From assembly GCF_024171605.1 (NCBI RefSeq), contig NZ_JALKAA010000002.1, forward strand, positions 434,001-498,000: a stretch of 64,000 bases of DNA, read 5' to 3'. This stretch comes from Pontibacter sp. HSC-36F09 (GTDB lineage: Bacteria; Bacteroidota; Bacteroidia; Cytophagales; Hymenobacteraceae). Shown here in pieces: positions 1-64,000 of this stretch. The stretch's first letter is position 1. Every line of letters starts with the position of its first letter. The position numbers and the translations under genes were made by a program. The notes under the pieces were generated by a model that saw only the letters and a list, made by a program, of their open reading frames with translations, did not search any database and had not been told where the DNA came from.

Positions 1-922
1 CTATGTGCCTTACGATGTGGAAATTAATGAGAATGCCGCCCGTACGCTGGAGTATGCCTACGATGACTTTGCTATCTACCAGCTGGCAAAGGCCTTGAAG
101 AAGCCTGCTGATGTAGTAGAGCTATACAAGCAACGCAGCCTGAACTACAGGAACCTGTACGACCCGGAGCACAAGCTGATGCGTGGCAAGAACAAGAATG
201 GGGAATTCCAATCGCCGTTCAATCCGTTCAAATGGGGCGACGCTTTCACAGAAGGCAACAGCTGGCACTACTCCTGGTCGGTGTTTCACGATACGCAGGG
301 GCTCATTGACCTGATGGGAGGGAATAAGGAATTCGTGGCCCAGCTGGATAAGGTGTTCAGCCTGCCGCCTGCCTTTGAGGAAAGCTATTACGGGCAGGTG
401 ATCCACGAGATCCGTGAAATGCAGATCGCCAATATGGGACAGTATGCGCACGGCAACCAGCCCATTCAGCACATGATCTACCTGTACAACTATGCCGGCG
501 AACCCTGGAAGGCCCAATACTGGGTGCGCGAAACGATGGACCGGATGTACAAACCAACGCCGGACGGCTACTGCGGCGACGAAGACAACGGACAAACCTC
601 CGCCTGGTATGTGTTCTCTGCCATGGGATTCTATCCGGTAACGCCTGCCACAGACCAGTATGTGCTGGGAGCTCCGCTATTCCGGAATATCACGGTAGAA
701 CTTTCCAACGGCAAGAAGATCGTGATCAATGCTCCTAAAAATAGCTCTGAGAACAGGTATATCGAGAGCCTTCGCGTGAATGGCAAGGCGCATACCCGAA
801 ACTGGTTGAGCCATTCGGATTTGATGAAAGGTGCTAAGTTGAACTTTAAGATGACTGACAAGCCTAATAAGAGCCGGGGTACGTTTAAAGAAGACGCTCC
901 TTACTCTCTGTCTAATGAGTAG
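1..922 (+). CDS. GH92 family alpha-mannosidase, C-terminal part (gene starts before the window)
   Basis: This is the last 300 or so residues of a glycoside hydrolase family 92 enzyme, a calcium-dependent exo-alpha-mannosidase that trims alpha-linked mannose, usually periplasmic or surface-attached in Bacteroidota. The reading frame is open at base 2. The family signature GDEDNGQTSAWYVFSAMGFY lies near 570-630, and the segments ENAARTLEYAYDD and YSWSVFHDTQGL are typical of the (alpha/alpha)6 catalytic domain. GH92 proteins are usually about 750 residues, so more than half lies outside the window, including any signal peptide. It ends in TAG followed closely by a strong terminator. Sugar-utilisation neighbours, if any, must lie upstream. 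Confidence 0.93.
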   Translation, partial: YVPYDVEINENAARTLEYAYDDFAIYQLAKALKKPADVVELYKQRSLNYRNLYDPEHKLMRGKNKNGEFQSPFNPFKWGDAFTEGNSWHYSWSVFHDTQGLIDLMGGNKEFVAQLDKVFSLPPAFEESYYGQVIHEIREMQIANMGQYAHGNQPIQHMIYLYNYAGEPWKAQYWVRETMDRMYKPTPDGYCGDEDNGQTSAWYVFSAMGFYPVTPATDQYVLGAPLFRNITVELSNGKKIVINAPKNSSENRYIESLRVNGKAHTRNWLSHSDLMKGAKLNFKMTDKPNKSRGTFKEDAPYSLSNE

Positions 923-942
923 CGGCTGTCTGAAACGGTAAT

Positions 943-989
943 AAAACAGAAAAGCCCATCAATTAGCAATTGGTGGGCTTTTCTGTTTT
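943..989. terminator. Rho-independent terminator after GH92 gene
   Basis: A 22-base stem (943-964 with 968-989, one G-T mismatch) encloses a 3-base loop, with A-rich and T-rich flanks on both sides. It sits 20 bases after the GH92 stop and is symmetric enough to act on both strands. Confidence 0.85.
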
Positions 990-1127
990 ATAGGGCGCGC
1001 TAATAGACTTCTAAGTTCTTGTGCAGTTCGGCTTTAGTATAACGGCTTATACCTACAATCCCTATGCGTTTGTACCATACCACAGGGTAATGATACTTGC
1101 TTTCAGTCAATCAGTTCCAAGTACGTT

Positions 1128-2051
1128 CTATTTTTCTGGTTCTAGTGACGCTACCGCTGCTTTCCCTATAGAAGCCTTGTACACGATATACCCTTCCTGT
1201 TCCAGTCCATCGAGCATGGTTTTTTTGATTTTAGTTGGATAGCCATCGCGGTTGTAGGTATAGCTACAGGTATAGGAGAGGTCTTTTCTGATATTACTAT
1301 CCCGGTCGCGCACGGTATACCTGGTGATGTTGTGGTTGCGGTAAGGCAGCTCCAGCGGCATGAACTTGGCTTCGAGGGGAAGGCTCCTCAGATAACCCGG
1401 CTTGTCGTCATACTCCAGTTCGATGGTGAGGTAGGGTGTTTCTGCTCGAGGGGCATAATGTTCCATTCGCTGTAGCTTGCCCTGATCATAGCTATAACTA
1501 ATATGCTTATATAAATAACGAGGGTCGTCCTCTGCTATACCTAATTCATAAGCACTCCGCACAAAATAATAATAGTTGGTCTTAATTAGTTTATTAGCAG
1601 CGTCATAGTGGTGATAAACATTATGGCTGTTGGCTCTTCCAGAGGATGGTCCCTGGTTATGCATCACCGTATAAACGGTAAAGCTCTCACGCGCTAAAAG
1701 TCCTGTTTCGTGAGACCGTATGAGCATCTCCTGTTTTCTTATAATAGAGTCGGCCTTGTCCAAGCCAATAGAACCTGCATCGGGTCTGAAGTTCACTTCA
1801 AAAATCTTATCCTTGAACTGGTGGTCCGGCTCCTTGAAGTACTCATCAAAATAACTATAAGTCACCTCCTGGTAGAAGTTGGGCCTGTTGGTTGTCACGC
1901 TGTACACCCTACCCTGGTCGTAGTGGAATTCGTGGGTCGTGCCGCCGATCACCACCTTTTTGGGATATAGCTGCTTGATTTCTTCTTCGCCTTTAGAGCA
2001 GGCGGCCAGAATAACCAGAAGGGGGAGGAGGAGTAAAGTTCTTGCTCTCAT
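1128..2051 (-). CDS. Putative lipoprotein with YD-like repeats
   Basis: This 307-residue protein has a lipoprotein signal (LLLLPLLVILAACSKG, lipid Cys at residue 18), so it is expected to be anchored in a membrane facing the periplasm or the surface. The mature part is full of Tyr/Asp-rich beta segments such as HYDQGRVYSV, VTYSYFDEY and YTYNRDGYPTKI, reminiscent of the YD/RHS-like beta repeats found in many Bacteroidota lipoproteins. The protein at 33278 has the same architecture. I do not recognise a catalytic motif and the function is unknown. It is transcribed alone, convergent with GH92. Confidence 0.8.
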   Translation of the reverse strand: MRARTLLLLPLLVILAACSKGEEEIKQLYPKKVVIGGTTHEFHYDQGRVYSVTTNRPNFYQEVTYSYFDEYFKEPDHQFKDKIFEVNFRPDAGSIGLDKADSIIRKQEMLIRSHETGLLARESFTVYTVMHNQGPSSGRANSHNVYHHYDAANKLIKTNYYYFVRSAYELGIAEDDPRYLYKHISYSYDQGKLQRMEHYAPRAETPYLTIELEYDDKPGYLRSLPLEAKFMPLELPYRNHNITRYTVRDRDSNIRKDLSYTCSYTYNRDGYPTKIKKTMLDGLEQEGYIVYKASIGKAAVASLEPEK

Positions 2052-2193
2052 GACTTATCTGTTTAATGAGATTGGGAAATACTTTACTAAATATAGTTAT
2101 ATTTTAATTTGTAGCAAATTAAATGTGCTGTTTTTCAGTTGTTTAGTTTTCAACTAAGGTATAGCAGCAAGCTTTGCTTAGTCTGCTGATTGC

Positions 2194-2802
2194 TTACTTC
2201 TTCTCCAGCAAACCATGAAAGATCAGGTTAGCCAGGCCCTCATACACGGCAGATGGGCTATAATCGATATCCCTCATTAGTTCTGGTGGTACCTGGCTGA
2301 TAAACTCCGGGTCCAGGATTTTCTCCAGCGCACTGGCGTAAAGCAGTACTGCCAGCGAGGTATTGGCGTCTTTCCGGATAAAGCCCTTCCGGCTGCCTTC
2401 TTCCAGCAATGTTTTGAATCGCTTAAAAGCGGCCTCGGTGCGGTACTGTTGTAGTAGTTGCCAGGTCTTGGGGGTGTGCTTTCGAATGTCGGTGAGCAGC
2501 TGGCCGTTGATAAGTGCAAAGCGCTGTCCGACGGTCCGGAAGACTTGTTCCGCTTTGCGGGTGAAATCGGCTTCTTCCTGCTGGAGCAGGTGTTCTACTT
2601 CCCGCTGCAGTGCTTCCAGGTAGTGCTTGATCACGGCGTGGAGCAATTCCTCTTTTCCTCTGAAATACTGGTACAGCGTTTTTTTGCTCATACCCAGCTG
2701 CTTGGCCAGGTCAGCCATCAATACCTTGCTGTAGCCTTGCTTAAAAAACTGTTGTTGAGCCTCCTGCAATATCAAGGCCTTCGGGGTGTTTGTCGTGTCC
2801 AT
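2194..2802 (-). CDS. TetR/AcrR family transcriptional regulator
   Basis: This is a 202-residue regulator. An N-terminal helix-turn-helix (MADLAKQLGMSKKTLYQYF, about residues 30-50) is followed by an all-helical ligand-binding domain. I chose the Met at 2802, not the upstream one at 2841, because a good -7 box (TACCTTTG on the minus strand, 2839-2846) would place the transcript start near 2833, downstream of the longer start. Such regulators usually repress a neighbouring transporter or enzyme in response to a small molecule. No obvious target adjoins it, and the nearest efflux operon is 7 kb away. The target is unknown. Confidence 0.9.
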   Translation of the reverse strand: MDTTNTPKALILQEAQQQFFKQGYSKVLMADLAKQLGMSKKTLYQYFRGKEELLHAVIKHYLEALQREVEHLLQQEEADFTRKAEQVFRTVGQRFALINGQLLTDIRKHTPKTWQLLQQYRTEAAFKRFKTLLEEGSRKGFIRKDANTSLAVLLYASALEKILDPEFISQVPPELMRDIDYSPSAVYEGLANLIFHGLLEKK

Positions 2803-2880
2803 ACTAGTAGGGTGCGGTTCATCATCACGGTCCTGCCACAAAGGTACGAGCAGCTGTGACCAGGAAGCTTATACGACAAA

Positions 2881-2928
2881 AAAATCTCCTGCAGTCAGTA
2901 TTATTACTGACAATAGCAGGAGATTTTA
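2881..2928 (-). terminator. Terminator after cold-shock domain gene
   Basis: Nested stems pair 2882-2892 with 2917-2927, plus an inner AGTCAGTA/TACTGAC stem. On the minus strand the hairpin is followed by a run of seven T. It lies 70 bases after the stop of the 2998 gene. Confidence 0.85.
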
Positions 2929-2997
2929 AATTTATAATCACCTAAGTTAAACTAGATGGCTTAAAGCTGTATTCGCAGGCTTTTGAACCAGAGGGGA

Positions 2998-3453
2998 TTA
3001 CGCCAGTTTAACGTTAACAGCATTCAATCCTTTGGGGCCTTTTTCAACCTCAAAAGTTACACGATCATTTTCCTTGATCGCGTTCACCAAACCATTCTGG
3101 TGCACAAAGACACGCTCCTGGGTCACATGATCCTGGATGAAGCCGTAGCCTTTCGAATCGTTGAAAAAAGAAACGGTTCCTTTTCGGATCAGGTCAGCCG
3201 GGTCGATATCGGCCTGCTTGGCCACACCGATCTGGATATCTTCCTGCTTGAATTCTTTTTTCTTCTTCGTAGGGTCTGGCGGCGTGTCGGTGATATTGCC
3301 GAACTCGTCCACATAGGCCAACATATCATCCAGGCCTTTGCCTTTGTCAGAGTTGGCCATACGCTCCTCGCGCTTCTGCTCTTTGTCTTGTCTTTTCTTA
3401 AGTTTCTTCTTCTCTTTTTCTTTTTTACTGAAGGTTTCTTGTGATCTACCCAT
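2998..3453 (-). CDS. Cold-shock domain protein with basic N-terminal extension
   Basis: This is a 151-residue protein. The C-terminal 65 residues form a cold-shock domain with RNP1 (KGYGFI) and RNP2 (VFVHQ) motifs that bind single-stranded RNA or DNA. In front of it lies a highly charged Lys/Arg/Glu-rich segment (KKEKEKKKLKKRQDKEQKREER), likely disordered, and an acidic linker. The architecture resembles Bacteroidota RNA-chaperone-like cold-shock proteins longer than CspA. It lies 3' of a small unknown gene and a classical CspA on the same strand. I infer a role in RNA remodelling or translation under cold or stress. Confidence 0.9.
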   Translation of the reverse strand: MGRSQETFSKKEKEKKKLKKRQDKEQKREERMANSDKGKGLDDMLAYVDEFGNITDTPPDPTKKKKEFKQEDIQIGVAKQADIDPADLIRKGTVSFFNDSKGYGFIQDHVTQERVFVHQNGLVNAIKENDRVTFEVEKGPKGLNAVNVKLA

Positions 3454-3503
3454 ATTGCTGTTAAATGATCTATATAATTACGGTAAGCGGATGTTCAGGT
3501 TTG

Positions 3504-3731
3504 TTAGTACCTGAACAGGAAATTTGTGCCATTGCGAATCCACTTTTCAAAAAATGAATTGTCGTTATACTCGCCGGTTACAAGTTCGAAGTCGGGTTGG
3601 TCTTTGTTTTTACGAGAGTTCATGAACTTTGGGAGGGAATCCTGATTGTTTGGGGTCCAATCCTGTCCTTTTTGGAGGGCTACGCAGATGTACTCGCGTG
3701 TGGTAGTGTCTACCAGGTATCTTCTATTCAT
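3504..3731 (-). CDS. Small hypothetical protein between two cold-shock genes
   Basis: This 75-residue protein has no signal peptide or membrane segment. It contains conserved-looking stretches (YLVDTTTREYICVALQKGQDW and FFEKWIRNGTNFLFRY) with an aromatic, basic C terminus. It lies 51 bases upstream of the 151-residue cold-shock gene and is on the same strand, so the two may be co-transcribed. A terminator at 3813-3844 separates it from the upstream cspA gene. I do not recognise the family. The coding call rests on the strand-consistent position and plausible composition. Confidence 0.55.
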   Translation of the reverse strand: MNRRYLVDTTTREYICVALQKGQDWTPNNQDSLPKFMNSRKNKDQPDFELVTGEYNDNSFFEKWIRNGTNFLFRY

Positions 3732-3812
3732 CGTAAGGAGGGGTTAGGTGAAACATTGCCAGGGCGGCATTATACAAACGGGGAGTGGTGCAAATACGTG
3801 CACATCAAACTT

Positions 3813-3844
3813 AAAAAAAAGCCTCACCCGCAGGCAAGGCTTTT
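3813..3844 (-). terminator. Terminator after cspA-like gene
   Basis: AAAAGCCT (3817-3824) pairs with AGGCTTTT (3837-3844), and the minus strand continues into a run of T. It lies 25 bases after the stop of the 63-residue CspA homologue. Confidence 0.75.
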
Positions 3845-3868
3845 CTCGAAATGACTTATATCTAAAAA

Positions 3869-4060
3869 CTAAGCACGCTTAACGTTAATCGCGTTTAGTC
3901 CTTTTCTGCCTTCCTGCAATTCAAAAGTCACTTTGTCGTTTTCCTGGATTTCATGTACCAGGCCAGTCACGTGTACAAAGTACTCCTGATCTGTGTTGTC
4001 TTCTTTAATAAAACCAAAACCTTTCAGGTCATTAAAGAATTTTACTGTTCCGTTATTCAT
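3869..4060 (-). CDS. cspA: CspA-family cold-shock protein
   Basis: This 63-residue single-domain cold-shock protein has RNP1 (KGFGFI) and RNP2 (YFVHV) on the beta-barrel surface that binds single-stranded nucleic acid. The length and the N-terminal GTVKFFND motif match the family. It acts as an RNA chaperone in the cytoplasm. The gene is preceded by about 300 non-coding bases, consistent with the long structured 5' leader usual for cold-shock mRNAs. That leader role is inferred and not shown by a defined structure. It has its own terminator, so it is probably monocistronic. Confidence 0.92.
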   Translation of the reverse strand: MNNGTVKFFNDLKGFGFIKEDNTDQEYFVHVTGLVHEIQENDKVTFELQEGRKGLNAINVKRA

Positions 4061-4322
4061 TCTGTGTTGTTTAATTATATACTAACTACATTATAGTTGG
4101 TATATAGGTTCATTTATTTTTTTACAATATACGATAAAAATTTTACAATTGCGCGGTGCAGTCGGTTTTATTAAAGGTATTCTATATTCCTTCAGTGCAA
4201 AGTCACCAACCAAAGTGCGTACGGGTGCTTTAAAGCCAGATAATTGAGTTAGGAGAGGGTTAGTATACAGAAATATAATTTCTTAGAAGGCTCTGTTTTT
4301 GTGATATAAAAACGAAAATAAA
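4061..4322 (-). other. Non-coding region, probable cspA 5' leader and divergent promoter region
   Basis: This AT-rich stretch between the divergent cspA gene and the aromatic operon has no ORF that I can support. The part next to cspA is likely the untranslated leader of the cold-shock mRNA. I could not assign a clear promoter for it. The best -7-like match on the minus strand is TGACTTTG near 4192-4199. Confidence 0.4.
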
Positions 4323-4352
4323 TTGTTGTTTTATAAAAAGTCTCTATATTGG
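4323..4352 (+). promoter_or_regulatory. Candidate promoter of the aromatic amino acid operon
   Basis: TTG at 4323-4325, a 19-base spacer and TATATTGG at 4345-4352 fit the Bacteroidota consensus (TTG, about 20, TAnnTTTG) with one change. Transcription would start close to 4358, just before the first leader peptide at 4361, implying a very short or absent 5' leader for that ORF. Confidence 0.45.
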
Positions 4353-4360
4353 CGACTGAA

Positions 4361-4420
4361 ATGAACAAGCAGCAGACATCTTATACCTTCTTTTTTTACT
4401 TTTTTCCTTCACGGGACTAA
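4361..4420 (+). CDS. Phe/Tyr-rich leader peptide 1 (attenuator)
   Basis: This is a 19-codon ORF whose peptide contains the run YTFFFYFFP: five Phe and two Tyr in nine residues. It is followed by a G+C-rich terminator at 4451-4477. Right after the stop, GCGGG (4422-4426) can pair with CCCGC (4454-4458), which is the 5' arm of the terminator. A ribosome waiting for charged Phe- or Tyr-tRNA would leave this anti-terminator free, while a ribosome reaching the stop would cover it. This is the logic of the enterobacterial pheL attenuator. The upstream TATACCTT (4382-4389) can also pair with AAGGTATA (4429-4436), a possible pause hairpin. Confidence 0.85.
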   Translation: MNKQQTSYTFFFYFFPSRD

Positions 4421-4450
4421 AGCGGGAAAAGGTATATGTAATCATATAGA

Positions 4451-4477
4451 GGCCCCGCACCAAGCGGGGCCTTTTTT
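4451..4477 (+). terminator. Attenuator terminator 1
   Basis: A perfect 8-bp stem, GGCCCCGC (4451-4458) with GCGGGGCC (4464-4471), has a 5-base loop and is followed by six T. It lies 30 bases after the first leader peptide stop and well before the first enzyme gene, so it must act by attenuation. Confidence 0.9.
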
Positions 4478-4497
4478 GTTTTAAATCAGCAATACGA

Positions 4498-4578
4498 ATG
4501 CATCTGACACAACAGAATTTTTATTACGGCTTTGGTTTTAGCTTTTACTTTTTTGGTAAACGCCCGGGGCTGTATTGA
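4498..4578 (+). CDS. Phe/Tyr-rich leader peptide 2 (tandem attenuator)
   Basis: This is a 26-codon ORF beginning 20 bases after terminator 1. Its peptide has six Phe and four Tyr, most within FYYGFGFSFYFF. Its last codons contain CCGGGGC (4564-4570), exactly complementary to GCCCCGG (4608-4614), the 5' arm of the second terminator. A ribosome stalled on Phe/Tyr codons (4519-4557) leaves this segment free to form the anti-terminator, and a ribosome at the TGA stop (4576-4578) masks it. Two complete leader-peptide/terminator units in series before one operon is the unusual point. Confidence 0.85.
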   Translation: MHLTQQNFYYGFGFSFYFFGKRPGLY

Positions 4579-4606
4579 TTATACTTTAACCTAAAGTTAT
4601 CACCAG

Positions 4607-4639
4607 CGCCCCGGAGTCTTACTTCGGGGCGTTTTTTTT
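4607..4639 (+). terminator. Attenuator terminator 2
   Basis: CGCCCCG (4607-4613) pairs with CGGGGCG (4625-4631) and is followed by eight T (4632-4639). It ends 8 bases before the start codon of the prephenate dehydratase gene. Confidence 0.9.
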
Positions 4640-4646
4640 GATCTAA

Positions 4647-5465
4647 ATGAAAATAGCAATTCAAGGTATAGCGGGAGCATTCCACGAAGAAGCCGCCCGG
4701 CTCCGGTTCGGCGACCAGCCGATAGAGATAGTGCCCTGCCTCACGTTCCGGGAACTGGCTGCGGCTGTTGCCTCGGGGCTGGCCGATAAGGGCATTATGG
4801 CCATAGAGAATACCTTAGCGGGTACAATACAGCCCAACCTGGACCTGATACGGGAGCACCAGCTGTGGATAAGCGGCGAAGTGATCATGCGCATCCGCCA
4901 GCACCTGGGCGGTGTGCCCGGGTCGTCGCTGCAGAGTATCCGCAAGGTATACTCTCACTACATGGCCCTCAACCAGTGCCGCCCCTTCTTCGATGCCTAT
5001 CCTGCTGTGGAGCTGATTGAGTCGGAAGACACGGCGCTAAGCATCCGGAACGTAGCCGAAGCCGGCTCTACGAAGCTGGCAGCCATTGGCAGCTCGCTGG
5101 CCATTTCACAATACGGCCTTGTCGTGCTCGGAGAGGGGATCGAAACAAGCAAGCAGAACTACACCCGCTTTCTGCTGCTGGACCGGCAGCCGCAACAGGT
5201 TATTTCCTGCAACAAGGCCACCCTTAGCCTGGTGCTGCAACCCCACCCGGAAGCTTTCACGCAGGCTATGGCGCTGTTGCAGGAGCGGGGCATACAAGTC
5301 TCTAAAATCGAATCTTTGGCTATACCGGGCCGCCCCTGGCACTATCGCTATTACCTGGACCTGCGGTTTGAGGCAGAGGAGCAACTAGATGAACTGCTTT
5401 TGTCACTCTATACCTTAACTGAATCTGTCGACCTGCTCGGGAAATACACGGCCCATACCCATTAA
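4647..5465 (+). CDS. pheA: Prephenate dehydratase
   Basis: This 272-residue cytoplasmic enzyme converts prephenate to phenylpyruvate, the committed step to phenylalanine. The catalytic prephenate dehydratase domain covers about residues 1-180, starting with IAIQGIAGAFHEEAA and carrying the NYTRFLLL segment near 170. An ACT regulatory domain follows (about 190-265), with the KIESLAIPGRPW stretch corresponding to the ESRP motif that binds Phe for feedback inhibition. There is no fused chorismate mutase, which lies instead on the DAHP synthase two genes downstream. It is the first gene after two tandem Phe/Tyr attenuators and is separated from the next gene by only 10 bases. Confidence 0.95.
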   Translation: MKIAIQGIAGAFHEEAARLRFGDQPIEIVPCLTFRELAAAVASGLADKGIMAIENTLAGTIQPNLDLIREHQLWISGEVIMRIRQHLGGVPGSSLQSIRKVYSHYMALNQCRPFFDAYPAVELIESEDTALSIRNVAEAGSTKLAAIGSSLAISQYGLVVLGEGIETSKQNYTRFLLLDRQPQQVISCNKATLSLVLQPHPEAFTQAMALLQERGIQVSKIESLAIPGRPWHYRYYLDLRFEAEEQLDELLLSLYTLTESVDLLGKYTAHTH

Positions 5466-5475
5466 TCCATTTGTT

Positions 5476-6651
5476 ATGATCAATCCATCAGCACGCGCTA
5501 ACAAAACAGGCGCTTACTACTTTTCCCAAAAGCTGACCGAGATCAGTCAGCTCGAGGCACAAGGTCGCACCATCCTCAACCTGGGTATAGGCAATCCGGA
5601 TTTGGCGCCCGACCCGAAGGTGACCACAGCACTGATCGAAGCAGCCTGCCAGGCGGAGGCGCACCAGTACCAGTCGTACCGCTGCACTCCTGCCCTGCGC
5701 CAGGCGCTGAGCGCCTGGTATAAGCGAAACTTTGGGGTAGCGCTCGATTATCGGGACGAGGTCCTGCCACTTATCGGCTCTAAAGAAGGCATCATGCACC
5801 TTTCACTGGCTTTCCTGGACCCGGGCGATGAAGTGCTTATACCTGACCCCGGCTACCCCATTTATGCGAACGCAGCAGTAGCTGCCGGAGCCAAGGCAAT
5901 CTACTACAACCTGACGGCGGCGAAAGGTTGGTTGCCGGATGTGGCTGAACTGGAAAGTCTTGTCAGTCCCACCACCAAAATGCTGTGGCTTAACTTTCCG
6001 GGCAACCCGACAGGGGCTGTGGCAAGTGAAGCGGACCTGCAGGCGCTTGTCTCTTTTGCCGACAAGCACCAGATCCTGCTTTGTCATGATAATCCCTATG
6101 CGCTAATCCTCAACGAAGAGCCGCTTAGCATCTTGGCTATTAAAGGGGCAATGGAAGTGGCCGTGGAGCTCAACTCGTTAAGCAAATCGCACAATATGCC
6201 CGGCTGGCGCTTGGGTATGCTGGCCGGAAAAGCAGCCTACCTCGATGCTGTCGCGAAGATGAAAAGCTACTCAGACACTGGCATTTTCAGACCCATACAG
6301 GAAGCCGCTATCGTTGCCTTAGAGGCAGATGAAGCCTGGTATTCGGCATTGCAGTCAACCTACCTGCAAAGACGGACCCTGATATGCCAACTGCTGGATG
6401 AGCTGCAGTGTAGTTACGCCACCACGGGGGCAGGGCTATACCTGTGGGCGGCTATACCTCCCGGCTGGCAGGACAGCTTCGCTTACAGCGACTACCTGCT
6501 CAGCACGTTCGACCTGTTCGTGGCACCCGGCTCGGTATACGGTCGCAACGGCGAGGGCTACATCCGGGTAGCGCTCACGCAACCTGCCGAAGCGCTGGCA
6601 CAACTGCTACGGAGGGTGCAGCAGCATGAACTCAGCAGCCTCCAGGTATAA
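5476..6651 (+). CDS. PLP-dependent class I/II aminotransferase (probable aromatic amino acid transaminase)
   Basis: This is a 391-residue fold-type I aminotransferase. Visible landmarks are LNLGIGNPDLAPDP near the N terminus, the NFPGNPTGAV segment around 175, the HDNPYA segment, and the PLP-lysine region SLSKSHNMPGWRLG around 235-250 (Lys of SLSKS). Its position between prephenate dehydratase and DAHP synthase suggests that it transaminates phenylpyruvate and 4-hydroxyphenylpyruvate to Phe and Tyr. Related sequences are often annotated as aspartate or LL-diaminopimelate aminotransferases, so substrate specificity is inferred from context. It begins 10 bases after pheA. Confidence 0.9.
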   Translation: MINPSARANKTGAYYFSQKLTEISQLEAQGRTILNLGIGNPDLAPDPKVTTALIEAACQAEAHQYQSYRCTPALRQALSAWYKRNFGVALDYRDEVLPLIGSKEGIMHLSLAFLDPGDEVLIPDPGYPIYANAAVAAGAKAIYYNLTAAKGWLPDVAELESLVSPTTKMLWLNFPGNPTGAVASEADLQALVSFADKHQILLCHDNPYALILNEEPLSILAIKGAMEVAVELNSLSKSHNMPGWRLGMLAGKAAYLDAVAKMKSYSDTGIFRPIQEAAIVALEADEAWYSALQSTYLQRRTLICQLLDELQCSYATTGAGLYLWAAIPPGWQDSFAYSDYLLSTFDLFVAPGSVYGRNGEGYIRVALTQPAEALAQLLRRVQQHELSSLQV

Positions 6652-6696
6652 CACATCAAATAAATAGAATTCAGAAACACATCAGCTTCAACTAAT

Positions 6697-7779
6697 ATGA
6701 ATACGAAATCAGCATGGACACTAAAAGCACAGGAACAGCCTCTCATCATAGCAGGGCCTTGCAGCGCTGAAACAGAAGAGCAGGTGCTGGCGACAGCCCA
6801 TCAGTTAAAAGATGCGGGAGTGGATATCTTCAGAGCAGGCAGCTGGAAGCCCAGAACCCGCCCGGGCTCATTTGAGGGGGTAGGCCAACAGGGACTTGCC
6901 TGGCTGCAGCGCGTGCAACAGGAAACAGGCCTGCGTGTAGCGACGGAAGTAGCGAATACCCTTCATGTTGAGCAGTGCCTGCAGCACGGTATCGATGTGC
7001 TTTGGGTCGGCGCGCGTACCACGGCCAATCCGTTTGCTGTGCAGGAAATTGCAGACGCCCTGAAAGGTACAGGTATACCCGTGCTGGTCAAAAATCCTGT
7101 TAACCCGGATATAAACCTTTGGCTGGGAGCCATTGAGCGCCTGGAGAAGGCAGGTATCAAACAGGTTGGCGCCATCCACCGGGGCATCTCGCCGCTGGGC
7201 AAGTCGGTGTACCGGAACAACCCGGAGTGGAGCATGCCCATGACCCTGAAGGAGCTGCGGCCCGATCTGTTGCTGATCAACGACCCCAGCCACATTGCTG
7301 GTAACCGTCAGCTGCTGGCAGGTATAGCCGAAACAGCATTAGCCCTCCGCATGGACGGCCTGATGATCGAAACGCACATAACCCCCGAAACTGCCTGGAG
7401 TGACGCCGACCAGCAGATTACCCCACAGACCCTCCAAGAACTGCTTGCAAAACTGAGCGGCCGTCCGTTGACCACTGACACAAAAGCGGGAGCCGATCTG
7501 AACGATATGCGCCATTCTATTGACTACATTGATGAGCAACTGATTGATCTGTTGAGCTACCGCATGCAGGTGGCCGCTGAAATAGGCCACTACAAAGCGC
7601 AGCATAACCTTACCGTGTTCCAGGAAAACAGGTGGGCGCAGCTGCTTGAAAAACACACCAGTCTCGCTCTGAGCAAAAATCTTAATGAGGAATTTGTCAC
7701 GCAGTTGTTCGACCGCATCCATCAGGAGTCGGTGAGGAGACAGCAGAGGGTGCTGCCGCTTATACCTGCGCGGGCCTAG
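6697..7779 (+). CDS. Bifunctional DAHP synthase / chorismate mutase type II
   Basis: This 360-residue protein joins the first enzyme of the shikimate pathway to chorismate mutase. Residues 1-250 form a KDPG-like DAHP synthase of the AroA-beta type (IIAGPCSAETEEQV, FRAGSWKPRTRPGSFEG, NDPSHIAGNRQL, MIETHITPE). Residues about 265-345 form an AroQ-class chorismate mutase (DLNDMRHSIDYIDEQLIDLL, then RMQVAAEIGHYKAQ). The fusion channels or allosterically couples entry into the pathway with prephenate formation, as known for Bacteroidota and Bacillus-type fusions. It is last in the operon, 45 bases after the aminotransferase. No prephenate dehydrogenase (tyrA) follows, so the tyrosine branch enzyme must be elsewhere. 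Confidence 0.95.
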   Translation: MNTKSAWTLKAQEQPLIIAGPCSAETEEQVLATAHQLKDAGVDIFRAGSWKPRTRPGSFEGVGQQGLAWLQRVQQETGLRVATEVANTLHVEQCLQHGIDVLWVGARTTANPFAVQEIADALKGTGIPVLVKNPVNPDINLWLGAIERLEKAGIKQVGAIHRGISPLGKSVYRNNPEWSMPMTLKELRPDLLLINDPSHIAGNRQLLAGIAETALALRMDGLMIETHITPETAWSDADQQITPQTLQELLAKLSGRPLTTDTKAGADLNDMRHSIDYIDEQLIDLLSYRMQVAAEIGHYKAQHNLTVFQENRWAQLLEKHTSLALSKNLNEEFVTQLFDRIHQESVRRQQRVLPLIPARA

Positions 7780-7818
7780 TCGGTTTGGCAGTGATTTCGG
7801 GTGAGGTAATAACGCGGG

Positions 7819-9078
7819 CTATACCTGCCAAGTATAGCCTTCCGGCCACCACCAGAGCACCAGAAGTCCGCCCAGCAGCACAATGCCAAACAGGAGCGAA
7901 ATCTTAGCGAATAGCTTGCTGTTGCCCAGAAAGCCGGCCAGGGCACCCTTAAAAGCGACATTGGAAAGTGCAGCCACCAAAATGATTCGCCAGCCGTTGT
8001 CGGGCGACAAATTGCCCATGTTCATCAAGCGGGAAGTAGAAAGTGTAATGGCATCCACGTCGGTCAGGCCCGAAATGATGGCGACAATGTACAGGCCACT
8101 GTCCCCGAGGTAGTCATTCGCGGCAGCTGTTGCCAGAATCACAATACCGTAAATAGCACCGAACACGAGGGCCGCCTTCAGTTGGGCGGGGTTTTCCTGC
8201 TCGGGCATGTGGTCACCTTCTTCTTTATTGGTAAAGTAAGCGATTAGGCCAACCACGACCATCAGCCCCACCACAACCAACAGGGGAGGGGCCACCTGGG
8301 GCATTACACCCGGCGCCACGATCAGGATCTCCGTCAGGATTCGGAAAAAGGCCACCGTAGAGGCAATGAAGATCACAATAGCCGCCAGCTGGCTGCTTCC
8401 TTTAGAATCCTTAGCACGGCGGGCATAGCTCACCGTAGTAGCAGTGCTCGAGATCAGTCCGCCCAGCACGCCACCCAGAAATGTGCCCGCCTTGTTGCCG
8501 AAGAACTTATATACAAAATAGCCCAGCAGCCCGATGCCTACAATCAGCACGACCATCAGCCAGATGTTATTTGGGTTTAGTACTTCGTAGGGGCCATAGG
8601 CTTGGTCAGGCAATATAGGCAGGATAACGAAGGAGATGACCACAAACTGCATGATGGCTGTCAGGTCCTGCTGCCCGATGCGCGATACGATGCGGTGCAG
8701 GGTATCTTTGAGGTGGAGTAGAACTGCTACCGTGGCGCCCAAAGCCACAGCCACCGTCTTGCTGCCGTACACCAGGTAGGCGCCTACCGCAAACATGAGC
8801 AGAAGGGCCGCTTCCGTGGTTTGACCTACATCAGGTAAAGGCTCCTTCTTTTTCATCAGGTTAGCCGTCACGACAAGGGCGGCAGTGGCCAGCAAGCCGG
8901 CTCCTACTACCCATCCGCCCATTTCACGGGTCATCAGGGCAGTGAGGGTGCCAAAGAGTGTGATGAGCGGGAACGTGCGGATGCCGGCAATCTGGGCGTT
9001 GTCGTGCTGTCGCTGCAGACCAACCAACAGTCCGAGTCCCAATGAAATGGCAAGTATCTGGAAGAGTTCCTGTTCCAT
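7819..9078 (-). CDS. MgtC/SapB family membrane protein with DUF4010 domain
   Basis: This 419-residue polytopic inner-membrane protein has about 12 hydrophobic segments. The N-terminal 130 residues match the MgtC/SapB family (ISLGLGLLVGLQRQ, GIRTFPLITLFGTL), and the rest matches DUF4010 (GGLISSTATTVSYARRAKDS, ISGLTDVDAITLSTSRL). MgtC proteins are linked to magnesium homeostasis and acid or intracellular survival. The long MgtC-DUF4010 form is common in environmental bacteria, but its transport substrate is not established. It is monocistronic, convergent with the aromatic operon and downstream of the efflux operon on the same strand. Confidence 0.9.
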   Translation of the reverse strand: MEQELFQILAISLGLGLLVGLQRQHDNAQIAGIRTFPLITLFGTLTALMTREMGGWVVGAGLLATAALVVTANLMKKKEPLPDVGQTTEAALLLMFAVGAYLVYGSKTVAVALGATVAVLLHLKDTLHRIVSRIGQQDLTAIMQFVVISFVILPILPDQAYGPYEVLNPNNIWLMVVLIVGIGLLGYFVYKFFGNKAGTFLGGVLGGLISSTATTVSYARRAKDSKGSSQLAAIVIFIASTVAFFRILTEILIVAPGVMPQVAPPLLVVVGLMVVVGLIAYFTNKEEGDHMPEQENPAQLKAALVFGAIYGIVILATAAANDYLGDSGLYIVAIISGLTDVDAITLSTSRLMNMGNLSPDNGWRIILVAALSNVAFKGALAGFLGNSKLFAKISLLFGIVLLGGLLVLWWWPEGYTWQV

Positions 9079-9126
9079 GCAGGCAGTGTAAGGGCTATAG
9101 GTAGGATGCTAAGATACAGCCCTAAA

Positions 9127-9160
9127 TGATAAAAGTATAACCGGGGCTATACTTTTATCA
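9127..9160 (-). terminator. Hairpin after efflux operon
   Basis: TGATAAAAGTATA (9127-9139) pairs perfectly with TATACTTTTATCA (9148-9160) around an 8-base loop. It lies 31 bases after the TolC-like stop on the minus strand. The tail is only moderately T-rich, so it could be a terminator or a processing site. Its arms contain the TATA core of the dispersed motif. Confidence 0.6.
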
Positions 9161-9190
9161 GGCAATTACAATATATACCGGGAGGTATGG

Positions 9191-10543
9191 TTATTCGGCT
9201 CCTTCCTGCAGCAGCGTGCTGCTGATGCGCTTCAGCTCCGTTTCGGCGGCTTTTGCCTGGAACTGGATGTCGATCAATCGGTTTTCGGCAACGAGCTGGT
9301 TACGCTGCGCCTCCCGCAGCTCAATGGCAGTCAAAAGGCCCAAGCGATAGCGTTCCAGGGCAATGGCGGCGTTTTCCTGGGCCAGCGTCAGGTTGGTTTC
9401 TTCCAGCTGCAACAGCTGCAGGCGGTTGGTGTACTGGCTGTAGGCCCGGGCCAGTGCGGCATCCAGCAAGTTCTGCTGGCGCTGATACTCCAGGTTGGCA
9501 GACTCCATGTTGATGCGGGCATTTTGAGCCAGGCGATTTGTGTTGAACCCCCTAAAAAGAGGCAGGCTTACACTTAGGCCATAGTTATACCCCCGGTTCT
9601 GGTTAAAGAGCGGCGAGAACTCATTCAGCGGTTCGTTCTCTGAGCGGTTAAAGTTATAGGCACCCACCACTCCGATCACAGGGAGACGGCTGGCACGAAC
9701 GGACCTGATGTCCAGGCTGGCGATCTCCTGATTGAGTTTGAGGCGACCCAGAAGCGGGTTGTTGGCCAGCATGCCTGCATCCGCGTTTCCGTAGTTCAGG
9801 TTAGGGTCTACCACAATAGAGTCTACGGCGACAAAGTCGATGTTCGGGTCGCGACTGAGGAGTTGGTTCAGGTTGATCTTGGCGTTCTGAAGCGCCTCCT
9901 GTTGCACCAGCAGCTCTGAGCGGTCGGTGTTAAAGTCCACCTGCGCACGCAGAATCTCCACCTTGGCGCTCACACCCACTTCGTACTGTGCCTGGGCGAT
10001 GTCTACCCGCGCCTGCGAGATGGCAATGGCGTCTTCAATGGCCTGCATCTTCTTGGACTGGCGCACTACCTCAAAGTAATTGTCGAAAATGTTGGCAAGC
10101 GTGTTCTGCACGGTTTCGCGGGTGAACAAGGCTCCGGATTTTTCCAGCGCCTTCAACCGATCGTAGTTAATGAACATGCCCATGCCGTCAAATATGGTCC
10201 AGTTCAGGTTGATGCTCCCGTTGAGGTTGTTGGAGCTGGCGCCGTTACGGGTGCGGTCCGGGCCTGTCTGAAACTGCTGGCGGGAGTTGTTCTCACTAAA
10301 GGTACGGCCCCCGCGTGCGTCCACATTCGGCAGAAAACCGGCATTGCCACGGGTGACGTTGTTCTCGGCAATAGCCTCCTGCCGACCGGCGATCTGGATG
10401 TCGTAATTGTTTTGAAGCCCTATGCGGATGGCATCCTGCAGCGAAAGCTGTTCCTGTGCGGCAAGTTTGTTGGGGAAGAGCAGCACTACTCCCAGGAGGA
10501 ACAGTGCTGCAACTTTAAGTGGGGACATTATATTAGAATGCAA
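9191..10543 (-). CDS. TolC family outer-membrane efflux protein
   Basis: This 450-residue protein has a signal peptide (AALFLLGVVLLFPNKLAAQE, cleaved near residue 29) and two repeats of the outer membrane efflux protein fold (SLQDAIRIGLQNNYDIQIA in the first, RAYSQYTNRLQLLQLEETN in the second). It forms the trimeric outer-membrane channel of a tripartite pump. It is the last gene of the adaptor-RND-TolC operon, starting 38 bases after the RND gene. No lipobox is seen, unlike the NodT/OprM subgroup, so it resembles TolC-type channels. Confidence 0.93.
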   Translation of the reverse strand: MHSNIMSPLKVAALFLLGVVLLFPNKLAAQEQLSLQDAIRIGLQNNYDIQIAGRQEAIAENNVTRGNAGFLPNVDARGGRTFSENNSRQQFQTGPDRTRNGASSNNLNGSINLNWTIFDGMGMFINYDRLKALEKSGALFTRETVQNTLANIFDNYFEVVRQSKKMQAIEDAIAISQARVDIAQAQYEVGVSAKVEILRAQVDFNTDRSELLVQQEALQNAKINLNQLLSRDPNIDFVAVDSIVVDPNLNYGNADAGMLANNPLLGRLKLNQEIASLDIRSVRASRLPVIGVVGAYNFNRSENEPLNEFSPLFNQNRGYNYGLSVSLPLFRGFNTNRLAQNARINMESANLEYQRQQNLLDAALARAYSQYTNRLQLLQLEETNLTLAQENAAIALERYRLGLLTAIELREAQRNQLVAENRLIDIQFQAKAAETELKRISSTLLQEGAE

Positions 10544-10581
10544 AGGTTTAAATCTTAGCGTCAGAGATTCGATTTCAGATA

Positions 10582-13500
10582 TTATTTACTCAGAGCGTGC
10601 TCTCTTTCCTGCTTGCGCTCGTTCCTGCGTTCCTGCTCTGCCTCCCTGTCTTTATCTTCCATCAGGTCCAGGTTCGCCTCGGCCGTGGAGAAGTAAGAAT
10701 AGATAGCCGGGATGATGTAGAGCGTGAGGCCGGTCGAGAAGATAAGCCCGCCCACTACCGCTATACCCATGGACACGCGGCTTTCAGAACCAGCACCCAG
10801 TGCAAGGGCAATCGGCAGGGTTCCCAGAATGGTGGCCAAACTTGTCATCAGGATGGGGCGGAAACGCGACACAGCGGAGTCGATGGCGGCGCTGTACTTG
10901 CTCAGGCCCTCCTGCTTGCGCTGGTTTGCAAATTCCACCAGCAGGATACCGTTCTTAGTTACCAGACCCACCAGCATGATCATACCGATCTGGCTGAAGA
11001 TGTTCAGCGTCTGGCCAAAGTACCACAAGCTGAACAAGGCGCCTGCCAACGCCAGTGGAACGGTGAACATAATGATGATCGGGTCACGGAAGCTTTCGAA
11101 CTGTGCTGCCAGTGCCAGGTAGATCAGACCAAGTGCGAGTAAGAAGGCAAACATCAAACTGCCGGAGCTTTCCTGGAAGTCCCTCGACTGGCCTGTCAGG
11201 GCTGTCTGGTACGTTTCGTCCAGCGTTTTGGCGGCTATCGCGTCCATGGCCGCTATACCGTCGCCAATGGTTTTGCCTTTGGCCAGCGAGGCGCTGAAAG
11301 TGGCGGCCGCGAAACGGTTGAAGCGGTAGATCTGCGGCATGGCGCTCTCTTCCTTCAACTCAATCAGGTTGTCCAATTGAATCAGTTCGCCGGCGTTGTT
11401 CTTCACGTAAAGGCTGCGCAAGTCCAGGGGCTCGCTGCGGTTGGCCCGCTCCACCTGTCCGATGATCTGGTACTGCTTGCCGCCTCGCACGAAATAGCCG
11501 AAGCGAGAACCGCTCAGGCCAAGCTGCAGCGTCTGCGCCACATCCCGGATGTCCACACCCAGTGAAAGCGCTTTCTCACGGTCAATCTCCACACGTAGCT
11601 CGGGTTTGTTGAATTTCACGTTCACGTCCACGAAACTGAAAGTAGGGTCCTGGCGGGCTGCCTCCAGAAACTGGGGAACCACCTCGCGCAGCTTCGCCAC
11701 ACTCTGCGACTGTACTACATACTGCACCGGCTGTCCGGAGCCACGGCCACCGCCCAGGCCTTTGTCACCTGAGGCAAAAGCACGCGCGCCCGGAATCTGG
11801 TTGATCAGGCCAGGCAGCTTGTCCACGATTTGCTGCTGGGTCAGTTCCCGTTCAGATGGGTCGATCAGGCGCAGGCGTATAAAGCCGCTGTTGGCGTTAC
11901 GGGTCATACTCGTCATGCTGCCTATACCTGGCACCGAGTCGTTGACCAGTGCCGTCAGCTCGCGCATGTAGTTGTCCATGAACTCGAAGGAAGCACCCTC
12001 AGGGCCGGTGGCGTTGATGCGCAGGCCGCTGCGGTCCTCATCAGGCGTCAGCTCCGATGGCATGGTTTTCATGAGTCCCCAGATGATGCCGGCAGAAGCG
12101 AGTATCAGGATGAAAGCGACCCAGCGGAACTTCATGAAGCTCTCCAGGCTGCTGCGGTACCCATTGGTTAGGGAGTTAAAGAACGGCTCTGTTTTGCGGT
12201 AGAACCAGTTTGGCTTTTCCTGGTGGCGGAGCATGCGCGAGGACATCATCGGTGTCATGGTAAGCGACACGAAGGCCGAGATGATCACCGAACTAGCCAC
12301 CACTATGCCGAACTCCTTAAAGAGGCGACCGGTGGTGTCTTCCAGGAAGGCTACGGGCATGAACACCGCAGCCAGCGCCACCGTGGTGGAGATAATAGCG
12401 AAGTATATTTCCTCGGAGCCCTTCTTGGCGGCCTTCTTAGGTTCCTGCCCGTCTTCTATACGGGCATAGATGTTCTCAAGTACCACAATGGCATCGTCCA
12501 CCACCAGGCCGATCGCGAGCACGATACCCAGCAAGGTGAGCACGTTGATGGAGAAATCCATCAGGTACATGATGAAGAAGGTGCCGACGAGCGAGACAGG
12601 TATGGCCACGACCGGAATGAGCGTGGAGCGCCAGTCGCGCAGGAAGAGGAAGATAATAACGACTACCAGGCCGAAGGCGATGAAGAACGTTTCCTGCACC
12701 TCAAACAGGGAAGCCTTGATGTATTGGGAGTTGTCGAAGCCGATAACCAACTCGATGTCCTTGGGAATGTCTTTCTTGATGTGCTCGAGGCGTCGGTAGA
12801 ACTCATCAGAGATCTCTACCTGGTTGGAGCCCGGCTGCGGAATGATCACCACGCCCAGCATCGGAATGCCGTTGAAGCGAAGCACCGTCTTCTCGTTCTC
12901 AGGTGCCAGTTCGGCGAACCCGATGTCACGGAAGCGGATCAGGCGGTCGGCGTCCTGGCGCACTACCAGGTTGTTGAACTCCTCCGGGGTGGAAATACGA
13001 CCCATCGTTCGCACCGAAAGCTCGGTGCTGGCACCCTCTATACTTCCGGAAGGCAGCTCTACGTTTTGCCTGGTCAGCGCCTGCTGTACCTCAACCGGGG
13101 TTACGCTGAGGGCGGAGAGTTTGTCCGGGTCCATGCGCAGGCGCATGGAGTAGCGCTTGTCGCCCCAGATGTTGATGGCACTCACACCCGGAATGGTCTG
13201 CAGCTGCTCCTTAAATATGTTGGTGGCCAGGTCAGAAAGGTCGAGCAGGGAGCGCGTCTCGCTCTTGATGCCGAGCATCAGGATCGGGTTTGCATCGGCG
13301 TCGGCCTTGGCAATGGTGGGAGGGTCAGCATCATCCGGCAGCAGGCGCTGTGCCCGCGACACCCGGTCGCGCACGTCGTTGGCCGCGGCCTCCAGGTCGA
13401 TGCCCAGGTTAAACTCTACCGTGATGTTGCTGCTGCCCTCGCTGCTGGAGGAGGTAAGCGTGCGTATCCCTGCTATACCGTTGATGGACTCCTCGAGCGG

Positions 13501-13698
13501 CTCGGTGATCTCCGACTCGATGGTCTCGGCGTTGGCCCCGGTATAGGAGGTAGACACGTTCACGATCGGAGGATCCACGCTCGGGTACTCGCGCACGCCA
13601 AGGAAGTTAACCCCGATGATGCCGAATACGATGATGGTGATACTCATCACGATGGCGAGTACCGGGCGCTTTATACTTATGTTTGATAAACTTGCCAT
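10582..13698 (-). CDS. RND efflux transporter, AcrB/HAE1 type
   Basis: This 1038-residue inner-membrane pump protein has the AcrB layout: one N-terminal helix (SIKRPVLAIVMSITIIVFGI), a large periplasmic porter/docking domain, then six plus one plus five helices. TM4 carries the proton-relay Asp pair in GLVVDDAIVVLENIYARI near residue 400. It uses the proton motive force to export hydrophobic compounds through the adaptor and TolC partners on either side. The segment LGVREYPSVDPPIVNVST is typical of hydrophobe/amphiphile (HAE1) pumps, not of heavy-metal (CusA) pumps. Substrates cannot be read from the sequence. There is no dedicated regulator next to the operon. Confidence 0.95.
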   Translation of the reverse strand: MASLSNISIKRPVLAIVMSITIIVFGIIGVNFLGVREYPSVDPPIVNVSTSYTGANAETIESEITEPLEESINGIAGIRTLTSSSSEGSSNITVEFNLGIDLEAAANDVRDRVSRAQRLLPDDADPPTIAKADADANPILMLGIKSETRSLLDLSDLATNIFKEQLQTIPGVSAINIWGDKRYSMRLRMDPDKLSALSVTPVEVQQALTRQNVELPSGSIEGASTELSVRTMGRISTPEEFNNLVVRQDADRLIRFRDIGFAELAPENEKTVLRFNGIPMLGVVIIPQPGSNQVEISDEFYRRLEHIKKDIPKDIELVIGFDNSQYIKASLFEVQETFFIAFGLVVVIIFLFLRDWRSTLIPVVAIPVSLVGTFFIMYLMDFSINVLTLLGIVLAIGLVVDDAIVVLENIYARIEDGQEPKKAAKKGSEEIYFAIISTTVALAAVFMPVAFLEDTTGRLFKEFGIVVASSVIISAFVSLTMTPMMSSRMLRHQEKPNWFYRKTEPFFNSLTNGYRSSLESFMKFRWVAFILILASAGIIWGLMKTMPSELTPDEDRSGLRINATGPEGASFEFMDNYMRELTALVNDSVPGIGSMTSMTRNANSGFIRLRLIDPSERELTQQQIVDKLPGLINQIPGARAFASGDKGLGGGRGSGQPVQYVVQSQSVAKLREVVPQFLEAARQDPTFSFVDVNVKFNKPELRVEIDREKALSLGVDIRDVAQTLQLGLSGSRFGYFVRGGKQYQIIGQVERANRSEPLDLRSLYVKNNAGELIQLDNLIELKEESAMPQIYRFNRFAAATFSASLAKGKTIGDGIAAMDAIAAKTLDETYQTALTGQSRDFQESSGSLMFAFLLALGLIYLALAAQFESFRDPIIIMFTVPLALAGALFSLWYFGQTLNIFSQIGMIMLVGLVTKNGILLVEFANQRKQEGLSKYSAAIDSAVSRFRPILMTSLATILGTLPIALALGAGSESRVSMGIAVVGGLIFSTGLTLYIIPAIYSYFSTAEANLDLMEDKDREAEQERRNERKQEREHALSK

Positions 13699-13776
13699 AC
13701 TTCTTAATTACTTATTCCTTCTCTTCAGGAGATTCATTTATACCTCCTTAGGCTCCATGCAGCACGTTGCGGCGTG

Positions 13777-14865
13777 CTACTCCTTCACTTCAGATGATGT
13801 CACTCTTCTGATTTTCAAATCAGAGCCGGGGCGTGCCTGCAGTATACCTGAGCTGATGATGGTATCGCCAGGTTGTACTCCTTCAATGATCTGGATCATG
13901 GTTTCGGAGCGTTGGCCGATCTTCACCATCTGTGGCTGGGCTTTTCCGCCTTTTGCCAGGAACACTTTATGTCCTGTTGCCTCCGGGATGATCGACTCAG
14001 TAGGTATAAGGATGGCTTCCTCCACATCCTTCAGGCCAAGCTCCACTTTCACAAAGGCGCCAGGCTTTATTTCCTGGTTCTTGTTCTCGTAGAGGGCGCG
14101 CAGTTGCAGGGTGCGGGTGGCGGGGTCGATGTTGGGCTGTATGGCGTAAATGGTGGCTTCATACCGCTCAGCACTGCCTTCGGAAGAGAAGGTGATCTTA
14201 TCGCCTACTTTTACGGATTGGCTATAGCGGCCGGGTATGGAAAAGTCGATTTTAACAGGGCTGATGTCGACGATGCGGGCCACAGGCGTGGTTGGCGTTA
14301 CGTAACTGCCTTCGCTCACCTGGCGCAGGCCGATCACGCCATCGAACGGCGCACGCACGTAGGCTTTGGACAAGGTGGCTTTCAGCGCCTGGATGTCTGC
14401 TGTGGCAGTGGCGAGCTGGTTGCTCACCTGGTCATACTCCTGGCGGCTGATGTATTCTTTCTCGAGGAGGGTGCGCTGGCGCTCTTCCATGTCCTGGTAC
14501 AACTTCTGGTTCGACTGCAGCTTGGCCAGCTGAGCGCGCAGGTCTGCGTCGTTCACTGTCATCAGGAGCTGTCCTTTTTTCACCTGGCTGCCTTCCTTGA
14601 AGTTGATAGCCGTTACGCGGCCGGATATTTCGCTGCGCAGTTCCACGTCCTCGTTCGGCATAACGGAGCCGGTAGAAGTGATCCTGTTCTGGAAAGCGGT
14701 GGGAGAGACTACAAACACGTCTACGGCCACTTTCTGAGCCATAGGTCCGCCCGTAGGTCCGGCAGCTTTTGTTTCTTCGTTACCAGAAAACACTTTGCTG
14801 TAAAGTAGGTAACCCACAACGGCGGCAACTACCAGGAGAAGGATGGTTTTGACAGTTTTGTTCAT
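13777..14865 (-). CDS. RND periplasmic adaptor (membrane fusion) protein
   Basis: This 362-residue adaptor has an uncleaved-looking N-terminal membrane anchor (TVKTILLLVVAAVVGYLLY) and no lipobox. It then has a beta-barrel/lipoyl domain (EISGRVTAINFKEGSQVKKG), a central coiled-coil hairpin around residues 105-165 and a second lipoyl half (AYVRAPFDGVIGLRQVSEGS). It bridges the RND pump and the TolC channel. As the first gene of the operon it probably follows the promoter. A -7-like TACCTTTG lies on the minus strand at 14900-14907, but no -33 TTG is placed correctly. The gap to the RND gene is 78 bases. Confidence 0.93.
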   Translation of the reverse strand: MNKTVKTILLLVVAAVVGYLLYSKVFSGNEETKAAGPTGGPMAQKVAVDVFVVSPTAFQNRITSTGSVMPNEDVELRSEISGRVTAINFKEGSQVKKGQLLMTVNDADLRAQLAKLQSNQKLYQDMEERQRTLLEKEYISRQEYDQVSNQLATATADIQALKATLSKAYVRAPFDGVIGLRQVSEGSYVTPTTPVARIVDISPVKIDFSIPGRYSQSVKVGDKITFSSEGSAERYEATIYAIQPNIDPATRTLQLRALYENKNQEIKPGAFVKVELGLKDVEEAILIPTESIIPEATGHKVFLAKGGKAQPQMVKIGQRSETMIQIIEGVQPGDTIISSGILQARPGSDLKIRRVTSSEVKE

Positions 14866-15079
14866 TTAGATTTAAACTTCGATTCGAGGTGCGTGACCTC
14901 AAAGGTATAAAATTCTGGTTTGTATTAAATGTATAGACAACAGCAAAAAACGACTAAATTTACACGCTTATCATGGTAGTAAAAAGCATGGGCTAGCTGA
15001 ACTCTACCAACAGGCGCTATTATAAGACAAACGGCAACTCCAGAGGTTTAAAAACGAATAAAAGAATTTGCGCAAAGGT

Positions 15080-15415
15080 ATGAGCGACAACAAGAAAAAC
15101 TTTTTTGAAGATGTGTATGAAGTAGTTAAGCTGATCCCCGAGGGGCGTGTGACTTCGTACGGCGCCATCGCCAGCTACCTGGGCTCGAAGGGTTCGGCCC
15201 GGATGGTCGGCTGGGCCTTGATCGCTTCGCAGCCATTTGCCGCTATACCTGCGCACCGGGTGGTTAACAGAATCGGTATGCTCACCGGCAAGCAGCACTT
15301 CGAAGCTTCCAACGCCATGCAGGAGCGGCTGGAGCAGGAGGGCGTTAAAGTCGAGAATGACCAGGTGGTGGAGTTTGAGAAGCTGTTCTGGGACCCGGCG
15401 AAGGAACTGCTGTAA
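15080..15415 (+). CDS. Alkyltransferase-like protein (ATL), inactive MGMT homologue
   Basis: This 111-residue protein is a homologue of the C-terminal domain of O6-methylguanine-DNA methyltransferase. It keeps the DNA-binding helix-turn-helix (IPEGRVTSYGAIASYLGS, with ARMVGWAL after it) but has IPAHRVV where active enzymes have PCHRV, so the alkyl-accepting Cys is replaced by Ala. Proteins of this kind bind O6-alkylguanine lesions and route them to nucleotide excision repair without repairing them directly. I chose the ATG at 15080 over the upstream TTG at 15068. It stands alone, divergent from the efflux operon. Confidence 0.92.
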   Translation: MSDNKKNFFEDVYEVVKLIPEGRVTSYGAIASYLGSKGSARMVGWALIASQPFAAIPAHRVVNRIGMLTGKQHFEASNAMQERLEQEGVKVENDQVVEFEKLFWDPAKELL

Positions 15416-15459
15416 AGTTTGAGAGTTTAGGAAGTGAGGCTAGCTTTCGTTTGGGTAAA

Positions 15460-16029
15460 CTATTGTGTGATTTTCACATTTGAAGATGCGGCTGATAGCC
15501 TTTTCCATACCTGAATGGCCTTTTGCAGTCGGGGGCGGTTGTAGCGCTGCACCAGGATGGGGTATACGTTCAGGATCACATTCAGAAAAATCAACCACAG
15601 CGATTGCTCTAGTCCGTATTGGTATAACACGAAAAAGGTAAACCCAAGTACGATAAAGAAGATAACCAAATGCCCGAACTCAGATTGTCGGGTATTGTAT
15701 TCCATCCGCTGTAGTGCCTCCAGATCTTTTTTGACAGGGCTTACCGCTTTATGAAGCCTTTCCCAGCCAACCCAAACCAGCAGCTTCCGGAAGATGTTGA
15801 CACCAAACCATCGGTATACCTGCCCGCCATTTTCCCATACCTTCACATCAAAGTATTCAGCTGAGAGGGCTGGTTTAAAGGTTTGCATGATAGACGACAC
15901 CGCCATCATCAGCATGAAATTAAAAACCCAGGCAAAAGAGAAGGAAGTGACGCCCAGCAGATAAGCTACGGCTAGAATCATGCCGACCGAAAATAGGGAG
16001 ATGAGAAAAGTGCTAAGGTATTTAAACAT
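15460..16029 (-). CDS. Membrane protein resembling CrtO-type acyltransferase
   Basis: This 189-residue protein has four hydrophobic segments (about residues 5-25, 30-48, 118-137 and 142-160). The C-terminal NVYPILVQRYNRPRLQ and the mid-protein YRWFGVNIFRKLL resemble the glycosyl-diaponeurosporenoate acyltransferase (CrtO) family, which acylates carotenoid glycosides in the membrane. No carotenoid genes adjoin it and I cannot identify a catalytic residue with confidence, so the function is tentative. It could equally be an uncharacterised family member with another lipid substrate. It is transcribed alone, convergent with the ATL gene. Confidence 0.6.
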   Translation of the reverse strand: MFKYLSTFLISLFSVGMILAVAYLLGVTSFSFAWVFNFMLMMAVSSIMQTFKPALSAEYFDVKVWENGGQVYRWFGVNIFRKLLVWVGWERLHKAVSPVKKDLEALQRMEYNTRQSEFGHLVIFFIVLGFTFFVLYQYGLEQSLWLIFLNVILNVYPILVQRYNRPRLQKAIQVWKRLSAASSNVKITQ

Positions 16030-16105
16030 GGGTACAGCGTGCAGCTATGTTTTCAGGTATAGTGATTTACTAATTTACAGCTATTGCCCTTTCCGGTCAA
16101 ACCCC

Positions 16106-16263
16106 AAAAAGAAAAAGGCACCACCTTGCGGGCAGCGCCTTTAACCACTCTAACAAATCACTGTCGGCACGAGTCCGGGGACTACGCTGCTGACAACGGC
16201 CTTATCACAGCCTACAGAAAAAATGTCTATGCAGCACCATAGGGGCTCTGTCTTCCCCGATAG
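16106..16263 (-). ncRNA. Candidate rod-shaped structured RNA (6S-like)
   Basis: A minus-strand unit of about 158 bases has a plausible promoter upstream (16269-16295) and a terminator-like hairpin at its end (AAAGGC 16114-16119 with GCCTTT 16137-16142, then T-rich). Nested pairings would fold it into a long rod: 16157-16162 with 16262-16267, 16176-16181 with 16254-16259, 16186-16190 with 16231-16235, 16192-16195 with 16224-16227, and a large asymmetric internal loop. That is the shape of 6S RNA, but I did not match it to a family. No ORF is supported here. Confidence 0.35.
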
Positions 16264-16268
16264 TGATA

Positions 16269-16295
16269 CAAGTATAGGGAGTCTGAAACTGGCAA
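16269..16295 (-). promoter_or_regulatory. Candidate promoter for the structured RNA
   Basis: On the minus strand TATACTTG (16269-16276) resembles the -7 consensus TAnnTTTG, with TTG at 16293-16295. The 16-base spacer is shorter than usual. Nothing supportable lies between 16296 and 16440. Confidence 0.35.
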
Positions 16296-16461
16296 TTTTA
16301 ACTTTTAGACAAGCGACCGTTTTGCGTACCCTTACAGCAGGTATAGCACCCCGCAGGCTGTACGCGGCACGATGGCTGCACTTCGTGTGGCAGGTATAGC
16401 CGCTCGTCTAAAAGCACCTGTCGGCTAGGGACTTGATGCGCAGAAAACGTAACTTTGCAGG

Positions 16462-17571
16462 ATGGAAGTAAAACTGAACGCGGCACGTGAGCTGGAGGTA
16501 AAGAGCTGGAGTCTGCCGGATGTGCGTAACATCACTCAGAACAGGCTGCTGCTGCACCTGCTCTTCTGGGCGGTATACGTGTGCTTTTTCGGTCTGCTCT
16601 ACGGCAGCTACATCGACGATTACTACAACGCCTTCATGATCGAGCTCATTGAGCTGCCGTTCAAGATGCTGCTGGTATACTTTAACATGTACTTCCTGAT
16701 GCCGCAATACCTGTTGCAGCAGCGCTACCTGGAGTTCGCCGTATACCTGCTCCTGATGATGGGGGCCATCGGCATCCTGATGCAATTTGTGCTCATGCCG
16801 CTGCTCATTCATCCGCTCATCTGCCCCACCACCTGTACCAACGACAACCTGACGCTCCACCGCTTTGTGCGCAATATCGTCAACCTTGGTTACCTGGTGT
16901 CGATGTCAGCGGCCATCTACCTGCTCAAAAACTGGTACCGCAACCAGCAGTCCACGCAGCAGCTGGCGCAGGATAAACTGGAGGCCGAACTTAAGTTTCT
17001 GAAAGGCCAGATTCACCCGCACTTCCTCTTCAACACGCTCAATAGCCTGTACTCGCTCACGCTCCGCAAATCCGATAACGCGCCGGAGGTGGTGCTCAAG
17101 CTGTCGGGTTTGATGGACTATATGCTCTATGATGCCGCTGCTGCCAAAGTCCCGCTAGAAAAGGAGTTGAGCTACATTCAGAACTACATCGCCCTGGAGC
17201 GCATCCGCTACGGCGATCGGGTGGACATTGCCTACACCGAGTCGGGAGGTATAGCCGGTAAGCAGATTGCACCCATGATGCTGCTGCCCTTTGTGGAAAA
17301 TGCCTTTAAGCACGGCGTGAGCACCGAAACCAAAAACGCCTGGATAAGGGTAGACGTGAAAGTGCAGGGCCATACCTTGGTAGTGCTGGTTGAGAACTGC
17401 AAATGCCTCGAAAAAGCCAGCGACAGCAACCGCGATTTCGCCTCAGGCATCGGCCTGAAAAACGTGCGCCGCCGCCTGGAGCTGCTCTACGAAAACAGGT
17501 ATAACCTGGAGGTTGAGGACGAGCCTGAGAGCTATGCCGTGCGCCTGGAGTTGCACCTGGGTCAGGGATAA
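16462..17571 (+). CDS. LytS/YehU-type sensor histidine kinase
   Basis: This 369-residue membrane kinase has four N-terminal transmembrane segments (about residues 30-50, 60-85, 95-120 and 135-155). They are followed by a short coiled coil and the His_kinase domain, whose phospho-acceptor His lies in FLKGQIHPHFLFNTLNSLY. The C-terminal ATPase has MLLPFVENAFKHG (N box) and GIGLKNVRRRLELLY (G box). It should phosphorylate the LytTR regulator encoded 301 bases downstream. The signal is unknown, as no extracellular sensor domain is present. A perfect -7 box (TAACTTTG, 16450-16457) lies only 4 bases before the ATG, which would give a leaderless mRNA if used. Confidence 0.93.
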   Translation: MEVKLNAARELEVKSWSLPDVRNITQNRLLLHLLFWAVYVCFFGLLYGSYIDDYYNAFMIELIELPFKMLLVYFNMYFLMPQYLLQQRYLEFAVYLLLMMGAIGILMQFVLMPLLIHPLICPTTCTNDNLTLHRFVRNIVNLGYLVSMSAAIYLLKNWYRNQQSTQQLAQDKLEAELKFLKGQIHPHFLFNTLNSLYSLTLRKSDNAPEVVLKLSGLMDYMLYDAAAAKVPLEKELSYIQNYIALERIRYGDRVDIAYTESGGIAGKQIAPMMLLPFVENAFKHGVSTETKNAWIRVDVKVQGHTLVVLVENCKCLEKASDSNRDFASGIGLKNVRRRLELLYENRYNLEVEDEPESYAVRLELHLGQG

Positions 17572-17625
17572 AAATTTTTAGAGATTTATTCCCTGAGCCC
17601 TCCGAGAAATAGGGCTGTTTCTTTA

Positions 17626-17744
17626 GGGGATTCTCCCCTTGAGGGGAGCGTAGAAGGGTGTTTACATCAGCGAGTAAATTGCAAATAGGTCATTAATTGG
17701 GTTTTCTGTACTGCCTTTACACCCCTATAATCCCCTCAAGAGGA
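17626..17744. repeat. Imperfect inverted repeat between kinase and regulator genes
   Basis: The 301-base gap between the two-component genes contains two facing copies of a palindrome-bearing unit (17626-17661 and 17719-17744). Each has a CCCCTTGAGGGG-like core and an ACACCC end. They could form a large cruciform or RNA hairpin. Similar CCCCTT/AAGGGG palindromes recur at 58131 and 60880, so this is a dispersed intergenic repeat type. No ORF is supported in the gap. Confidence 0.55.
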
Positions 17745-17872
17745 TAGTTGCTAGCAGAAATTATAAGCCTTGCTTCTTTTAAGCAACAGGAGTGGGTTAA
17801 CGTATATCACGAACATCAGCTAAGATTAACGCACACCCATTACGTATACCTTGTGCCATACCTGAATAAAAC

Positions 17873-18610
17873 ATGAAACTACGCTGCCTGATAGTAGACG
17901 ATGAGCCCCTGGCGCTGGACGTGCTGGAGACTTTTGTGGAACGCCTCGACAACCTGGAACTGGTCTGCCGCTGCAACAATGCTGTGGAGGCTTACAACTG
18001 CCTGCAGACTGAGCACATCGACCTGATGTTCCTCGACATACAGATGCCCAAGCTGACAGGTATAGATTTTCTCAAGTCTATACCTAATCCGCCCAGGGTC
18101 ATCTTCACCACCGCCTACCGCGACTACGCCCTCGACAGCTACGAGCTCAACGCCGTAGACTACCTACTCAAGCCCATCGCCTTCGACCGCTTCCTGAAAG
18201 CTGTGGCCAAGGTGACACCAGCCGAACCCAGAGGTATAGCCACTTCGCCTCCAGCAACAAATCAATCCGAACCGGATTACAAGGATGCCTTCATCTATCT
18301 GAAAGCCGACAAAAAAATGGTGAAGGTGATGCTGGCCGATATTCTTTACATCGAGAGCCTGAAGGACTACATCCGCGTAAAGACCGATACGAAGGAGATC
18401 ATCTCATACCAGAAAATCTCCTTCCTGGAAGAAAAGCTGCCCACCGACAAATTCCTGCGCATCCACCGCAGCTTCATCATCTCCCTCGACAAGGTGCAAG
18501 CCTTCTCCGCCACCGCCGTCGACGTAGGCAAAACCGAAATCCCGATCGGCCGCCTCTACAAGAATGACGTTCTGCAAGTGCTCGGGCAGAACAACCTGCT
18601 GGAAAGTTAA
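17873..18610 (+). CDS. LytTR-family response regulator
   Basis: This 245-residue cytoplasmic regulator has an N-terminal receiver domain with the acidic pair in VDDEPLALDVLE, the phospho-acceptor Asp in LMFLDIQMPKLTGID (about residue 54) and the Lys in YLLKPIAFDRF. The LytTR DNA-binding domain covers about residues 140-240 (YLKADKKMVKVMLADILYIE, then DYIRVKT and FLRIHRSFIISLDKV). It partners the LytS-like kinase upstream. Target promoters are not evident. The linker around 120-135 is Pro/Glu-rich. Confidence 0.95.
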   Translation: MKLRCLIVDDEPLALDVLETFVERLDNLELVCRCNNAVEAYNCLQTEHIDLMFLDIQMPKLTGIDFLKSIPNPPRVIFTTAYRDYALDSYELNAVDYLLKPIAFDRFLKAVAKVTPAEPRGIATSPPATNQSEPDYKDAFIYLKADKKMVKVMLADILYIESLKDYIRVKTDTKEIISYQKISFLEEKLPTDKFLRIHRSFIISLDKVQAFSATAVDVGKTEIPIGRLYKNDVLQVLGQNNLLES

Positions 18611-18613
18611 AGC

Positions 18614-18824
18614 GTTTAGGATTTTGAGAGTTTAAGAGGGAAGAAGTAAGGTGAAGTGAATTGCGTTTGCTCCATTCTGCTAATTATGCCAAAAGAGGCA
18701 GGTATAGCGAATGAGGTAAAACTTCTATACCTTAACTCGTAGCATAATATCTTTCTTTCCCGTAAAGGCTCGTCAGGAGACGCATTGTTGACTCCCAGAC
18801 TCTTAAACTCTCTAACACCTAAAC
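18614..18824. repeat. MITE-like element with 25-base inverted ends
   Basis: The arms 18614-18638 and 18800-18824 are inverted repeats matching at 22 of 25 positions (core AGAGTTTAAGAG / CTCTTAAACTCT), enclosing about 160 AT-rich bases with no ORF. The right end finishes 4 bases before the TTG start of the next gene. A related GAGAGTTTAGGAAG string occurs at 15420-15433 after the ATL gene. I cannot see a clear target-site duplication. It could be a small non-autonomous mobile element or a long-stem hairpin. Confidence 0.5.
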
Positions 18825-18828
18825 TCCC

Positions 18829-19863
18829 TTGAACTCCATCTCCAAAAAGAAGCTGTTTTACCCGATAGCGGCTTGCCTGCGCAGTTACCTGCACGAATAC
18901 GACCGGGAGACAAAACTGCCCGTGCACTACGAAGATCTGGTCCACTATACCGATGCCTTCCCTTACTACGACAAAAAAGGGCACGACACACTCTGGGAGA
19001 CCATCATGTTCGACCAGCAGGCGCAGGCGGAGCTCAACTCCGGACTGACCCAGATCTACGCCCTGCTCAAAACGGACGGCGATATGTCGGTGATGGAGCA
19101 CCTGTACGTGTCCCGGGTCGATTACTGCACCTTTGGCAACTCTAACCCTTTCCGGGTGCAGATCATGAACCAGCTCAACGACAACTACGACTACTTCTAT
19201 GTGAAGCGTGCCGATGCTTCCCGCATCTACGGGCTTGAGCTGGAGTACATTTTGTCGCCCAACCGCATCAACTACCTCGTGGATGGCGACACGCTCATTG
19301 AAGAGCATATTGCAGGTATACCGGGCGACCTTTTTATCAAAGAATACCTCAACCGGCCGGCCTCCAACAAGGTGCGCATTGCCAAAGAGTTTGTGAAATT
19401 TAACGAACGCTGCTTCGTGCGACTGCTCGGCGACATGCGCTCCTATAACTATGTGGTGGACATCACGCCTGACTTTGAGGATGAGCAGTACCGCGTGAGG
19501 CCCATCGACTTCGACCAGCAATCCTATGAAGGGCGCAAGAGCATGTACCTGCCGCAGTTTTTCAAAGACAATAACGTGATTGTGGAACTGGTGCTCAAGC
19601 TGCTGAAACCTGATGTGGTGCGGCAGTACCAGAACGAGGAGCGAACGCTTATTTTCAGGCGCCTGCGCACAGCCCGCTACCGCCTTCGCGACTTGATTGA
19701 CTGTATGCGCAAAGACACCATCTCGACACCAGAAAAAATAGCGCAGCTGAAGCAGGAACTGGCCCAGCATCACAATTCAGACGAGTTTCTCAAATGCCGG
19801 GGCATGGGGGACCTGGTGCGCCTCAACCTCAAAACCGTGATGAAAAAAGCCAAAATCAAGTAG
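18829..19863 (+). CDS. Uncharacterised conserved protein with kinase-like motifs
   Basis: This 344-residue soluble protein belongs to no family I can name. The segment VRLLGDMRSYNYVVDI (about residues 200-215), followed 25 residues later by RPIDFDQQSYEG, looks like the catalytic loop and metal-binding DFD of protein-kinase-fold enzymes such as aminoglycoside kinases. This is an inference from motif spacing only. The C terminus is Lys-rich. The only in-frame start is TTG at 18829, since a TAA lies three codons upstream and the next Met is about 45 residues in. The start follows directly on an inverted-repeat element, which may have displaced the original start. Confidence 0.75.
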   Translation: MNSISKKKLFYPIAACLRSYLHEYDRETKLPVHYEDLVHYTDAFPYYDKKGHDTLWETIMFDQQAQAELNSGLTQIYALLKTDGDMSVMEHLYVSRVDYCTFGNSNPFRVQIMNQLNDNYDYFYVKRADASRIYGLELEYILSPNRINYLVDGDTLIEEHIAGIPGDLFIKEYLNRPASNKVRIAKEFVKFNERCFVRLLGDMRSYNYVVDITPDFEDEQYRVRPIDFDQQSYEGRKSMYLPQFFKDNNVIVELVLKLLKPDVVRQYQNEERTLIFRRLRTARYRLRDLIDCMRKDTISTPEKIAQLKQELAQHHNSDEFLKCRGMGDLVRLNLKTVMKKAKIK

Positions 19864-19877
19864 GGTTATACCTGCTG

Positions 19878-20252
19878 CTACAGTCGCTCCAGGTTGGTGC
19901 GGGTGCGCTCGCTGTCGGTCAAATTGCCGGTGTTCACAGTAGTGGCGGGCTCAAACAGCAGCACTTCGGCCTCTTCGTGCGCCACCGGCCGGTGCTCCAC
20001 GCCACGGGGCACGATAAGGAACTCTCCCGGTTGTAAGGTGATCGTTTTGTCCCTGAATTCCATATCAAAGCTTCCCTTTACGACCAGAAAGAGCTCGTCC
20101 TCCTGCTCATGGTGGTGCCAGTCGAATGCGCCCTTGAACTTAGCGAGCTTCACCTGCTGCCCGTTCAGCTCCCCGGCAATACGCGGATTCCAGAAGTCAG
20201 GTATAAGAGAAAACTTCTCAGACAGCTTTACTTTTTCTATTTTCTGATTCAT
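19878..20252 (-). CDS. Small cupin-domain protein
   Basis: This 124-residue single-cupin protein has motif 1 (DWHHHEQEDELFLVVKGSF, with metal-ligand His and Glu) and motif 2 (PGEFLIVPRGVEHRPVA). Such stand-alone cupins bind a divalent metal, and some act as isomerases, dioxygenases or sensors, but the sequence does not tell which. It is convergent with the kinase-like gene (14-base gap) and divergent from the gene at 20363. Confidence 0.88.
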   Translation of the reverse strand: MNQKIEKVKLSEKFSLIPDFWNPRIAGELNGQQVKLAKFKGAFDWHHHEQEDELFLVVKGSFDMEFRDKTITLQPGEFLIVPRGVEHRPVAHEEAEVLLFEPATTVNTGNLTDSERTRTNLERL

Positions 20253-20298
20253 GCTATACCTATTTTATAGAGTGGTTATGAATATCATCTAAATTTAT

Positions 20299-20329
20299 TT
20301 GGACTGATTCTAAATAGACCTTACCTTTG
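20299..20329 (+). promoter_or_regulatory. Promoter of the 20363 gene
   Basis: TTG at 20299-20301, a 20-base spacer and TACCTTTG at 20322-20329 match the Bacteroidota promoter consensus exactly. This gives a start near 20336 and a leader of about 27 bases. Confidence 0.75.
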
Positions 20330-20362
20330 TGTTGTTCGATTTAAGAAACAAGCGCCACCACT

Positions 20363-20746
20363 ATGATAGCAGCAATAGCGAAGCCCGGAGAGATAAAGAC
20401 AGCAGCCCCTGAATTGGTCGAAATTTATGCAAACGAAGCTGGAGCCGTGTTCCAGTGCGACCGCAAGAACCGCCTGATGCTATACTTTGCCGGAACGCTG
20501 AACGTGCTCAAGGTAGATACTTTTCTGCGTTTAAAGAAAGCTGTTGCAAGCATTGACTTGGAGCAAATGGCCGCCGACCCGTCTCGTTCCTCTGATTACG
20601 AAATTGTATCGATCTGTGGCTGCGACCGCTGCTTTATCTTGTCGCTGACTGAACTGTATGGCCTGCGTGATCTCCTGGCGGGCGCAAAGTTTAGCCTGGA
20701 GTTGAACCGCCTGCTGCACGAGTGCCTGACACCGCTCGAAGCCTAG
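20363..20746 (+). CDS. Small uncharacterised Bacteroidota protein (DUF6686-like)
   Basis: This 127-residue soluble protein has the core VFQCDRKNRLMLYFAGTLNVLKV and a CGCDRCFILSLTEL segment with three closely spaced Cys that might bind metal. It resembles small Bacteroidota-restricted proteins of the DUF6686 type, but I hold that assignment loosely. It has its own promoter (20299-20329) and terminator (20772-20799), so it is a single-gene unit although it lies upstream of ferritin. A link to iron is possible from the Cys cluster and position only. Confidence 0.65.
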   Translation: MIAAIAKPGEIKTAAPELVEIYANEAGAVFQCDRKNRLMLYFAGTLNVLKVDTFLRLKKAVASIDLEQMAADPSRSSDYEIVSICGCDRCFILSLTELYGLRDLLAGAKFSLELNRLLHECLTPLEA

Positions 20747-20771
20747 TTCCGCAACAGCAGCTATACCTGCC

Positions 20772-20799
20772 AGCACAACCTTAGAGTTGTGCTTTTTTT
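20772..20799 (+). terminator. Terminator after the 20363 gene
   Basis: AGCACAAC (20772-20779) pairs with GTTGTGCT (20786-20793) and is followed by seven T. It separates this unit from ferritin. Confidence 0.85.
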
Positions 20800-20878
20800 A
20801 TTTAGACTTCTTCTATATTTCGTCCCATGTGTCCGTTTTCGGAACATTATACTTATCTTAATGGTAAGAATAAAAGAC

Positions 20879-20900
20879 GCATGCTCTGCTTGGAGCATGC
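20879..20900 (+). promoter_or_regulatory. Hairpin in ferritin leader
   Basis: GCATGCTC (20879-20886) and GAGCATGC (20893-20900) form a perfect 8-bp hairpin with a 6-base loop, 34 bases before the ferritin start. It could be an operator or a leader RNA structure. No known iron-responsive motif is recognised. Confidence 0.35.
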
Positions 20901-20933
20901 CCTGGATGTAGAACGAAAAACACCCCTATACCT

Positions 20934-21470
20934 ATGAAGGATTTATTAAGGCTAAGAACTTCGCTTACCGAAGAGATAGAAAGAGTACTCAACGAACAGA
21001 TCAAAATGGAAGCAGACGCTTCGGCTATGTACCTGGCCATGTCAGCCTGGTGCGACCGCAACGGCTTCGACTTCAGTGCAGGTTACTTCAAGAAGCAGTC
21101 GGACGAGGAGCGCGAGCACATGCTGCGTCTGTTTAAGTACGTGTCTGATATGGGCGGCCGTGCCGTTTCTCCGGATATTTCAGGTATTCAGATCGAATTC
21201 GAGTCTTTCAGAGGCGTGTTTGAGCAAGCGTTGCAGCAGGAAATCGCTGTAACACAATCATTCAACCGCATGGCTGACAAGTGCATGAAAACCAAAGACT
21301 TTGTGACGTTCACGTTCCTGCAGTGGTTCCTGAAAGAGCAGATCGAGGAAGAATATGTAGCCCGCCGTGCGCTTGAGTTGTTCGATGTGATAGGCGAGGA
21401 GGGAACAGGCCAGTACGAGATCGACAAGCGTGTGCCGAAAATCACATACGAGGATACTTACGAGGGATAA
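20934..21470 (+). CDS. ftnA: Ferritin
   Basis: This 178-residue protein has the non-haem ferritin four-helix bundle. Ferroxidase-centre ligands are visible in LNEQIKMEADASAMYLAM (Glu and Tyr) and SDEEREHMLRLFKYV (the EExxH motif), with further Glu in helix C/D (VTQSFNRMADKC, LKEQIEEEYVARR). It assembles into a 24-subunit shell that oxidises Fe(II) and stores iron in the cytoplasm. The length is close to bacterial FtnA. There is no haem-binding Met of bacterioferritin that I can place. Own terminator downstream. Confidence 0.93.
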   Translation: MKDLLRLRTSLTEEIERVLNEQIKMEADASAMYLAMSAWCDRNGFDFSAGYFKKQSDEEREHMLRLFKYVSDMGGRAVSPDISGIQIEFESFRGVFEQALQQEIAVTQSFNRMADKCMKTKDFVTFTFLQWFLKEQIEEEYVARRALELFDVIGEEGTGQYEIDKRVPKITYEDTYEG

Positions 21471-21490
21471 TTAACCCTACTATAAAAGCA

Positions 21491-21524
21491 AAAGCCTTTG
21501 GATTCGCTCCAAAGGCTTTTTTTT
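21491..21524 (+). terminator. Terminator after ferritin
   Basis: AAAGCCTTTGGA pairs with TCCAAAGGCTTT around a 5-base loop, followed by a long run of T. Confidence 0.9.
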
Positions 21525-21541
21525 ATTAGTGGCCCCTATAC

Positions 21542-21826
21542 CTATACCTGACCGTCTGTTTTCAGGATATGGTCATTGAAAGCTTGTTTGGCCTTTTCTT
21601 CGGTGGTATGTTGCAGCCACACATTGTCAGGCTGAAAACTCATGACAGGGGCAAAATCGCAGCGGTCAGTGCATTCGGTCTTCACCACTTCTACCTTTCC
21701 TTTCAGGCCCATGTCTTTGATCATGTTGCGGAGCATTTTGCCGATCTCCTTTCCGCCCTTCTTCTTGCACTTGCTGCCCGTGCACACATATATCACCTTA
21801 TCAGGTACCTCAAATCCTTTGCTCAT
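21542..21826 (-). CDS. Thioredoxin-like [2Fe-2S] ferredoxin domain protein
   Basis: This 94-residue protein has the four-Cys pattern of thioredoxin-like ferredoxins (CTGSKC, then TECTDRCDFAPVMSF), as in NuoE/HoxE C-terminal domains and small Shethna-type 2Fe-2S proteins. It probably carries one [2Fe-2S] cluster and transfers electrons or acts in cluster homeostasis. It lies convergent with ferritin, so both neighbours deal with iron, but they are on opposite strands. The start at 21826 gives the usual N-terminal beta strand VIYVCTG. Confidence 0.88.
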   Translation of the reverse strand: MSKGFEVPDKVIYVCTGSKCKKKGGKEIGKMLRNMIKDMGLKGKVEVVKTECTDRCDFAPVMSFQPDNVWLQHTTEEKAKQAFNDHILKTDGQV

Positions 21827-21905
21827 GTATTAGTTTGAATTGCTTCTCTTTTAAAGAGGAAAACTTGTGAATTAGTTCATGTACGTGCAGTCCTATACCT
21901 TCGGC

Positions 21906-22322
21906 TTAACTTTGCTGACAGGCCGTGAGCCAACTGCGGGCCTCGTCTATATCTTTAAAGATACGCATCTCGAAGCGACCCTGTACCCGATCCAGCATAT
22001 CGGCTGAGGAAGCGGCTGCAAATGCATCTTCATTGGCAATGTGCGCATAATATCGCAATCCTGCTTCTGCGGCGGCAGGTATCCATACCTGCTCAATCCA
22101 TTCCACTGATTCATCCCAACGCCCTACCAGGTTACGGTTATCGTTCAGTCCGCAGGAGGCTTTATGCTGCTTAATGGCTTGCAGTACGGCAAGGCTACCC
22201 TGCTTTACGTTTTCAGGAGACACATAGCCGATCCAATCGTTGTACACCCACTTGTTATGCTCATCATAATAAATGGTGAGGTAAGTTTTGCCTGTAGAAG
22301 ATGTAAGCTCCTGTACTTTCAT
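21906..22322 (-). CDS. STAS/SpoIIAA-like uncharacterised protein, paralogue of the 48409 gene
   Basis: This 138-residue protein starts at the Met of MKVQELTSS. The alternative start at 22439 adds 39 residues of atypical sequence. It shares with the protein at 48409 the pattern W-x-G-x-V/I, ENV/DNV, LNDN/LLNDK, G-x-W-x-E, W-I/L-x3-W-I/L-P and AGLxYxAH. The fold resembles STAS-like single-domain proteins that occur in several copies in Cytophagales genomes. The function is unknown. A protein-protein interaction or signalling role is only a guess. Confidence 0.7.
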   Translation of the reverse strand: MKVQELTSSTGKTYLTIYYDEHNKWVYNDWIGYVSPENVKQGSLAVLQAIKQHKASCGLNDNRNLVGRWDESVEWIEQVWIPAAAEAGLRYYAHIANEDAFAAASSADMLDRVQGRFEMRIFKDIDEARSWLTACQQS

Positions 22323-22488
22323 CCGGATAATTTTGTGCGCTGGTTTATTGAGGATCGGCAGTATTCGGTACTCCTTCCCGCTGACTTGTAGAAGTAAATG
22401 TAGTGAATTAGGTTTGTTAATGCCCTGTGCGATTATCATACGGCAATAGCCGCAGCCTTGATTTGTAAAAGGACTGTTAAGCGAAAGC

Positions 22489-22830
22489 TTACTGGATATT
22501 GGTGTTCACCAGTTTCAGCTGACCGGCTCGCTTTTGCCCATATGCCTTAGAGACTGGCCCTCCTGTAATAACTGTTGTCCCGGGTTCATTCATGCCTACA
22601 AATGAATTTCTGTCTTTCCCTGACAGACCAGCTTTTCCTGCCTGATGAAAGACCGAATGCTTGACTTGTTATAAAGTATAGGTGTCTACTTGCAGAATGT
22701 TGCCTGTGCCTACCACATAGGTGGTGCCTTTGGCAATTTCCGAGTTAGATATGGAAGAATGCTGCGCCAAGGAGGTAAAGGAACCAAGGAAACCCAGTAA
22801 GAATGTGAGTGAGCAAGGTGATTTTTTCAG
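22489..22830 (-). pseudogene. Decayed small secreted-protein gene
   Basis: On the minus strand one frame reads 113 codons with a single internal TAA (22669-22671) and a final TAA at 22489. It begins CTG-AAA-AAA-TCA, where ATG would give an MKKS start, followed by a good signal peptide (CSLTFLLGFLGSFTSLAQ). After the stop the frame continues with plausible protein sequence (GLSGKDRNSFVGMNEPG and GPVSKAYGQKRAGQLK). The simplest reading is a secreted protein of about 110 residues inactivated by loss of the start codon and one nonsense change. Translation from CTG with a short product is the alternative. It fills the gap before the S9 peptidase. Confidence 0.55.
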
Positions 22831-22994
22831 AACAGTATTAAGTTAAGGATATAATTAGATATATTAAGCCTGCTATAAAAATTGCCAGCCCGGAGAAGAC
22901 TGGCCTGATTTCTTTGAATGCTGATTTCTGGCTTAAACCTTCAACCTCACTAACTGTCTAATCCCACATCTAACCTACTAACCTTAAAAGAAAC

Positions 22995-25466
22995 ATGCAC
23001 ATCAAGACTCTGAGAACCCCGAAGCGCTTGGCCGCTTCGTTGCTGAGCCTGTTGCTACTGGCGGGCTCCCCGGCTCCTGTCGTTTTTGCGCAGAACGGCA
23101 ACCAGGCCATCACCGGCTACCAGCGACCACCCGAGGCCATTGCCTCTATTATCGACGCGCCTTCTACACCAAATGTCAGCATTAATTCCAAAGGCGACTG
23201 GATGCTGCTGCTTGAGCGGGCAGGCTACCCCAGCATAGAGGAGCTTGCGCAACCTGAAAGCCGTCTGGCTGGACTCCGCATCAACCCCGCCACTAACGGG
23301 CAGAGCCGCGCCACTTTTATCAACAATATCAAGCTAAAGCAGGTGAATGGCGGCCAGGAGTTTGAGCTGGCAGGTATACCGCAAAATGCCCAGATCTCTT
23401 ACGTAACCTGGTCGCCGGACGAAAAACAGATCGCTTTCACCATCACCAAAGCCAATGGCATCGAACTGTGGACAGCAGGTATAGCCGACCGACAGGCGCG
23501 CAAGCTAACTGACGCCGCCTTGAACGATGCGTATAGCGGCAGTCCATTCTCGTGGTTGCCGGATAGCAAGTCGCTGCTCGTGAAGTTTGTGGACGAGAAG
23601 CGTGGCGAAATGCCAAAGGCTAACCTGGTACCAACGGGCCCGAACATTCAGCAAAACATTGGTAAGGCAAATCCTTCGCGCACCTACCAGGATCTGCTCA
23701 AGAACAAGTACGACGAGCAGCTTTTCGACTACTACATGCAGACCCAGCTGAAGCTGGTGAGCCTGGACGGAAAACAGCAAAATGTAGGTCAGGCCGGCAT
23801 TATCAAGAGTGCCGACGTATCGCCGGATGGGCAGTACCTGCTCGTGGAAACGATCCAGAAACCTTACTCATACCTGGTGCCGCACTATTACTTCCCTTAC
23901 AATGTGGAGGTGTGGGGCCGTGATGGTAAAGTAGTGAAGCAATTGTCCCAACTGCCACTCGCCGAAGATATTCCGATTGGTTTTGATAACGTGGCCAAAG
24001 GTCCGCGTGGCTACAACTGGCGACCTGACAAAGCGGCTACGCTCTATTGGGCAGAAGCGCAGGATGGTGGTGATGCCAGCAAAGAAGTTGCTGAGCGCGA
24101 CGTAGTGTTCATGCTGGATGCACCTTTCTCCGGAAAGCCTGCTAAACTGGCCGGTACCAAGTACCGCTATCGTGGTGTACAGTGGGGCAATAATGACTTG
24201 GCTCTTATAAACGAGCGCCTCTGGAAAACCCGCACTGAGCGCGTCGTTCGCGTGAATCCATCGAAGCCTGCGCAGGCCGGCACGGTGCTGATCGAGCGCT
24301 CTTACGAAGACGGTTACAGTGACCCGGGCAGTCCGGTATACACCAAAAACCAGTATGGCCGCAGTGTGTTGCTAACTGATAAGAAAGGTGACAACATTTA
24401 CATGATCAGTGAAGGTGGCTCACCGGAAGGCAACCGTCCGTTCCTGAGTGAATTCAACCTGAAGTCGAAAAAAGCGAAGATCCTGTTCCGCTCTGAGGCC
24501 CCTTATTACGAGCGTCCGGTGGACATCATCGATCTGAACAGCAAGCGCATCATCACCCGTCGTGAGTCGGAGCAGGAGGTGCCGAACTACTTTGTGCGTG
24601 ACCTGAACAAGAAGCGCATGACGCAGGTAACAAAATTCCCGCATCCATACCCGCAACTTCAAGGCGTGCAGAAAGAGATGCTGCAGTACGAGCGTAACGA
24701 TGGTGTGAAATTAACGGCGGTACTATACCTGCCGAAAGACTACAAGAAAGGTAGCGGAACGCTTCCGATGCTGATGTGGGCTTATCCGCGTGAGTTCAAG
24801 AATGCCGCTGCTGCCGGACAAGTGAAGAGCTCGCCTTACGAGTTTACCCGCATCAGCTCTGGTTCGCCGCTGTTCTGGGTGACGCAAGGCTATGCCGTCC
24901 TCGACCGCACGGACTTCCCGATTGTAGGGGAGGGAGATGCGCAGCCAAATGACACCTACGTGGAGCAACTGGTAGCTAGTGCCAAAGCTGCTATCGACAA
25001 GACAGTAGGTATGGGCGTGGCCGATCCGAAGCGCATTGCCGTGGGCGGACATTCTTACGGTGCTTTCATGACCGGCAACTTGCTGGCACACTCTGATCTG
25101 TTTGCCGCAGGTATAGCCCGAAGCGGAGCTTACAACCGCACGCTCACACCGTTTGGTTTCCAGCAGGAGGAGCGCACGTACTGGCAGGCACCGGAGGTAT
25201 ACAACCGCATGTCTCCGTTCTCTGCAGCTCATAAAGTTAAAACGCCTATCCTACTTATTCATGGCGAGGCTGACAACAACTCCGGTACCTTCCCGGTGCA
25301 GAGCGAGCGCTTCTACAACGCCCTGAAAGGCCACGGTGCCACCACACGACTAGTGTTCCTGCCGCACGAGAGCCACGGCTACGCAGCCCGTGAGTCAATC
25401 CTGCACATGCTGTGGGAAATGGACACCTGGCTGAACACCTACGTGAAGAACCGTCAGGTGCAGTAA
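22995..25466 (+). CDS. S9 family serine peptidase (glutamyl endopeptidase-like, S9D)
   Basis: This 823-residue secreted peptidase has a signal peptide (LLSLLLLAGSPAPVVFAQNG). A beta-propeller-type domain (about 60-560) with repeats such as YVTWSPDEKQIAFTI and ADVSPDGQYLLVE precedes an alpha/beta-hydrolase catalytic domain. The nucleophile Ser lies in GGHSYGAFMTGN, Asp in HGEADNNSGTF and His in LPHESHGY. The order and the GRXFP-type segments resemble the Bacteroidota/plant glutamyl endopeptidases of subfamily S9D. It likely digests peptides in the periplasm. It is monocistronic with a strong terminator. Confidence 0.93.
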   Translation: MHIKTLRTPKRLAASLLSLLLLAGSPAPVVFAQNGNQAITGYQRPPEAIASIIDAPSTPNVSINSKGDWMLLLERAGYPSIEELAQPESRLAGLRINPATNGQSRATFINNIKLKQVNGGQEFELAGIPQNAQISYVTWSPDEKQIAFTITKANGIELWTAGIADRQARKLTDAALNDAYSGSPFSWLPDSKSLLVKFVDEKRGEMPKANLVPTGPNIQQNIGKANPSRTYQDLLKNKYDEQLFDYYMQTQLKLVSLDGKQQNVGQAGIIKSADVSPDGQYLLVETIQKPYSYLVPHYYFPYNVEVWGRDGKVVKQLSQLPLAEDIPIGFDNVAKGPRGYNWRPDKAATLYWAEAQDGGDASKEVAERDVVFMLDAPFSGKPAKLAGTKYRYRGVQWGNNDLALINERLWKTRTERVVRVNPSKPAQAGTVLIERSYEDGYSDPGSPVYTKNQYGRSVLLTDKKGDNIYMISEGGSPEGNRPFLSEFNLKSKKAKILFRSEAPYYERPVDIIDLNSKRIITRRESEQEVPNYFVRDLNKKRMTQVTKFPHPYPQLQGVQKEMLQYERNDGVKLTAVLYLPKDYKKGSGTLPMLMWAYPREFKNAAAAGQVKSSPYEFTRISSGSPLFWVTQGYAVLDRTDFPIVGEGDAQPNDTYVEQLVASAKAAIDKTVGMGVADPKRIAVGGHSYGAFMTGNLLAHSDLFAAGIARSGAYNRTLTPFGFQQEERTYWQAPEVYNRMSPFSAAHKVKTPILLIHGEADNNSGTFPVQSERFYNALKGHGATTRLVFLPHESHGYAARESILHMLWEMDTWLNTYVKNRQVQ

Positions 25467-25490
25467 GGTATACCTATACCTTGCCTGTAA

Positions 25491-25530
25491 ACAAAATGCC
25501 CCGGCCAAACAGGTCGGGGCATTTTGTTTT
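25491..25530 (+). terminator. Terminator after S9 peptidase
   Basis: ACAAAATGCCCCG (25491-25503) pairs with CGGGGCATTTTGT (25515-25527), followed by T. Just before it, a doubled TATACC motif lies at 25467-25483. Confidence 0.9.
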
Positions 25531-25549
25531 TATACGTTAAATAAGATAT

Positions 25550-26317
25550 TTATTGATTGATCGTCTTGATCGTGTGCGGGACAATATCACGTGGCCAGTT
25601 TTGCCCGTCTACCGGCTCTTCGGCGATCTTATCGACTACTTCCATACCTTCTATCACTTCTCCAAACACTGTGTACTCCTGGTCCAGTGAGGGCTCTCCG
25701 CCGATCGTGGTGTAGAGCGCAATCTGCTGTGGGGTATACTTCATGTTGTGTTTGGCCTCTAATGCTCTTAGTTCCTGAACAGTTTTGATCTCTCCCTGCA
25801 CAATGTAAAAGTTGTGGGATGAGGATTCCTTCTCCGGGTTGCGCTCGTCGCCGTAGCGGGCCATGGCCAGGGCTCCGCGCTTGTGAATGTATTTGGGGTT
25901 GAACTCCTGCGGAATTTTGTACGCCCCGTTTTTCATGGTACGGGTATCAGAGTCACCGCCCTGCACGGCAAATCCTTTGATGACCCGGTAAAACTCCCCC
26001 TGGTCATAAAAGCCCGCTTTTGTAAGGCGCACAAAGTTGGCGCGGTGCAGCGGTGTTTCAGGGTATAGCCGCAGCTTGATATCACCGTGGCGCGTGCTGA
26101 TCAGGATCAGGCTGTCAGCGTGTTCTTTTTCGTAGGCAGTCAGTATGGCGACGGCACTCTCTGAAGTGAGCGGCTCCAGCTTGGCCTCCGTATCGGTCTC
26201 CAGATTCTCGGATTTAGTCTGTTCTTCTGTGTTGGGCTGGCAGCCTGTCAGGCTGATGAAGAAAGCGATCACCCAGAGGAGATGCCGGGGAGCGCGTGTT
26301 TTTTTCAAATAGTTCAT
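25550..26317 (-). CDS. Lipoprotein cyclophilin-type peptidyl-prolyl isomerase
   Basis: This 255-residue protein catalyses cis-trans isomerisation of prolyl bonds, here outside the cytoplasm. The Met at 26317 gives a lipoprotein signal with lipobox LTGC. The longer frame from 26383 lacks sense upstream. The cyclophilin domain begins near residue 75 (LISTRHGDIKLRLYPETPLH) with FYRVIKGFAVQGGD, HKRGALAMAR, SSSHNFYIVQ and YTVFGEVIEGMEVVDKI. A spacer of about 45 residues rich in Glu/Thr follows the lipid Cys. It has an insertion (KTVQELRALEAKHNMKYTPQ) common in Bacteroidota homologues. It assists folding of envelope proteins. Confidence 0.92.
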   Translation of the reverse strand: MNYLKKTRAPRHLLWVIAFFISLTGCQPNTEEQTKSENLETDTEAKLEPLTSESAVAILTAYEKEHADSLILISTRHGDIKLRLYPETPLHRANFVRLTKAGFYDQGEFYRVIKGFAVQGGDSDTRTMKNGAYKIPQEFNPKYIHKRGALAMARYGDERNPEKESSSHNFYIVQGEIKTVQELRALEAKHNMKYTPQQIALYTTIGGEPSLDQEYTVFGEVIEGMEVVDKIAEEPVDGQNWPRDIVPHTIKTINQ

Positions 26318-26734
26318 AACGGTGAGTTTAGTGCATCTGTTAATATAGTGAACTGTAGGTATAGGTTGCAAATAAAATTGCACCGGCTAGTCATTAAAAT
26401 AGGATTAAAATTTGACTTTTCAAGGATAGTGCTTCCTGAATGCAAACTTTGCATTACGAACAACGTATAAAGGCGGCTCCAAATATTCTGATCTTTGCAT
26501 ACACCCCAAAAAGTGCCCTGATTGCCGTGGGAGCGAGGATTTGCGCGCTAAATTCAGTGCAATTTAAATGTTGCAACAACGTGTGGCCTGCAGCTAGCGC
26601 CAGGTGCATTTCATAAAAAAGCTTCCAAAAAAATTATACTTTTATTTGGATATATAAATCTCATTCAATAGTTTGCCTTTCACTATCCTTATAATAAACC
26701 TTAAAACTTTAACTAACCTAACATTTTTACAAGT
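26318..26734. other. Intergenic region with subtilase promoter
   Basis: This is 417 bases between two divergent genes. The only strong signal is the promoter at 26646-26675. The rest shows no supportable ORF, RNA or repeat. Confidence 0.5.
26646..26675 (+). promoter_or_regulatory. Promoter of the S8 peptidase gene
   Basis: TTG at 26646-26648, a 20-base spacer and TAGTTTG at 26669-26675 (consensus TAnnTTTG with one base missing) lead to a start near 26682 and a leader of about 52 AT-rich bases. Confidence 0.55.
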
Positions 26735-27955
26735 ATGAAAAACACCTTACGCGTTAAGAACGTTCTGCGTTCTGTCCTATTTGGCGCAGCTCTCTCTACT
26801 GCTGCCGTTTCGTTTACCTCTTGCGACTCTGAGGCCCCTGAAGCAACTGAAGTAGCAGAGAATTTACAGACCTCCACCCAAAATGGAGCTGTTATTAAAG
26901 GCCAATACATTGTAGTATTTAAGAAAGATGCCAATCAGCGTCTGGATGGTACTGTTACTTATGCCGAGCGTGTAGGCGCAGTGCGTGAAATGGGCCAGGA
27001 ATTACTCTCCTCTAAAGGTATTTCCAATGCAACAATTGAGCAGGCCTATGGTCAGGCATTAGTAGGTGTGGCAGTAAAACTGTCGGATGACCAGGTGGAC
27101 GCGCTCCGTAGCGACAGCCGTGTAGATTATATCGAGCCAGACAGAATTGTGATGCTGGCGAAGCCAGGAACAGGTGGCGGCGGTTCTGCAGCCCAGACAG
27201 TGCCTTACGGCATTGCCCGTGTGGGTTATGGTGACGGTACCGGTAAAACTGCCTGGGTGATTGACTCAGGTATAGACCTTGACCACCCAGACCTGAAAGT
27301 GGATGTTAACCGCAGCAGAACGTTCTTTACCTCTGGTAGAGATGCTGGCTCAGCTGACGATGGCAACGGACACGGCACACACGTAGCAGGTACGATTGCC
27401 GCTCTTAATAACTCCATCGGTGTGATCGGTGTGGCACATGGCGCTACAGTAGTAGCCGTAAAAGTGCTGGACTCACGCGGTAGTGGTTCTTACTCTGGCG
27501 TAATCGCTGGTGTTGACTATGTGGCTTCGGCTGCTCAGTCTGGCGACGTGGCCAACATGAGCTTGGGTGGCCCAACTTCTCAGGCATTGGATGACGCAAT
27601 TATTGCTGCTGCCAACAAGGGGGTTAAGTTCGCCCTGGCTGCCGGTAACGAGTCTACGCACGCTAACAACTCGTCTCCTGCACGTGTAAACCATGCTAAC
27701 GTGTACACAGTTTCTGCCATGAACTCTTCTGACTCATGGGCCAGTTTCTCTAACTATGGCAACCCGCCGGTAGACGTTTGCGCACCTGGTGTGAGCATCA
27801 ACTCTACCTGGAAAGGTGGTGGTTATAACACGATCAGCGGCACATCTATGGCGTCTCCGCACGTAGCAGGTCTCCTGCTGCACGGACCACTTAGAACAAG
27901 CGGCACTGTGAAGAACGATCCGGACGGAAACCCAGATCCAATTGCAGTGAAGTAA
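26735..27955 (+). CDS. Subtilisin-like S8 serine peptidase with I9 prodomain, lipoprotein signal
   Basis: This 406-residue secreted peptidase has an N-terminal signal ending in a lipobox-like SFTSC, so it may be lipid-anchored before processing. It is followed by an inhibitor-I9 prodomain (about 50-140: GQYIVVFKKDANQ ... SRVDYIEPDRIV) and the catalytic domain from about 155. The triad is Asp in WVIDSGIDLDHPD, His in GNGHGTHVAGT and Ser in SGTSMASPHVAGLL. The autocatalytically removed prodomain keeps it inactive until export. The C-terminal tail is short and ends with an Asp/Pro-rich stretch. The gene is monocistronic with its own promoter and terminator. Confidence 0.95.
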   Translation: MKNTLRVKNVLRSVLFGAALSTAAVSFTSCDSEAPEATEVAENLQTSTQNGAVIKGQYIVVFKKDANQRLDGTVTYAERVGAVREMGQELLSSKGISNATIEQAYGQALVGVAVKLSDDQVDALRSDSRVDYIEPDRIVMLAKPGTGGGGSAAQTVPYGIARVGYGDGTGKTAWVIDSGIDLDHPDLKVDVNRSRTFFTSGRDAGSADDGNGHGTHVAGTIAALNNSIGVIGVAHGATVVAVKVLDSRGSGSYSGVIAGVDYVASAAQSGDVANMSLGGPTSQALDDAIIAAANKGVKFALAAGNESTHANNSSPARVNHANVYTVSAMNSSDSWASFSNYGNPPVDVCAPGVSINSTWKGGGYNTISGTSMASPHVAGLLLHGPLRTSGTVKNDPDGNPDPIAVK

Positions 27956-27980
27956 TCCGAACCGATAGGGATAGTGATAC

Positions 27981-28015
27981 AAAACGGGCAGCTGAAAGGC
28001 TGCCCGTTTTTTTTT
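27981..28015 (+). terminator. Terminator after S8 peptidase
   Basis: AAAACGGGCAGC pairs with GCTGCCCGTTTT around a 6-base loop, followed by nine T. It overlaps by 2 bases the stop of the convergent GNAT gene. Confidence 0.92.
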
Positions 28016-28517
28016 ATGCCAAAGCTTTGCGCATCACGTAGTCGTTCATCCAATAAGGGCCAATCGGGATGTCCTCTTCCAGCAGCACCCGGTAGCCTGA
28101 GCGCTCATAAAAAGCTTTTGCCTGGTTATACTTGTTTACATTCAGGTCCAGGTAACGGGCTCCTGCCTTCTTTACCCTTTCTTCCACCGCTGTCAGCAGC
28201 AAATTGCCCAGTCCCTCACCCTGGCGCGAAGGGAGCAGGTATATCTTGTTGAGTTTGTATACAGCGTCTGAGGAATCTTTCATGGAATAGGCAGCAAAAC
28301 CGATCGGCTCCGCAGCGTCCAGCAATAAAACAAAGCGTTGACCTTCCTGCATTTGCTGTTCCAGAGCTTCGTAGGTATAGATCACCCCAAACATATACTC
28401 AATCTGTTCCCGCGAGAGAATGGCACGGTAGGTGGGCTCCCAAATAGCCTCGGCCAATTGGTGGATGGTCGGTATGTCAGTTGATGTGGCTTCCCGGATG
28501 CTGTACGTGGTATTCAT
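28014..28517 (-). CDS. GNAT family N-acetyltransferase
   Basis: This 167-residue enzyme has the GNAT fold. The acetyl-CoA pyrophosphate loop (motif A, LPSRQGEGLGNLLLTAVEE) lies at about residues 98-116, and the C-terminal YNQAKAFYERSGYRVLLE is motif B. It transfers an acetyl group from acetyl-CoA to a small-molecule or protein amine. The substrate is unknown. The promoter at 28544-28574 fits well. It is divergent from the quinone oxidoreductase. Confidence 0.9.
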   Translation of the reverse strand: MNTTYSIREATSTDIPTIHQLAEAIWEPTYRAILSREQIEYMFGVIYTYEALEQQMQEGQRFVLLLDAAEPIGFAAYSMKDSSDAVYKLNKIYLLPSRQGEGLGNLLLTAVEERVKKAGARYLDLNVNKYNQAKAFYERSGYRVLLEEDIPIGPYWMNDYVMRKALA

Positions 28518-28543
28518 GTGCGCTTATGTTGCTGTGCTGGCAA

Positions 28544-28574
28544 CGAAGATAGTTGCTCCCCTATAAAAAGCCAA
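28544..28574 (-). promoter_or_regulatory. Promoter of the GNAT gene
   Basis: Minus-strand TTG (28572-28574), a 20-base spacer and TATCTTCG (28544-28551) fit the Bacteroidota promoter with one change in the -7 box. Confidence 0.55.
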
Positions 28575-28647
28575 TGCCTGCCCCGATAGGTTTTCAGCTT
28601 AGGGCAGAAGTTATACCTTTGTATACCTATACCTTCATCCAACTACT

Positions 28648-29646
28648 ATGAGAGCCATCTACCTGGAAGCCATCAACAGCCCTTTTGTGCTGATCGAGAA
28701 AGAGAAACCTACTGCCGGAGCAGGAGAAGCCATTGTGCAGGTAAAAGCTGCCGCCCTGAACCACCGCGACGTCTGGATACAGTACGGCCGCTACTTCACC
28801 AGAGACTACCCGGCCATACTCGGGTCTGACGGTGCAGGTATAGTAACAGCAGTAGGTGAGGGGGTGGACGAGAGCTGGGTAGGGCAGGAAGTGGTGATCG
28901 ACCCTTCCACCGACTGGGGCGATAATCCGCAGGCGCACAGTAAGGCATATAAGGTGCTGGGCATGCCCGAGGACGGCACATTTGCAGACTACGTGAAAGT
29001 AAAAGCCACTAACCTGCACCGCAAGCCCGCACACCTGAGTTTTGAAGAAGCGGCTGCCCTGCCGTTGGCCGGCGTTACGGCCTACCGCGCCATGTTCACG
29101 AAGTGCGGCTTGAAAGCCGGTGAGCGGGTGCTGATAACGGGTGCCGGTGGCGGCGTGGCCCTGTTTGCCGTGCAGTTTGCGGTAGCAGCTGGAGCGGAGG
29201 TATGGGTCACATCAGGGTCGGACAAGAAGATCGAAAAGGCCAAAGAACTGGGTGCAACAGGCGGCATTAATTACAGGAAAGAAAACTGGGGCAAAGAGTT
29301 GAAAGCTATGGTTGGTGGGTTTGATGTAGCCATAGATGGGGCAGCGGGCGAAGGTTTTGTGCAACTGGTGAAACTGGCTAACCCAGGCGGGCGCATTGGC
29401 ATTTATGGCGGCACCACCGGTATGATCGGCCAAATTAACCCGGCTGAGATTTTCTGGAAGCAACTCGCCATACACGGCAGCACCATGGGCACCAACCAGG
29501 ATTTCACCGAGATGATCGCCTTTGTAGCAGAGAAGAAAGTAAAGCCCGTGGTAGATATCGTGTTCCCGCTCGAGGAAACCGAACAAGCCATGCGCTACAT
29601 GGAAGCCGGCAAGCAGTTTGGGAAAATAGTAGTGAAGATGAGCTAG
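28648..29646 (+). CDS. Medium-chain dehydrogenase/reductase, quinone oxidoreductase-like
   Basis: This 332-residue NAD(P)H-dependent oxidoreductase has an N-terminal GroES-like domain (LNHRDVWIQYGRY, LGSDGAGIVTAVGEGV). The cofactor domain carries the glycine motif in LITGAGGGVALFAVQFA. The zinc-ligand Cys cluster of alcohol dehydrogenases is absent, so it belongs with zeta-crystallin/quinone-oxidoreductase-like or enoyl-reductase-like MDR proteins. Related proteins are often labelled zinc-binding dehydrogenase by domain name only. The substrate is unknown. It is preceded by tandem TATACC motifs at 28613-28634. Confidence 0.9.
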   Translation: MRAIYLEAINSPFVLIEKEKPTAGAGEAIVQVKAAALNHRDVWIQYGRYFTRDYPAILGSDGAGIVTAVGEGVDESWVGQEVVIDPSTDWGDNPQAHSKAYKVLGMPEDGTFADYVKVKATNLHRKPAHLSFEEAAALPLAGVTAYRAMFTKCGLKAGERVLITGAGGGVALFAVQFAVAAGAEVWVTSGSDKKIEKAKELGATGGINYRKENWGKELKAMVGGFDVAIDGAAGEGFVQLVKLANPGGRIGIYGGTTGMIGQINPAEIFWKQLAIHGSTMGTNQDFTEMIAFVAEKKVKPVVDIVFPLEETEQAMRYMEAGKQFGKIVVKMS

Positions 29647-29672
29647 ATATCTGCTATAAACTGAATCGTTCA

Positions 29673-29754
29673 TGTTATCTCGACGATGGGAGAGATCTGG
29701 AGTCTTTCGAAGTCCGAGCAAAATTTCAGATTTCTCCCAAGGGTCGAAATGACA
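29673..29754. repeat. Dispersed inverted repeat (TCGAAATGACA type)
   Basis: The arms 29673-29700 and 29727-29754 are imperfect inverted repeats (ends TGTTATCTCGA and TCGAAATGACA) around a 26-base centre. This element type, with AGATTTCTCCC arms, is to my knowledge common between genes in Bacteroidota genomes. It could fold as a long hairpin in RNA. Confidence 0.6.
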
Positions 29755-29760
29755 AGGTAT

Positions 29761-29808
29761 AAAAGAGGAAGCCCGCTGCAGATGGATTTGCAGCGGGCTT
29801 CCTCTTTT
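29761..29808. terminator. Bidirectional terminator
   Basis: A perfect 20-bp stem (29761-29780 with 29789-29808) with an 8-base loop lies between the convergent oxidoreductase and oligopeptidase genes. It has A and T flanks suited to both strands. Confidence 0.93.
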
Positions 29809-29826
29809 TAACTCCTAATGCTATAC

Positions 29827-32031
29827 TTACTCCTTGATTCCAGCCAGTTTCAAAAAGAAAGCGTACTGCAAGGCTGTTTCGCGGTAGGGTTGGAAACGGC
29901 CGGAAGCACCGCCGTGTCCTGCTTCCATGTTGGTCTGGAAGAGTACCAGGTTATCGTCGGTCTTTAACTCGCGGAGCTTGGCTACCCACTTGGCGGGCTC
30001 AAAATATTGTACCTGCGAGTCGTGCAGACCGGTGGTTACGAGCATGTTCGGGTAGTCTTTGGCTTCCACGTTGTCGTAAGGGGAGTAGGAAAGCATGTAA
30101 TCGTAGGCGTCTTTCTTGGCCGGGTTGCCCCACTCGTCAAACTCACCGGTGGTCAGTGGAATGCTGGTGTCGAGCATGGTGGTGACCACATCCACAAACG
30201 GTACGGCGGCGTGCATGCCTTCATACAGGTCTGGACGCATGTTGGCAACAGCGCCTATTAACAGGCCTCCGGCGCTACCGCCCTGCGCAAAAAGCTTATC
30301 CGGATTGGTATAACCTTGCTTGATCAGGTATTCCGACACATCAATGAAGTCGGTGAAGGTGTTTTTCTTCTTCATCAGTTTGCCATGCTCATACCACTGG
30401 CGCCCCATTTCCTGGCCACCACGAATGTGCGCAATAGCATACACAAAGCCACGATCAAGTAAGCTCAGACGAACGGAGCTAAACCCAGGGTTCATGCTGA
30501 TACCATAAGAGCCGTAAGCGTACTGCAGGGTCGGGTTGTTGCCATCGAGCTTCAGGCCTTTGCGGTATACCAATGAGACTGGAATCTTAGTGCCATCTTT
30601 GGCGGTGGCGTAAATACGCTTGGATTCGTAGTTGTTCTTGTCGAAATCACCCACCACTTCCTGTTCTTTCAGCAGGGTTTTCTGCTTCGTTTCCATGTTG
30701 TAGTCAAACGTGGAGCTTGGGGTGGTAAGCGAACTGTACACATAGCGCAGCACTTTGCTGTCGAAATCAGGGTTGATGCTGATGCCGGCGGTATAAGCTT
30801 CTTCTCCGAAATCCACGTAATAGTCTGTTTTCGGGTCATTCCATTTCTTCACGCGCAGCTCCGTGAGGCCGTTCTTGCGCTCCTGCAGCACCAGGTAGTC
30901 TTTGAAGATCTCAGCCTCTTCCAGGTACGTGTCAGCACGGTGTGGAATTACTTCTTTCCAGTTCTGTTTGGTGGTTTTGCCCACCGGGGTTTTCATCAGC
31001 TTAAAGTTGGTCGCGCCGTCTTTGTTGGTGCGGATGTAGAAGCTGTCGCCGAAATGGTCGACGCTGTACTCAAGACCGCGCTCGCGTGGCTGAATAACTT
31101 TAGGAGTGGCTGTTGGCTTGGCAGCATCAACAAAACGGTATTCCTGCGAGAGTGTGCTGCTAGAGCCGATGATGATGTACTTGTCTGACTTGGTCTTATA
31201 CACAAACGTGCTGAACGTCTCATCAGCTTCGTGGTATACCTCCTTGTCCTGCGATGTGGGAGTGCCCAGGGTATGGCGGAAAATCTTGAAAGAACGCAAA
31301 GACGGGTCCTTCATGGTATAGAAAATGGTCTTGTTGTCGTTCGCCCACACCGCACCACCTGTGGTGTTGGGTATACGGTCAGGCAGCATTTCGCCGGTCT
31401 GCAGATTTTTGAAGCGGAGGGTATACTGGCGGCGGCTTACGGTGTCCTCCCCGAAAGCTACCAAATGGTTATCCGGGCTCACGTTCATGCCAGCGGCAGC
31501 ATAATAGCTCTTGCCCTCGGCGCGTTCGTTGGCGTTCACCATGATTTCTTCCTTGGCATCCAGGCTCCCCTTTTTGCGGGCATATATCGGATACTCTTTG
31601 CCGGCCTCAAAGCGCGTATAATAGAAGTAACCGTTCTTCTTATAGGGGACAGACTCGTCGGTTTGCTTGATACGGCCCACAATCTCGTTGAAGAGCTTTT
31701 CCTGAAGCGCTTCCGTATCGGCCATTACCTGCTTGGTGTATGCGTTTTCGGCGTTCAGGTAGGCGATCACTTCCGGGTTCTCGCGCTCGTTCATCCAGTA
31801 GTAATTGTCCACACGAGTATGGCCGTGCGCCGTGAGTTCTTTTGGTTTCTTGGCAGCGACAGGCGGTTGCGGCTGCGCGACATCAGCGTTTGCCGTGGTG
31901 TCGGCTGCCTGCTCAGTCGTGGCCGTCTCGGTTGTGGTGGGTTGTTGTGTGGTGCTGCAGGCTGTGCCCGCCAGCAAGCAAGCCGATAGCAGTAGGGCCG
32001 GAGCCGTTGTGCTGTTGTGTCCTTTTTTCAT
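29827..32031 (-). CDS. Oligopeptidase B-like S9A serine peptidase, lipoprotein
   Basis: This 734-residue prolyl oligopeptidase-family enzyme starts with a lipobox (LLAGTACST), then a Thr/Gln-rich tether. An N-terminal segment and seven-bladed propeller (about 70-480) cover an alpha/beta-hydrolase domain. The nucleophile Ser is in AQGGSAGGLLIGA, Asp in TGLHDSQVQYFEPAKW and His in EAGHGGASGRF. The motif EFDEWGNP matches oligopeptidase B (protease II), which cleaves after basic residues in short peptides. Together with the S9D enzyme at 22995 it suggests peptide scavenging at the cell envelope. It is divergent from the ACBP gene. Confidence 0.94.
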   Translation of the reverse strand: MKKGHNSTTAPALLLSACLLAGTACSTTQQPTTTETATTEQAADTTANADVAQPQPPVAAKKPKELTAHGHTRVDNYYWMNERENPEVIAYLNAENAYTKQVMADTEALQEKLFNEIVGRIKQTDESVPYKKNGYFYYTRFEAGKEYPIYARKKGSLDAKEEIMVNANERAEGKSYYAAAGMNVSPDNHLVAFGEDTVSRRQYTLRFKNLQTGEMLPDRIPNTTGGAVWANDNKTIFYTMKDPSLRSFKIFRHTLGTPTSQDKEVYHEADETFSTFVYKTKSDKYIIIGSSSTLSQEYRFVDAAKPTATPKVIQPRERGLEYSVDHFGDSFYIRTNKDGATNFKLMKTPVGKTTKQNWKEVIPHRADTYLEEAEIFKDYLVLQERKNGLTELRVKKWNDPKTDYYVDFGEEAYTAGISINPDFDSKVLRYVYSSLTTPSSTFDYNMETKQKTLLKEQEVVGDFDKNNYESKRIYATAKDGTKIPVSLVYRKGLKLDGNNPTLQYAYGSYGISMNPGFSSVRLSLLDRGFVYAIAHIRGGQEMGRQWYEHGKLMKKKNTFTDFIDVSEYLIKQGYTNPDKLFAQGGSAGGLLIGAVANMRPDLYEGMHAAVPFVDVVTTMLDTSIPLTTGEFDEWGNPAKKDAYDYMLSYSPYDNVEAKDYPNMLVTTGLHDSQVQYFEPAKWVAKLRELKTDDNLVLFQTNMEAGHGGASGRFQPYRETALQYAFFLKLAGIKE

Positions 32032-32161
32032 AGTGTGTATTTTTTATACAGAATATAAAAATAAGGAAAATATTGGAAACTCAATTATAAAATAAAGTTA
32101 TGCATGCAGCGTATTTTTTTATACCTTGTCACCACTAAAAAAACGATTAATCTAGCACACT

Positions 32162-32413
32162 ATGGCAACACAAGAAGAATTTGAGCAGGCAGTAGCTCAG
32201 TCGAAGGAGTTGACGGAACGACCATCGAATACGATTTTGCTGCAACTTTACAGCTTATTCAAACAGGCTACGGAAGGGGATGTGAACACAGAGCGTCCGG
32301 GTGGTTTCGATTTTAAAAACATCGCCAAATGGGATGCCTGGAAAAGCCTGGAAGGAACGAGCCAGGAAGATGCCCGCGCGCAGTATGTGCAACTGGTAAA
32401 CAGCCTGAAGTAA
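32162..32413 (+). CDS. Acyl-CoA-binding protein
   Basis: This 83-residue protein is a four-helix ACBP that binds medium- and long-chain acyl-CoA esters in the cytoplasm. Landmarks are FEQAVAQSKEL, the YSLFKQATEGDVNTERPG ligand loop and KWDAWKSLEGTSQEDA. ACBP is widespread in eukaryotes but patchy in bacteria, including Bacteroidota. The length is nearly the family standard (86-90). It is monocistronic with a strong terminator. Confidence 0.94.
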   Translation: MATQEEFEQAVAQSKELTERPSNTILLQLYSLFKQATEGDVNTERPGGFDFKNIAKWDAWKSLEGTSQEDARAQYVQLVNSLK

Positions 32414-32439
32414 GCCCGAAAGCTGAAAACAGCAGGTAT

Positions 32440-32468
32440 AAAAAAAGCGCCCTGAGGGGCGCTTTTTT
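32440..32468. terminator. Bidirectional terminator between ACBP and DUF2007 genes
   Basis: AAAAAAGCGCCC pairs with GGGCGCTTTTTT with a 4-5 base loop. A and T tracts on the two sides serve both converging genes. Confidence 0.92.
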
Positions 32469-32889
32469 AGTTTTCTTTCCAGGTATAGCCGCAGTCATGG
32501 CAGCCGTAGCGCTTGCTGACGAAGGGCAAAGTTATACCGAGCACGCCTCCAAAGAACCCACGGGCAGAGATGTTTTTTGACTCGCAGATCGGGCAGGCTT
32601 CTGTATCCTCGTATACCTGCGTAGGAGGCGCTAATTCAATGCTATCATCGATGATGTACTCACTAGTGCCGCGCTCTATACGGCCCAGTAACTCGAGGGC
32701 CTCTTCCACATCACCTTCTGTCACCTGCAGTTTCACACCGCCCACTGCCAGCGAGTAAAGTGGCTGTGCCGCGATAATTTGCTCGTCGCCTAAAAAGCAG
32801 AGAATTCCCTCCGCCTCCAGACGTCCTTTCAGGATGTGGGCTTCGGTGGGCTGGCTGAAGGTGGCAACGGTGATCAGGCGCTCTGCCAT
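32467..32889 (-). CDS. DUF2007 domain protein with zinc ribbon
   Basis: This 140-residue protein has an N-terminal DUF2007 domain (ITVATFSQPTEAHILKGRLEAEGI ... SLAVGGVKLQV), a PII-like ferredoxin fold called putative signal-transducing. A C-terminal four-Cys zinc ribbon follows (CPICES near 98, CHDCGYTW near 133). The pairing is frequent in Bacteroidota. The function is unknown. It follows the CDGSH gene by 21 bases on the same strand, so the two are likely co-transcribed. Confidence 0.85.
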   Translation of the reverse strand: MAERLITVATFSQPTEAHILKGRLEAEGILCFLGDEQIIAAQPLYSLAVGGVKLQVTEGDVEEALELLGRIERGTSEYIIDDSIELAPPTQVYEDTEACPICESKNISARGFFGGVLGITLPFVSKRYGCHDCGYTWKEN

Positions 32890-32910
32890 AGGGAACAGGT
32901 TGTGTTACGG

Positions 32911-33135
32911 TTACTGTTTTTTGGGAGGGAGATCGAAGGCTTCAGCATCATGCTCGAAGTGCCCTTTGTGCGAACCGTCGCAAAATGGTTTGTTCTTCGA
33001 CATGCCACAGCGGCAGATCGAAACCAGTTCGCGTCCACCGAGCCCGTATACGTTACCGTTCTTGTCCACAATCTCAAACTCACCCTCTACACGCAGAGAG
33101 CCATTGCTGTTCACTGTTATTTTTGTCTTCGACAT
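32911..33135 (-). CDS. CDGSH iron-sulfur domain protein
   Basis: This 74-residue protein has the CDGSH motif: CRCGMSKNKPFCDGSH supplies three Cys and one His for a redox-active, labile [2Fe-2S] cluster, as in mitoNEET-type proteins. No transmembrane anchor is present, so it is cytoplasmic. Proposed roles are iron-sulfur transfer or redox sensing. A minus-strand TATATTTG at 33158-33165 is a perfect -7 box just upstream, with only a near-match -33 element. It is the first gene of a two-gene unit with DUF2007. Confidence 0.93.
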   Translation of the reverse strand: MSKTKITVNSNGSLRVEGEFEIVDKNGNVYGLGGRELVSICRCGMSKNKPFCDGSHKGHFEHDAEAFDLPPKKQ

Positions 33136-33227
33136 TATCTTTTGTTTAGTGCAGTAACAAATATAGCTTTTTTACGGCAATATTACCAGAGGCCAGCCTG
33201 CAGCACGAGAAGGACAGAAACACCACA

Positions 33228-33257
33228 GCCCCCGGACACGGAGGTCCGGGGGCTGTG
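33228..33257 (-). terminator. G+C-rich hairpin after the 33278 lipoprotein gene
   Basis: CAGCCCCCGGAC pairs with GTCCGGGGGCTG with a 6-base loop. There is no good T run, so termination is probable but not certain. Confidence 0.65.
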
Positions 33258-33277
33258 ACACTACTGACGCATCAGGC

Positions 33278-34081
33278 TTAGTTGCTGTACACGTAGTTGA
33301 ATGTTTGGGACTTACCGTTTGGCAATGTCACTGTCTGGCTGATTGGCATGCCGCTGTCGTCGTATTTGTAAGAGTAAGAGCGCGTGAATGCCTTCTGGCT
33401 GTTATGCACTTCCATAGAAGAGCGCACCAGGTTGTTGGGGCTGCTGGCCGAGCCTGGCTCTGCAAAAGCGTGCAGTGGGTTCGGGTTAGCATCGTAAGAG
33501 TTGGTTGTGGTCGCGTAAAGCTTAGCTTCTCCTGTGCCATCGATCACAAACTGCTTTTCCTGGGCGTAGTTACCGTTCGGCATCACCTCATAAGTCGAGA
33601 ATGACTTCAGTTTGCCTTTCTTCTCCGTGCCTTCGAAAACGGACTTCTTGCTCAGCTTCTTGGCAGCGTCGTAAGCATAAGTGGTGTAGGTCTGGTACTC
33701 CGGCTTGCCACCTGAGAAGTAAGTGGACACCGATTTGCTCAACTCGCCTTTGTCGCTGTAGGTATAGTGCTGCTCTGTCAGAAGCGTCTGGCTTTTGCCG
33801 GCGTAAGTTGTGCTCTTGATCAGGCGGCCCTTGTTGTCGCGCTCGTACTTGTCTAGACTCTCCACCTCGCCGGTTTCCGGGTTGTAGTGGTTTACCTGGC
33901 TGAGCTGCTTGCCCACCACATTGTAAGAAGTAACATCTGCGGAGTCCAGCGTAATGTGTGACAGGGCGCCACGGTCAAATGTAGGCTGTGCAGAGGACTC
34001 ACTGTCGTTTTTCTCGCAAGACGATAGGGCTACCACGCCAAATACTAGCATGGCGGGTAAAAAACGGTTTTTCAATTTCAT
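33278..34081 (-). CDS. Putative lipoprotein with YD-like repeats (second of this type)
   Basis: This 267-residue protein has a lipoprotein signal (FLPAMLVFGVVALSSCEKN). The Met at 34081 is preferred over 34120 because it places the charged MKLKN in front of the hydrophobic core. The mature part consists of repeated Tyr-rich beta units (HYNPETGEVESLDKYERD, HYTYSDKGELSKSV, TYAYDAAKKLSKK, YSYKYDDSGMPISQ), like YD/RHS repeats, and resembles the lipoprotein at 1128. It is probably exposed at the surface or in the periplasm. No enzymatic motif is seen. The function is unknown. Confidence 0.82.
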   Translation of the reverse strand: MKLKNRFLPAMLVFGVVALSSCEKNDSESSAQPTFDRGALSHITLDSADVTSYNVVGKQLSQVNHYNPETGEVESLDKYERDNKGRLIKSTTYAGKSQTLLTEQHYTYSDKGELSKSVSTYFSGGKPEYQTYTTYAYDAAKKLSKKSVFEGTEKKGKLKSFSTYEVMPNGNYAQEKQFVIDGTGEAKLYATTTNSYDANPNPLHAFAEPGSASSPNNLVRSSMEVHNSQKAFTRSYSYKYDDSGMPISQTVTLPNGKSQTFNYVYSN

Positions 34082-34213
34082 TTGGCTAAAAGTTGAAAAG
34101 TGAAAATAAATAAACAGCACAGGGCGCTTCCCCGGCAGTCTCAGGTAAAACGCCCTTTCCCTTAAAATAATTGCACTGTTGTAGAGAAAATTATAGGAAT
34201 AGCTAGGATTGAT

Positions 34214-34248
34214 AGAATCTTACAACTTTAACTGCGTTGTAAGATTCT
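34214..34248. promoter_or_regulatory. Perfect 13-base inverted repeat between the GAF and lipoprotein genes
   Basis: AGAATCTTACAAC (34214-34226) and GTTGTAAGATTCT (34236-34248) form a perfect 13-bp stem with a 9-base loop, without a flanking T run on the minus strand. It lies after the GAF gene and before the lipoprotein gene, so it could be a terminator, an operator or a leader structure. Confidence 0.4.
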
Positions 34249-34315
34249 GATTTATAACTTGTTGTTAAATAGATGTTCTAGTTAAAAAAAATGCTTTTTG
34301 TATAAAAGTGCAATT

Positions 34316-36754
34316 TTAGTTGAGAGTGGCCGCGCGTGCGATCTGCAGCAGTTCGTCGCCGGCATCAATGTCGTGGCGCAGCTGCTCCTGGAAATTGATC
34401 GAAATGCGGAGCGCTTTTAGTCCCTGCACGCCCTGTAGCTCTTCTATCTCCAGGTCTTCTATTTCTTCTTCAATATAACCTTCTGCCTGCAGGAAGTCGA
34501 TGTAGCGGCGGTATTCCTGCGCTTCACGTGGCTGCGTGTACACAATGGCGACCTTGCCGGGTTGGGTAAGGCGCTCCTCGGTGCCACGCAGCGTGGCCTT
34601 GTCAATTCGCTTTTTGAGAATCTCATAGCGGATATTGTCGGCACCCTCCACATCAAACTTCTTCTCATCGAGCCGGAAGCGGATGCAGATAGGGTTATTG
34701 TGCACCAGTATCAGCTGGGTGATCTCGAGGGGGAGCTTCAGGTTAGCGCGCAGTTTGTGTATGCGACGGGCAATCTCGCAGGTGAGCATCAACTGCCAGA
34801 GGCGCATGTTCTTCAGGTATAGCTCCTCAAAATGACCACTGTTCAAGAGCGATGCCCCGATGTAGATGTTATACTCCAGGCCATCCGTCTTATACTTCTC
34901 AAAGTAATGCGGAAAGATCTGCTGCGCCTTTTCCTCCTCCCGGTCCAGGAAGCTGGAAATGGTGTCGTTAATCAGGTATAGACTCTCTTCGTAGGCTCGC
35001 CGCTTGTTGTACACCACGCCATTCGGGTTGTTGGTGGCCTTGCGGTAGGTTTCAATGGCCTTTTGGGTGGAAGGGTACTTCTGGGTGAAGTGATTGAAAA
35101 GCGGTTCGATCTCACTGCGCAGAAACTCCAGCACCACCGCCTCATCGCCCGAGCCCAGTTCCTGCACGATGTTTTGCGAGTACTTGTCTATCTTGTAGAT
35201 CAACTCGTCCAGGATGGAGAGCGGCAGCTTGTCTTTGGCGGCCAGAATCACCTCTTTGGCCAGCACCAACTGGTCGAGCAGGTCGCCCTGAATGGCTTTG
35301 TTGCGCTCCGAAGCCGAGCTGCGCACGTCCGATACCCCGTAGAGCGGGTAGATGTCGCGGAACACGATCGGCTCGATCTCGGCCGGTACATTTCGTTCCA
35401 TCTTATCGAGCAGGTTGATGGCTGCCTGCGTAAAGCGCCACTCCACAATCGGGTGAATGGCCGTGTACTTCTCTTTGATGATATTTTGAATACTGCTGCG
35501 CAACTCGTCGAGCATGCGGTTGAGCGCCAGGGCAAAAAGCGGCAGTATCTCCTTGAGCTTGATCGTGGAAAGTGCATTCAGTTCGCCAGGTATAGGCGAC
35601 GCTAGTTCCAGCATGCCGATCGTTTTGCCTTCGTATTGGAGCGGCGCGATGATCAGGTTTCGTACACCGGACTTAATCAGCTCCTGCTCCAGTCTGTTGG
35701 TCTCGTCCAGCTGCTCCAGGTCGTCTACTATAATGGTATTGCCCTTAATGAGCACGGGGGCGTAGATGGACTCCGTCAGGTCTTCCAGTTTGACATGGGA
35801 GTCTTTCTGAAGCACCAGTCCGTTCCAGGTTTTGCGGGTAAAGTTGGTGTCGAACTCATGTAGCGCGGGCAGGGAGGCCAGACCCAGCCGCAGCCCCGGC
35901 AGCCCGAAGAGCACGCGCAGTTTCTGTTGCAGGCTCTCAAACCCTTCCGGCGTGGTCACTGAGTCCTGGTCGAGGAGGTCGTAGCGCAGCGATGAGATGG
36001 TCGCCTCGTTGGTCACGTCCGTAAAATCGTAGATGGCAAAGCCACTAAACTCAAAGTTCTCCGGCGGAATCTTCTGCATCCAGAGGTCCAGGTCGTTGTA
36101 GCGGTTGATCAGAAAGTTTATTTCCTGTGTGCTGAGCTGCTTGATCGGCCCTTTGGCCTTCACTTTCATGAACTTCAGATCGGTGATCAGCTTGTAGTGC
36201 CGGTCCAGTTTGGTGAACTTGTCTTTGATGCTGAAAATAAAGGGCTCGTCCACAAAAAAGTTGGCGTTGTAGAATTTCTCCAAGATCAAGGTATAGGCCG
36301 AGAGCGTCTGGCGGAAGAGCAGCGTTTTAAGGTCGAGGTTGAGTTTTTGGGTATAGTTACCACCTCCCAGCAAGTCAAGCTCCTCCAGGCGCGGCGTGGC
36401 GTAGAAGCTGTCGAAGTGAAAAGGCAGCACAGTGGCGCGCAGATCGTTCTCCCAGAGGGCACTCGGGAAAATGTCCTCCATCAGAATGTCGACCGTATCA
36501 ATGTATTTATTGATAATGGACACATCTTCGATAGGCTCCAGCAGCGCAGGATTTTGGCGCAGCAAACCGGCCAGCTCGTTTACGCGAGACACATTGCAGT
36601 TCGGGTCGGTCTTGATCTTGTTTTCCCAGTAAGTCACCAGCGGTGACAGGCTAAGGGTCGCCTTGAACGGAAACCGCTCGGCGCTCAGGATGATCTCGTC
36701 CCGGTTAGGTATGGAAACAACAGTTTCGTGGAAGTTGCCCCTCGATTTGCGCAT
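34316..36754 (-). CDS. Large GAF-domain protein of unknown function
   Basis: This 812-residue cytoplasmic protein has no signal peptide or membrane segment. A GAF-like domain is visible around residues 330-425 (APVLIKGNTIIVDDLEQL, GVRNLIIAPLQYEGKTIGML, ELASPIPGELN), which usually binds a small ligand. The flanking N- and C-terminal regions of about 300 and 380 residues are helical, charged and unlike any output domain I recognise. No kinase, GGDEF or HTH motif is seen. Such proteins are conserved in Cytophagales and may be signalling scaffolds. This is inference. It is transcribed alone. Confidence 0.8.
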   Translation of the reverse strand: MRKSRGNFHETVVSIPNRDEIILSAERFPFKATLSLSPLVTYWENKIKTDPNCNVSRVNELAGLLRQNPALLEPIEDVSIINKYIDTVDILMEDIFPSALWENDLRATVLPFHFDSFYATPRLEELDLLGGGNYTQKLNLDLKTLLFRQTLSAYTLILEKFYNANFFVDEPFIFSIKDKFTKLDRHYKLITDLKFMKVKAKGPIKQLSTQEINFLINRYNDLDLWMQKIPPENFEFSGFAIYDFTDVTNEATISSLRYDLLDQDSVTTPEGFESLQQKLRVLFGLPGLRLGLASLPALHEFDTNFTRKTWNGLVLQKDSHVKLEDLTESIYAPVLIKGNTIIVDDLEQLDETNRLEQELIKSGVRNLIIAPLQYEGKTIGMLELASPIPGELNALSTIKLKEILPLFALALNRMLDELRSSIQNIIKEKYTAIHPIVEWRFTQAAINLLDKMERNVPAEIEPIVFRDIYPLYGVSDVRSSASERNKAIQGDLLDQLVLAKEVILAAKDKLPLSILDELIYKIDKYSQNIVQELGSGDEAVVLEFLRSEIEPLFNHFTQKYPSTQKAIETYRKATNNPNGVVYNKRRAYEESLYLINDTISSFLDREEEKAQQIFPHYFEKYKTDGLEYNIYIGASLLNSGHFEELYLKNMRLWQLMLTCEIARRIHKLRANLKLPLEITQLILVHNNPICIRFRLDEKKFDVEGADNIRYEILKKRIDKATLRGTEERLTQPGKVAIVYTQPREAQEYRRYIDFLQAEGYIEEEIEDLEIEELQGVQGLKALRISINFQEQLRHDIDAGDELLQIARAATLN

Positions 36755-36995
36755 ATGATTTTATTTGGTTGATGGGGAAGAGCGCGTATGGCTAATCCCA
36801 AGTGCGGCGCAGGCAAAATGCCTGTCTTTGCTTTAAACGTAAGCAGCCGCAAAAAGATAGCAGGCGGCATGTTGTACCGGGTGCAGGTATAGCAGCAGCA
36901 TTAAAAAAAATATAGCTCCATCAGAATATTCTGGCATAATATTTAATGGGAGTGCTGTGTTAGAAGAGTATCCTGTAACATTATAAAAACAACCT

Positions 36996-37628
36996 ATGAA
37001 GAAGATATTTGTTCCCGTTCTATTGCTTTTGATGGTGATCAGTACGCTTGGAGTTCAGGCTCAGACCAAATCGAAGCTAGAGCAGGACCTCGAGGATTTC
37101 CGCACCTGGATGAACAGAAGAGTAAACCAGGGCGATAGCATCACAAGGGCTGAATGGCCAACGGTCAAGGAGGAGTTCAGGGCCCGCACCCAAAGCCTGG
37201 ACCGTAGCAGCAGTCAGATGAACGAAGCCTCGAAGCAGGAGTATGGCGAGCTGAAAAACCAGTATCAGGAGTGGGAAGCAGAAAAGGAAGAGCGCTACGG
37301 ACAGCCACTCAGCCGCGAGACGGCCGTCACCTGGGAGCGCCGCCTGGCCGGCACGAACAAAATCGGATCGCTCAAGGCCAGTCAGTTGCGCGGCACTTTT
37401 GTCAGGTTTATGGAGAACGTGCGGGCGCAGCGCACCGATTGGAGCCTGCGCGACTGGGACTACGCCGAGCACGTATATCTGCAGCTCAACGACCGCAAAC
37501 AGCAGGTGCTCAGTCAAATGACGAACAGTGATAAGATGAAAGTGGCGGCGCTGCAAGTAGAGTTCAACACCCTGCGCAAAAGCCGCGACGCCAAAGATAG
37601 GTATAACCAAATGCGGGAGCAGCGATAG
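36996..37628 (+). CDS. Secreted helical protein of unknown function
   Basis: This 210-residue protein has a clear signal peptide (FVPVLLLLMVISTLGVQAQ, cut after AQA). The mature part is helical, charged and rich in Glu/Arg/Gln (LEDFRTWMNRRVNQGD, EYGELKNQYQEWEAEKEERYG), with coiled-coil character, and is therefore probably periplasmic. It resembles Bacteroidota proteins of the DUF6565 kind, an assignment I cannot confirm. It is single and shares a bidirectional terminator with the small gene at 37729. Confidence 0.72.
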   Translation: MKKIFVPVLLLLMVISTLGVQAQTKSKLEQDLEDFRTWMNRRVNQGDSITRAEWPTVKEEFRARTQSLDRSSSQMNEASKQEYGELKNQYQEWEAEKEERYGQPLSRETAVTWERRLAGTNKIGSLKASQLRGTFVRFMENVRAQRTDWSLRDWDYAEHVYLQLNDRKQQVLSQMTNSDKMKVAALQVEFNTLRKSRDAKDRYNQMREQR

Positions 37629-37671
37629 GTATACTTCCCTTAACGACTGGAGATATCTATACCTAATAAAA

Positions 37672-37709
37672 CAGCCGGGACATGCAGCATTTGTTGCATG
37701 TCCCGGCTG
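37672..37709. terminator. Bidirectional terminator
   Basis: CAGCCGGGACATGCA pairs with TGCATGTCCCGGCTG (37695-37709) around a short loop. It lies between the convergent genes at 36996 and 37729. A T run is lacking, so it may also be a transcript-stabilising hairpin. Confidence 0.75.
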
Positions 37710-37728
37710 GTTACGGTTATACTGTTAA

Positions 37729-37905
37729 CTAAATGGCGTTCTGGCCTTTAGTGCCGCCAGACTGGTCGCCTTTGTTACGACCCTGGTTTGGACTTTTATC
37801 CTTTTTCTGGTCAGGCATACTGCGGTTTCCCTCTTGGCCGCCTTTCTGTTTGGCCTCAGGCTGTTGCTGCGACTTATTTTTGTCCTGGTTGTGTCCCTTT
37901 GTCAT
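37729..37905 (-). CDS. Small disordered Lys/Gln/Gly-rich protein
   Basis: A 58-residue ORF runs from ATG at 37905 to TAG at 37729. The peptide is extremely hydrophilic, with repeats of Lys, Gln, Asn, Gly and Asp (HNQDKNKSQQQPEAKQKGGQ, then DQKKDKSPNQGRNKGDQ), and has no hydrophobic core. It resembles short stress-associated disordered proteins (such as KGG-repeat proteins) that occur in many Bacteroidota. It is convergent with the 36996 gene and shares its terminator. Confidence 0.65.
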   Translation of the reverse strand: MTKGHNQDKNKSQQQPEAKQKGGQEGNRSMPDQKKDKSPNQGRNKGDQSGGTKGQNAI

Positions 37906-38156
37906 AGCTTTATTTATTTTAGTTTCACTTACAATTTACGCAGTCTGGTCAGATGAGTTGATGGCGCATAGCGCAGTAACAGAAGCGCTACATCTGTGCC
38001 CTTAAATTATTGAGGTATAGGTATCTAGTGGATCGCGGTGTGTAGAGCAACAGGCAATGTGCATAACCGCGTGGGTAAGTTTCAGGACCGGAGAGAAACA
38101 GGCACGAAAAAAAGCTTTAATTTGCAGCCGGTTTCTTCATCCATTATACCATTACC

Positions 38157-38771
38157 ATGCACATTGCGATCGTCGGCAACATTGGCGCCGGCAAAACTAC
38201 CCTGGCCACCAAACTTTCCCAGCACTTTAATTGGGAGCTATACCTGGAGTCAGTTGAGAATAACCCTTACCTGAAGGATTTTTATGAGGACATGGAACGC
38301 TGGGCCTTTCACCTGCAAGTGTTCTTTTTGAACAGCCGTTTCGGGCAGGTACAGCAGATCCAGGCCAAAGACGGGCACGTGATCCAGGACCGCACCATCT
38401 ACGAAGATGCTTATATCTTCGCGAAGAACCTGCACGATTCCGGACTGATGAGCACGCGCGATTACGAGAACTACTACGCCCTGTTCCAGTCGATGATCAG
38501 CATGGTGAAAGCGCCTGACCTGATGATCTATCTGAAGGCGGACCTGCCGAAACTGATTGGGCAGATCGAGAAACGCAACCGCGAGTACGAGAACAACATC
38601 AGCATCAACTACCTGCGCAACCTCAACGAGCACTACAATACCTGGATGAGCAGCTACGACCAGGGCAAGCTACTGGTGATCGATGTAAACAACATGGACT
38701 TTGTGGCCAACCCCGAGGATTTAGGGAGCATTATTGAACGTATCAACAGCGAACTGTTCGGCTTGTTTTAA
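38157..38771 (+). CDS. Deoxynucleoside kinase
   Basis: This 204-residue cytoplasmic kinase phosphorylates deoxynucleosides for nucleotide salvage. The P-loop is VGNIGAGKTTLA at residues 6-17. The DRTIYEDAYIFA motif (DRS/ERS-type catalytic Asp/Arg) lies near 80 and the lid segment KRNREYENNI near 140. The length matches bacterial dGK/dAK enzymes of the thymidine kinase 2-like family. Which base it prefers is unclear. It stands alone. Confidence 0.93.
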   Translation: MHIAIVGNIGAGKTTLATKLSQHFNWELYLESVENNPYLKDFYEDMERWAFHLQVFFLNSRFGQVQQIQAKDGHVIQDRTIYEDAYIFAKNLHDSGLMSTRDYENYYALFQSMISMVKAPDLMIYLKADLPKLIGQIEKRNREYENNISINYLRNLNEHYNTWMSSYDQGKLLVIDVNNMDFVANPEDLGSIIERINSELFGLF

Positions 38772-38888
38772 GCTAGTCAAGAGCATCATATAGGTATAAG
38801 CCGCTGCCCTGACAAAGGGTGGTGGCTTTTTCTTTTACTTCAAATCCTGTATCTTTCTCTTGAAAAATAAAACTAACCTTATACTTAC

Positions 38889-40556
38889 ATGAAATCACGC
38901 CACCTTATACTTGCTGCTTCTGTAGCCGCCATGACGGCCGCCTGCACAGGCAGCACCACTAACGAAGCGCAAACCACTGAAACGGTACAAACTGACACCA
39001 CTGCCACCGACCTGCAGCAAAAGCTAGGCATGTACACCACGGTGCGTTTGACCGCTGACCTGAGCGGACTGAGCGAAAAAGAGCGGCAGATGATTCCCCT
39101 GTTGATCGAGGCAAGCAACATCATGGACGAGTTGTTCTGGTATGAGGCCTATGGTAAAAAAGACTCCCTGCTGAACGCCTTGACTGATGATGCCGCCAAG
39201 CAGTTCGTGAAGATCAACTACGGCCCCTGGGACCGCCTCAATAACAACGAGCCTTTTATACCTGGCGTGGGCCCGAAATTAGACGCAGCCAACTTCTACC
39301 CGCACGATATGACGAAAGAGGAGTTTGAGAAGGCGAATTTGAAAGACAAAGCCAGCCAGTATACCTTCCTGCGCCGCGACGCCAAGGGGAACCTGATCAC
39401 AGTGCCTTACCACGTGCAGTTCAAAGAGCAGGTAACACGCGCCTCTGACCTATTGCGCCAGGCGGCAAACCTGGCCGAAGAGCCGGGTCTGAAAAAATAC
39501 CTGACACTGCGTGCCGATGCCTTGCTGAATGACAACTACCAGCCAAGCGACCTGGCCTGGATGGACATGAAGAACAACCGCCTTGACATCATCATCGGCC
39601 CGATTGAAACCTATGAGGACAAAGTGTTTGGCTATAAAGCGGCCCATGAGGCCTATGTTTTGATCAAGGACATGGACTGGAGCAAGCGCCTCGAGAAGTA
39701 TGCGGCTTTCCTGCCGGAACTGCAGCGCGGTCTGCCGGTGCCAGCCAACTACAAGAAAGAAACGCCCGGCACCGACTCAGACCTGAATGCCTACGACGTA
39801 GTGTACTATGCTGGTGATTGCAACGCGGGTAGCAAAACCATCGCCATCAATCTTCCGAACGACGAGGAGGTGCAGCTGAAGAAAGGCACGCGCCGTCTGC
39901 AACTCAAAAATGCTATGCAGGCCAAGTTCGACAAAATCATGCTGCCCATTGCTGATGAGCTGATCGCCGATGACCAGAAGCAGCACATTACCTTCGATGC
40001 CTTCTTTGCCAACACCATGTTCCACGAAGTAGCGCACGGACTGGGCATCAAGAATACCATCAATGGCAAAGGCACGGTACGTGAGGCGCTTAAGGAGCAT
40101 GCCTCTGCGCTGGAAGAAGGCAAAGCCGATATCTTGGGCCTTTACATGATCACGCAGCTGCACAAGAAAGGCGAAGTGAGCGGTAGCCTCGAAGATTACT
40201 ATACTACCTTCATGGCAGGCATTTTCCGCTCGGTGCGCTTTGGCGCGGCCAGTGCTCACGGCAAGGCTAACATGGTGCGCTTCAACTTCTTCAAGGAAAA
40301 CGGTGCCTTTGAGCGCGATGCTCAGACCGGTAAGTACCGCGTGAACTACGTGAAGATGGGTGAGGCAATGGACAAACTATCGGAGTTGATCCTGACGCTG
40401 CAGGGCAACGGCGATCACGCGGGCGTGGGCAAACTGCTGAACGAGCAGGGACAGATCGGTGCGGAACTGCAGGCCGACCTCGAACGCCTCAGCCAGAAGA
40501 ATATACCGGTTGACGTGGTGTTTGAGCAAGGCGTAGACGTGCTAGGATTAAAGTAG
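38889..40556 (+). CDS. M49 (dipeptidyl-peptidase III)-like zinc peptidase, lipoprotein
   Basis: This 555-residue protein has a lipobox (MTAACTGS) and a long helical domain. The zinc site is HEVAHGLGIKN at about residue 378 with ALEEGKADILGLYM downstream, corresponding to the M49 metal motifs (HExxGH and EExRAE/D). Here the first is HEVAH, an HExxH pattern, not the classical six-residue M49 form. It is likely a periplasmic metallopeptidase acting on short peptides, in line with the two S9 peptidases of the window. The exact specificity is unknown. The next gene starts 6 bases after its stop. Confidence 0.88.
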   Translation: MKSRHLILAASVAAMTAACTGSTTNEAQTTETVQTDTTATDLQQKLGMYTTVRLTADLSGLSEKERQMIPLLIEASNIMDELFWYEAYGKKDSLLNALTDDAAKQFVKINYGPWDRLNNNEPFIPGVGPKLDAANFYPHDMTKEEFEKANLKDKASQYTFLRRDAKGNLITVPYHVQFKEQVTRASDLLRQAANLAEEPGLKKYLTLRADALLNDNYQPSDLAWMDMKNNRLDIIIGPIETYEDKVFGYKAAHEAYVLIKDMDWSKRLEKYAAFLPELQRGLPVPANYKKETPGTDSDLNAYDVVYYAGDCNAGSKTIAINLPNDEEVQLKKGTRRLQLKNAMQAKFDKIMLPIADELIADDQKQHITFDAFFANTMFHEVAHGLGIKNTINGKGTVREALKEHASALEEGKADILGLYMITQLHKKGEVSGSLEDYYTTFMAGIFRSVRFGAASAHGKANMVRFNFFKENGAFERDAQTGKYRVNYVKMGEAMDKLSELILTLQGNGDHAGVGKLLNEQGQIGAELQADLERLSQKNIPVDVVFEQGVDVLGLK

Positions 40557-40561
40557 GAAGC

Positions 40562-41017
40562 ATGGAACTGCTGTACTGGAAACAGGAAAACCTGACGGCT
40601 CGGAAGTATACAGTGCGTGATGAGAACAGTTTGGTTGGCGAACTTGCCTTCAGGGGTTGGACGAGCAACGACGCGGATTTCAGCTCAGCGCGGATCAACC
40701 TGTACTTCCAAAGGCAGGGCTGGCTCGAGCATGACCTCACCATCCATTTCAAAGACGAAGTGATCGGCATGAGCAAATCGTCCGGCTTCGGCAAAACCAC
40801 GACTACGCTGGTGACAGGGGAGCAGTTCACGTTCCAGGGCAAAACCCTGAATAGTAGCAGGGACATACTCGATAAAACTGGCCAAACCCTGGTGCGTTTT
40901 GAACAGGGAAACTTCAGTATCGCGAGCGGCCAGATTTCCATTGGCCGGGACATTCCGGAGCTTACCAAGCTGCTGTTGGTGGCAACCGGACTTTACTTGA
41001 AGCATCTCGGGCAGTAG
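40562..41017 (+). CDS. Small beta-rich protein of unknown function (Tubby/LURP-like)
   Basis: This 151-residue soluble protein starts 5 bases after the M49-like peptidase, so it is probably translated from the same mRNA. Segments such as LLYWKQENLTARKYTVRDE, LVGELAFRGW, EVIGMSKSSGFGKTT and FEQGNFSIASGQISIG suggest an all-beta fold like Tubby/LURP-type scramblase folds, but I have no sure family. No signal peptide. The function is unknown. Confidence 0.72.
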   Translation: MELLYWKQENLTARKYTVRDENSLVGELAFRGWTSNDADFSSARINLYFQRQGWLEHDLTIHFKDEVIGMSKSSGFGKTTTTLVTGEQFTFQGKTLNSSRDILDKTGQTLVRFEQGNFSIASGQISIGRDIPELTKLLLVATGLYLKHLGQ

Positions 41018-41081
41018 TGAAGTTATTCCTCCTGGGGCAATATTTTCATACTTAACTATCTAAGTATTTGATATTCTGAAT

Positions 41082-41114
41082 AAAAGGTCCTGCTAATCGG
41101 CAGGACCTTTTTTA
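41082..41114 (+). terminator. Terminator after the 38889-41017 unit
   Basis: AAAAGGTCCTGC pairs with GCAGGACCTTTT around a 6-base loop, followed by more T. Confidence 0.92.
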
Positions 41115-41256
41115 TTGTTGGGTCACGAAGCTGACTTTTGTGCGTTTTAGGCCGCTCAGGGCAAGTTGTGGAAAACTGCACTTGAATATAGACAACTTAT
41201 AGAGGGGGTTGGGAGTAAAACTGATCTCCAACTCACTTTAAATCAAATATTTAATT

Positions 41257-41478
41257 ATGAAAAATTTTGTAAAATCCTTTTACGATTTTAACCTAAGCAG
41301 CCCCCAGGAACGCCAGGAGCGCAACCAACTATACCCTGAACTAGCCAAATTTCACATTGCGCTTCGCGAAGAAATGAGCGAAGAAGAGTACCAGGAGTTT
41401 TACAGAGCGGAGAAGGAAGCTGCCAAAAACCTGATGATCCCTAACCCTAATTCCAAGCCTCAATGGATACGAATGTAA
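41257..41478 (+). CDS. Small hypothetical acidic protein
   Basis: This 73-residue protein is helical and charged (SSPQERQERNQLYPELAKFH, then EEMSEEEYQEFYRAEKE), without signal peptide or membrane segment. It has its own terminator and is not a shadow of another gene. I do not recognise it. The EEEYQEFYRAEKEAAKN region might pair in a helical bundle. Confidence 0.6.
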   Translation: MKNFVKSFYDFNLSSPQERQERNQLYPELAKFHIALREEMSEEEYQEFYRAEKEAAKNLMIPNPNSKPQWIRM

Positions 41479-41500
41479 CTCATACTGACGATAGAAACTG

Positions 41501-41533
41501 AAAAAGGTAAACCGAACGTGGTTTACCTTTTTT
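41501..41533. terminator. Bidirectional terminator
   Basis: AAAAAGGTAAACC pairs with GGTTTACCTTTTTT around a 6-base loop, between the convergent 41257 and GT39 genes. Confidence 0.9.
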
Positions 41534-41559
41534 GTTTGTAAAAACAGAACTTAGATTAT

Positions 41560-43158
41560 TTACTCAATTATCTTATATATAATAATTGAATCTACAGGAG
41601 TTAAGCTTACAAACCAAGGTATAAATTGCGGGTAAGTATGATAGAACCTTGCATAGTGAGCAGTAGTGAGACTATTCCACATATTCTGAGCGCATATTAT
41701 TTCATCAACTTTTGAAAACTTCATATTAGCTTCAATTTTTTGTTGATACACTCGCTTAGGAACAACAAAATAATCGCCTACTTCTGGCTTTGATTTCTCG
41801 GAGTCATAAAACTCCATACCTGCTTTCTTGCTATACCATTGCCAGCCCCAATGCCCAACAGTCCATACCTTAGCACTTGATGGTATTTTTTTTATAACAA
41901 CAGGAGCTGATGCTCTATAAAAATTTGCGTATTGCCAATCGGAAATGCTTAGAAGAATGCCGAGTAGTATAGTAAAGGATATTGAAAAAACTATTGCCTT
42001 TGTAGAAATTTGCTCAATGGTATAGGCAATAATAATGAGTAATGGGGGTAAGATGAGCAAGGAATGACGAGTTGCCATAAAAGGTGCAAAGAGGACAATG
42101 AAACCTATTAATCCAACAAACCAAAGAACGATTAATTTCATAGTAGGTGTCAATGTGGTTCTTCGCAAAAGGATATAAGGAAAGATAATCAACATCAAAC
42201 CATTGGTAAAAAAAGCAACCCAAAACAAGCTATAGAAAGGTGCTTTAAGAGGTATACCATATACCAATAAGTAGACTATTACTACGCATGTAACAATACC
42301 AAAACAAACTCTTACTATTGTATAACGGCTCGAGGACTTTAAAAAGTGATCACAGAAAATTAAAGTGAATGGAACAATTGCACCAAGGGTAAGTAAAAAA
42401 GAAACTGAGTTGTTAAGTAGTAGGTCTGGGGTAAATGTGTTTTTAGGTCTTCCTAAAATATGAGAGCCTCCATATTCGAGATAGTTAGTAAGTGACCAAA
42501 AGGCAATTGTAAACACTGGTAATAATAAGACTAACGCAACCCTAATCTTTTTTTGTTGCCAAACTTTATATATCAGGATTATTACAAGAGGTAAAAGTGT
42601 GTATTTTATAAGCAAACCACCGCTTAAGATCAAGGCAGCTATAAAAAGGTTTTTAAATGCATCAGCTTTGTCAGCTTTAATGATATAATACATAAACATG
42701 ACAGATATACTAAGAATAGGTATATCTGTCATTAAGTTCTGATTAACTAGAAACCCTGGGCCTAATGCGAGTAAAATACTAGCTGATAAAGCAAATTCTT
42801 TGTTAAATAATTTCGCTAGTTTATAAAAAAACACAATACTAATTAGGATGAAAACTGACTGCAGAAGGTGCAGTGCAATTTCATTATAACCAAATAGAGC
42901 ACCAACACTAGCAATTAAATAGAAATAGAGTGGAGGTTGATTGAAGTGATGTATAGGTTCATCTGTATCCACCCAATTGATGTATCCAGACATAGGTCTC
43001 AATGGATTGTGCTGAATCCATTCAGCTGCTTCTAAATGAAAAGTATCGTCAATATGAAATGCCTTATTAATATTGATAAGTGTTGCAATAATCCAGACAG
43101 CGGACAGTATCATCCAAGGGTAATTCTGTAATCGATGCCAGAAGGAAGCTTTGAGCAT
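41560..43158 (-). CDS. GT39-like membrane glycosyltransferase, AT-rich
   Basis: This 532-residue integral membrane protein has about 12 hydrophobic helices. It resembles family GT39/PMT-type glycosyltransferases (ArnT-like), which transfer sugars from polyprenyl-phosphate donors. The first external loop carries the acidic pair in HIDDTFHLEAAEWI and DEPIHHFNQPPLYFYL. I start at the Met of MLKASFW (43158), because the longer frame overlaps the upstream gene. G+C content is visibly lower than in the neighbours (28% in the 60 bases from 42661, 37% from 42841, against about half elsewhere), suggesting recent acquisition. The target molecule is unknown. Confidence 0.85.
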   Translation of the reverse strand: MLKASFWHRLQNYPWMILSAVWIIATLININKAFHIDDTFHLEAAEWIQHNPLRPMSGYINWVDTDEPIHHFNQPPLYFYLIASVGALFGYNEIALHLLQSVFILISIVFFYKLAKLFNKEFALSASILLALGPGFLVNQNLMTDIPILSISVMFMYYIIKADKADAFKNLFIAALILSGGLLIKYTLLPLVIILIYKVWQQKKIRVALVLLLPVFTIAFWSLTNYLEYGGSHILGRPKNTFTPDLLLNNSVSFLLTLGAIVPFTLIFCDHFLKSSSRYTIVRVCFGIVTCVVIVYLLVYGIPLKAPFYSLFWVAFFTNGLMLIIFPYILLRRTTLTPTMKLIVLWFVGLIGFIVLFAPFMATRHSLLILPPLLIIIAYTIEQISTKAIVFSISFTILLGILLSISDWQYANFYRASAPVVIKKIPSSAKVWTVGHWGWQWYSKKAGMEFYDSEKSKPEVGDYFVVPKRVYQQKIEANMKFSKVDEIICAQNMWNSLTTAHYARFYHTYPQFIPWFVSLTPVDSIIIYKIIE

Positions 43159-43171
43159 GAATATGAGTTTG

Positions 43172-44311
43172 TTACAGTTTCTCCAACACCAGCTTCGCCC
43201 CCTCTTCACCCACCAACGAGCCGATGGCTAGGCCCATGCCACCCATGCGCACGGCGCAGCACACATGCTCCGACACCGGCTGCACAATGGTTGTTTTTCC
43301 CGGGCCAACCCCCATGATACCACTCCAGCGTTGCTCTACTTCATAAGGTGTGCCCGGCAAAATGACTTCGCGTAAAAGTTCGTCCAGTTTGTGCTGCACC
43401 AGATCTGTAAGTCCCATCTCGGTCGTTTCCTCAGTTTTGAAATCGAGGTTGCGGCCGCCGCCAAACAGCACCCGATTGCCGATGTTGCGGAAGTAGTAGA
43501 ATCCTTTGTCGTAGTGAAAAGTGCCTTTGAAGCGCAAGCCGGGTATAGGTTTGGTGATGAGCACCTGCGCACGGGCCGACACCACCTGCAGCTGCGGCAG
43601 CAGCTGGCGGGCAAAGCCGTTGGTAGCGACCAGGGCCGCGCGAGCAGGTATAGCAATGCCTTGTTTGGTGAGGGCGGTTATACCTGTGCTCTCTTCCTGC
43701 AGACTTTCAATTTCCACTCCGTTCAGCACAATCACACCCAGGGCCTGTACCTTCTGCGTGAGGGCGAGTATCATCTTACCCGTATCGATCTGCCCCTCGG
43801 CAGAGCTCTCGATCAGGTGCGCTATCTGCTTAAATCCGAAATCACTGATCTTGTGGTCTGCCAGGCGGTAGATGTCCTGTTCTCCCGTTACCTGCTGCAA
43901 CTGTTTGTTGAGATATGGCAGTTGCTCAAGGCAGTCTTCGTAAAGCGGCTTTTGGTTTTCTTCAAACAGTTCGTAGCCACCCCAGCGGTGGTAGTCGATA
44001 GCTTGGTCGCCCAGGTTCTGGCGCAGACGTTGCAAGCCACGCCAGCGACGTTCCACCAGCGCAAACACATCGCTTTCGCTGTGGTGACTCAGGTCGTCGA
44101 GCAGCTCGGAGGGACTGCCGAAGCAAGCAAAGCCGGCGTTGCGGGTACTGGCCCCGGTGGGTAACAGACCGCGCTCTACCACCATGACTTTCAGGGCAGG
44201 TTGCTGCGTTTTCAGGTATAGCGCCGCATTTAGGCCCACGATGCCGCTGCCCACAATGAGCACGTCCACATGGCTGAAGTACGATTCCTTTTCCCAGAAG
44301 CTCAACTCCAT
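43172..44311 (-). CDS. FAD-dependent DAO-family oxidoreductase
   Basis: This 379-residue flavoenzyme begins with the dinucleotide-binding motif LIVGSGIVGLNAALYL (about residues 18-33). The segment GASTRNAGFACFGSPSEL is typical of a Bacteroidota subgroup of glycine/D-amino-acid oxidase-like proteins. The C-terminal FAD-binding VCCAVRMGGMGLAIGSL closes the fold. It oxidises an amine or amino acid with oxygen or a quinone. The substrate is unknown. It is followed by the AT-rich GT39 gene on the same strand and preceded by two short genes, with very small gaps. Confidence 0.9.
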   Translation of the reverse strand: MELSFWEKESYFSHVDVLIVGSGIVGLNAALYLKTQQPALKVMVVERGLLPTGASTRNAGFACFGSPSELLDDLSHHSESDVFALVERRWRGLQRLRQNLGDQAIDYHRWGGYELFEENQKPLYEDCLEQLPYLNKQLQQVTGEQDIYRLADHKISDFGFKQIAHLIESSAEGQIDTGKMILALTQKVQALGVIVLNGVEIESLQEESTGITALTKQGIAIPARAALVATNGFARQLLPQLQVVSARAQVLITKPIPGLRFKGTFHYDKGFYYFRNIGNRVLFGGGRNLDFKTEETTEMGLTDLVQHKLDELLREVILPGTPYEVEQRWSGIMGVGPGKTTIVQPVSEHVCCAVRMGGMGLAIGSLVGEEGAKLVLEKL

Positions 44312-44313
44312 GG

Positions 44314-44568
44314 CTACTCGTCTTCGCGGATATAGGTATGGGTATAGTTGCGGGCCGTCGCCTCGTCTATGATCTCAAAACCGGTCAGCATGATTTCCCG
44401 CTCGCCGCTGTTGTAGCCGCGCACGAAAACGCCTTCCGGACTTTCATAGATGGAGTAGTTGTGACGGCCGAAAGGGTAGAGGTTGTTGCTCCGGAGGGTG
44501 GTCGCGTTGGTGAGGTCGGCCGTTTTACCGTCCGGCGTTTTGATGATGAATTTCTTTTTATCTGTCAT
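44314..44568 (-). CDS. Small hypothetical protein between hydrolase and oxidase genes
   Basis: This 84-residue protein starts at the ATG at 44568, which overlaps the stop of the upstream hydrolase by ATGA (translational coupling). It is rich in beta-forming residues (KKFIIKTPDGKTADLTNA, HNYSIYESPEGVFVRGYN). It lies 2 bases before the oxidase stop-start junction and so seems to be in one operon with it. No family is recognised. Confidence 0.65.
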   Translation of the reverse strand: MTDKKKFIIKTPDGKTADLTNATTLRSNNLYPFGRHNYSIYESPEGVFVRGYNSGEREIMLTGFEIIDEATARNYTHTYIREDE

Positions 44569-45218
44569 GTCTCGCAATCTTCTAAAATCTTATCCAAGAT
44601 AGCACTTATCTCGGAAGCGTGGCTCAAAACCATCAGGTGACCGGCCCTTTTTAATTTGATGATGCCCGGGTAGGTACCCATCGGCAGGATGCGGTCGGCG
44701 GTGCCGTGAATCATCACCGCATTCTCGTAGTGGTCGGGTTGGTGCCAGTTGAGCAGCTGCCCGATGGCCCAGCGCAGAAAGTGCGGGTCGGTTTCGAGGA
44801 TCACCTGCTTGAGCAGTACTTTTTCGGCTCTGGTGTTGGCACCAAACAACAGCGGACCTACAAAATGAAAGCGCTTGAGCCAGGGCACAGGTATAATGCG
44901 GTGCAGTCGCAGGAAGCCCATCAGGCGGTAGTACCACGGCAAAATTTTGCTGCTGGCGATGCTCGAGATGAGGATGGTTTTGCGTGGGTTCAGAAACTTA
45001 GAAAGCTCAATCGCTACAATCCCCCCAAAGGACATGCCCACCAGTACCGGGTTCGGTTCAGTGATCTGCTCGGCCAGCCTCATTGCATACTCGTGCAGTG
45101 GTTCGTCATCTTTCGGCTTAATCCAGCGCACGTATACCTTGTTTTTGCATTTGAGGTGCAAGAACTGAAACATGCGCTCGTCCGCCCCAAGTCCGCTGAT
45201 AAAATAAATGGTGCTCAT
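44565..45218 (-). CDS. Alpha/beta hydrolase
   Basis: This 217-residue hydrolase has IYFISGLGADERMFQFL at the N terminus, the nucleophile elbow VLVGMSFGGIVAIELSK (GxSxG) at residue 82, and the catalytic His near the C terminus (RAGHLMVLSH). The Asp is probably in MIHGTADRILP. It acts on an ester or similar small substrate. Bacteroidota relatives are of unknown function. It overlaps the next gene by ATGA and thus leads a likely operon of hydrolase, small protein and oxidase. Confidence 0.88.
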   Translation of the reverse strand: MSTIYFISGLGADERMFQFLHLKCKNKVYVRWIKPKDDEPLHEYAMRLAEQITEPNPVLVGMSFGGIVAIELSKFLNPRKTILISSIASSKILPWYYRLMGFLRLHRIIPVPWLKRFHFVGPLLFGANTRAEKVLLKQVILETDPHFLRWAIGQLLNWHQPDHYENAVMIHGTADRILPMGTYPGIIKLKRAGHLMVLSHASEISAILDKILEDCET

Positions 45219-45275
45219 ACAGCTTAGCGTTTACGGCTGGTGACCGTTAACGACAGCAAAGCTACTTCTTTTCTG

Positions 45276-46223
45276 CTAATCGAGCTGCGCGACTTCCTGA
45301 CTCAGAAAGGACAGCACGTCCTGAACGGTTTCGTGTGGCTGCTCCTCCATAGGGATATGCCCTGCACCTGCGTAGACTTTCAGTTGGGCACCTTTTATAC
45401 CTTGCTGGAATTGACGTGCATTTGTGAAAGGTACCCAGGCATCGGCTTCGCCCCAAAGTATGACGGTAGGTGCCTGTACCTGTGCCAGTTTGTACAGGTT
45501 GTCAGTGTCTACCGTGTTGAGACGATCTATCAAAGCGCTCCGGTTACCCTCGCACAGCAGCAGGTCGTGGCTCAAGGTAATGGTTTCCGGTTTCAATTTA
45601 CTGTCGTCGCCATATACCTCTTTAAGACTCTGTTCTACAATAAAGCGCGGCGTGATATATTTCAGCGAGTGCTTAAGCAGGGGCGTTTGCGCCATCCGGA
45701 AGGGGAGCGTGATACGCTTGTCGTTGGCGTTGGTGACGCCGGTAGGGGAGACAAGAATCAGTTTCTGCACCCGTTCCGGATGCGTGGCCGCAAAGTCGAA
45801 GGCGATCTGGCCGCCCAGGGAGCTGCCCCCGATATGTGCCTGCTCTATACCCAGGCTGTCCATAAACTGCAGGAGCAGGTCGCGGTAATAGTCGATGGAG
45901 TACGAGCCGGATGCATTGGGACCGGTCAGTCCGAAGCCGGGCAGGTCGAGCCGCAGCACCCGGTGCTGTTTGCTGAGTTCGGCGGTCCAGCCATCCCAGG
46001 TATGGAGCGAGGCGGCCGTACCGTGTACCAGGATGATCGGTATACCCTGTCCTTCGTCACGGTAGTGCAGTTTAGCATCAGCGATGTTTATAAAGTGGGA
46101 GGAAGATGTCGTATACCTGGCTTTTAACTCTTCGGCAGGTATATCCGCCCTGATCATTAGCGCAAAAGCAATCAGTATAACTAGCCCGGCTACTACAGCT
46201 ACATGTTTTCCCTTGAACTGCAT
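45276..46223 (-). CDS. Alpha/beta hydrolase, membrane-anchored or exported
   Basis: This 315-residue hydrolase has an N-terminal hydrophobic segment (HVAVVAGLVILIAFALMI), probably an anchor or signal. The fold follows, with HGTAASLHTWDGW (oxyanion loop), the nucleophile in AHIGGSSLGGQIAFDFA, Asp in LWGEADAWVPF and His in GAGHIPMEEQP. It is homologous to epoxide hydrolase/esterase-type proteins. It is transcribed apart from the hydrolase at 44565 (57-base gap, same strand), and the two could be co-transcribed. Confidence 0.88.
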   Translation of the reverse strand: MQFKGKHVAVVAGLVILIAFALMIRADIPAEELKARYTTSSSHFINIADAKLHYRDEGQGIPIILVHGTAASLHTWDGWTAELSKQHRVLRLDLPGFGLTGPNASGSYSIDYYRDLLLQFMDSLGIEQAHIGGSSLGGQIAFDFAATHPERVQKLILVSPTGVTNANDKRITLPFRMAQTPLLKHSLKYITPRFIVEQSLKEVYGDDSKLKPETITLSHDLLLCEGNRSALIDRLNTVDTDNLYKLAQVQAPTVILWGEADAWVPFTNARQFQQGIKGAQLKVYAGAGHIPMEEQPHETVQDVLSFLSQEVAQLD

Positions 46224-46323
46224 GGTGTTCGGATTGTGACATTTCCTGAACTAAAGTATGAAATTATTGGCGAAATGTTTGCCCGCCCTTTTCTGTTTCC
46301 TACATGGTGAGATGGTTTCAAAC

Positions 46324-46359
46324 AAAAAAGCAGCCTGCCATACCTGACAGACTGCTTTT
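46324..46359 (-). terminator. Terminator after APC permease
   Basis: On the minus strand AAAAGCAGTCTGTCA pairs with TGGCAGGCTGCTTTT with two G-U pairs and a 4-base loop (GGTA), then a T run. It lies 23 bases after the permease stop. The loop contains part of the GGTATA motif. Confidence 0.8.
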
Positions 46360-46381
46360 GAACTATTGTACAGAAAAATTC

Positions 46382-47869
46382 TTACGAACCAGACTCCTTC
46401 TTAAACTTGTTTCCGAAGAAATAATAAACCGGTATGCCCAGCGCCACGATGATGAGGCCCGGCCAGGTATAGACTGGCTTGTAGATCAGCAGGATGATAC
46501 AGATGCCTGAGGCGATGAGTACGTAAAGCGCTGGCAGGATCGGGTAGCCGAATGCCTTGTAAGGGCGATTGAGATCCGGACGACGCACACGCAGCACAAA
46601 CACCCCGATGATGGTGAGTATGTAAAAGAGCATCACCGCAAAGATCACATAATCGAGGAGGTCGTTGAAAGTGCCGGAGAGGCAAAGCAGGCAGGCCCAC
46701 GCGCACTGCATCCACAGTGCGGCGGCCGGTACGCCGTTTTTGTTCAGGTGCCCCATCTTCTCGAAGAACAGGCCGTCTTTGGCGATGGCATAGTATACCC
46801 GTGCTCCAGAGAGAATAGCGCCGTTGTTACAGCCAAACGTTGAGATCATGATCAGGATGGCGATGCCTACCGTGGCCGGGTAACCACCAATCACCTCTGC
46901 CACTGCCGTTGCCACACGGTCGTTGGAGGCGTACTTGATGCCTTGCCCTATCACGTCCGTTGCATTGGGGTCGCCGTTGAGGGGAAGCACGAGCAGGTAT
47001 ACCAGGTTGATGATCAGGTAGAGGCCCATCACAATCGCGCTTCCGATCACCATGCTCAGCACGATGGTGCGCTTCGGGTTCACGATCTCGTCACCCGAAA
47101 AGCCGATGTTGTTCCAGGAGTCGGCGGAGAACAGGGCGCCCACCATGGCAATGCCGATGGCCGTGATCAGCGCCATACCTACCGGAGGCGCTTCGCTGGT
47201 TCCCGCGGCCGCTGCGGCAGAGCCCCAAAAATCAGAGAAATTGGCCTGCACTGCTGTGTCGTTGATGCCGAAAAGCAGTCCGAAAAGGATCAGGCCAAAC
47301 AGGGCGATCAGCTTGGTGCTGCCAAAGATGTTCTGGATCAGCTTGCCACTCTTCACACCCCTGGAGTTGATGTAGGTCAGGAACAGGATACTCCCTATGG
47401 CCAGCAGCTGCACCGAGCTGAAGTTAAAGCTGCCCAATGAAATCAGCACATTGTCTTCGCTGAACCAAGGTATAAGCACCCCGGTAAAACGGGCAAAAGC
47501 AACGCCCACGGCTGCGATCACGCCGGTCTGGATTACGAGGAAGAGCGTCCAGCCATACAGGAAGGCCACCATCTTGTTGTAGGCCTCTTTCAGGTACACA
47601 TACTGCCCGCCCACCTTCGGGAACATGGACGACAGTTCGCCATAGCTGATGGCGCCCACCATGGTCAGGAAGCCTGAGAGCACCCACACCAGCAGCATAT
47701 TGCCCGGACTGACAACCGCCCTGGATATATCGGCGGTCACGATGAAGATGCCCGAGCCGATCATACCCCCGGTCACAATCATAATGGCGTCGAAAAGCGT
47801 AATCTCCCGCTTAAAACCGCTTTCTTTCTCTTCTTGCTGCACCCTCTTTACTTCTTCTGTATCCTGCAT
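46382..47869 (-). CDS. APC-family amino acid permease (LAT-like)
   Basis: This 495-residue inner-membrane transporter has 12 predicted helices. TM1 has the unwound GMIGSGIFIVTADISRAV motif that binds the substrate alpha-amino/carboxyl groups, and GAISYGELSSMFPKVGGQYVYL follows in TM2-TM3. It resembles the L-amino acid transporter (LAT) branch, including the FSADSWNNIGFSGDEIVNPKRT segment. It exchanges or imports neutral amino acids by coupling to ions or counter-substrate. Specificity is not determined by sequence alone. The gene is monocistronic. Confidence 0.92.
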   Translation of the reverse strand: MQDTEEVKRVQQEEKESGFKREITLFDAIMIVTGGMIGSGIFIVTADISRAVVSPGNMLLVWVLSGFLTMVGAISYGELSSMFPKVGGQYVYLKEAYNKMVAFLYGWTLFLVIQTGVIAAVGVAFARFTGVLIPWFSEDNVLISLGSFNFSSVQLLAIGSILFLTYINSRGVKSGKLIQNIFGSTKLIALFGLILFGLLFGINDTAVQANFSDFWGSAAAAAGTSEAPPVGMALITAIGIAMVGALFSADSWNNIGFSGDEIVNPKRTIVLSMVIGSAIVMGLYLIINLVYLLVLPLNGDPNATDVIGQGIKYASNDRVATAVAEVIGGYPATVGIAILIMISTFGCNNGAILSGARVYYAIAKDGLFFEKMGHLNKNGVPAAALWMQCAWACLLCLSGTFNDLLDYVIFAVMLFYILTIIGVFVLRVRRPDLNRPYKAFGYPILPALYVLIASGICIILLIYKPVYTWPGLIIVALGIPVYYFFGNKFKKESGS

Positions 47870-48138
47870 AGGAGCCTTCTTATACCTGTTTAAGCAGCCG
47901 GCAACCCGGAGAAAGGCACTGGCTGAGAGACAAAATTAAAGTTAATTTTTTGGGAATGGACTACTACAGATCATTATCTGCCAGAAAGCCTGCAGTTGAT
48001 AAATTATATATAACTATACCTGTTAAAATTTGACTTTTTGGCTTTTAAAAAGTGTGGTCGTTCGTCTGGTTTTTCAGGAGCTTCACGGATGATTTCAGGC
48101 CCTTGGTATAAAATAGTAGTAAATGAAGTAACAGTACC
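47870..48138. other. Intergenic region upstream of the small secreted peptide gene
   Basis: Nothing codes in this stretch as far as I can see. The sequence is AT-rich with TATACC-type motifs at 47881-47888 and 48013-48020. The next promoter begins at 48139. Confidence 0.4.
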
Positions 48139-48169
48139 TTGCATAACAAAGTACTATAGAATAACTTTG
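48139..48169 (+). promoter_or_regulatory. Promoter of the 48209 small secreted peptide gene
   Basis: TTG at 48139-48141, a 20-base spacer and TAACTTTG at 48162-48169 match the Bacteroidota consensus exactly. The leader would be about 33 bases. Confidence 0.75.
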
Positions 48170-48208
48170 TCACAGTAATTAATTGATAACCATTTAAATC
48201 TTAAAGCC

Positions 48209-48412
48209 ATGAAAGTATTATTCGTAATCGCCGCCACAGTATCTTGCTTCGGTCTTGCTTTGCAACCAGCTACCAAAAACGTTCAAACAGTTGATGCTGC
48301 TGTTGCGAGCCATGTAGAGATGGAAGTAGAAGAGCCCATGATGACCGTACTGCTCGACACAGTCGTGATCACACCTGTTGCGCCTCATGCGGTAGCTGCT
48401 AACGTGCGTTAA
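48209..48412 (+). CDS. Small secreted peptide of unknown function
   Basis: This 67-residue protein has a signal peptide (VLFVIAATVSCFGLALQPA). The mature part is about 45 residues and rich in Val, Ala, Glu and Met (HVEMEVEEPMMTVLLD, then VVITPVAPHAVAANV). The promoter with a perfect -7 box supports expression. Its end overlaps the convergent 48409 gene by 4 bases. I do not recognise it. It may be a small periplasmic or surface peptide. Confidence 0.72.
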   Translation: MKVLFVIAATVSCFGLALQPATKNVQTVDAAVASHVEMEVEEPMMTVLLDTVVITPVAPHAVAANVR

Positions 48413-48888
48413 GCCGTAGCAGCCCGCTGGCCAGCGGCAGTGTTATCCTGTTTCAGGAGCCACTCTTCGGCCAGACGCCGTTGATAAAAGTTTTTCATGG
48501 AGAGCTTAGGAGTCAGGCGCTCTTCAAGCTCTCGGGCAGCGAGTCTGCTGAACATACTAAAGGAGTATACGTGCGCCATGTAGTGCAAACCGGCTCCGAT
48601 TACTTGCGGCAGCCACTCAAACTGAAGCCAGTCGTTCGCTTCCTGCCAATCGCCGGTCACTTCGGACTTGTCGTTGAGCAATTTCGGGCAGGGGTCTTTT
48701 CTTAGCAATTCGAGAAAGGCCTTCGCTGCGCAGACCACATTGTCAGCTGTTATATGGCCCTGCCACTTGGCTTCTATGTAGTCCTGCTTACGCTGAATGG
48801 TGACGTACAATTCGCCCATCATGTGGTGCAGTTCTATTGGTGGGGATGGCGTAATTTCCGGACGGATGATTCTGGTTGCCATAGACAT
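48409..48888 (-). CDS. STAS-like protein, paralogue of the 21906 gene
   Basis: This protein of up to 159 residues is homologous to the one at 21906. They share WQGHITADNV / WIGYVSPENV, LLNDKSEVTGDWQEANDW / LNDNRNLVGRWDESVEW, and AGLHYMAH / AGLRYYAH. Here an N-terminal stretch of 20-30 residues (Pro-rich) precedes the domain. Exact start is uncertain (Met 1, 3 or 23). The fold is possibly STAS-like. The function is unknown. It is the convergent neighbour of the secreted peptide gene. Confidence 0.7.
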   Translation of the reverse strand: MSMATRIIRPEITPSPPIELHHMMGELYVTIQRKQDYIEAKWQGHITADNVVCAAKAFLELLRKDPCPKLLNDKSEVTGDWQEANDWLQFEWLPQVIGAGLHYMAHVYSFSMFSRLAARELEERLTPKLSMKNFYQRRLAEEWLLKQDNTAAGQRAATA

Positions 48889-48993
48889 AACATCAGTTGG
48901 TTGCGCCCTAATGTAAACAATTCGTGCACCTCACCCACAGGAATCACCCTATTTTAAGTAGAGCGCTCCCTAACAGGGGTAAAAGACTCCTTC

Positions 48994-49356
48994 TCAGGTA
49001 GTGGTCGCTACGTGTTCGATTCCCACAAACACACCCTCATCCCTTAATTCTACCCGGTGCAGAACCGCCTTGCGGGTACGAAAGTCACACTCACGTCCAT
49101 CCTGCATGCTATACCTGTAGCTGTGCCAGGGGCATATCACTTCATTCAGGTAATTCGTAGTGCCTTTGCTGAGGGAGTAACCCAGATGCGGGCAGCTATC
49201 GTCGAGGGCAAAAAAGCCGGTGGTAGTATGCGCAAAGCAAATAGACCGGCCATCCAGCACTAACTGTTTTAGTTTTCGAAGGGGCACCTGCTCGCGGGCT
49301 TCTGTCGCGCTGTCAAACACCTTATGCCAGGTATAGCGTGCCTGTTTCTGTTCCAT
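48994..49356 (-). CDS. Rieske [2Fe-2S] domain protein
   Basis: This 120-residue single-domain Rieske protein has the two cluster-binding boxes DSCPHLGYSLSKG and VICPWHSYRYS (Cys-x-His ... Cys-x2-His). Free-standing Rieske ferredoxins of this size pass electrons to oxygenases or act as redox carriers. The partner enzyme is not evident here. The cytoplasmic location is assumed because no signal is present. The lipoprotein gene 9 bases upstream (49365) is on the same strand and may belong to one mRNA. Confidence 0.92.
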   Translation of the reverse strand: MEQKQARYTWHKVFDSATEAREQVPLRKLKQLVLDGRSICFAHTTTGFFALDDSCPHLGYSLSKGTTNYLNEVICPWHSYRYSMQDGRECDFRTRKAVLHRVELRDEGVFVGIEHVATTT

Positions 49357-49364
49357 CTGTACAA

Positions 49365-49736
49365 CTAGTTGCTCACCCGCACGGCGGATGCATGGGCCTG
49401 CACCGGGAAGGATTCCATCACCTGTTCATCAAACCAGGCTTCCACTAACTGACCCTCGCGTAAATGGTCCAGGCGGAGCGTGGTACCCTGCAAGTTTTCG
49501 ATGTAGGTTTTGGCATCAATCCGGAGTGTCGCCTGGGTATAGTTTGTTTGCACGCCTTCTACCGATTCGACCAGAACCATAGCTACGCCTTCCTTTTTCT
49601 TGGAGTTGGTTTTTTTGATATTCTTGATACTGCCCCGCATGTCGGGTTGTGTGTTGGGGATCTGGAAGCCGTCCTGCGTCTGGCATCCAGCCAGGAGGAG
49701 AGCTGCCAGGGGTAGTATGTTCAGGTATCTTCTCAT
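49365..49736 (-). CDS. Putative lipoprotein
   Basis: This 123-residue protein has a lipobox (LPLAALLLAGCQT). The mature domain (MRGSIKNIKKTNSKKKEGVAM ... YTQATLRIDAKTYIENLQGT ... LREGQLVEAWFDEQVMES) looks like a small OB/beta-barrel fold similar to DUF3221-type proteins. The function is unknown. It lies 9 bases upstream of the Rieske gene, in the same direction, suggesting co-expression. Confidence 0.72.
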   Translation of the reverse strand: MRRYLNILPLAALLLAGCQTQDGFQIPNTQPDMRGSIKNIKKTNSKKKEGVAMVLVESVEGVQTNYTQATLRIDAKTYIENLQGTTLRLDHLREGQLVEAWFDEQVMESFPVQAHASAVRVSN

Positions 49737-49841
49737 GGGTACAGGGTCGTGTCAGGCCCATTCCTTAGGGAAGGACCTGTTTTGACATTTGTACGCAGGA
49801 GGGGGGGAGTGGTAAAGGCTCAAGCGCTTTTTATTTGCCGC

Positions 49842-50525
49842 TTAAGCCACCCGCATGAACTGGTCTGACAACTCTCTGCGCAGGTTTTCACCTTGGGTAT
49901 AGTAAGAAAGGAAGTCGGTGCGGCGGCAAGAGGCCAGCCGCGGCTCCTGGCGCAGGGTAAGCCGGGAGCGTCTGCCTACTGTCAGCAGGCCAATCCCTTT
50001 TCGTTCGCATAATTTAGATAGGTAATTTGCCATGGCATTGCCGCGCCAGCACAGGCTGCTTACCTGTATACCTAACCACTGATGGTCGCCGGGTTGCTGC
50101 CTGAGTTGGTCAACTGCATTTTTCATTTGCTGCTGTATGTAGCGCTTACGAAGCCTGGAGTGCAGGACAAAACCAGCGACAGCAAGTATAGCAGGTATAG
50201 AGGCCATGGCCAGCCAACTGCCAGTCTGGTAGCAAAGATAAGCTGCCACGCCGAAAATAGAGCCAGCCGTGACATAGCGTATCCTGCCCAATCCTTTCTT
50301 CTTGTAGGAAGAAAGTACACGTGCAAGTTTATCAGAAGCGGAAGTGCTGAGAGAGACAGCAAAAAAGCTATTGTCGTGTTTCTGGTAGGCAAACAGCGCA
50401 TCAGCAAAGGTGCCTTGATGGGTGGACACCGTTCTGTTTACAAGTAAGCCAGACTTTTTTTCATGTTTGGCATAGTAGGACCCAAGGAATTCGATTGCCT
50501 GGTCTCCGATGCTGCTCTCCGCCAT
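49842..50525 (-). CDS. Membrane protein of unknown function
   Basis: This 227-residue protein has two adjacent hydrophobic helices (about residues 82-100 and 102-122), an N-terminal soluble region of about 75 residues (IGDQAIEFLGSYYAKH, EKKSGLLVNRTVSTH) and a basic C-terminal region (RRSRLTLRQEPRLASC, LRRELSDQFMRVA). The N-terminal part could be a nuclease-like fold, but I see no clear catalytic motif. A -7 box TATATTTG on the minus strand (50634-50641) lies upstream. Single gene. Confidence 0.65.
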   Translation of the reverse strand: MAESSIGDQAIEFLGSYYAKHEKKSGLLVNRTVSTHQGTFADALFAYQKHDNSFFAVSLSTSASDKLARVLSSYKKKGLGRIRYVTAGSIFGVAAYLCYQTGSWLAMASIPAILAVAGFVLHSRLRKRYIQQQMKNAVDQLRQQPGDHQWLGIQVSSLCWRGNAMANYLSKLCERKGIGLLTVGRRSRLTLRQEPRLASCRRTDFLSYYTQGENLRRELSDQFMRVA

Positions 50526-50936
50526 ATGCGTCAGTTGTTTGTAGCCTTCAAATACATTGTTTCATAGTTGGGGCTACCCAGTAAAACTGATGAGCCTTAG
50601 GCAGGATGCGTAAAGTGTCTTCCACTTTTTTTACAAATATAGCGATGGTAAAATATAAAGCTAATAATTTGATTATTTTTTTGAAAAATTTACTTTAGTC
50701 GATAGTGTTCTTCGATAAGTCCTGACTGGTCATATTACTATTCTATACCATCTGTTTTCTGATCATAGGGTTACGTGCTGTTTTAAATGCAAATTTTTTA
50801 TACTTATTGTTATATGTCGGGTTTGCGTGACTTTCTGTCTTATAAAACCCTGAAAACTGGGTAGGCTGACGCAAATTTTTTAGATTTACGGCATGGTGCT
50901 GTTAGCCTACTTTTACTGCCCCTTTTAACTAAAACC
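50526..50936. other. Intergenic region, AT-rich
   Basis: This is 411 bases between divergent genes. It includes the candidate -7 box for the 49842 gene (50634-50641) and a weak hairpin, AAAGTG/CACTTT, at 50612-50627. No ORF or RNA is supportable. I did not find a clear promoter for the 50937 gene. Confidence 0.4.
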
Positions 50937-53468
50937 ATGAAAAAAAGTTTTTCGCTCCTGTTTGCCCTATTCGTTCTGCTAACCTGTGTGTCGCTGCACG
51001 CGCAGACACCCTCCAAACCCAACGCCGCTGAGCTACTGCAGGATATTAAAAAACTGAACGTGTTGGGCACCGCGCTGTATGTGGCAGCGCACCCTGACGA
51101 CGAGAATACCCGCTTTATTGCCTATCTTTCTAACGAGAAGCTATACAACACCGGCTACCTATCCGTAACCCGCGGCGACGGCGGTCAGAACCTGATCGGA
51201 CCGGAGATTCGCGAAGGACTGGGCATTATCCGCACGCAGGAGTTATTACAGGCCCGCCGCATGGATGGGGGGCAGCAGTTTTTCACCCGCGCCAACGACT
51301 TTGGCTATTCTAAAAATCCGGAGGAGACTTTTGCCATCTGGGACAAGGAGAAGGTGCTGCACGATGTGGTGTGGGCAATCCGCAAGTTCAAGCCGGACGT
51401 GATCATCACCCGTTTCACACCGAAGCCTTCTGAAACACACGGCCATCACACGGCCTCTGCCATGCTGGCAAACGAGGCCTTCGTAGCCGCGGCCGACCCG
51501 AAGCGCTTCCCGGAGCAGCTCAAACATGTTCAGGTATGGCAGGCCAAACGGGTGCTTTGGAACACAGGTGTGTGGTCCTTCCGCAGCCAGAAAGAATTTG
51601 AGGACTATGGTTCACAACTCTTGAAAATAGACGTTGGTGGCTACAATCCACTGCTGGGCAAGTCCTACCCGGAGATTGCTGCTCTGAGCCGCAGCATGCA
51701 CAAGAGCCAGGGCTTTGGCGCTACCGGTACGCGCGGCGTAACCATCGAGTATTTAGAACATACCAAAGGCGAGCGGGCAAAAGAAGAACTGTTTGAAGGC
51801 ATCAACACCACCTGGAGCCGCGTGAAAGGCAGTGAAAAAGTGGCAGCCTTGTTGCAGCAGGCAGTATCAGAATTTAAGCCCGAGCAACCGGCCGCCGTGG
51901 TGCCTACGCTGCTGGCCGCCCGAAAAGAACTGGCCAAGCTGCCCGACAGCTACTGGAAGCGCCTTAAAACGGAGGAGTTGGAGGAGGTGGTGAAGCACAG
52001 CCTGGGCCTATACCTGGAAGCAGTGGCGACTGACTATGCCGTAACGCCAGGCGAACACCTGAACGTGCAGTTGGAAGCTATCAACCGCTCGGCTATACCT
52101 GTGCAGTTGGTAAGTATGCGTCCTGCCTTTACTTCTAAGGACAGCCTTCTCAACAAAACACTTTCGCCAAACGAAGCGCTTCTGATTCCCTTCAAACTTG
52201 AAGTACCGGCCTCGGCAAAACTATCGCAACCTTACTGGCTACGGCAGGAGGGGACGCTGGGACTGTTCCGGGTAGATGAGCTGCAGGAAATCGGAGCGCC
52301 TGAGAATCAGCCGGCCGCCGAAGTACGCTTCGACTTGAAGATTAACGGGGAGCCGTTCAGCTATACCGTGCCGGTCGTGTTTAAGCGCAACGATCCGGTG
52401 GAGGGCGAACAGTACAGACCTTTGGCCATTACACCGCCGGTGTTTGTGAACATCTCGGAGAAAGTGCTGATGTTTGCCTCGCAGGAACCCAAACCGGTAC
52501 ATGTGCTGGTGAAGTCGGGCAAGGCAGGTATACGAGGCAATGTAGCCCTGCAACTGCCGAAGGGTTGGCGTGCAGAACCAGCCCATGTGGCCTTTGATCT
52601 GGAGCAGAATGGGGCCGAGCAGTTGGTGCGTTTTATGGTGCATCCGCCCAAGGGACAGCAGGAAGTAGAGTTGAAAGCGGTGGCTACTGTCGAAGGCAAT
52701 CCCTATACCCGCGGACTCAATATTATTCAGTATAGCCACATCCCGACCCAAACCACTTTCCCGGAAGCCGTGACCAAAGCCGTGCGCCTCGACCTGAAGC
52801 GCAACGGAGAACAGATCGCCTACCTGATGGGTGCCGGCGACGACATCCCTGCCAGTCTGCAGCAGATTGGTTACAATGTGACATTGCTGAAAGACGAGGA
52901 CATCACAGACCAAAACCTGAAGCGTTTTGATGCGGTGATACTGGGCGTGCGGGCCTATAATACAGTGGAGCGCATGAATTTTTACCAGCCGCGTCTGCTC
53001 AACTACGTGCAGCAAGGCGGTACCGTGATCGTGCAGTATAACACCGGGCATAGCCTCAAGACCAACAACGTGGCCCCTTATCCTTTAAAGATATCAAGCC
53101 AGCGCGTGACGGTGGAGGACGCCGACGTGCGCTTCCTCAAGCCAGATCACCAGGCGTTGAACAGCCCGAACAAGATCACCAAAAAGGATTTTGAAGGCTG
53201 GGTGCAGGAGCGGGGTCTATACTTCCCGAGTGAGTGGGGCAGCGAGTTTGAAGCAATCCTCTCGAGTAACGACCCTGGCGAACCAGCCCGTAACGGTGGC
53301 CTCCTGATTGCGCGTTATGGCAAGGGACACTTTGTGTATACTGGTTACTCCTGGTTCAGACAACTGCCCGCCGGAGTGCCAGGTGCCTATCGCATCTTCA
53401 CTAACCTGATCTCGCTTGGAAACGGGCATGGCGGCACACAAGGCAGCGCGGGGAGTACAGCCAAATAA
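50937..53468 (+). CDS. Large PIG-L (LmbE-like) deacetylase with C-terminal ThuA-like domain
   Basis: This 843-residue secreted protein has a signal peptide (SLLFALFVLLTCVSLHAQT). The PIG-L/LmbE catalytic domain at about 40-270 has the zinc motif YVAAHPDDENTRF and the His motif GHHTASAM. The long middle part (about 300-600) is beta-rich. The C-terminal part (about 620-840: AVILGVRAYNTVERMN, QQGGTVIVQYNTGHS, GYSWFRQLPAGVPGAYRIF) resembles a ThuA/glutamine-amidotransferase-like fold. PIG-L enzymes deacetylate N-acetylglucosamine-type substrates. The symporter encoded right after it suggests that the product is imported. Confidence 0.88.
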   Translation: MKKSFSLLFALFVLLTCVSLHAQTPSKPNAAELLQDIKKLNVLGTALYVAAHPDDENTRFIAYLSNEKLYNTGYLSVTRGDGGQNLIGPEIREGLGIIRTQELLQARRMDGGQQFFTRANDFGYSKNPEETFAIWDKEKVLHDVVWAIRKFKPDVIITRFTPKPSETHGHHTASAMLANEAFVAAADPKRFPEQLKHVQVWQAKRVLWNTGVWSFRSQKEFEDYGSQLLKIDVGGYNPLLGKSYPEIAALSRSMHKSQGFGATGTRGVTIEYLEHTKGERAKEELFEGINTTWSRVKGSEKVAALLQQAVSEFKPEQPAAVVPTLLAARKELAKLPDSYWKRLKTEELEEVVKHSLGLYLEAVATDYAVTPGEHLNVQLEAINRSAIPVQLVSMRPAFTSKDSLLNKTLSPNEALLIPFKLEVPASAKLSQPYWLRQEGTLGLFRVDELQEIGAPENQPAAEVRFDLKINGEPFSYTVPVVFKRNDPVEGEQYRPLAITPPVFVNISEKVLMFASQEPKPVHVLVKSGKAGIRGNVALQLPKGWRAEPAHVAFDLEQNGAEQLVRFMVHPPKGQQEVELKAVATVEGNPYTRGLNIIQYSHIPTQTTFPEAVTKAVRLDLKRNGEQIAYLMGAGDDIPASLQQIGYNVTLLKDEDITDQNLKRFDAVILGVRAYNTVERMNFYQPRLLNYVQQGGTVIVQYNTGHSLKTNNVAPYPLKISSQRVTVEDADVRFLKPDHQALNSPNKITKKDFEGWVQERGLYFPSEWGSEFEAILSSNDPGEPARNGGLLIARYGKGHFVYTGYSWFRQLPAGVPGAYRIFTNLISLGNGHGGTQGSAGSTAK

Positions 53469-53522
53469 TTATCCGGAAGCCAGTGTGCTACGCGCATCGC
53501 GCTTTTGATAAGAATAGAAACC

Positions 53523-53666
53523 ATGAAAGAAACTGACAACAAGCCTACCCAGGAGCTTGACAAACCACCCTTTTTCAAGAGCTGGAAAAGTATGTACTGG
53601 CTGGTGCTGGGCAATCTCGCTTTTCTGATCACCCTGTTTTACATCATCACCCGCATCTATTCATGA
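53523..53666 (+). CDS. Small single-span membrane protein, coupled to the symporter
   Basis: This 47-residue ORF runs from ATG at 53523 to TGA at 53664-53666, overlapping the symporter ATG (53663) by ATGA. The hydrophilic N terminus (MKETDNKPTQELDKPPFFKS) is followed by one transmembrane helix (MYWLVLGNLAFLITLFYIIT). Small one-helix proteins often accompany transporters and assist assembly or stability. That role is inferred here. The overlap makes the coding call strong despite the size. It is the second gene of a PIG-L/small protein/symporter unit. Confidence 0.8.
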   Translation: MKETDNKPTQELDKPPFFKSWKSMYWLVLGNLAFLITLFYIITRIYS

Positions 53667-55366
53667 GGTTACTCGACTGGATTGTACTGCTCGGCACACT
53701 GGGCTTTATTGTGATCTACGGCGTCTGGAAAACACGTGGCAGCAAAGATATAGAAGGCTACCTGAAAGGCGACAACAGCATGAAGTGGTGGACGATCGGC
53801 CTCTCCATCATGGCCACGCAGGCCAGTGCCATCACTTTTCTCTCCACGCCGGGGCAGGCTTACGAAGATGGGATGCGCTTTGTGCAATTCTACTTCGGTT
53901 TGCCTATCGCCATGGTCATCATCTCGATCACGGTTATACCTATTTTTTACCGGCTCAAGGTATATACAGCCTATGAGTATCTCGAGAGCCGCTTCGACCT
54001 CAAGACCCGCTCGTTAGCTGCCCTGCTCTTTCTGATCCAGCGCGGGCTGGCGGCAGGCATTACCATTTATGCGCCGGCCATCATCCTGTCCACCATTCTG
54101 GGCTGGAACCTGACGCTCACCAACCTGTTCATCGGTGTTCTGGTGATTGTCTATACCGTGTCGGGGGGCACGAAGGCCGTAAGCGTGACGCAGAAGCAGC
54201 AGATGGCCGTGATGATGGGCGGTATGCTCGTGGCCGGTTTTATGGTGGTGCACTACCTGCCAGAAAGTGTGTCCTTCGGCGATGCCGTGGCCGTAGCCGG
54301 CAAAATGGGTAAGATGAACGTGGTGGATTTCTCCTTCGACTGGAACGACAGGTATAACTTCTGGTCAGGTATGACGGGCGGTTTGTTCCTGGCCCTTTCT
54401 TATTTTGGCACCGATCAGAGCCAGGTGGCCCGCTACCTGGGTGGCCGTTCCCTCACCGAAAGTCGCCTGGGTTTGCTCTTCAATGGCCTACTCAAAATCC
54501 CGATGCAGTTTATCATTCTCTTTATCGGGGTGATGGTGTTTGTGTTCTACCAGTTTAACCAGCCGCCTCTTTTTTTCAACGAGGCCACCAAAAACAAGGT
54601 ATACGCGACCGATTTTGCCCCTGAAATGGAGGCACTGGAAGAGCAGCACACCGCTTTGTTCAACCAGAAACAGGAAGCGATGCACGGTCTGGTTGCCGCC
54701 CTGCGAACCGATGATGAAAAGGCCATCGCCGCTGCCCAGGCCGAGGTGCAAGGTATAACTGACGCCTCCAAAGTAGTTCGTGACGATGTAAAGGCGCTGA
54801 TTACCAAGGCCACACCCGATGCTGAGACAAAAGACACGGATTACGTGTTCATTTCTTTTGTAATGAAGTATTTGCCGGCTGGGTTAGTGGGTTTACTTTT
54901 AGCTGTGATTTTTTCGGCAGCCATGTCGTCTACTGCTTCCGAGCTCAACGCCCTGGCATCTACTACGGTAATAGATATCTATAAGCGATCCGTCAAAAAG
55001 GACAAAGACAATTTTCATTACCTGCGCGCTTCCAAGCTGTTTACCGCAGCCTGGGGTGCCCTGGCCATTATCTTTGCTACCTACGCCTCCCTGCTAGACA
55101 ACCTGATACAGGCCGTCAACATTATCGGGTCCATCTTCTACGGCACCATCCTGGGTATTTTTCTGGTGGCCTTCTACGTGAAGTACATTAAAGGTAACGC
55201 AGTATTTATCGCGGCGCTGCTAGCTGAGGCGGTGGTGCTATACTGCCATTTCTATACCGATATCGCCTTCCTGTGGTTCAACGTAATCGGTTGCGTAGCC
55301 GTGGTCGTGTTTGGTGCGATCATCCAGTTCTTTATGGGGCAGAAGAAAGGGGAATTAGTGGCCTAG
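53663..55366 (+). CDS. Sodium:solute symporter (SSS family)
   Basis: This 567-residue inner-membrane transporter has about 13 helices. Typical SSS landmarks are WTIGLSIMATQASAITFLSTPG, the FVQFYFGLPIAMVII segment and MTGGLFLALSYFGTDQSQVARYLGGRS. A hydrophilic insertion of about 80 residues lies at about 305-385 (EEQHTALFNQKQEAMHGLV, then DDVKALITKATPDAETKD), which many family members lack. It is probably Na+-coupled. From the PIG-L neighbour the substrate may be an amino sugar or a derived compound, but this is speculation. Translation is coupled to the 47-residue protein. Confidence 0.92.
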   Translation: MRLLDWIVLLGTLGFIVIYGVWKTRGSKDIEGYLKGDNSMKWWTIGLSIMATQASAITFLSTPGQAYEDGMRFVQFYFGLPIAMVIISITVIPIFYRLKVYTAYEYLESRFDLKTRSLAALLFLIQRGLAAGITIYAPAIILSTILGWNLTLTNLFIGVLVIVYTVSGGTKAVSVTQKQQMAVMMGGMLVAGFMVVHYLPESVSFGDAVAVAGKMGKMNVVDFSFDWNDRYNFWSGMTGGLFLALSYFGTDQSQVARYLGGRSLTESRLGLLFNGLLKIPMQFIILFIGVMVFVFYQFNQPPLFFNEATKNKVYATDFAPEMEALEEQHTALFNQKQEAMHGLVAALRTDDEKAIAAAQAEVQGITDASKVVRDDVKALITKATPDAETKDTDYVFISFVMKYLPAGLVGLLLAVIFSAAMSSTASELNALASTTVIDIYKRSVKKDKDNFHYLRASKLFTAAWGALAIIFATYASLLDNLIQAVNIIGSIFYGTILGIFLVAFYVKYIKGNAVFIAALLAEAVVLYCHFYTDIAFLWFNVIGCVAVVVFGAIIQFFMGQKKGELVA

Positions 55367-55411
55367 CAATTTTTATAGCGCGAGCACCTACACTCGCGTC
55401 ATAGATTATAC

Positions 55412-56371
55412 CTAATACCGCGGCTTCTGCCCCGCCACAATATAGACCAGACTGCCGCCAGCCGATACGTACTCTTCGTTCAGGAGCCTCTGCTTGAGGG
55501 CGATCTTGTTGTAGAGCAATTTCTGCCAGTAGGCGTCGAACTTGTCTTTGTCGCCGCCGCCGGCCATGAAGTAGTTCAGATTGTCCTGGTAATCGTAGCC
55601 CATCGAGTCGGAATCGATCCACTGCAGCATCTGATCCACGCGCAGCATCTTCTCCTGTGTATCGTAGGGCGGAATGATCGAGAGGGCTTTGTCTGAGATC
55701 CATACCTTAATGTTTTCAAGGCCGGCCTTCAGGTATAGGTCAGGTATCACGTCGCCGAGGGAGTTGAATCCTTCTCCGAGCCGCTTCTTCCCTTTTTCGA
55801 TGCGCAGCTTTATCTCGAGCACTTCCAGGGTGCTCTCCACGTCAAAATCGGTCTCGCCGTAGCGGTCGAACATGAGGTTGGGCACTAGGTTATTGGGTTC
55901 CAGTGCCAGCACCCAGCCGCCGGGCTTCGTGATCCGGATCATCTCGTTTATGACCTGTTTCGGGTCCTTTACATGGATCAGCAAAGTCTGGCAAAGCGTA
56001 ATATCGGCCAGGTTATCAGGCAGGGGAATGTTGGAGGCGTTGCCCACCCGGAAGTCGTAACTGATGTCGTTGTGCAGGTAGATGCTCTGGGCTTTTTGCC
56101 TGGCCTCTTCAATGTATTCGGGCTCAAAATCGACACCGTATACCTTAGCGCCAGAGGGGAGGTGCTTCGAGAACATAAAGCCCATCATGCCTTTGCCGCA
56201 GCCAATATCCACGAGCGTGCCAGTATAGTCCAGGTGCAGGCGACGGGCCAGTAACTCCAGGTAGTCGTCGTTCCACCAGTATTCCCGGGCGGGCCCGAGG
56301 TGGTCTTCTGAGTGTTTTTTAGGTTCTTCCAACAGGTATAGCGAATTAGGTATAAGGAGTGGCAGGTCCAC
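55412..56371 (-). CDS. SAM-dependent class I methyltransferase
   Basis: This 319-residue Rossmann-fold methyltransferase has motif I in LVDIGCGKGMMGFMF (about residue 53), motif II in KVYGVDFEPEYIEEAR, and ADITLCQTLLIHVKDPKQVI later. An unusual C-terminal extension of about 120 residues (KLRIEKGKKRLGEGFNSL, LQWIDSDSMGYDYQDNLNYF) carries no further motif that I recognise. The substrate is unknown. It is probably a small molecule or lipid methylase. Confidence 0.88.
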   Translation of the reverse strand: MDLPLLIPNSLYLLEEPKKHSEDHLGPAREYWWNDDYLELLARRLHLDYTGTLVDIGCGKGMMGFMFSKHLPSGAKVYGVDFEPEYIEEARQKAQSIYLHNDISYDFRVGNASNIPLPDNLADITLCQTLLIHVKDPKQVINEMIRITKPGGWVLALEPNNLVPNLMFDRYGETDFDVESTLEVLEIKLRIEKGKKRLGEGFNSLGDVIPDLYLKAGLENIKVWISDKALSIIPPYDTQEKMLRVDQMLQWIDSDSMGYDYQDNLNYFMAGGGDKDKFDAYWQKLLYNKIALKQRLLNEEYVSAGGSLVYIVAGQKPRY

Positions 56372-56395
56372 TCCATCAGGTATAGTATCTCAAAA

Positions 56396-56427
56396 AAGAA
56401 AGCCCCTGCCAGAGCAGAGGCTTTCGG
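56396..56427 (-). terminator. Terminator after DUF2911 gene side
   Basis: On the minus strand GAAAGCCTCTGC pairs with GCAGGGGCTTTC around a short loop, followed by TTTTTT. It lies 21 bases after the stop of the gene at 56449. Confidence 0.8.
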
Positions 56428-56448
56428 TAAAAAGCGGGCAGGTATAGC

Positions 56449-57327
56449 CTACTTCATTTTCTTCCACTCGGCAATGGCCTTCTCATTCATACGCACGTAG
56501 TCGGCATTGTTTGCCTTTTTTGCCAGCTCTATTGATTGCTCAGCAGTCTTTACAGCGCCTTTGTAGTCTTTCATTTTCGCCTGAATTTTGGCCTGTGCGT
56601 GCAGGTTCCAGAATTTAGGGTCGTTCGCATTGGCTTTCTTCATCCACTCCAAGGCCTGCTTCATGTCCTTGTTGTTGTCAGCGTAGTAGTTGGCAGCAGC
56701 AGCGTAAAGCGTAGGAGACACCTCTTTGCCATTTACCACACGCTCCTGAATCTGCGCCATCACTTTGCTGTCTACTTCCGTCTCAATGGTGAAACTGGCG
56801 ATCGTTTTGTCCCACATAATCTCCAGATCGGCTGAGTTTGCTTTCAGGTTAGCAAAATTGATGGTGAAGGTTTCCACCTTTCTTGGGTTAGTCTGCGGCT
56901 TCACGGTGAAACGGAGCAGATCGTCTTCCTGCTTGTAAGCGGCTACGTTTCCACCGATTTTGATGTCTTTGTACAGGATGATGGTCCACTCATTCTGGTT
57001 TGGAATAGTCAGTAGTGCATACTCACCGGCAGGCACTTTTTTGCCCTGGATGGTCACCTCGTCGCTGAACTTAAGGGTAGTGGAGTTGTTGGCACCCGTG
57101 CGCCATACCTTGCCAAAAGGCACAACATCACCACCGAAAACCGAGCGTCCTTTCATGGATGGGCGGGAATAGCTCACGCTTGCGTTCGTAAGGCCGATTT
57201 CCTGCGTTACGGTGGACAGTGGGCTGGCGGCTGGCATTGCTATACCTTGTTGCTGGGCCTGAGCTGTCAGGGTAGTGCCGCCTAGCATTGCTGCCGAAAG
57301 AAGCACGCTGAATAAAATCTTTTTCAT
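56449..57327 (-). CDS. DUF2911 secreted protein with TPR-like C terminus
   Basis: This 292-residue protein has a signal peptide (LLSAAMLGGTTLTAQAQQ). The DUF2911 domain covers about 35-175 (VSYSRPSMKGRSVFGGDVVP, WRTGANNSTTLKFSDEVT, GKKVPAGEYALLTIPNQ). The last 100 residues form TPR-like helices (LEWMKKANANDPKFWNL, AQAKIQAKMKDYKGAVKTAEQS). DUF2911 proteins are abundant in Bacteroidota and of unknown biochemical function. Probably periplasmic. Single gene with a strong terminator. Confidence 0.9.
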   Translation of the reverse strand: MKKILFSVLLSAAMLGGTTLTAQAQQQGIAMPAASPLSTVTQEIGLTNASVSYSRPSMKGRSVFGGDVVPFGKVWRTGANNSTTLKFSDEVTIQGKKVPAGEYALLTIPNQNEWTIILYKDIKIGGNVAAYKQEDDLLRFTVKPQTNPRKVETFTINFANLKANSADLEIMWDKTIASFTIETEVDSKVMAQIQERVVNGKEVSPTLYAAAANYYADNNKDMKQALEWMKKANANDPKFWNLHAQAKIQAKMKDYKGAVKTAEQSIELAKKANNADYVRMNEKAIAEWKKMK

Positions 57328-57432
57328 TGTTCTATTTTTTTAGATTGCTGATGTTTTGCGATACGAAAATACTCAAAAATGCTGATAATACCCTTTAAAC
57401 GTTCCTCTCAGAATAAGTTTTAAAGAGGCCTT

Positions 57433-57957
57433 CTAGAAACTTCGCCCTACACTTAACCCAAAGCGAGGTATAAAAGCGGGCCCCGGCGACTTTATGTTAC
57501 TTTCTGTCGAAAGGAAAGGCGTAAAGCCGACGCGCACCACCAGTCCGCCTGTCGGGTTCTGATACCGGAAACCGATGCGGCTGAAGTACATGTTTCGCAA
57601 GAGGTCAGGCTCGTTGGTAAACCGTCGGGTATAGCCCAGCCCGAACTCAAAATGTTTCTGAAAGCGCCCGATCATACCCAATGCTTCAACAGGTACAACC
57701 GGGTAAAAGCCTGGCTCTTCAGCGGAAAAGAACTGGTTGCTCGCTATACCTATCCTGAAAGCCGCCTTCACCATAGACTTCTGGTACACGATGCGGTCGT
57801 AGTTAGCGGACAGCAGATCACCATTCCCGCCCAATTCGGCATACACCGCATTGCGCGCTCTGAATGAGTCGCGGTAATTCTGAGCCGAAGCCGAAAAGCC
57901 AATGACAAGCAGCAGGCAAAAAAGAAGGGCTCGGGTGAAAGCGCTGGAAATGTGCAT
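57433..57957 (-). CDS. Small outer-membrane beta-barrel-like protein
   Basis: This 174-residue protein has a signal peptide (LLFCLLLVIGFSASAQN). The mature part alternates beta strands (FRIGIASNQFFS, FEFGLGYTRRF, IGFRYQNPTGGLVVRVG, FIPRFGLSVGRSF) and ends in Phe, the usual outer-membrane barrel insertion signal. It may be an 8-strand barrel. The function is unknown. A good promoter lies upstream at 57973-58004. Confidence 0.72.
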   Translation of the reverse strand: MHISSAFTRALLFCLLLVIGFSASAQNYRDSFRARNAVYAELGGNGDLLSANYDRIVYQKSMVKAAFRIGIASNQFFSAEEPGFYPVVPVEALGMIGRFQKHFEFGLGYTRRFTNEPDLLRNMYFSRIGFRYQNPTGGLVVRVGFTPFLSTESNIKSPGPAFIPRFGLSVGRSF

Positions 57958-57972
57958 AAAGTGATTCAGGGG

Positions 57973-58004
57973 CGAAGATACAGATACGGTGTAAAGCTCC
58001 GCAA
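57973..58004 (-). promoter_or_regulatory. Promoter of the 57433 gene
   Basis: Minus-strand TTG (58002-58004), a 21-base spacer and TATCTTCG (57973-57980). This fits the Bacteroidota type with one substitution. Confidence 0.55.
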
Positions 58005-58119
58005 ATTAGTGATTTATTAGGATATATTGATGTAGAAGTATGTAGGGTTGGAGAGGATGGTAACTGTAAGAATCAGGATTTTCAAGATTTAGGGATGACA
58101 GGATTTACGTGCACGATTG

Positions 58120-58343
58120 ACATCCCCCTGCCCCCTTCAAAGGGGGACCTTTCGGCCTTTACCAATTTGAAGGTATAGCTGCGTATCACGGCCCCACTGG
58201 CAGTTAAAGTAAGAGTAACTTGCCCCTTCAACAATGAAACAGACAGCATTCGCCAGGTGCACTTTTCGATGCTCTACTGTTTGAGCGTTCAGCGAGTGGG
58301 GGTAAGGGCCCTTGATTTGGAGCTTCTTGACTTTTTTGCTTAC
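58120..58343 (+). repeat. Intergenic repeat, copy 1 (inverted relative to copy 2)
   Basis: This 224-base segment recurs in reverse orientation at 60681-60906. Both have the CCCCCTTC/GAAGGGGG-type palindrome at one end (58131-58146; 60880-60895), a central TAACTTG-CCCTT block, the GAGCGTTCAG-GAGTGGGGGT string (23 of 25 bases equal over the best stretch) and a TTTTTTGCTTAC end. Weaker similarity continues about 90 bases beyond 58343. The two copies flank the MsbA-like gene. The ORFs inside it look like chance. Together with 58359-58466 it fills the gap 58005-58523. Confidence 0.75.
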
Positions 58344-58466
58344 TTTTTGTCTTGACACAAAAAGTGAGTGCCCGCCGCACAGGCGAAGCCATGAAACAAT
58401 TCAGGTTGCTATACCTGCAACTGCCACTTATGCTATACTGCAACCCCGCCACTACTATACCTACAA

Positions 58467-58501
58467 CAAAAAAGCCCTGTCAGCTTAACACTAACAGGGC
58501 T
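58467..58501 (-). terminator. Terminator after the ABC exporter
   Basis: On the minus strand AGCCCTGT pairs with ACAGGGCT (13-base loop), followed by TTTTTTGTTG. It lies 23 bases after the exporter stop. Confidence 0.85.
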
Positions 58502-58523
58502 CCTATACCTTATAAAATCAAAT

Positions 58524-60344
58524 TTAACTCATCTCAAACTGCAGCCTGAGCAGGTTGGCATATATACCGTTGTCATTAAGCGACAACACTTCATGCGAGC
58601 CTTCTTCAACAATCTCCCCTCCATCAATCACCAGAATCTTATCTACTTTACGAATGGTAGCCAGACGGTGCGCAATCACGATGGTCGTTCTGTTCTTCAT
58701 CAGTTCATCCATGGCTTGCTGCACCAGATGCTCTGACTCGGAATCGAGGGAACTGGTGGCTTCGTCGAGTACGAGGATAGCCGGGTTTTTCAGGATGGCA
58801 CGGGCAATAGCGACGCGCTGGCGCTGACCGCCGGAGAGTTTGATGCCGCGCTCGCCCACTAAAGTATCCAGTCCTTCCGGGAATGAGGAGATAAAGTCGT
58901 AAGCATTGGCTTTGCGGGCTGCTGCTATAATTTCTTCCTCAGATGCTTCCGGGCGGCCATAGGCAATGTTTTCGCGGATGGAACCGCCAAACAGCAGGAC
59001 TTCCTGTGGCACGATGCCCACATTGGCGCGTAACTCGGTCAGACTCATCTGACGGATGTCTTGTCCGTCTACGGTAATGCTGCCGTGGCTTATATCATAC
59101 AAACGAAGCAAAAGCTGTACGATGGTTGACTTGCCTGCTCCACTTGGGCCTACCAAAGCTATCTTCTCACCGTAATTGATGCTGAAGTTAATGTCGCGCA
59201 GCACCTGGATATCCGGACGTGTAGGGTATGAGAAGGCCACCTGGTTATAGCTGATATCGCCGCGCACCCGTCTAATCTCGCTCAGTGGACGCTGACTCTT
59301 ATCGGTTGGCTCTTCCTGTTCGGCCAGTATTTCCTGTATGCGTTCTGTTGCTCCCAGAGCAGACTGTATTTTGCTATAAAGCTCTCCCAGACCACCCACG
59401 GAGGCGCCGATGAACACGGTATAAATGATAAAGGAAATCAGTTCGCCGATGGTCAGGTCGCCGTTTTGCACCAGCGTAGCGCCATACCAGATCACGAGGA
59501 TGATACCGCCAAACAGACCTACAATGATAAAGGAAATGAAAGCGCCCCGGTAGTTGGCCGCCGAGAGGGCAGTCTTCACGGCTTTGCTGAGGGAGTGACG
59601 ATAGCGGCCGATCTCAAAATTTTCGTTGGTATAGGCCTTTACGGTATTGATCGCCTGTAGCGTTTCCTCCACGATCACGTTGGTGTTAGCCAGTTCGTCC
59701 TGTGTTTTCTTGGAAAGGCTCTTGATCTTGCGACCAAAAACAAGCGTGAGCGCTACCAGCACCGGGAAGGTGGCCAGCATGAACATCGACAGCTTAATGG
59801 AGGTCCAGAGGATAATGATGATGCCTACCAATAGGGTAGTGATCTGACGGAAAAGCTCGGCCAGCGTGATCGACATGGCATCCTGTACCTGGGCCACGTC
59901 GGTGGTGATGCGGCTTGTGATCTCGCCCACACGCCTTTTCTCGTAGAACGGAATCGGCAGCATCATGAACTTGCTGTAGAGGTCGCGGCGGATGTCGGCC
60001 ACGGCGTTTTCGCTTACCTGCGCAAAGAAGTATACCCTGAAAAAAGAGAAGATACCCTGCGCCAGGATCACGGCAAACAGGCCAAGGGCGATCATGTCAA
60101 TGTCTTCGAGGAACCAGTCGGCGTTGCCCGTGGAGGAGTCGACCAGCTTGCCGGTGAGCAGCGGGAAGATCATGAAAGTCAGGCTGGAAAGTACCAGAAA
60201 GCCCAGACCGACCATGAACTTAAACTTGTAGGGTAGTACGTAGCTAAAGATCCTGATGCCGCGACGAAAGCTGTCTTTACTGATTTTCTTTCTGCCTTCT
60301 TTCTCCTGTGTGCTGTCGTTTAGCCCGATTCCGCGTTTTGCCAT
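58524..60344 (-). CDS. ABC exporter, MsbA/multidrug type
   Basis: This 606-residue half-transporter fuses a six-helix membrane domain (about 30-340; YVLPYKFKFMVGLGFLVLSS) to an ATPase domain. The ATPase has Walker A GPSGAGKSTIVQLL (about 404), ABC signature LSGGQRQRVAIARA, Walker B LVLDEATSSLDS and the switch His in VIAHRLATI. It works as a homodimer and exports lipids or drugs. The MsbA-like family in Bacteroidota often handles lipid or multidrug efflux, and the substrate is not known here. The inverted repeat copies on both sides make its chromosomal context unusual. Confidence 0.94.
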   Translation of the reverse strand: MAKRGIGLNDSTQEKEGRKKISKDSFRRGIRIFSYVLPYKFKFMVGLGFLVLSSLTFMIFPLLTGKLVDSSTGNADWFLEDIDMIALGLFAVILAQGIFSFFRVYFFAQVSENAVADIRRDLYSKFMMLPIPFYEKRRVGEITSRITTDVAQVQDAMSITLAELFRQITTLLVGIIIILWTSIKLSMFMLATFPVLVALTLVFGRKIKSLSKKTQDELANTNVIVEETLQAINTVKAYTNENFEIGRYRHSLSKAVKTALSAANYRGAFISFIIVGLFGGIILVIWYGATLVQNGDLTIGELISFIIYTVFIGASVGGLGELYSKIQSALGATERIQEILAEQEEPTDKSQRPLSEIRRVRGDISYNQVAFSYPTRPDIQVLRDINFSINYGEKIALVGPSGAGKSTIVQLLLRLYDISHGSITVDGQDIRQMSLTELRANVGIVPQEVLLFGGSIRENIAYGRPEASEEEIIAAARKANAYDFISSFPEGLDTLVGERGIKLSGGQRQRVAIARAILKNPAILVLDEATSSLDSESEHLVQQAMDELMKNRTTIVIAHRLATIRKVDKILVIDGGEIVEEGSHEVLSLNDNGIYANLLRLQFEMS

Positions 60345-60680
60345 TAATGAAATCTATACTTAATAATAGGGTGTGCTGGCTTATAACAGCCAGTCAGCAC
60401 TAAAAATGCCACGTACCCGAAAAATCTTCCAAAGGTAAGCAAAGTATAGGAGATTAGTGTCAGAATCATAACAGAGGGCTTTTATTCCCCAGTTTACTCA
60501 CTATGCCGCAAGTTTAGCGTCTGCGCAAGTATGGTTGAGCATGGGGCCAGATTGCTAATGGCGTAGCGGCGGCCTGCTTTTATAGGTATAGCGGTTGGGC
60601 TATTGCATAGCTGGCTTTTGCCCTGGCCGGGCGGGCCATACTTTTTTCCTTGATGAAAGGAAAGAGGGCCCCTACCCCCA
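60345..60680. other. Region upstream of ABC exporter
   Basis: A -7-like TACCTTTG on the minus strand (60430-60437) may serve the exporter, without a good -33 TTG. The part 60590-60680 shows weak similarity to the tail beyond repeat copy 1 (58344-58430). I see no ORF that I would support. Confidence 0.4.
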
Positions 60681-60906
60681 GTAAGCAAAAAAATCAAGAC
60701 CCTGCAAATCGAGGGCCCCCACCCCCACTCACTGAACGCTCGAACAGTGGAGTGTCATTTAAGTGCACCCGGCTGAAGTGATCTGTTTCATAGCCTAAGG
60801 GACAAGTTAGTCTTGCTATACCTGCCAATGGTCATCTGCTATAGAACTTATACCTTTAAAATAGCAGCTACAGAAAAGTCCCCCTTCGAAGGGGGCAGGG
60901 GGATGT
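60681..60906 (-). repeat. Intergenic repeat, copy 2 (inverted relative to copy 1)
   Basis: The 226-base reverse copy of 58120-58343 (see there). Next to it, 60917-60965 contains another G/C palindrome (CCCTCCCC ... GGAGGTAGGGGCC), a second short repeat type. The rest of the gap to 61006 shows no ORF. Confidence 0.75.
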
Positions 60907-61006
60907 TGATCTTTCCCTAAACTCCCTCCCCTGTTTTGGAGGTAGGGGCCCTCTATAAAAGGGGAGTGCGGGTTAAACTACAGCACTTATACCTGAGAAC
61001 TATGAG

Positions 61007-62479
61007 TTACAAATCTACTGCCTTAGAGCTGGCTTCAGTAGACCCTGATTCAGACACTGCCCACAAGCCCACAAACGTTAGAAATCCATTCAGAATCAGC
61101 ACCTCAAAACCAAATTGATAACCATAGAACCAGGCGACTGAATTAGCGCTAATGATGTAGGTGAGGACCGGGGCAGCCACGCAAATGGCCGGCACATAGC
61201 GGTCGCGTACCTGGCGGCGGGTAAAGAGGCCGAAGCTGTAGAGCCCCAGCAGAGGTCCGTAGGTATAGCCAGTCACTTGAAGCACCGTTGTGATCAGGCT
61301 TTGGCTGTTGATTGAGTTGACGGCAAAGATGACAAGGCCAAGCAAAATGGAAAACCCAATATGCACAAAGTAACGCAGCCGTAGCCGCTCATGCTCGCTT
61401 CTATCTTTGAAATTGAGGAAATCCACGCAAAAGGAAGTGGTGAGTGAAGTAAGCGCCGAATCGGCGGAGGCGTAGGCGATGGCAATGATGCCCAGAATGA
61501 ATGCAATACCTACCACAGGCGGGAAGTGGTTCAGGGCCAAAAACGGGAACACATCATCGCCACGTTCCGGCAATGCTATACCTTTGGCGGAGGCGTACAA
61601 GTATAGCAGGGCGCCCAGCATCAGCAGCAGGGCAAAAACCATCATCAGGATGAGGCTGAACCAGAACATGTTTTTCTGTGCTTCGCCGATGTTTTTGCAG
61701 CTCAGGTTTTTCTGCATCATGTCCTGGTCCAGACCCGTCATAGCGATGGTAATGAAAGCGCCGGAGAAAAACTGCTTGAGAAAATAGTCGTTGGCCTTAA
61801 AGTCCCAGTTGAAAACCCGCGAATAATCACTGGCGGCTATCGTATCGACCATGCCTTGGAACCCGAGATTAAGCTCGTCGGACACTACCCAGATACTAAC
61901 CCCAACGGCCGTCAGCATAGCGCCTGTCTGGAAGGTATCGGTCCAGATGATGGTTTTCATGCCGCTCCTGAAGGTATAGACCCAGATCAGCAGGATCGTG
62001 ACAGCCACTGTCACGGCGAACGGAATACCGATCTCGTCGAACACGGCCAGCTGCAGCACGCTTGCCACCAAGAAAAGGCGTATGGCCGTGCTCAGTGTGC
62101 GTGACAAGAGGAAGAAAGCGGCCCCGGTTTTATAGGACCAGAAGCCGAGACGCTGCTCCAAGTAGGTATAGATGGAAACTAGGTTGAGGCGGTAATACAG
62201 CGGCAGCAGCACCGTAGCAACCACAAAATAGCCTGCCAGGTAACCCAGCACCACCTGCAGGTACGAGAACTGCGCGTCGCGCACCATGCCCGGCACCGAC
62301 ACAAACGTAACCCCCGACAAAGTAGCGCCTATCATGCCAAAGGCCACCACATACCAGGGCGATTTCCGGTTGGCCAGGAAAAAGGTATAGGAATCCGTAT
62401 TCTTGCCAGTGAGGAAAGAAATCAGGACCAGGATGCCGAAATAGCCGATGAGGAGGCTTAGGATGAGCGTTGCAGACAT
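61007..62479 (-). CDS. Sodium:solute symporter (SSS family), second copy type
   Basis: This 490-residue membrane transporter has 12-13 helices. I start at the Met of MSATLILSLL (62479), because a perfect -7 box lies just upstream and the longer frame would begin before that promoter. Landmarks are LANRKSPWYVVAFGMIGATL, SGVTFVSVPGMVRDAQFSYL, GAFITIAMTGLDQDMMQKNL and IAYASADSALTSLTTSFCVD, typical of SSS family members such as putative solute/Na+ symporters. It lacks the hydrophilic insertion of the protein at 53663. The substrate is unknown. Confidence 0.9.
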   Translation of the reverse strand: MSATLILSLLIGYFGILVLISFLTGKNTDSYTFFLANRKSPWYVVAFGMIGATLSGVTFVSVPGMVRDAQFSYLQVVLGYLAGYFVVATVLLPLYYRLNLVSIYTYLEQRLGFWSYKTGAAFFLLSRTLSTAIRLFLVASVLQLAVFDEIGIPFAVTVAVTILLIWVYTFRSGMKTIIWTDTFQTGAMLTAVGVSIWVVSDELNLGFQGMVDTIAASDYSRVFNWDFKANDYFLKQFFSGAFITIAMTGLDQDMMQKNLSCKNIGEAQKNMFWFSLILMMVFALLLMLGALLYLYASAKGIALPERGDDVFPFLALNHFPPVVGIAFILGIIAIAYASADSALTSLTTSFCVDFLNFKDRSEHERLRLRYFVHIGFSILLGLVIFAVNSINSQSLITTVLQVTGYTYGPLLGLYSFGLFTRRQVRDRYVPAICVAAPVLTYIISANSVAWFYGYQFGFEVLILNGFLTFVGLWAVSESGSTEASSKAVDL

Positions 62480-62511
62480 GTGAAATGCGGGAAAAACGCT
62501 GCAAATATAGC

Positions 62512-62540
62512 ACAGCCTGCCGGTTTTAGGGCTATACCAA
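62512..62540 (-). promoter_or_regulatory. Promoter of the second symporter
   Basis: Minus-strand TTG (62538-62540), an 18-base spacer and TATATTTG (62512-62519), a perfect -7 box. It lies in the 3' end of the MBL-fold gene, 33 bases before the chosen start. Confidence 0.65.
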
Positions 62541-63548
62541 TTCCCGCAGCAGCACCTGCTCGCCAATGGCAGGTATACGCAAGCCCTGCATCATACCTGA
62601 TACGGCGATCTGCTCGAGCAGGCGTACCGGCTCTCCCGCCGGCTCGTCCGACAGGTCGAAGGTGCCGTAGTGCATCGGTATAAAAGTGCCGCCGCGCAGC
62701 ACATTGTAGGCCCGCACCGCTTCATGCGGATTCAGGTGACTTTTCTGCATCAGAAAGCTCGGGCGATAAGCCCCCACCGGCATCACACACACATCCATCG
62801 GACCGAACAAAGACTCTATCTCCTCAAAGTGCCCGTTATAACCTGTGTCGCCGGCAAAGTAAAGCTGCATGGTGGGCGTCTTGATCAGGAAACTTCCCCA
62901 CAGCACTTTGTTCATGTCGAACATGCCGCGGCGGTGCCAGTGCGAGGCTGGCAGAAAGTAGATCTCTATACCTTCCGGGGTGAGGTCGAATTTCTGGTAC
63001 CAGCCTGCCTCCTGGTAAGGCAGGTGCGGCTCGGCGCTACGCAGCAGATCACCAGCATGCAAAGGGGCAAGGGCCTTCAGGTCCGGGTTGTGGCGGTAGA
63101 GTGTTTTAATGGAGCGTTCGTCGAGGTGGTCGCGGTGGCCGTGCGAGAGCAGGACCAGGTCTATACCTGTGAGTTGCTCCGGCGCGCATGGCAGCCCGAT
63201 GCGCCGCTTGATCATGGGCAGGTCGTAGAACACCGGGTCGGTGATCATGGTCAGGCCGTTCACCCGGATCAGAAACGTGGCATGCCCGAGCCACACCACC
63301 ATGTCTTCCTTCGATGTGATGAAATCGGTGCCGTAGACAACGGGCGGCACATAGGTGTCGGCTTTCTTTTCTTCGCGCTGCGGATTGCGGGAGGTTTTCC
63401 AGCGCAGCACCTGGCTCATTTTAGGGTTAAAGAGCTCGTTGCCATTCAAAAACTGCCCGTTAATGGTCTTATTGCCGCGGAAATCTGGTTTTACCACGGG
63501 CAGTTTGTCGTTTTTCAGATGTCTTACTGTTTCGTTCTTCTGCTTCAA
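62532..63548 (-). CDS. Metallo-beta-lactamase-fold hydrolase (UlaG/NAPE-PLD-like)
   Basis: This 338-residue MBL-fold protein has GHATFLIRVNGLTMITDPVF, the zinc motif LLSHGHRDHLDERS (HxHxDH) at about 135, and further metal ligands in HWHRRG, FAGDTGYNGHFEEI and MPMHYG-like end segments (IPMHYGTFDLS). This architecture is close to the N-acyl-phosphatidylethanolamine phospholipase D/UlaG-like lactonases. The substrate is unknown. No signal peptide, so it is cytoplasmic. The symporter gene follows on the same strand and its promoter lies inside this gene. Confidence 0.92.
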   Translation of the reverse strand: MKQKNETVRHLKNDKLPVVKPDFRGNKTINGQFLNGNELFNPKMSQVLRWKTSRNPQREEKKADTYVPPVVYGTDFITSKEDMVVWLGHATFLIRVNGLTMITDPVFYDLPMIKRRIGLPCAPEQLTGIDLVLLSHGHRDHLDERSIKTLYRHNPDLKALAPLHAGDLLRSAEPHLPYQEAGWYQKFDLTPEGIEIYFLPASHWHRRGMFDMNKVLWGSFLIKTPTMQLYFAGDTGYNGHFEEIESLFGPMDVCVMPVGAYRPSFLMQKSHLNPHEAVRAYNVLRGGTFIPMHYGTFDLSDEPAGEPVRLLEQIAVSGMMQGLRIPAIGEQVLLRELV

Positions 63549-63645
63549 AATCTGAATAAGCTTGTTTCAGGGAATATTAACACGATAACGCGCACGAAAG
63601 TTGAAACGTGTGCCGGTAATTAATTAAAATACGCCAACAGGCATT

Positions 63646-63680
63646 AAAAAAACGCCTTCTCCTTTCAGAAAAGACGCTTT
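63646..63680 (-). terminator. Weak terminator after partial outer-membrane gene
   Basis: On the minus strand AAAGCGTCTTTTC pairs with GGAGAAGGCGTTT with one bulge and G-U pairs, followed by a T run. It lies 27 bases after the stop at 63707. Confidence 0.6.
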
Positions 63681-63706
63681 GTAATTTTTTATCCTACCCC
63701 GGTAGG

Positions 63707-64000
63707 CTAGTACCAGAAACCTCCGCTTCGGCCCACAGACACCGGATGGTGAAATGGACTGTAGAACGGGGAGGCGCCTTTGGAGTAGCGCATAGCACCG
63801 GTCACCGAAAAGTGCTCTGTGATTTTATAAGTCGCCCGCATGTCCATGCCCTGGCGGCCCGGGTTCATAAAGTTCATGTAAGCCGGGTTCTGAGCTGGTA
63901 TGTTCGAGAAGTCCCTCCACACGCTGCCGCTCAGGATCAGGCGATCGTTCACCAGGTATTCGGCACCCACATGGGCAATGTAATGATCATTTTGGCTGCT
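63707..64000 (-). CDS. Outer-membrane beta-barrel protein, C-terminal part (continues beyond the window)
   Basis: This is the last 97 residues of a larger protein whose start lies beyond base 64000. Successive amphipathic strands (HYIAHVGAEYLVNDRLILSG, MDMRATYKITEHFSVTGAM) and the C-terminal aromatic ending GFWY are typical of the last strands of an outer-membrane barrel. The only start in the window is a GTG at 63970, but the frame runs on upstream, so the gene is cut by the window edge. The family is not identified. A porin or hypothetical barrel is likely. Confidence 0.8.
   Translation of the reverse strand, partial: SSQNDHYIAHVGAEYLVNDRLILSGSVWRDFSNIPAQNPAYMNFMNPGRQGMDMRATYKITEHFSVTGAMRYSKGASPFYSPFHHPVSVGRSGGFWY

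Follow-up and report, generated by a model that had tools for sequence, protein, structure and literature searches.

Biosynthetic-operon attenuation is usually taught as a single switch, and pheL-pheA and trpL of enterobacteria are controlled by ribosome-mediated transcription attenuation of this kind. Does the aromatic operon of a Pontibacter pass through two such switches in series, and what would the second one add? The locus lies in the window, the whole 64,000-nucleotide stretch of DNA analysed here. A sequence-only reading had placed two attenuation units in series before pheA, and our analysis found both, each with a leader ORF, a terminator and a possible antiterminator, in 9/9 sampled species of the clade to which the window's pheA belongs. 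The features are as follows.

4323-4352, + strand: single putative promoter, with TTG at 4323-4325 and a -7 box, TATATTGG, at 4345-4352, close to the TAnnTTTG type of Bacteroidota
4361-4420, + strand: leader ORF 1, 19 aa, MNKQQTSYTFFFYFFPSRD
4382-4436, + strand: protector (1:2) stem of unit 1, leader codons from 4382 onward with 4413-4436, fold of -14.8 kcal/mol
4422-4458, + strand: possible antiterminator (2:3) of unit 1, 4422-4426 with 4454-4458 and an inner helix 4433-4438/4443-4448, -13.9 kcal/mol
4448-4477, + strand: terminator 1 (3:4), stem 4448-4458/4464-4474, U-run 4472-4477
4498-4578, + strand: leader ORF 2, 26 aa, MHLTQQNFYYGFGFSFYFFGKRPGLY
4525-4574, + strand: protector (1:2) stem of unit 2, main helix 4525-4535 with 4564-4574, -20.4 kcal/mol
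4562-4617, + strand: possible antiterminator (2:3) of unit 2, 4562-4573 with 4606-4617, -21.6 kcal/mol
4605-4639, + strand: terminator 2 (3:4), stem 4605-4617/4621-4633, U-run 4632-4639
4647-5465, + strand: pheA, prephenate dehydratase (PF00800, E 6e-53)
5476-6651, + strand: class I/II aminotransferase (PF00155, E 2e-58)
6697-7779, + strand: DAHP synthase fused to chorismate mutase (PF00793 and PF01817)

Leader ORFs of 19 and 26 codons had been predicted, and both are present and rich in Phe and Tyr. The terminators, placed earlier at 4451-4477 and 4607-4639, were correct to within a few bases. Folding reproduced both proposed antiterminator pairings, 4422-4426 with 4454-4458 in unit 1 and 4564-4570 with 4608-4614 in unit 2, the latter inside the longer helix 4562-4573/4606-4617. 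The folding check suggested at the time also came out in favour, each leader region being more stable than all 200 of its dinucleotide shuffles (z -4.5 for 4362-4480 and -5.7 for 4490-4642). Rfam model RF01859 (Phe_leader) scores 33.8 bits on unit 1 (4360-4479, E 0.0019) and 24.7 bits on unit 2 (4516-4639, E 0.2), both below its 55-bit gathering threshold.

The two-unit region is bounded by a divergent cold-shock gene on one side and by pheA on the other. Terminator 1 as the end of an upstream gene was ruled out; because the cold-shock gene is divergent, the terminator is not that gene's own. TAnnTTTG is given as the Bacteroidota consensus (PMC9723704). On the + strand between 4101 and 4520 this strict form has no match, and the sole match to TAnnTT[TG]G is the putative promoter box, with no second such box between the two units. 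The TTG element and the TAnnTTGG box are conserved in 9/9 aligned species. If the putative promoter is correct, transcription would begin just a few bases 5' of leader 1. The -7 box ends 8 nt upstream of the leader 1 start codon, and because the two are so close, leader 1 may be translated from a nearly leaderless mRNA. Several trp leaders of another genus of the family, g6, have TACATTTG a few bases 5' of the ATG.

The nine species of the clade keep the reading frame and most F/Y codons of both leaders while neighbouring codons change. Codons 8-16 of leader 1 are invariant in all nine, and codons 6, 17, and 18 change amino acid; its stop codon is TAA in seven species and TGA in two. As the F/Y block of leader 1 has no synonymous changes, codon constraint and RNA-pairing constraint are inseparable there. 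Leader 2 is invariant at codons 15-20 and free to vary at codons 2 and 3, and the amino acid at its F/Y codons 8, 9, 10, and 14 is altered in 1, 3, 2, and 1 of the nine species, respectively. The terminators of both units are found in 9/9 species at -19.8 to -23.9 kcal/mol.

The doubled arrangement is not peculiar to this genome and recurs in other Bacteroidota. A unit was counted where a short ORF carrying five or more F/Y within 10 codons had an intrinsic terminator no more than 100 nt behind it (four or more F/Y at a looser cut-off). We surveyed upstream regions of pheA only, at loci with at least 300 nt upstream; the shorter L080, L095, and L164 were excluded. At the standard cut-off, the 258 pheA loci comprise 50 with two units, 123 with one, and 85 with none; these loci are not independent, because many were sampled by kinship or by similarity to the window's pheA. 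The looser cut-off gives two units at 55/258. Dinucleotide shuffles of 66 loci, five each, yielded one unit in 1/330 and two in 0/330 at the standard cut-off, and shuffles of 110 non-fused loci, again five each, yielded one in 6/550 and two in 0/550 at the looser. These shuffled upstreams rule out chance or AT-rich composition as the source of two units, and an assembly artefact is rejected because the tandem arrangement is common to nine species.

Two units were found in 9/9 sampled Pontibacter species of the window's pheA clade, while the other Pontibacter loci (n=25) have one unit in 23 cases and none scored in two. Genus g5, probably Hymenobacter, has two units at 31 of 42 loci and one at 11; these loci are the best 21 matches of a listing, one locus from the order sample, and 20 hand-picked from the same listing. 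Some of the one-unit g5 loci are of unit-1 type (e.g. L041, L047, and L253) and L265 is of unit-2 type, leader and terminator having been read by eye. Two units occur at 3/3 pheA loci of g4, and one at 5/5 of g3 and 2/2 of g6. The MAG loci L060, L062, L065, L066, and L105 have two units at the standard cut-off, as do L159 and L197; L061, L063, and L067 have two only at the looser cut-off, and L064 has one. L121 is tandem solely at the looser cut-off and is possibly false.

Broader samples gave low counts. An even sample of the class had a PDT match in 41/149 genomes, and its 39 loci outside the family comprise two with two units, 20 with one, and 17 with none. The order sample had a match in 75/98 genomes; among its 64 counted loci, one has two units (the g5 locus), seven have one, and 56 have none, and in 39 of the 64 pheA is fused to chorismate mutase. 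Two units thus appear uncommon across the phylum and concentrated in certain lineages. Units are also rare before the fused gene, since only four of the 39 fused chorismate mutase-PheA loci with enough upstream sequence (among L162-L231) have one and 35 have none at the looser cut-off. As a side observation, in 16/50 Pontibacter genomes of a genus sample this query finds no PheA at E 1e-20; they are perhaps Phe auxotrophs or have a very divergent enzyme.

We then compared the alternative structures with shuffled controls. The protector stem of unit 2 is significant (p<0.05) in 8/9 clade loci and that of unit 1 in 0/9, although 21 pairs of the latter are conserved in all nine species, with one-sided U-A to U-G changes at three. 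The antiterminator of unit 2 beats shuffled spacers in 9/9 loci both in a duplex test (p<0.01) and in a ribosome-position model with a 15-nt ribosome footprint (p<0.05). That of unit 1, a 5-pair GC helix plus an AU helix, reaches p<0.05 against shuffled spacers in 0/9 loci by either method; across the nine species its outer helix is paired in 100% and its inner helix in 92.6% of cells. In the comparison with relatives that the sequence-only reading called for, both units are present in 9/9 species, but the unit 1 antiterminator gains no statistical support. Compensatory changes are lacking: across these closely related species, the three structures contain no pair altered on both sides.

Elsewhere the duplex test gives p<0.05 for 23/23 single units of other Pontibacter and 80/83 of other loci; in g5 it does so for 0/11 single units and 14/31 unit-1 loci, and the ribosome-position model places unit 1 of g5 tandem loci above shuffled spacers in 21/31. 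With stalls averaged over the F/Y codons, a stalled ribosome in this model lets upstream RNA sequester segment 3 more strongly than a stop-codon ribosome does, by a margin of >3 kcal/mol, in 9/9 loci for each clade unit and in 217/221 units of all non-fused pheA loci (two units from fused loci are left out). This contrast is partly trivial and weak alone, because a stop-codon ribosome always leaves less free RNA to pair; shuffled spacers are therefore the better control, and against them 154/221 units reach p<0.05. We also swapped segments among 71 units from cluster representatives. Segments 2 and 3 from the same unit pair at a mean of -12.6 kcal/mol versus -8.9 kcal/mol when swapped, and 0/5000 permutations were as good. 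The effect in individual units is moderate: the native combination is in the best 10% for 34/71 units when the own spacer meets a foreign segment 3 and for 26/71 when a foreign spacer meets the own segment 3, with median fractions of equally good swaps of 0.10 and 0.17, respectively.

What the leaders would sense can be judged from the genome's own pathways. A search for TyrA (PF02153) in this genome returned nothing above the cut-off, the best score being 21.8 bits versus 26.5, and 14/14 control genomes were positive. One TyrA candidate, L342, was discarded on reading by eye as an unrelated NADP-type oxidoreductase. The genome (G000; L342, L343) encodes an aromatic amino acid (phenylalanine) hydroxylase, PF00351, at 141 bits. 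As there is no TyrA above cut-off and a hydroxylase is present, Tyr is probably made from Phe, as judged from one assembly of 99.99% estimated completeness. The pheA operon would therefore probably feed both amino acids, and it seems to be the only route to Phe and Tyr in this genome, which a mixed Phe/Tyr signal at both stages fits.

Our preferred reading, at about 80% probability, is that the operon of pheA, the aminotransferase, and the DAHP synthase/chorismate mutase is controlled by a pair of ribosome-mediated transcription attenuators arranged in series. With Phe and Tyr in ample supply, the ribosome would reach the stop codon of leader 1 and cover segment 2, and terminator 1 would form. 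A polymerase slipping past it would be tested again, in the same way, at leader 2 with its terminator 2. Under a shortage of Phe-tRNA or Tyr-tRNA, the ribosome would stall in the F/Y codons, segments 2 and 3 would pair, and the terminator would be blocked. Both stages would read one mixed Phe/Tyr signal. Because a full-length transcript requires antitermination or read-through at both stages, the read-through fractions should multiply, and multiplication would push the floor lower, and make the logarithmic gain larger, than a single stage could. The anatomy, the presence in 9/9 clade species, and the recurrence in Bacteroidota support two attenuators in series as read from sequence, with the unit 1 antiterminator statistically unsupported in the clade.

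That last point is the weak one, and in a different account only unit 2 works, unit 1 is decaying or newly gained, and terminator 1 is a plain constitutive 5' terminator lowering expression. Besides the 0/9 result for the unit 1 antiterminator, this account can draw on the resemblance of leader 2, and not leader 1, to resident Pontibacter leaders (see below), and on the one-unit g5 genomes, which show that either type may be absent. Yet codons 8-16 of leader 1 have stayed invariant in 9/9 species while codons 6, 17, and 18 changed, the 1:2 stem and the outer 2:3 helix of unit 1 are fully conserved (though invariance says little on pairing), and unit 1 of g5 tandem loci beats shuffles in 21/31. 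We consider this account unlikely.

The two units might also divide the labour, one sensing Phe and the other Tyr, as the sequence-only reading had offered as an option. Their F:Y counts in the window are indeed unequal, 5:2 in leader 1 versus 6:4 in leader 2. However, F and Y occur in both leaders at 50/50 tandem loci, which speaks against separate sensing, and the F fraction shows no consistent direction between the units at these 50 loci (mean F/(F+Y) 0.54 for unit 1 and 0.58 for unit 2, higher in unit 2 in 23/50). Modelled stalls at Y and at F codons moreover both free the antiterminator, least at the first Y of leader 1, and such a division is very improbable. It is harder still to credit that the leaders terminate chiefly to yield short trans-acting regulatory RNAs or peptides: a strong terminator does end each leader, but the codons of the leaders match what the operon makes, and in the swap test segment 2 follows segment 3 across lineages, on average. 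We thus retain two attenuators in series reading one mixed signal.

The history of the locus appears composite. A PheA tree with 84 rows groups the window's protein with L060, L061, L063, and L065 (99/91) and places the other Pontibacter representatives, together with one g6 row, in a clade of their own (100/99). The long-branched or odd L132, L176, L195, L196, L219, L209, and L229 are omitted from this tree and present in a quick tree. In a comparison that covered 72 loci (L060-L131) and ten larger stretches from members of the family, the nearest DAHP synthase-chorismate mutase outside the clade is that of L060 at 59%. Given this match and the tree position, the operon seems to have been acquired from another part of Bacteroidota, and its putative donor lineage looks mostly two-unit itself. 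The aromatic operon at 4647-7779 of the window appears xenologous to other Pontibacter operons. Within the clade, DAHP synthase-chorismate mutase starts within about 230 nt of the end of pheA in L052, L053, L055, and L057-L059; given this gap, these six members lack, at that place, the aminotransferase gene present in the window, L054, and L056.

Leader 2 points in another direction. It matches the single leader of another, resident Pontibacter at 32/35 nucleotides, all of its 20 best non-clade matches are to single leaders of Pontibacter, and its best score is 55 against a resident leader versus 21 against the leaders of L060-L067. Synonymous recoding of leader 2 attained the resident-match score in 1/500 and 0/500 draws. 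The simplest reading, though unproven, would be a mosaic of a resident leader and a foreign operon. For unit 1, no group stands out by sequence similarity. The two-unit state needs at least eight changes on the 84-row tree, and the smallest clade with all such rows holds 63/84; a single origin without many losses is therefore unsupported. Gains and losses of units are indistinguishable on the PheA tree.

The arrangement resembles enterobacterial pheL-pheA and trpL in its cognate-codon leader ORF, 1:2, 2:3, and 3:4 stems, intrinsic terminator, and biosynthetic operon. It differs in having two units in series, mixed Phe/Tyr leaders, and a sub-threshold Rfam Phe_leader score. The open-licence literature searched yielded no case of leader-peptide attenuators that read the same signal and are stacked before a gene of amino-acid biosynthesis. 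Some of these leaders could be reported in a broad comparative study of attenuation by Lopatovskaya et al. (2010). The mechanism class is already known, and the stacked same-signal stages before an amino-acid biosynthesis gene would be the apparently new part.

Several paired systems come close. The mefA/msrD operon has two macrolide-sensing attenuators, described in 2023 as a "double lock" against basal expression (PMC10314930). Unlike those of Pontibacter, they serve resistance genes and rely on drug-induced stalling at a tiny leader; because the second regulates msrD exclusively, according to the same article, they are not stacked before one gene. Salmonella mgtCBR has two attenuators for ATP and proline, which act independently and additively and are described as having no intrinsic terminators (PMC3641672). 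Pontibacter likewise has two short ORFs in one leader, each within an attenuation-like switch, but its leaders share codons and each has an intrinsic terminator, the same signal being read from sequence only. That 2012 Salmonella paper states that nutrient-biosynthesis genes normally have a single attenuator and calls its own different-signal pair a "singular example" (PMC3641672). Two terminator-type switches in series are also found in the tandem riboswitches of Bacillus clausii metE (cited within PMC3641672), which, unlike the Pontibacter units, are RNA aptamers for two metabolites without a leader peptide. In Bacteroidota, Flavobacterium psychrophilum has, like Pontibacter, a structured 5' element before pheA, and leader-peptide attenuation has been proposed for its amino-acid operons; unlike for Pontibacter, the passages of that article on the pheA element mention no tandem arrangement (PMC9723704).

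A second stage could matter for the repressed floor. The single attenuator of E. coli trp has a basal read-through of 10-15%, as quoted in a modelling paper (PMC1183508), and two stages at this level would give 1-2% by arithmetic only. Among related genomes, the number of like units preceding this gene is zero, one, or two, and some genomes have only the unit-1 or only the unit-2 type. This natural variety offers a way to test whether stacking is multiplicative, which floor and gain it confers, and why some lineages have two.

Other operons of the family have leaders as well. An ORF with at least two Trp in 10 codons precedes trpE at 30/30 family loci, and one with at least four His in 10 codons precedes hisG at 25/30, both being raw counts. 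The g6 trpE loci (L327-L330, L336, L339, and L341) have two WW leaders with a hairpin between them in 7/7 cases, spanning about -320 to -10 before trpE, with a terminator ahead of trpE. L327 and L329 have a weak U-run after the first hairpin, and the second leader of L327 was found by eye. We take this as a candidate tandem Trp attenuator in another genus of the family. It seems reasonably probable that same-signal attenuators in series are a recurrent Bacteroidota design, for Phe/Tyr in the Pontibacter clade, g5, g4, and several MAG lineages and separately for Trp in g6; that stacking before one gene lowers the repressed floor and sharpens the response; and that units behave as modules in their gain, loss, and swapping, which extends even to a resident leader with a foreign operon. 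The hisG loci L282-L311 (L298 in the window's own genome) have His-rich leaders of HHHFHHSS type, mostly without a terminator detectable by scan, and a different attenuation mode is possible for them.
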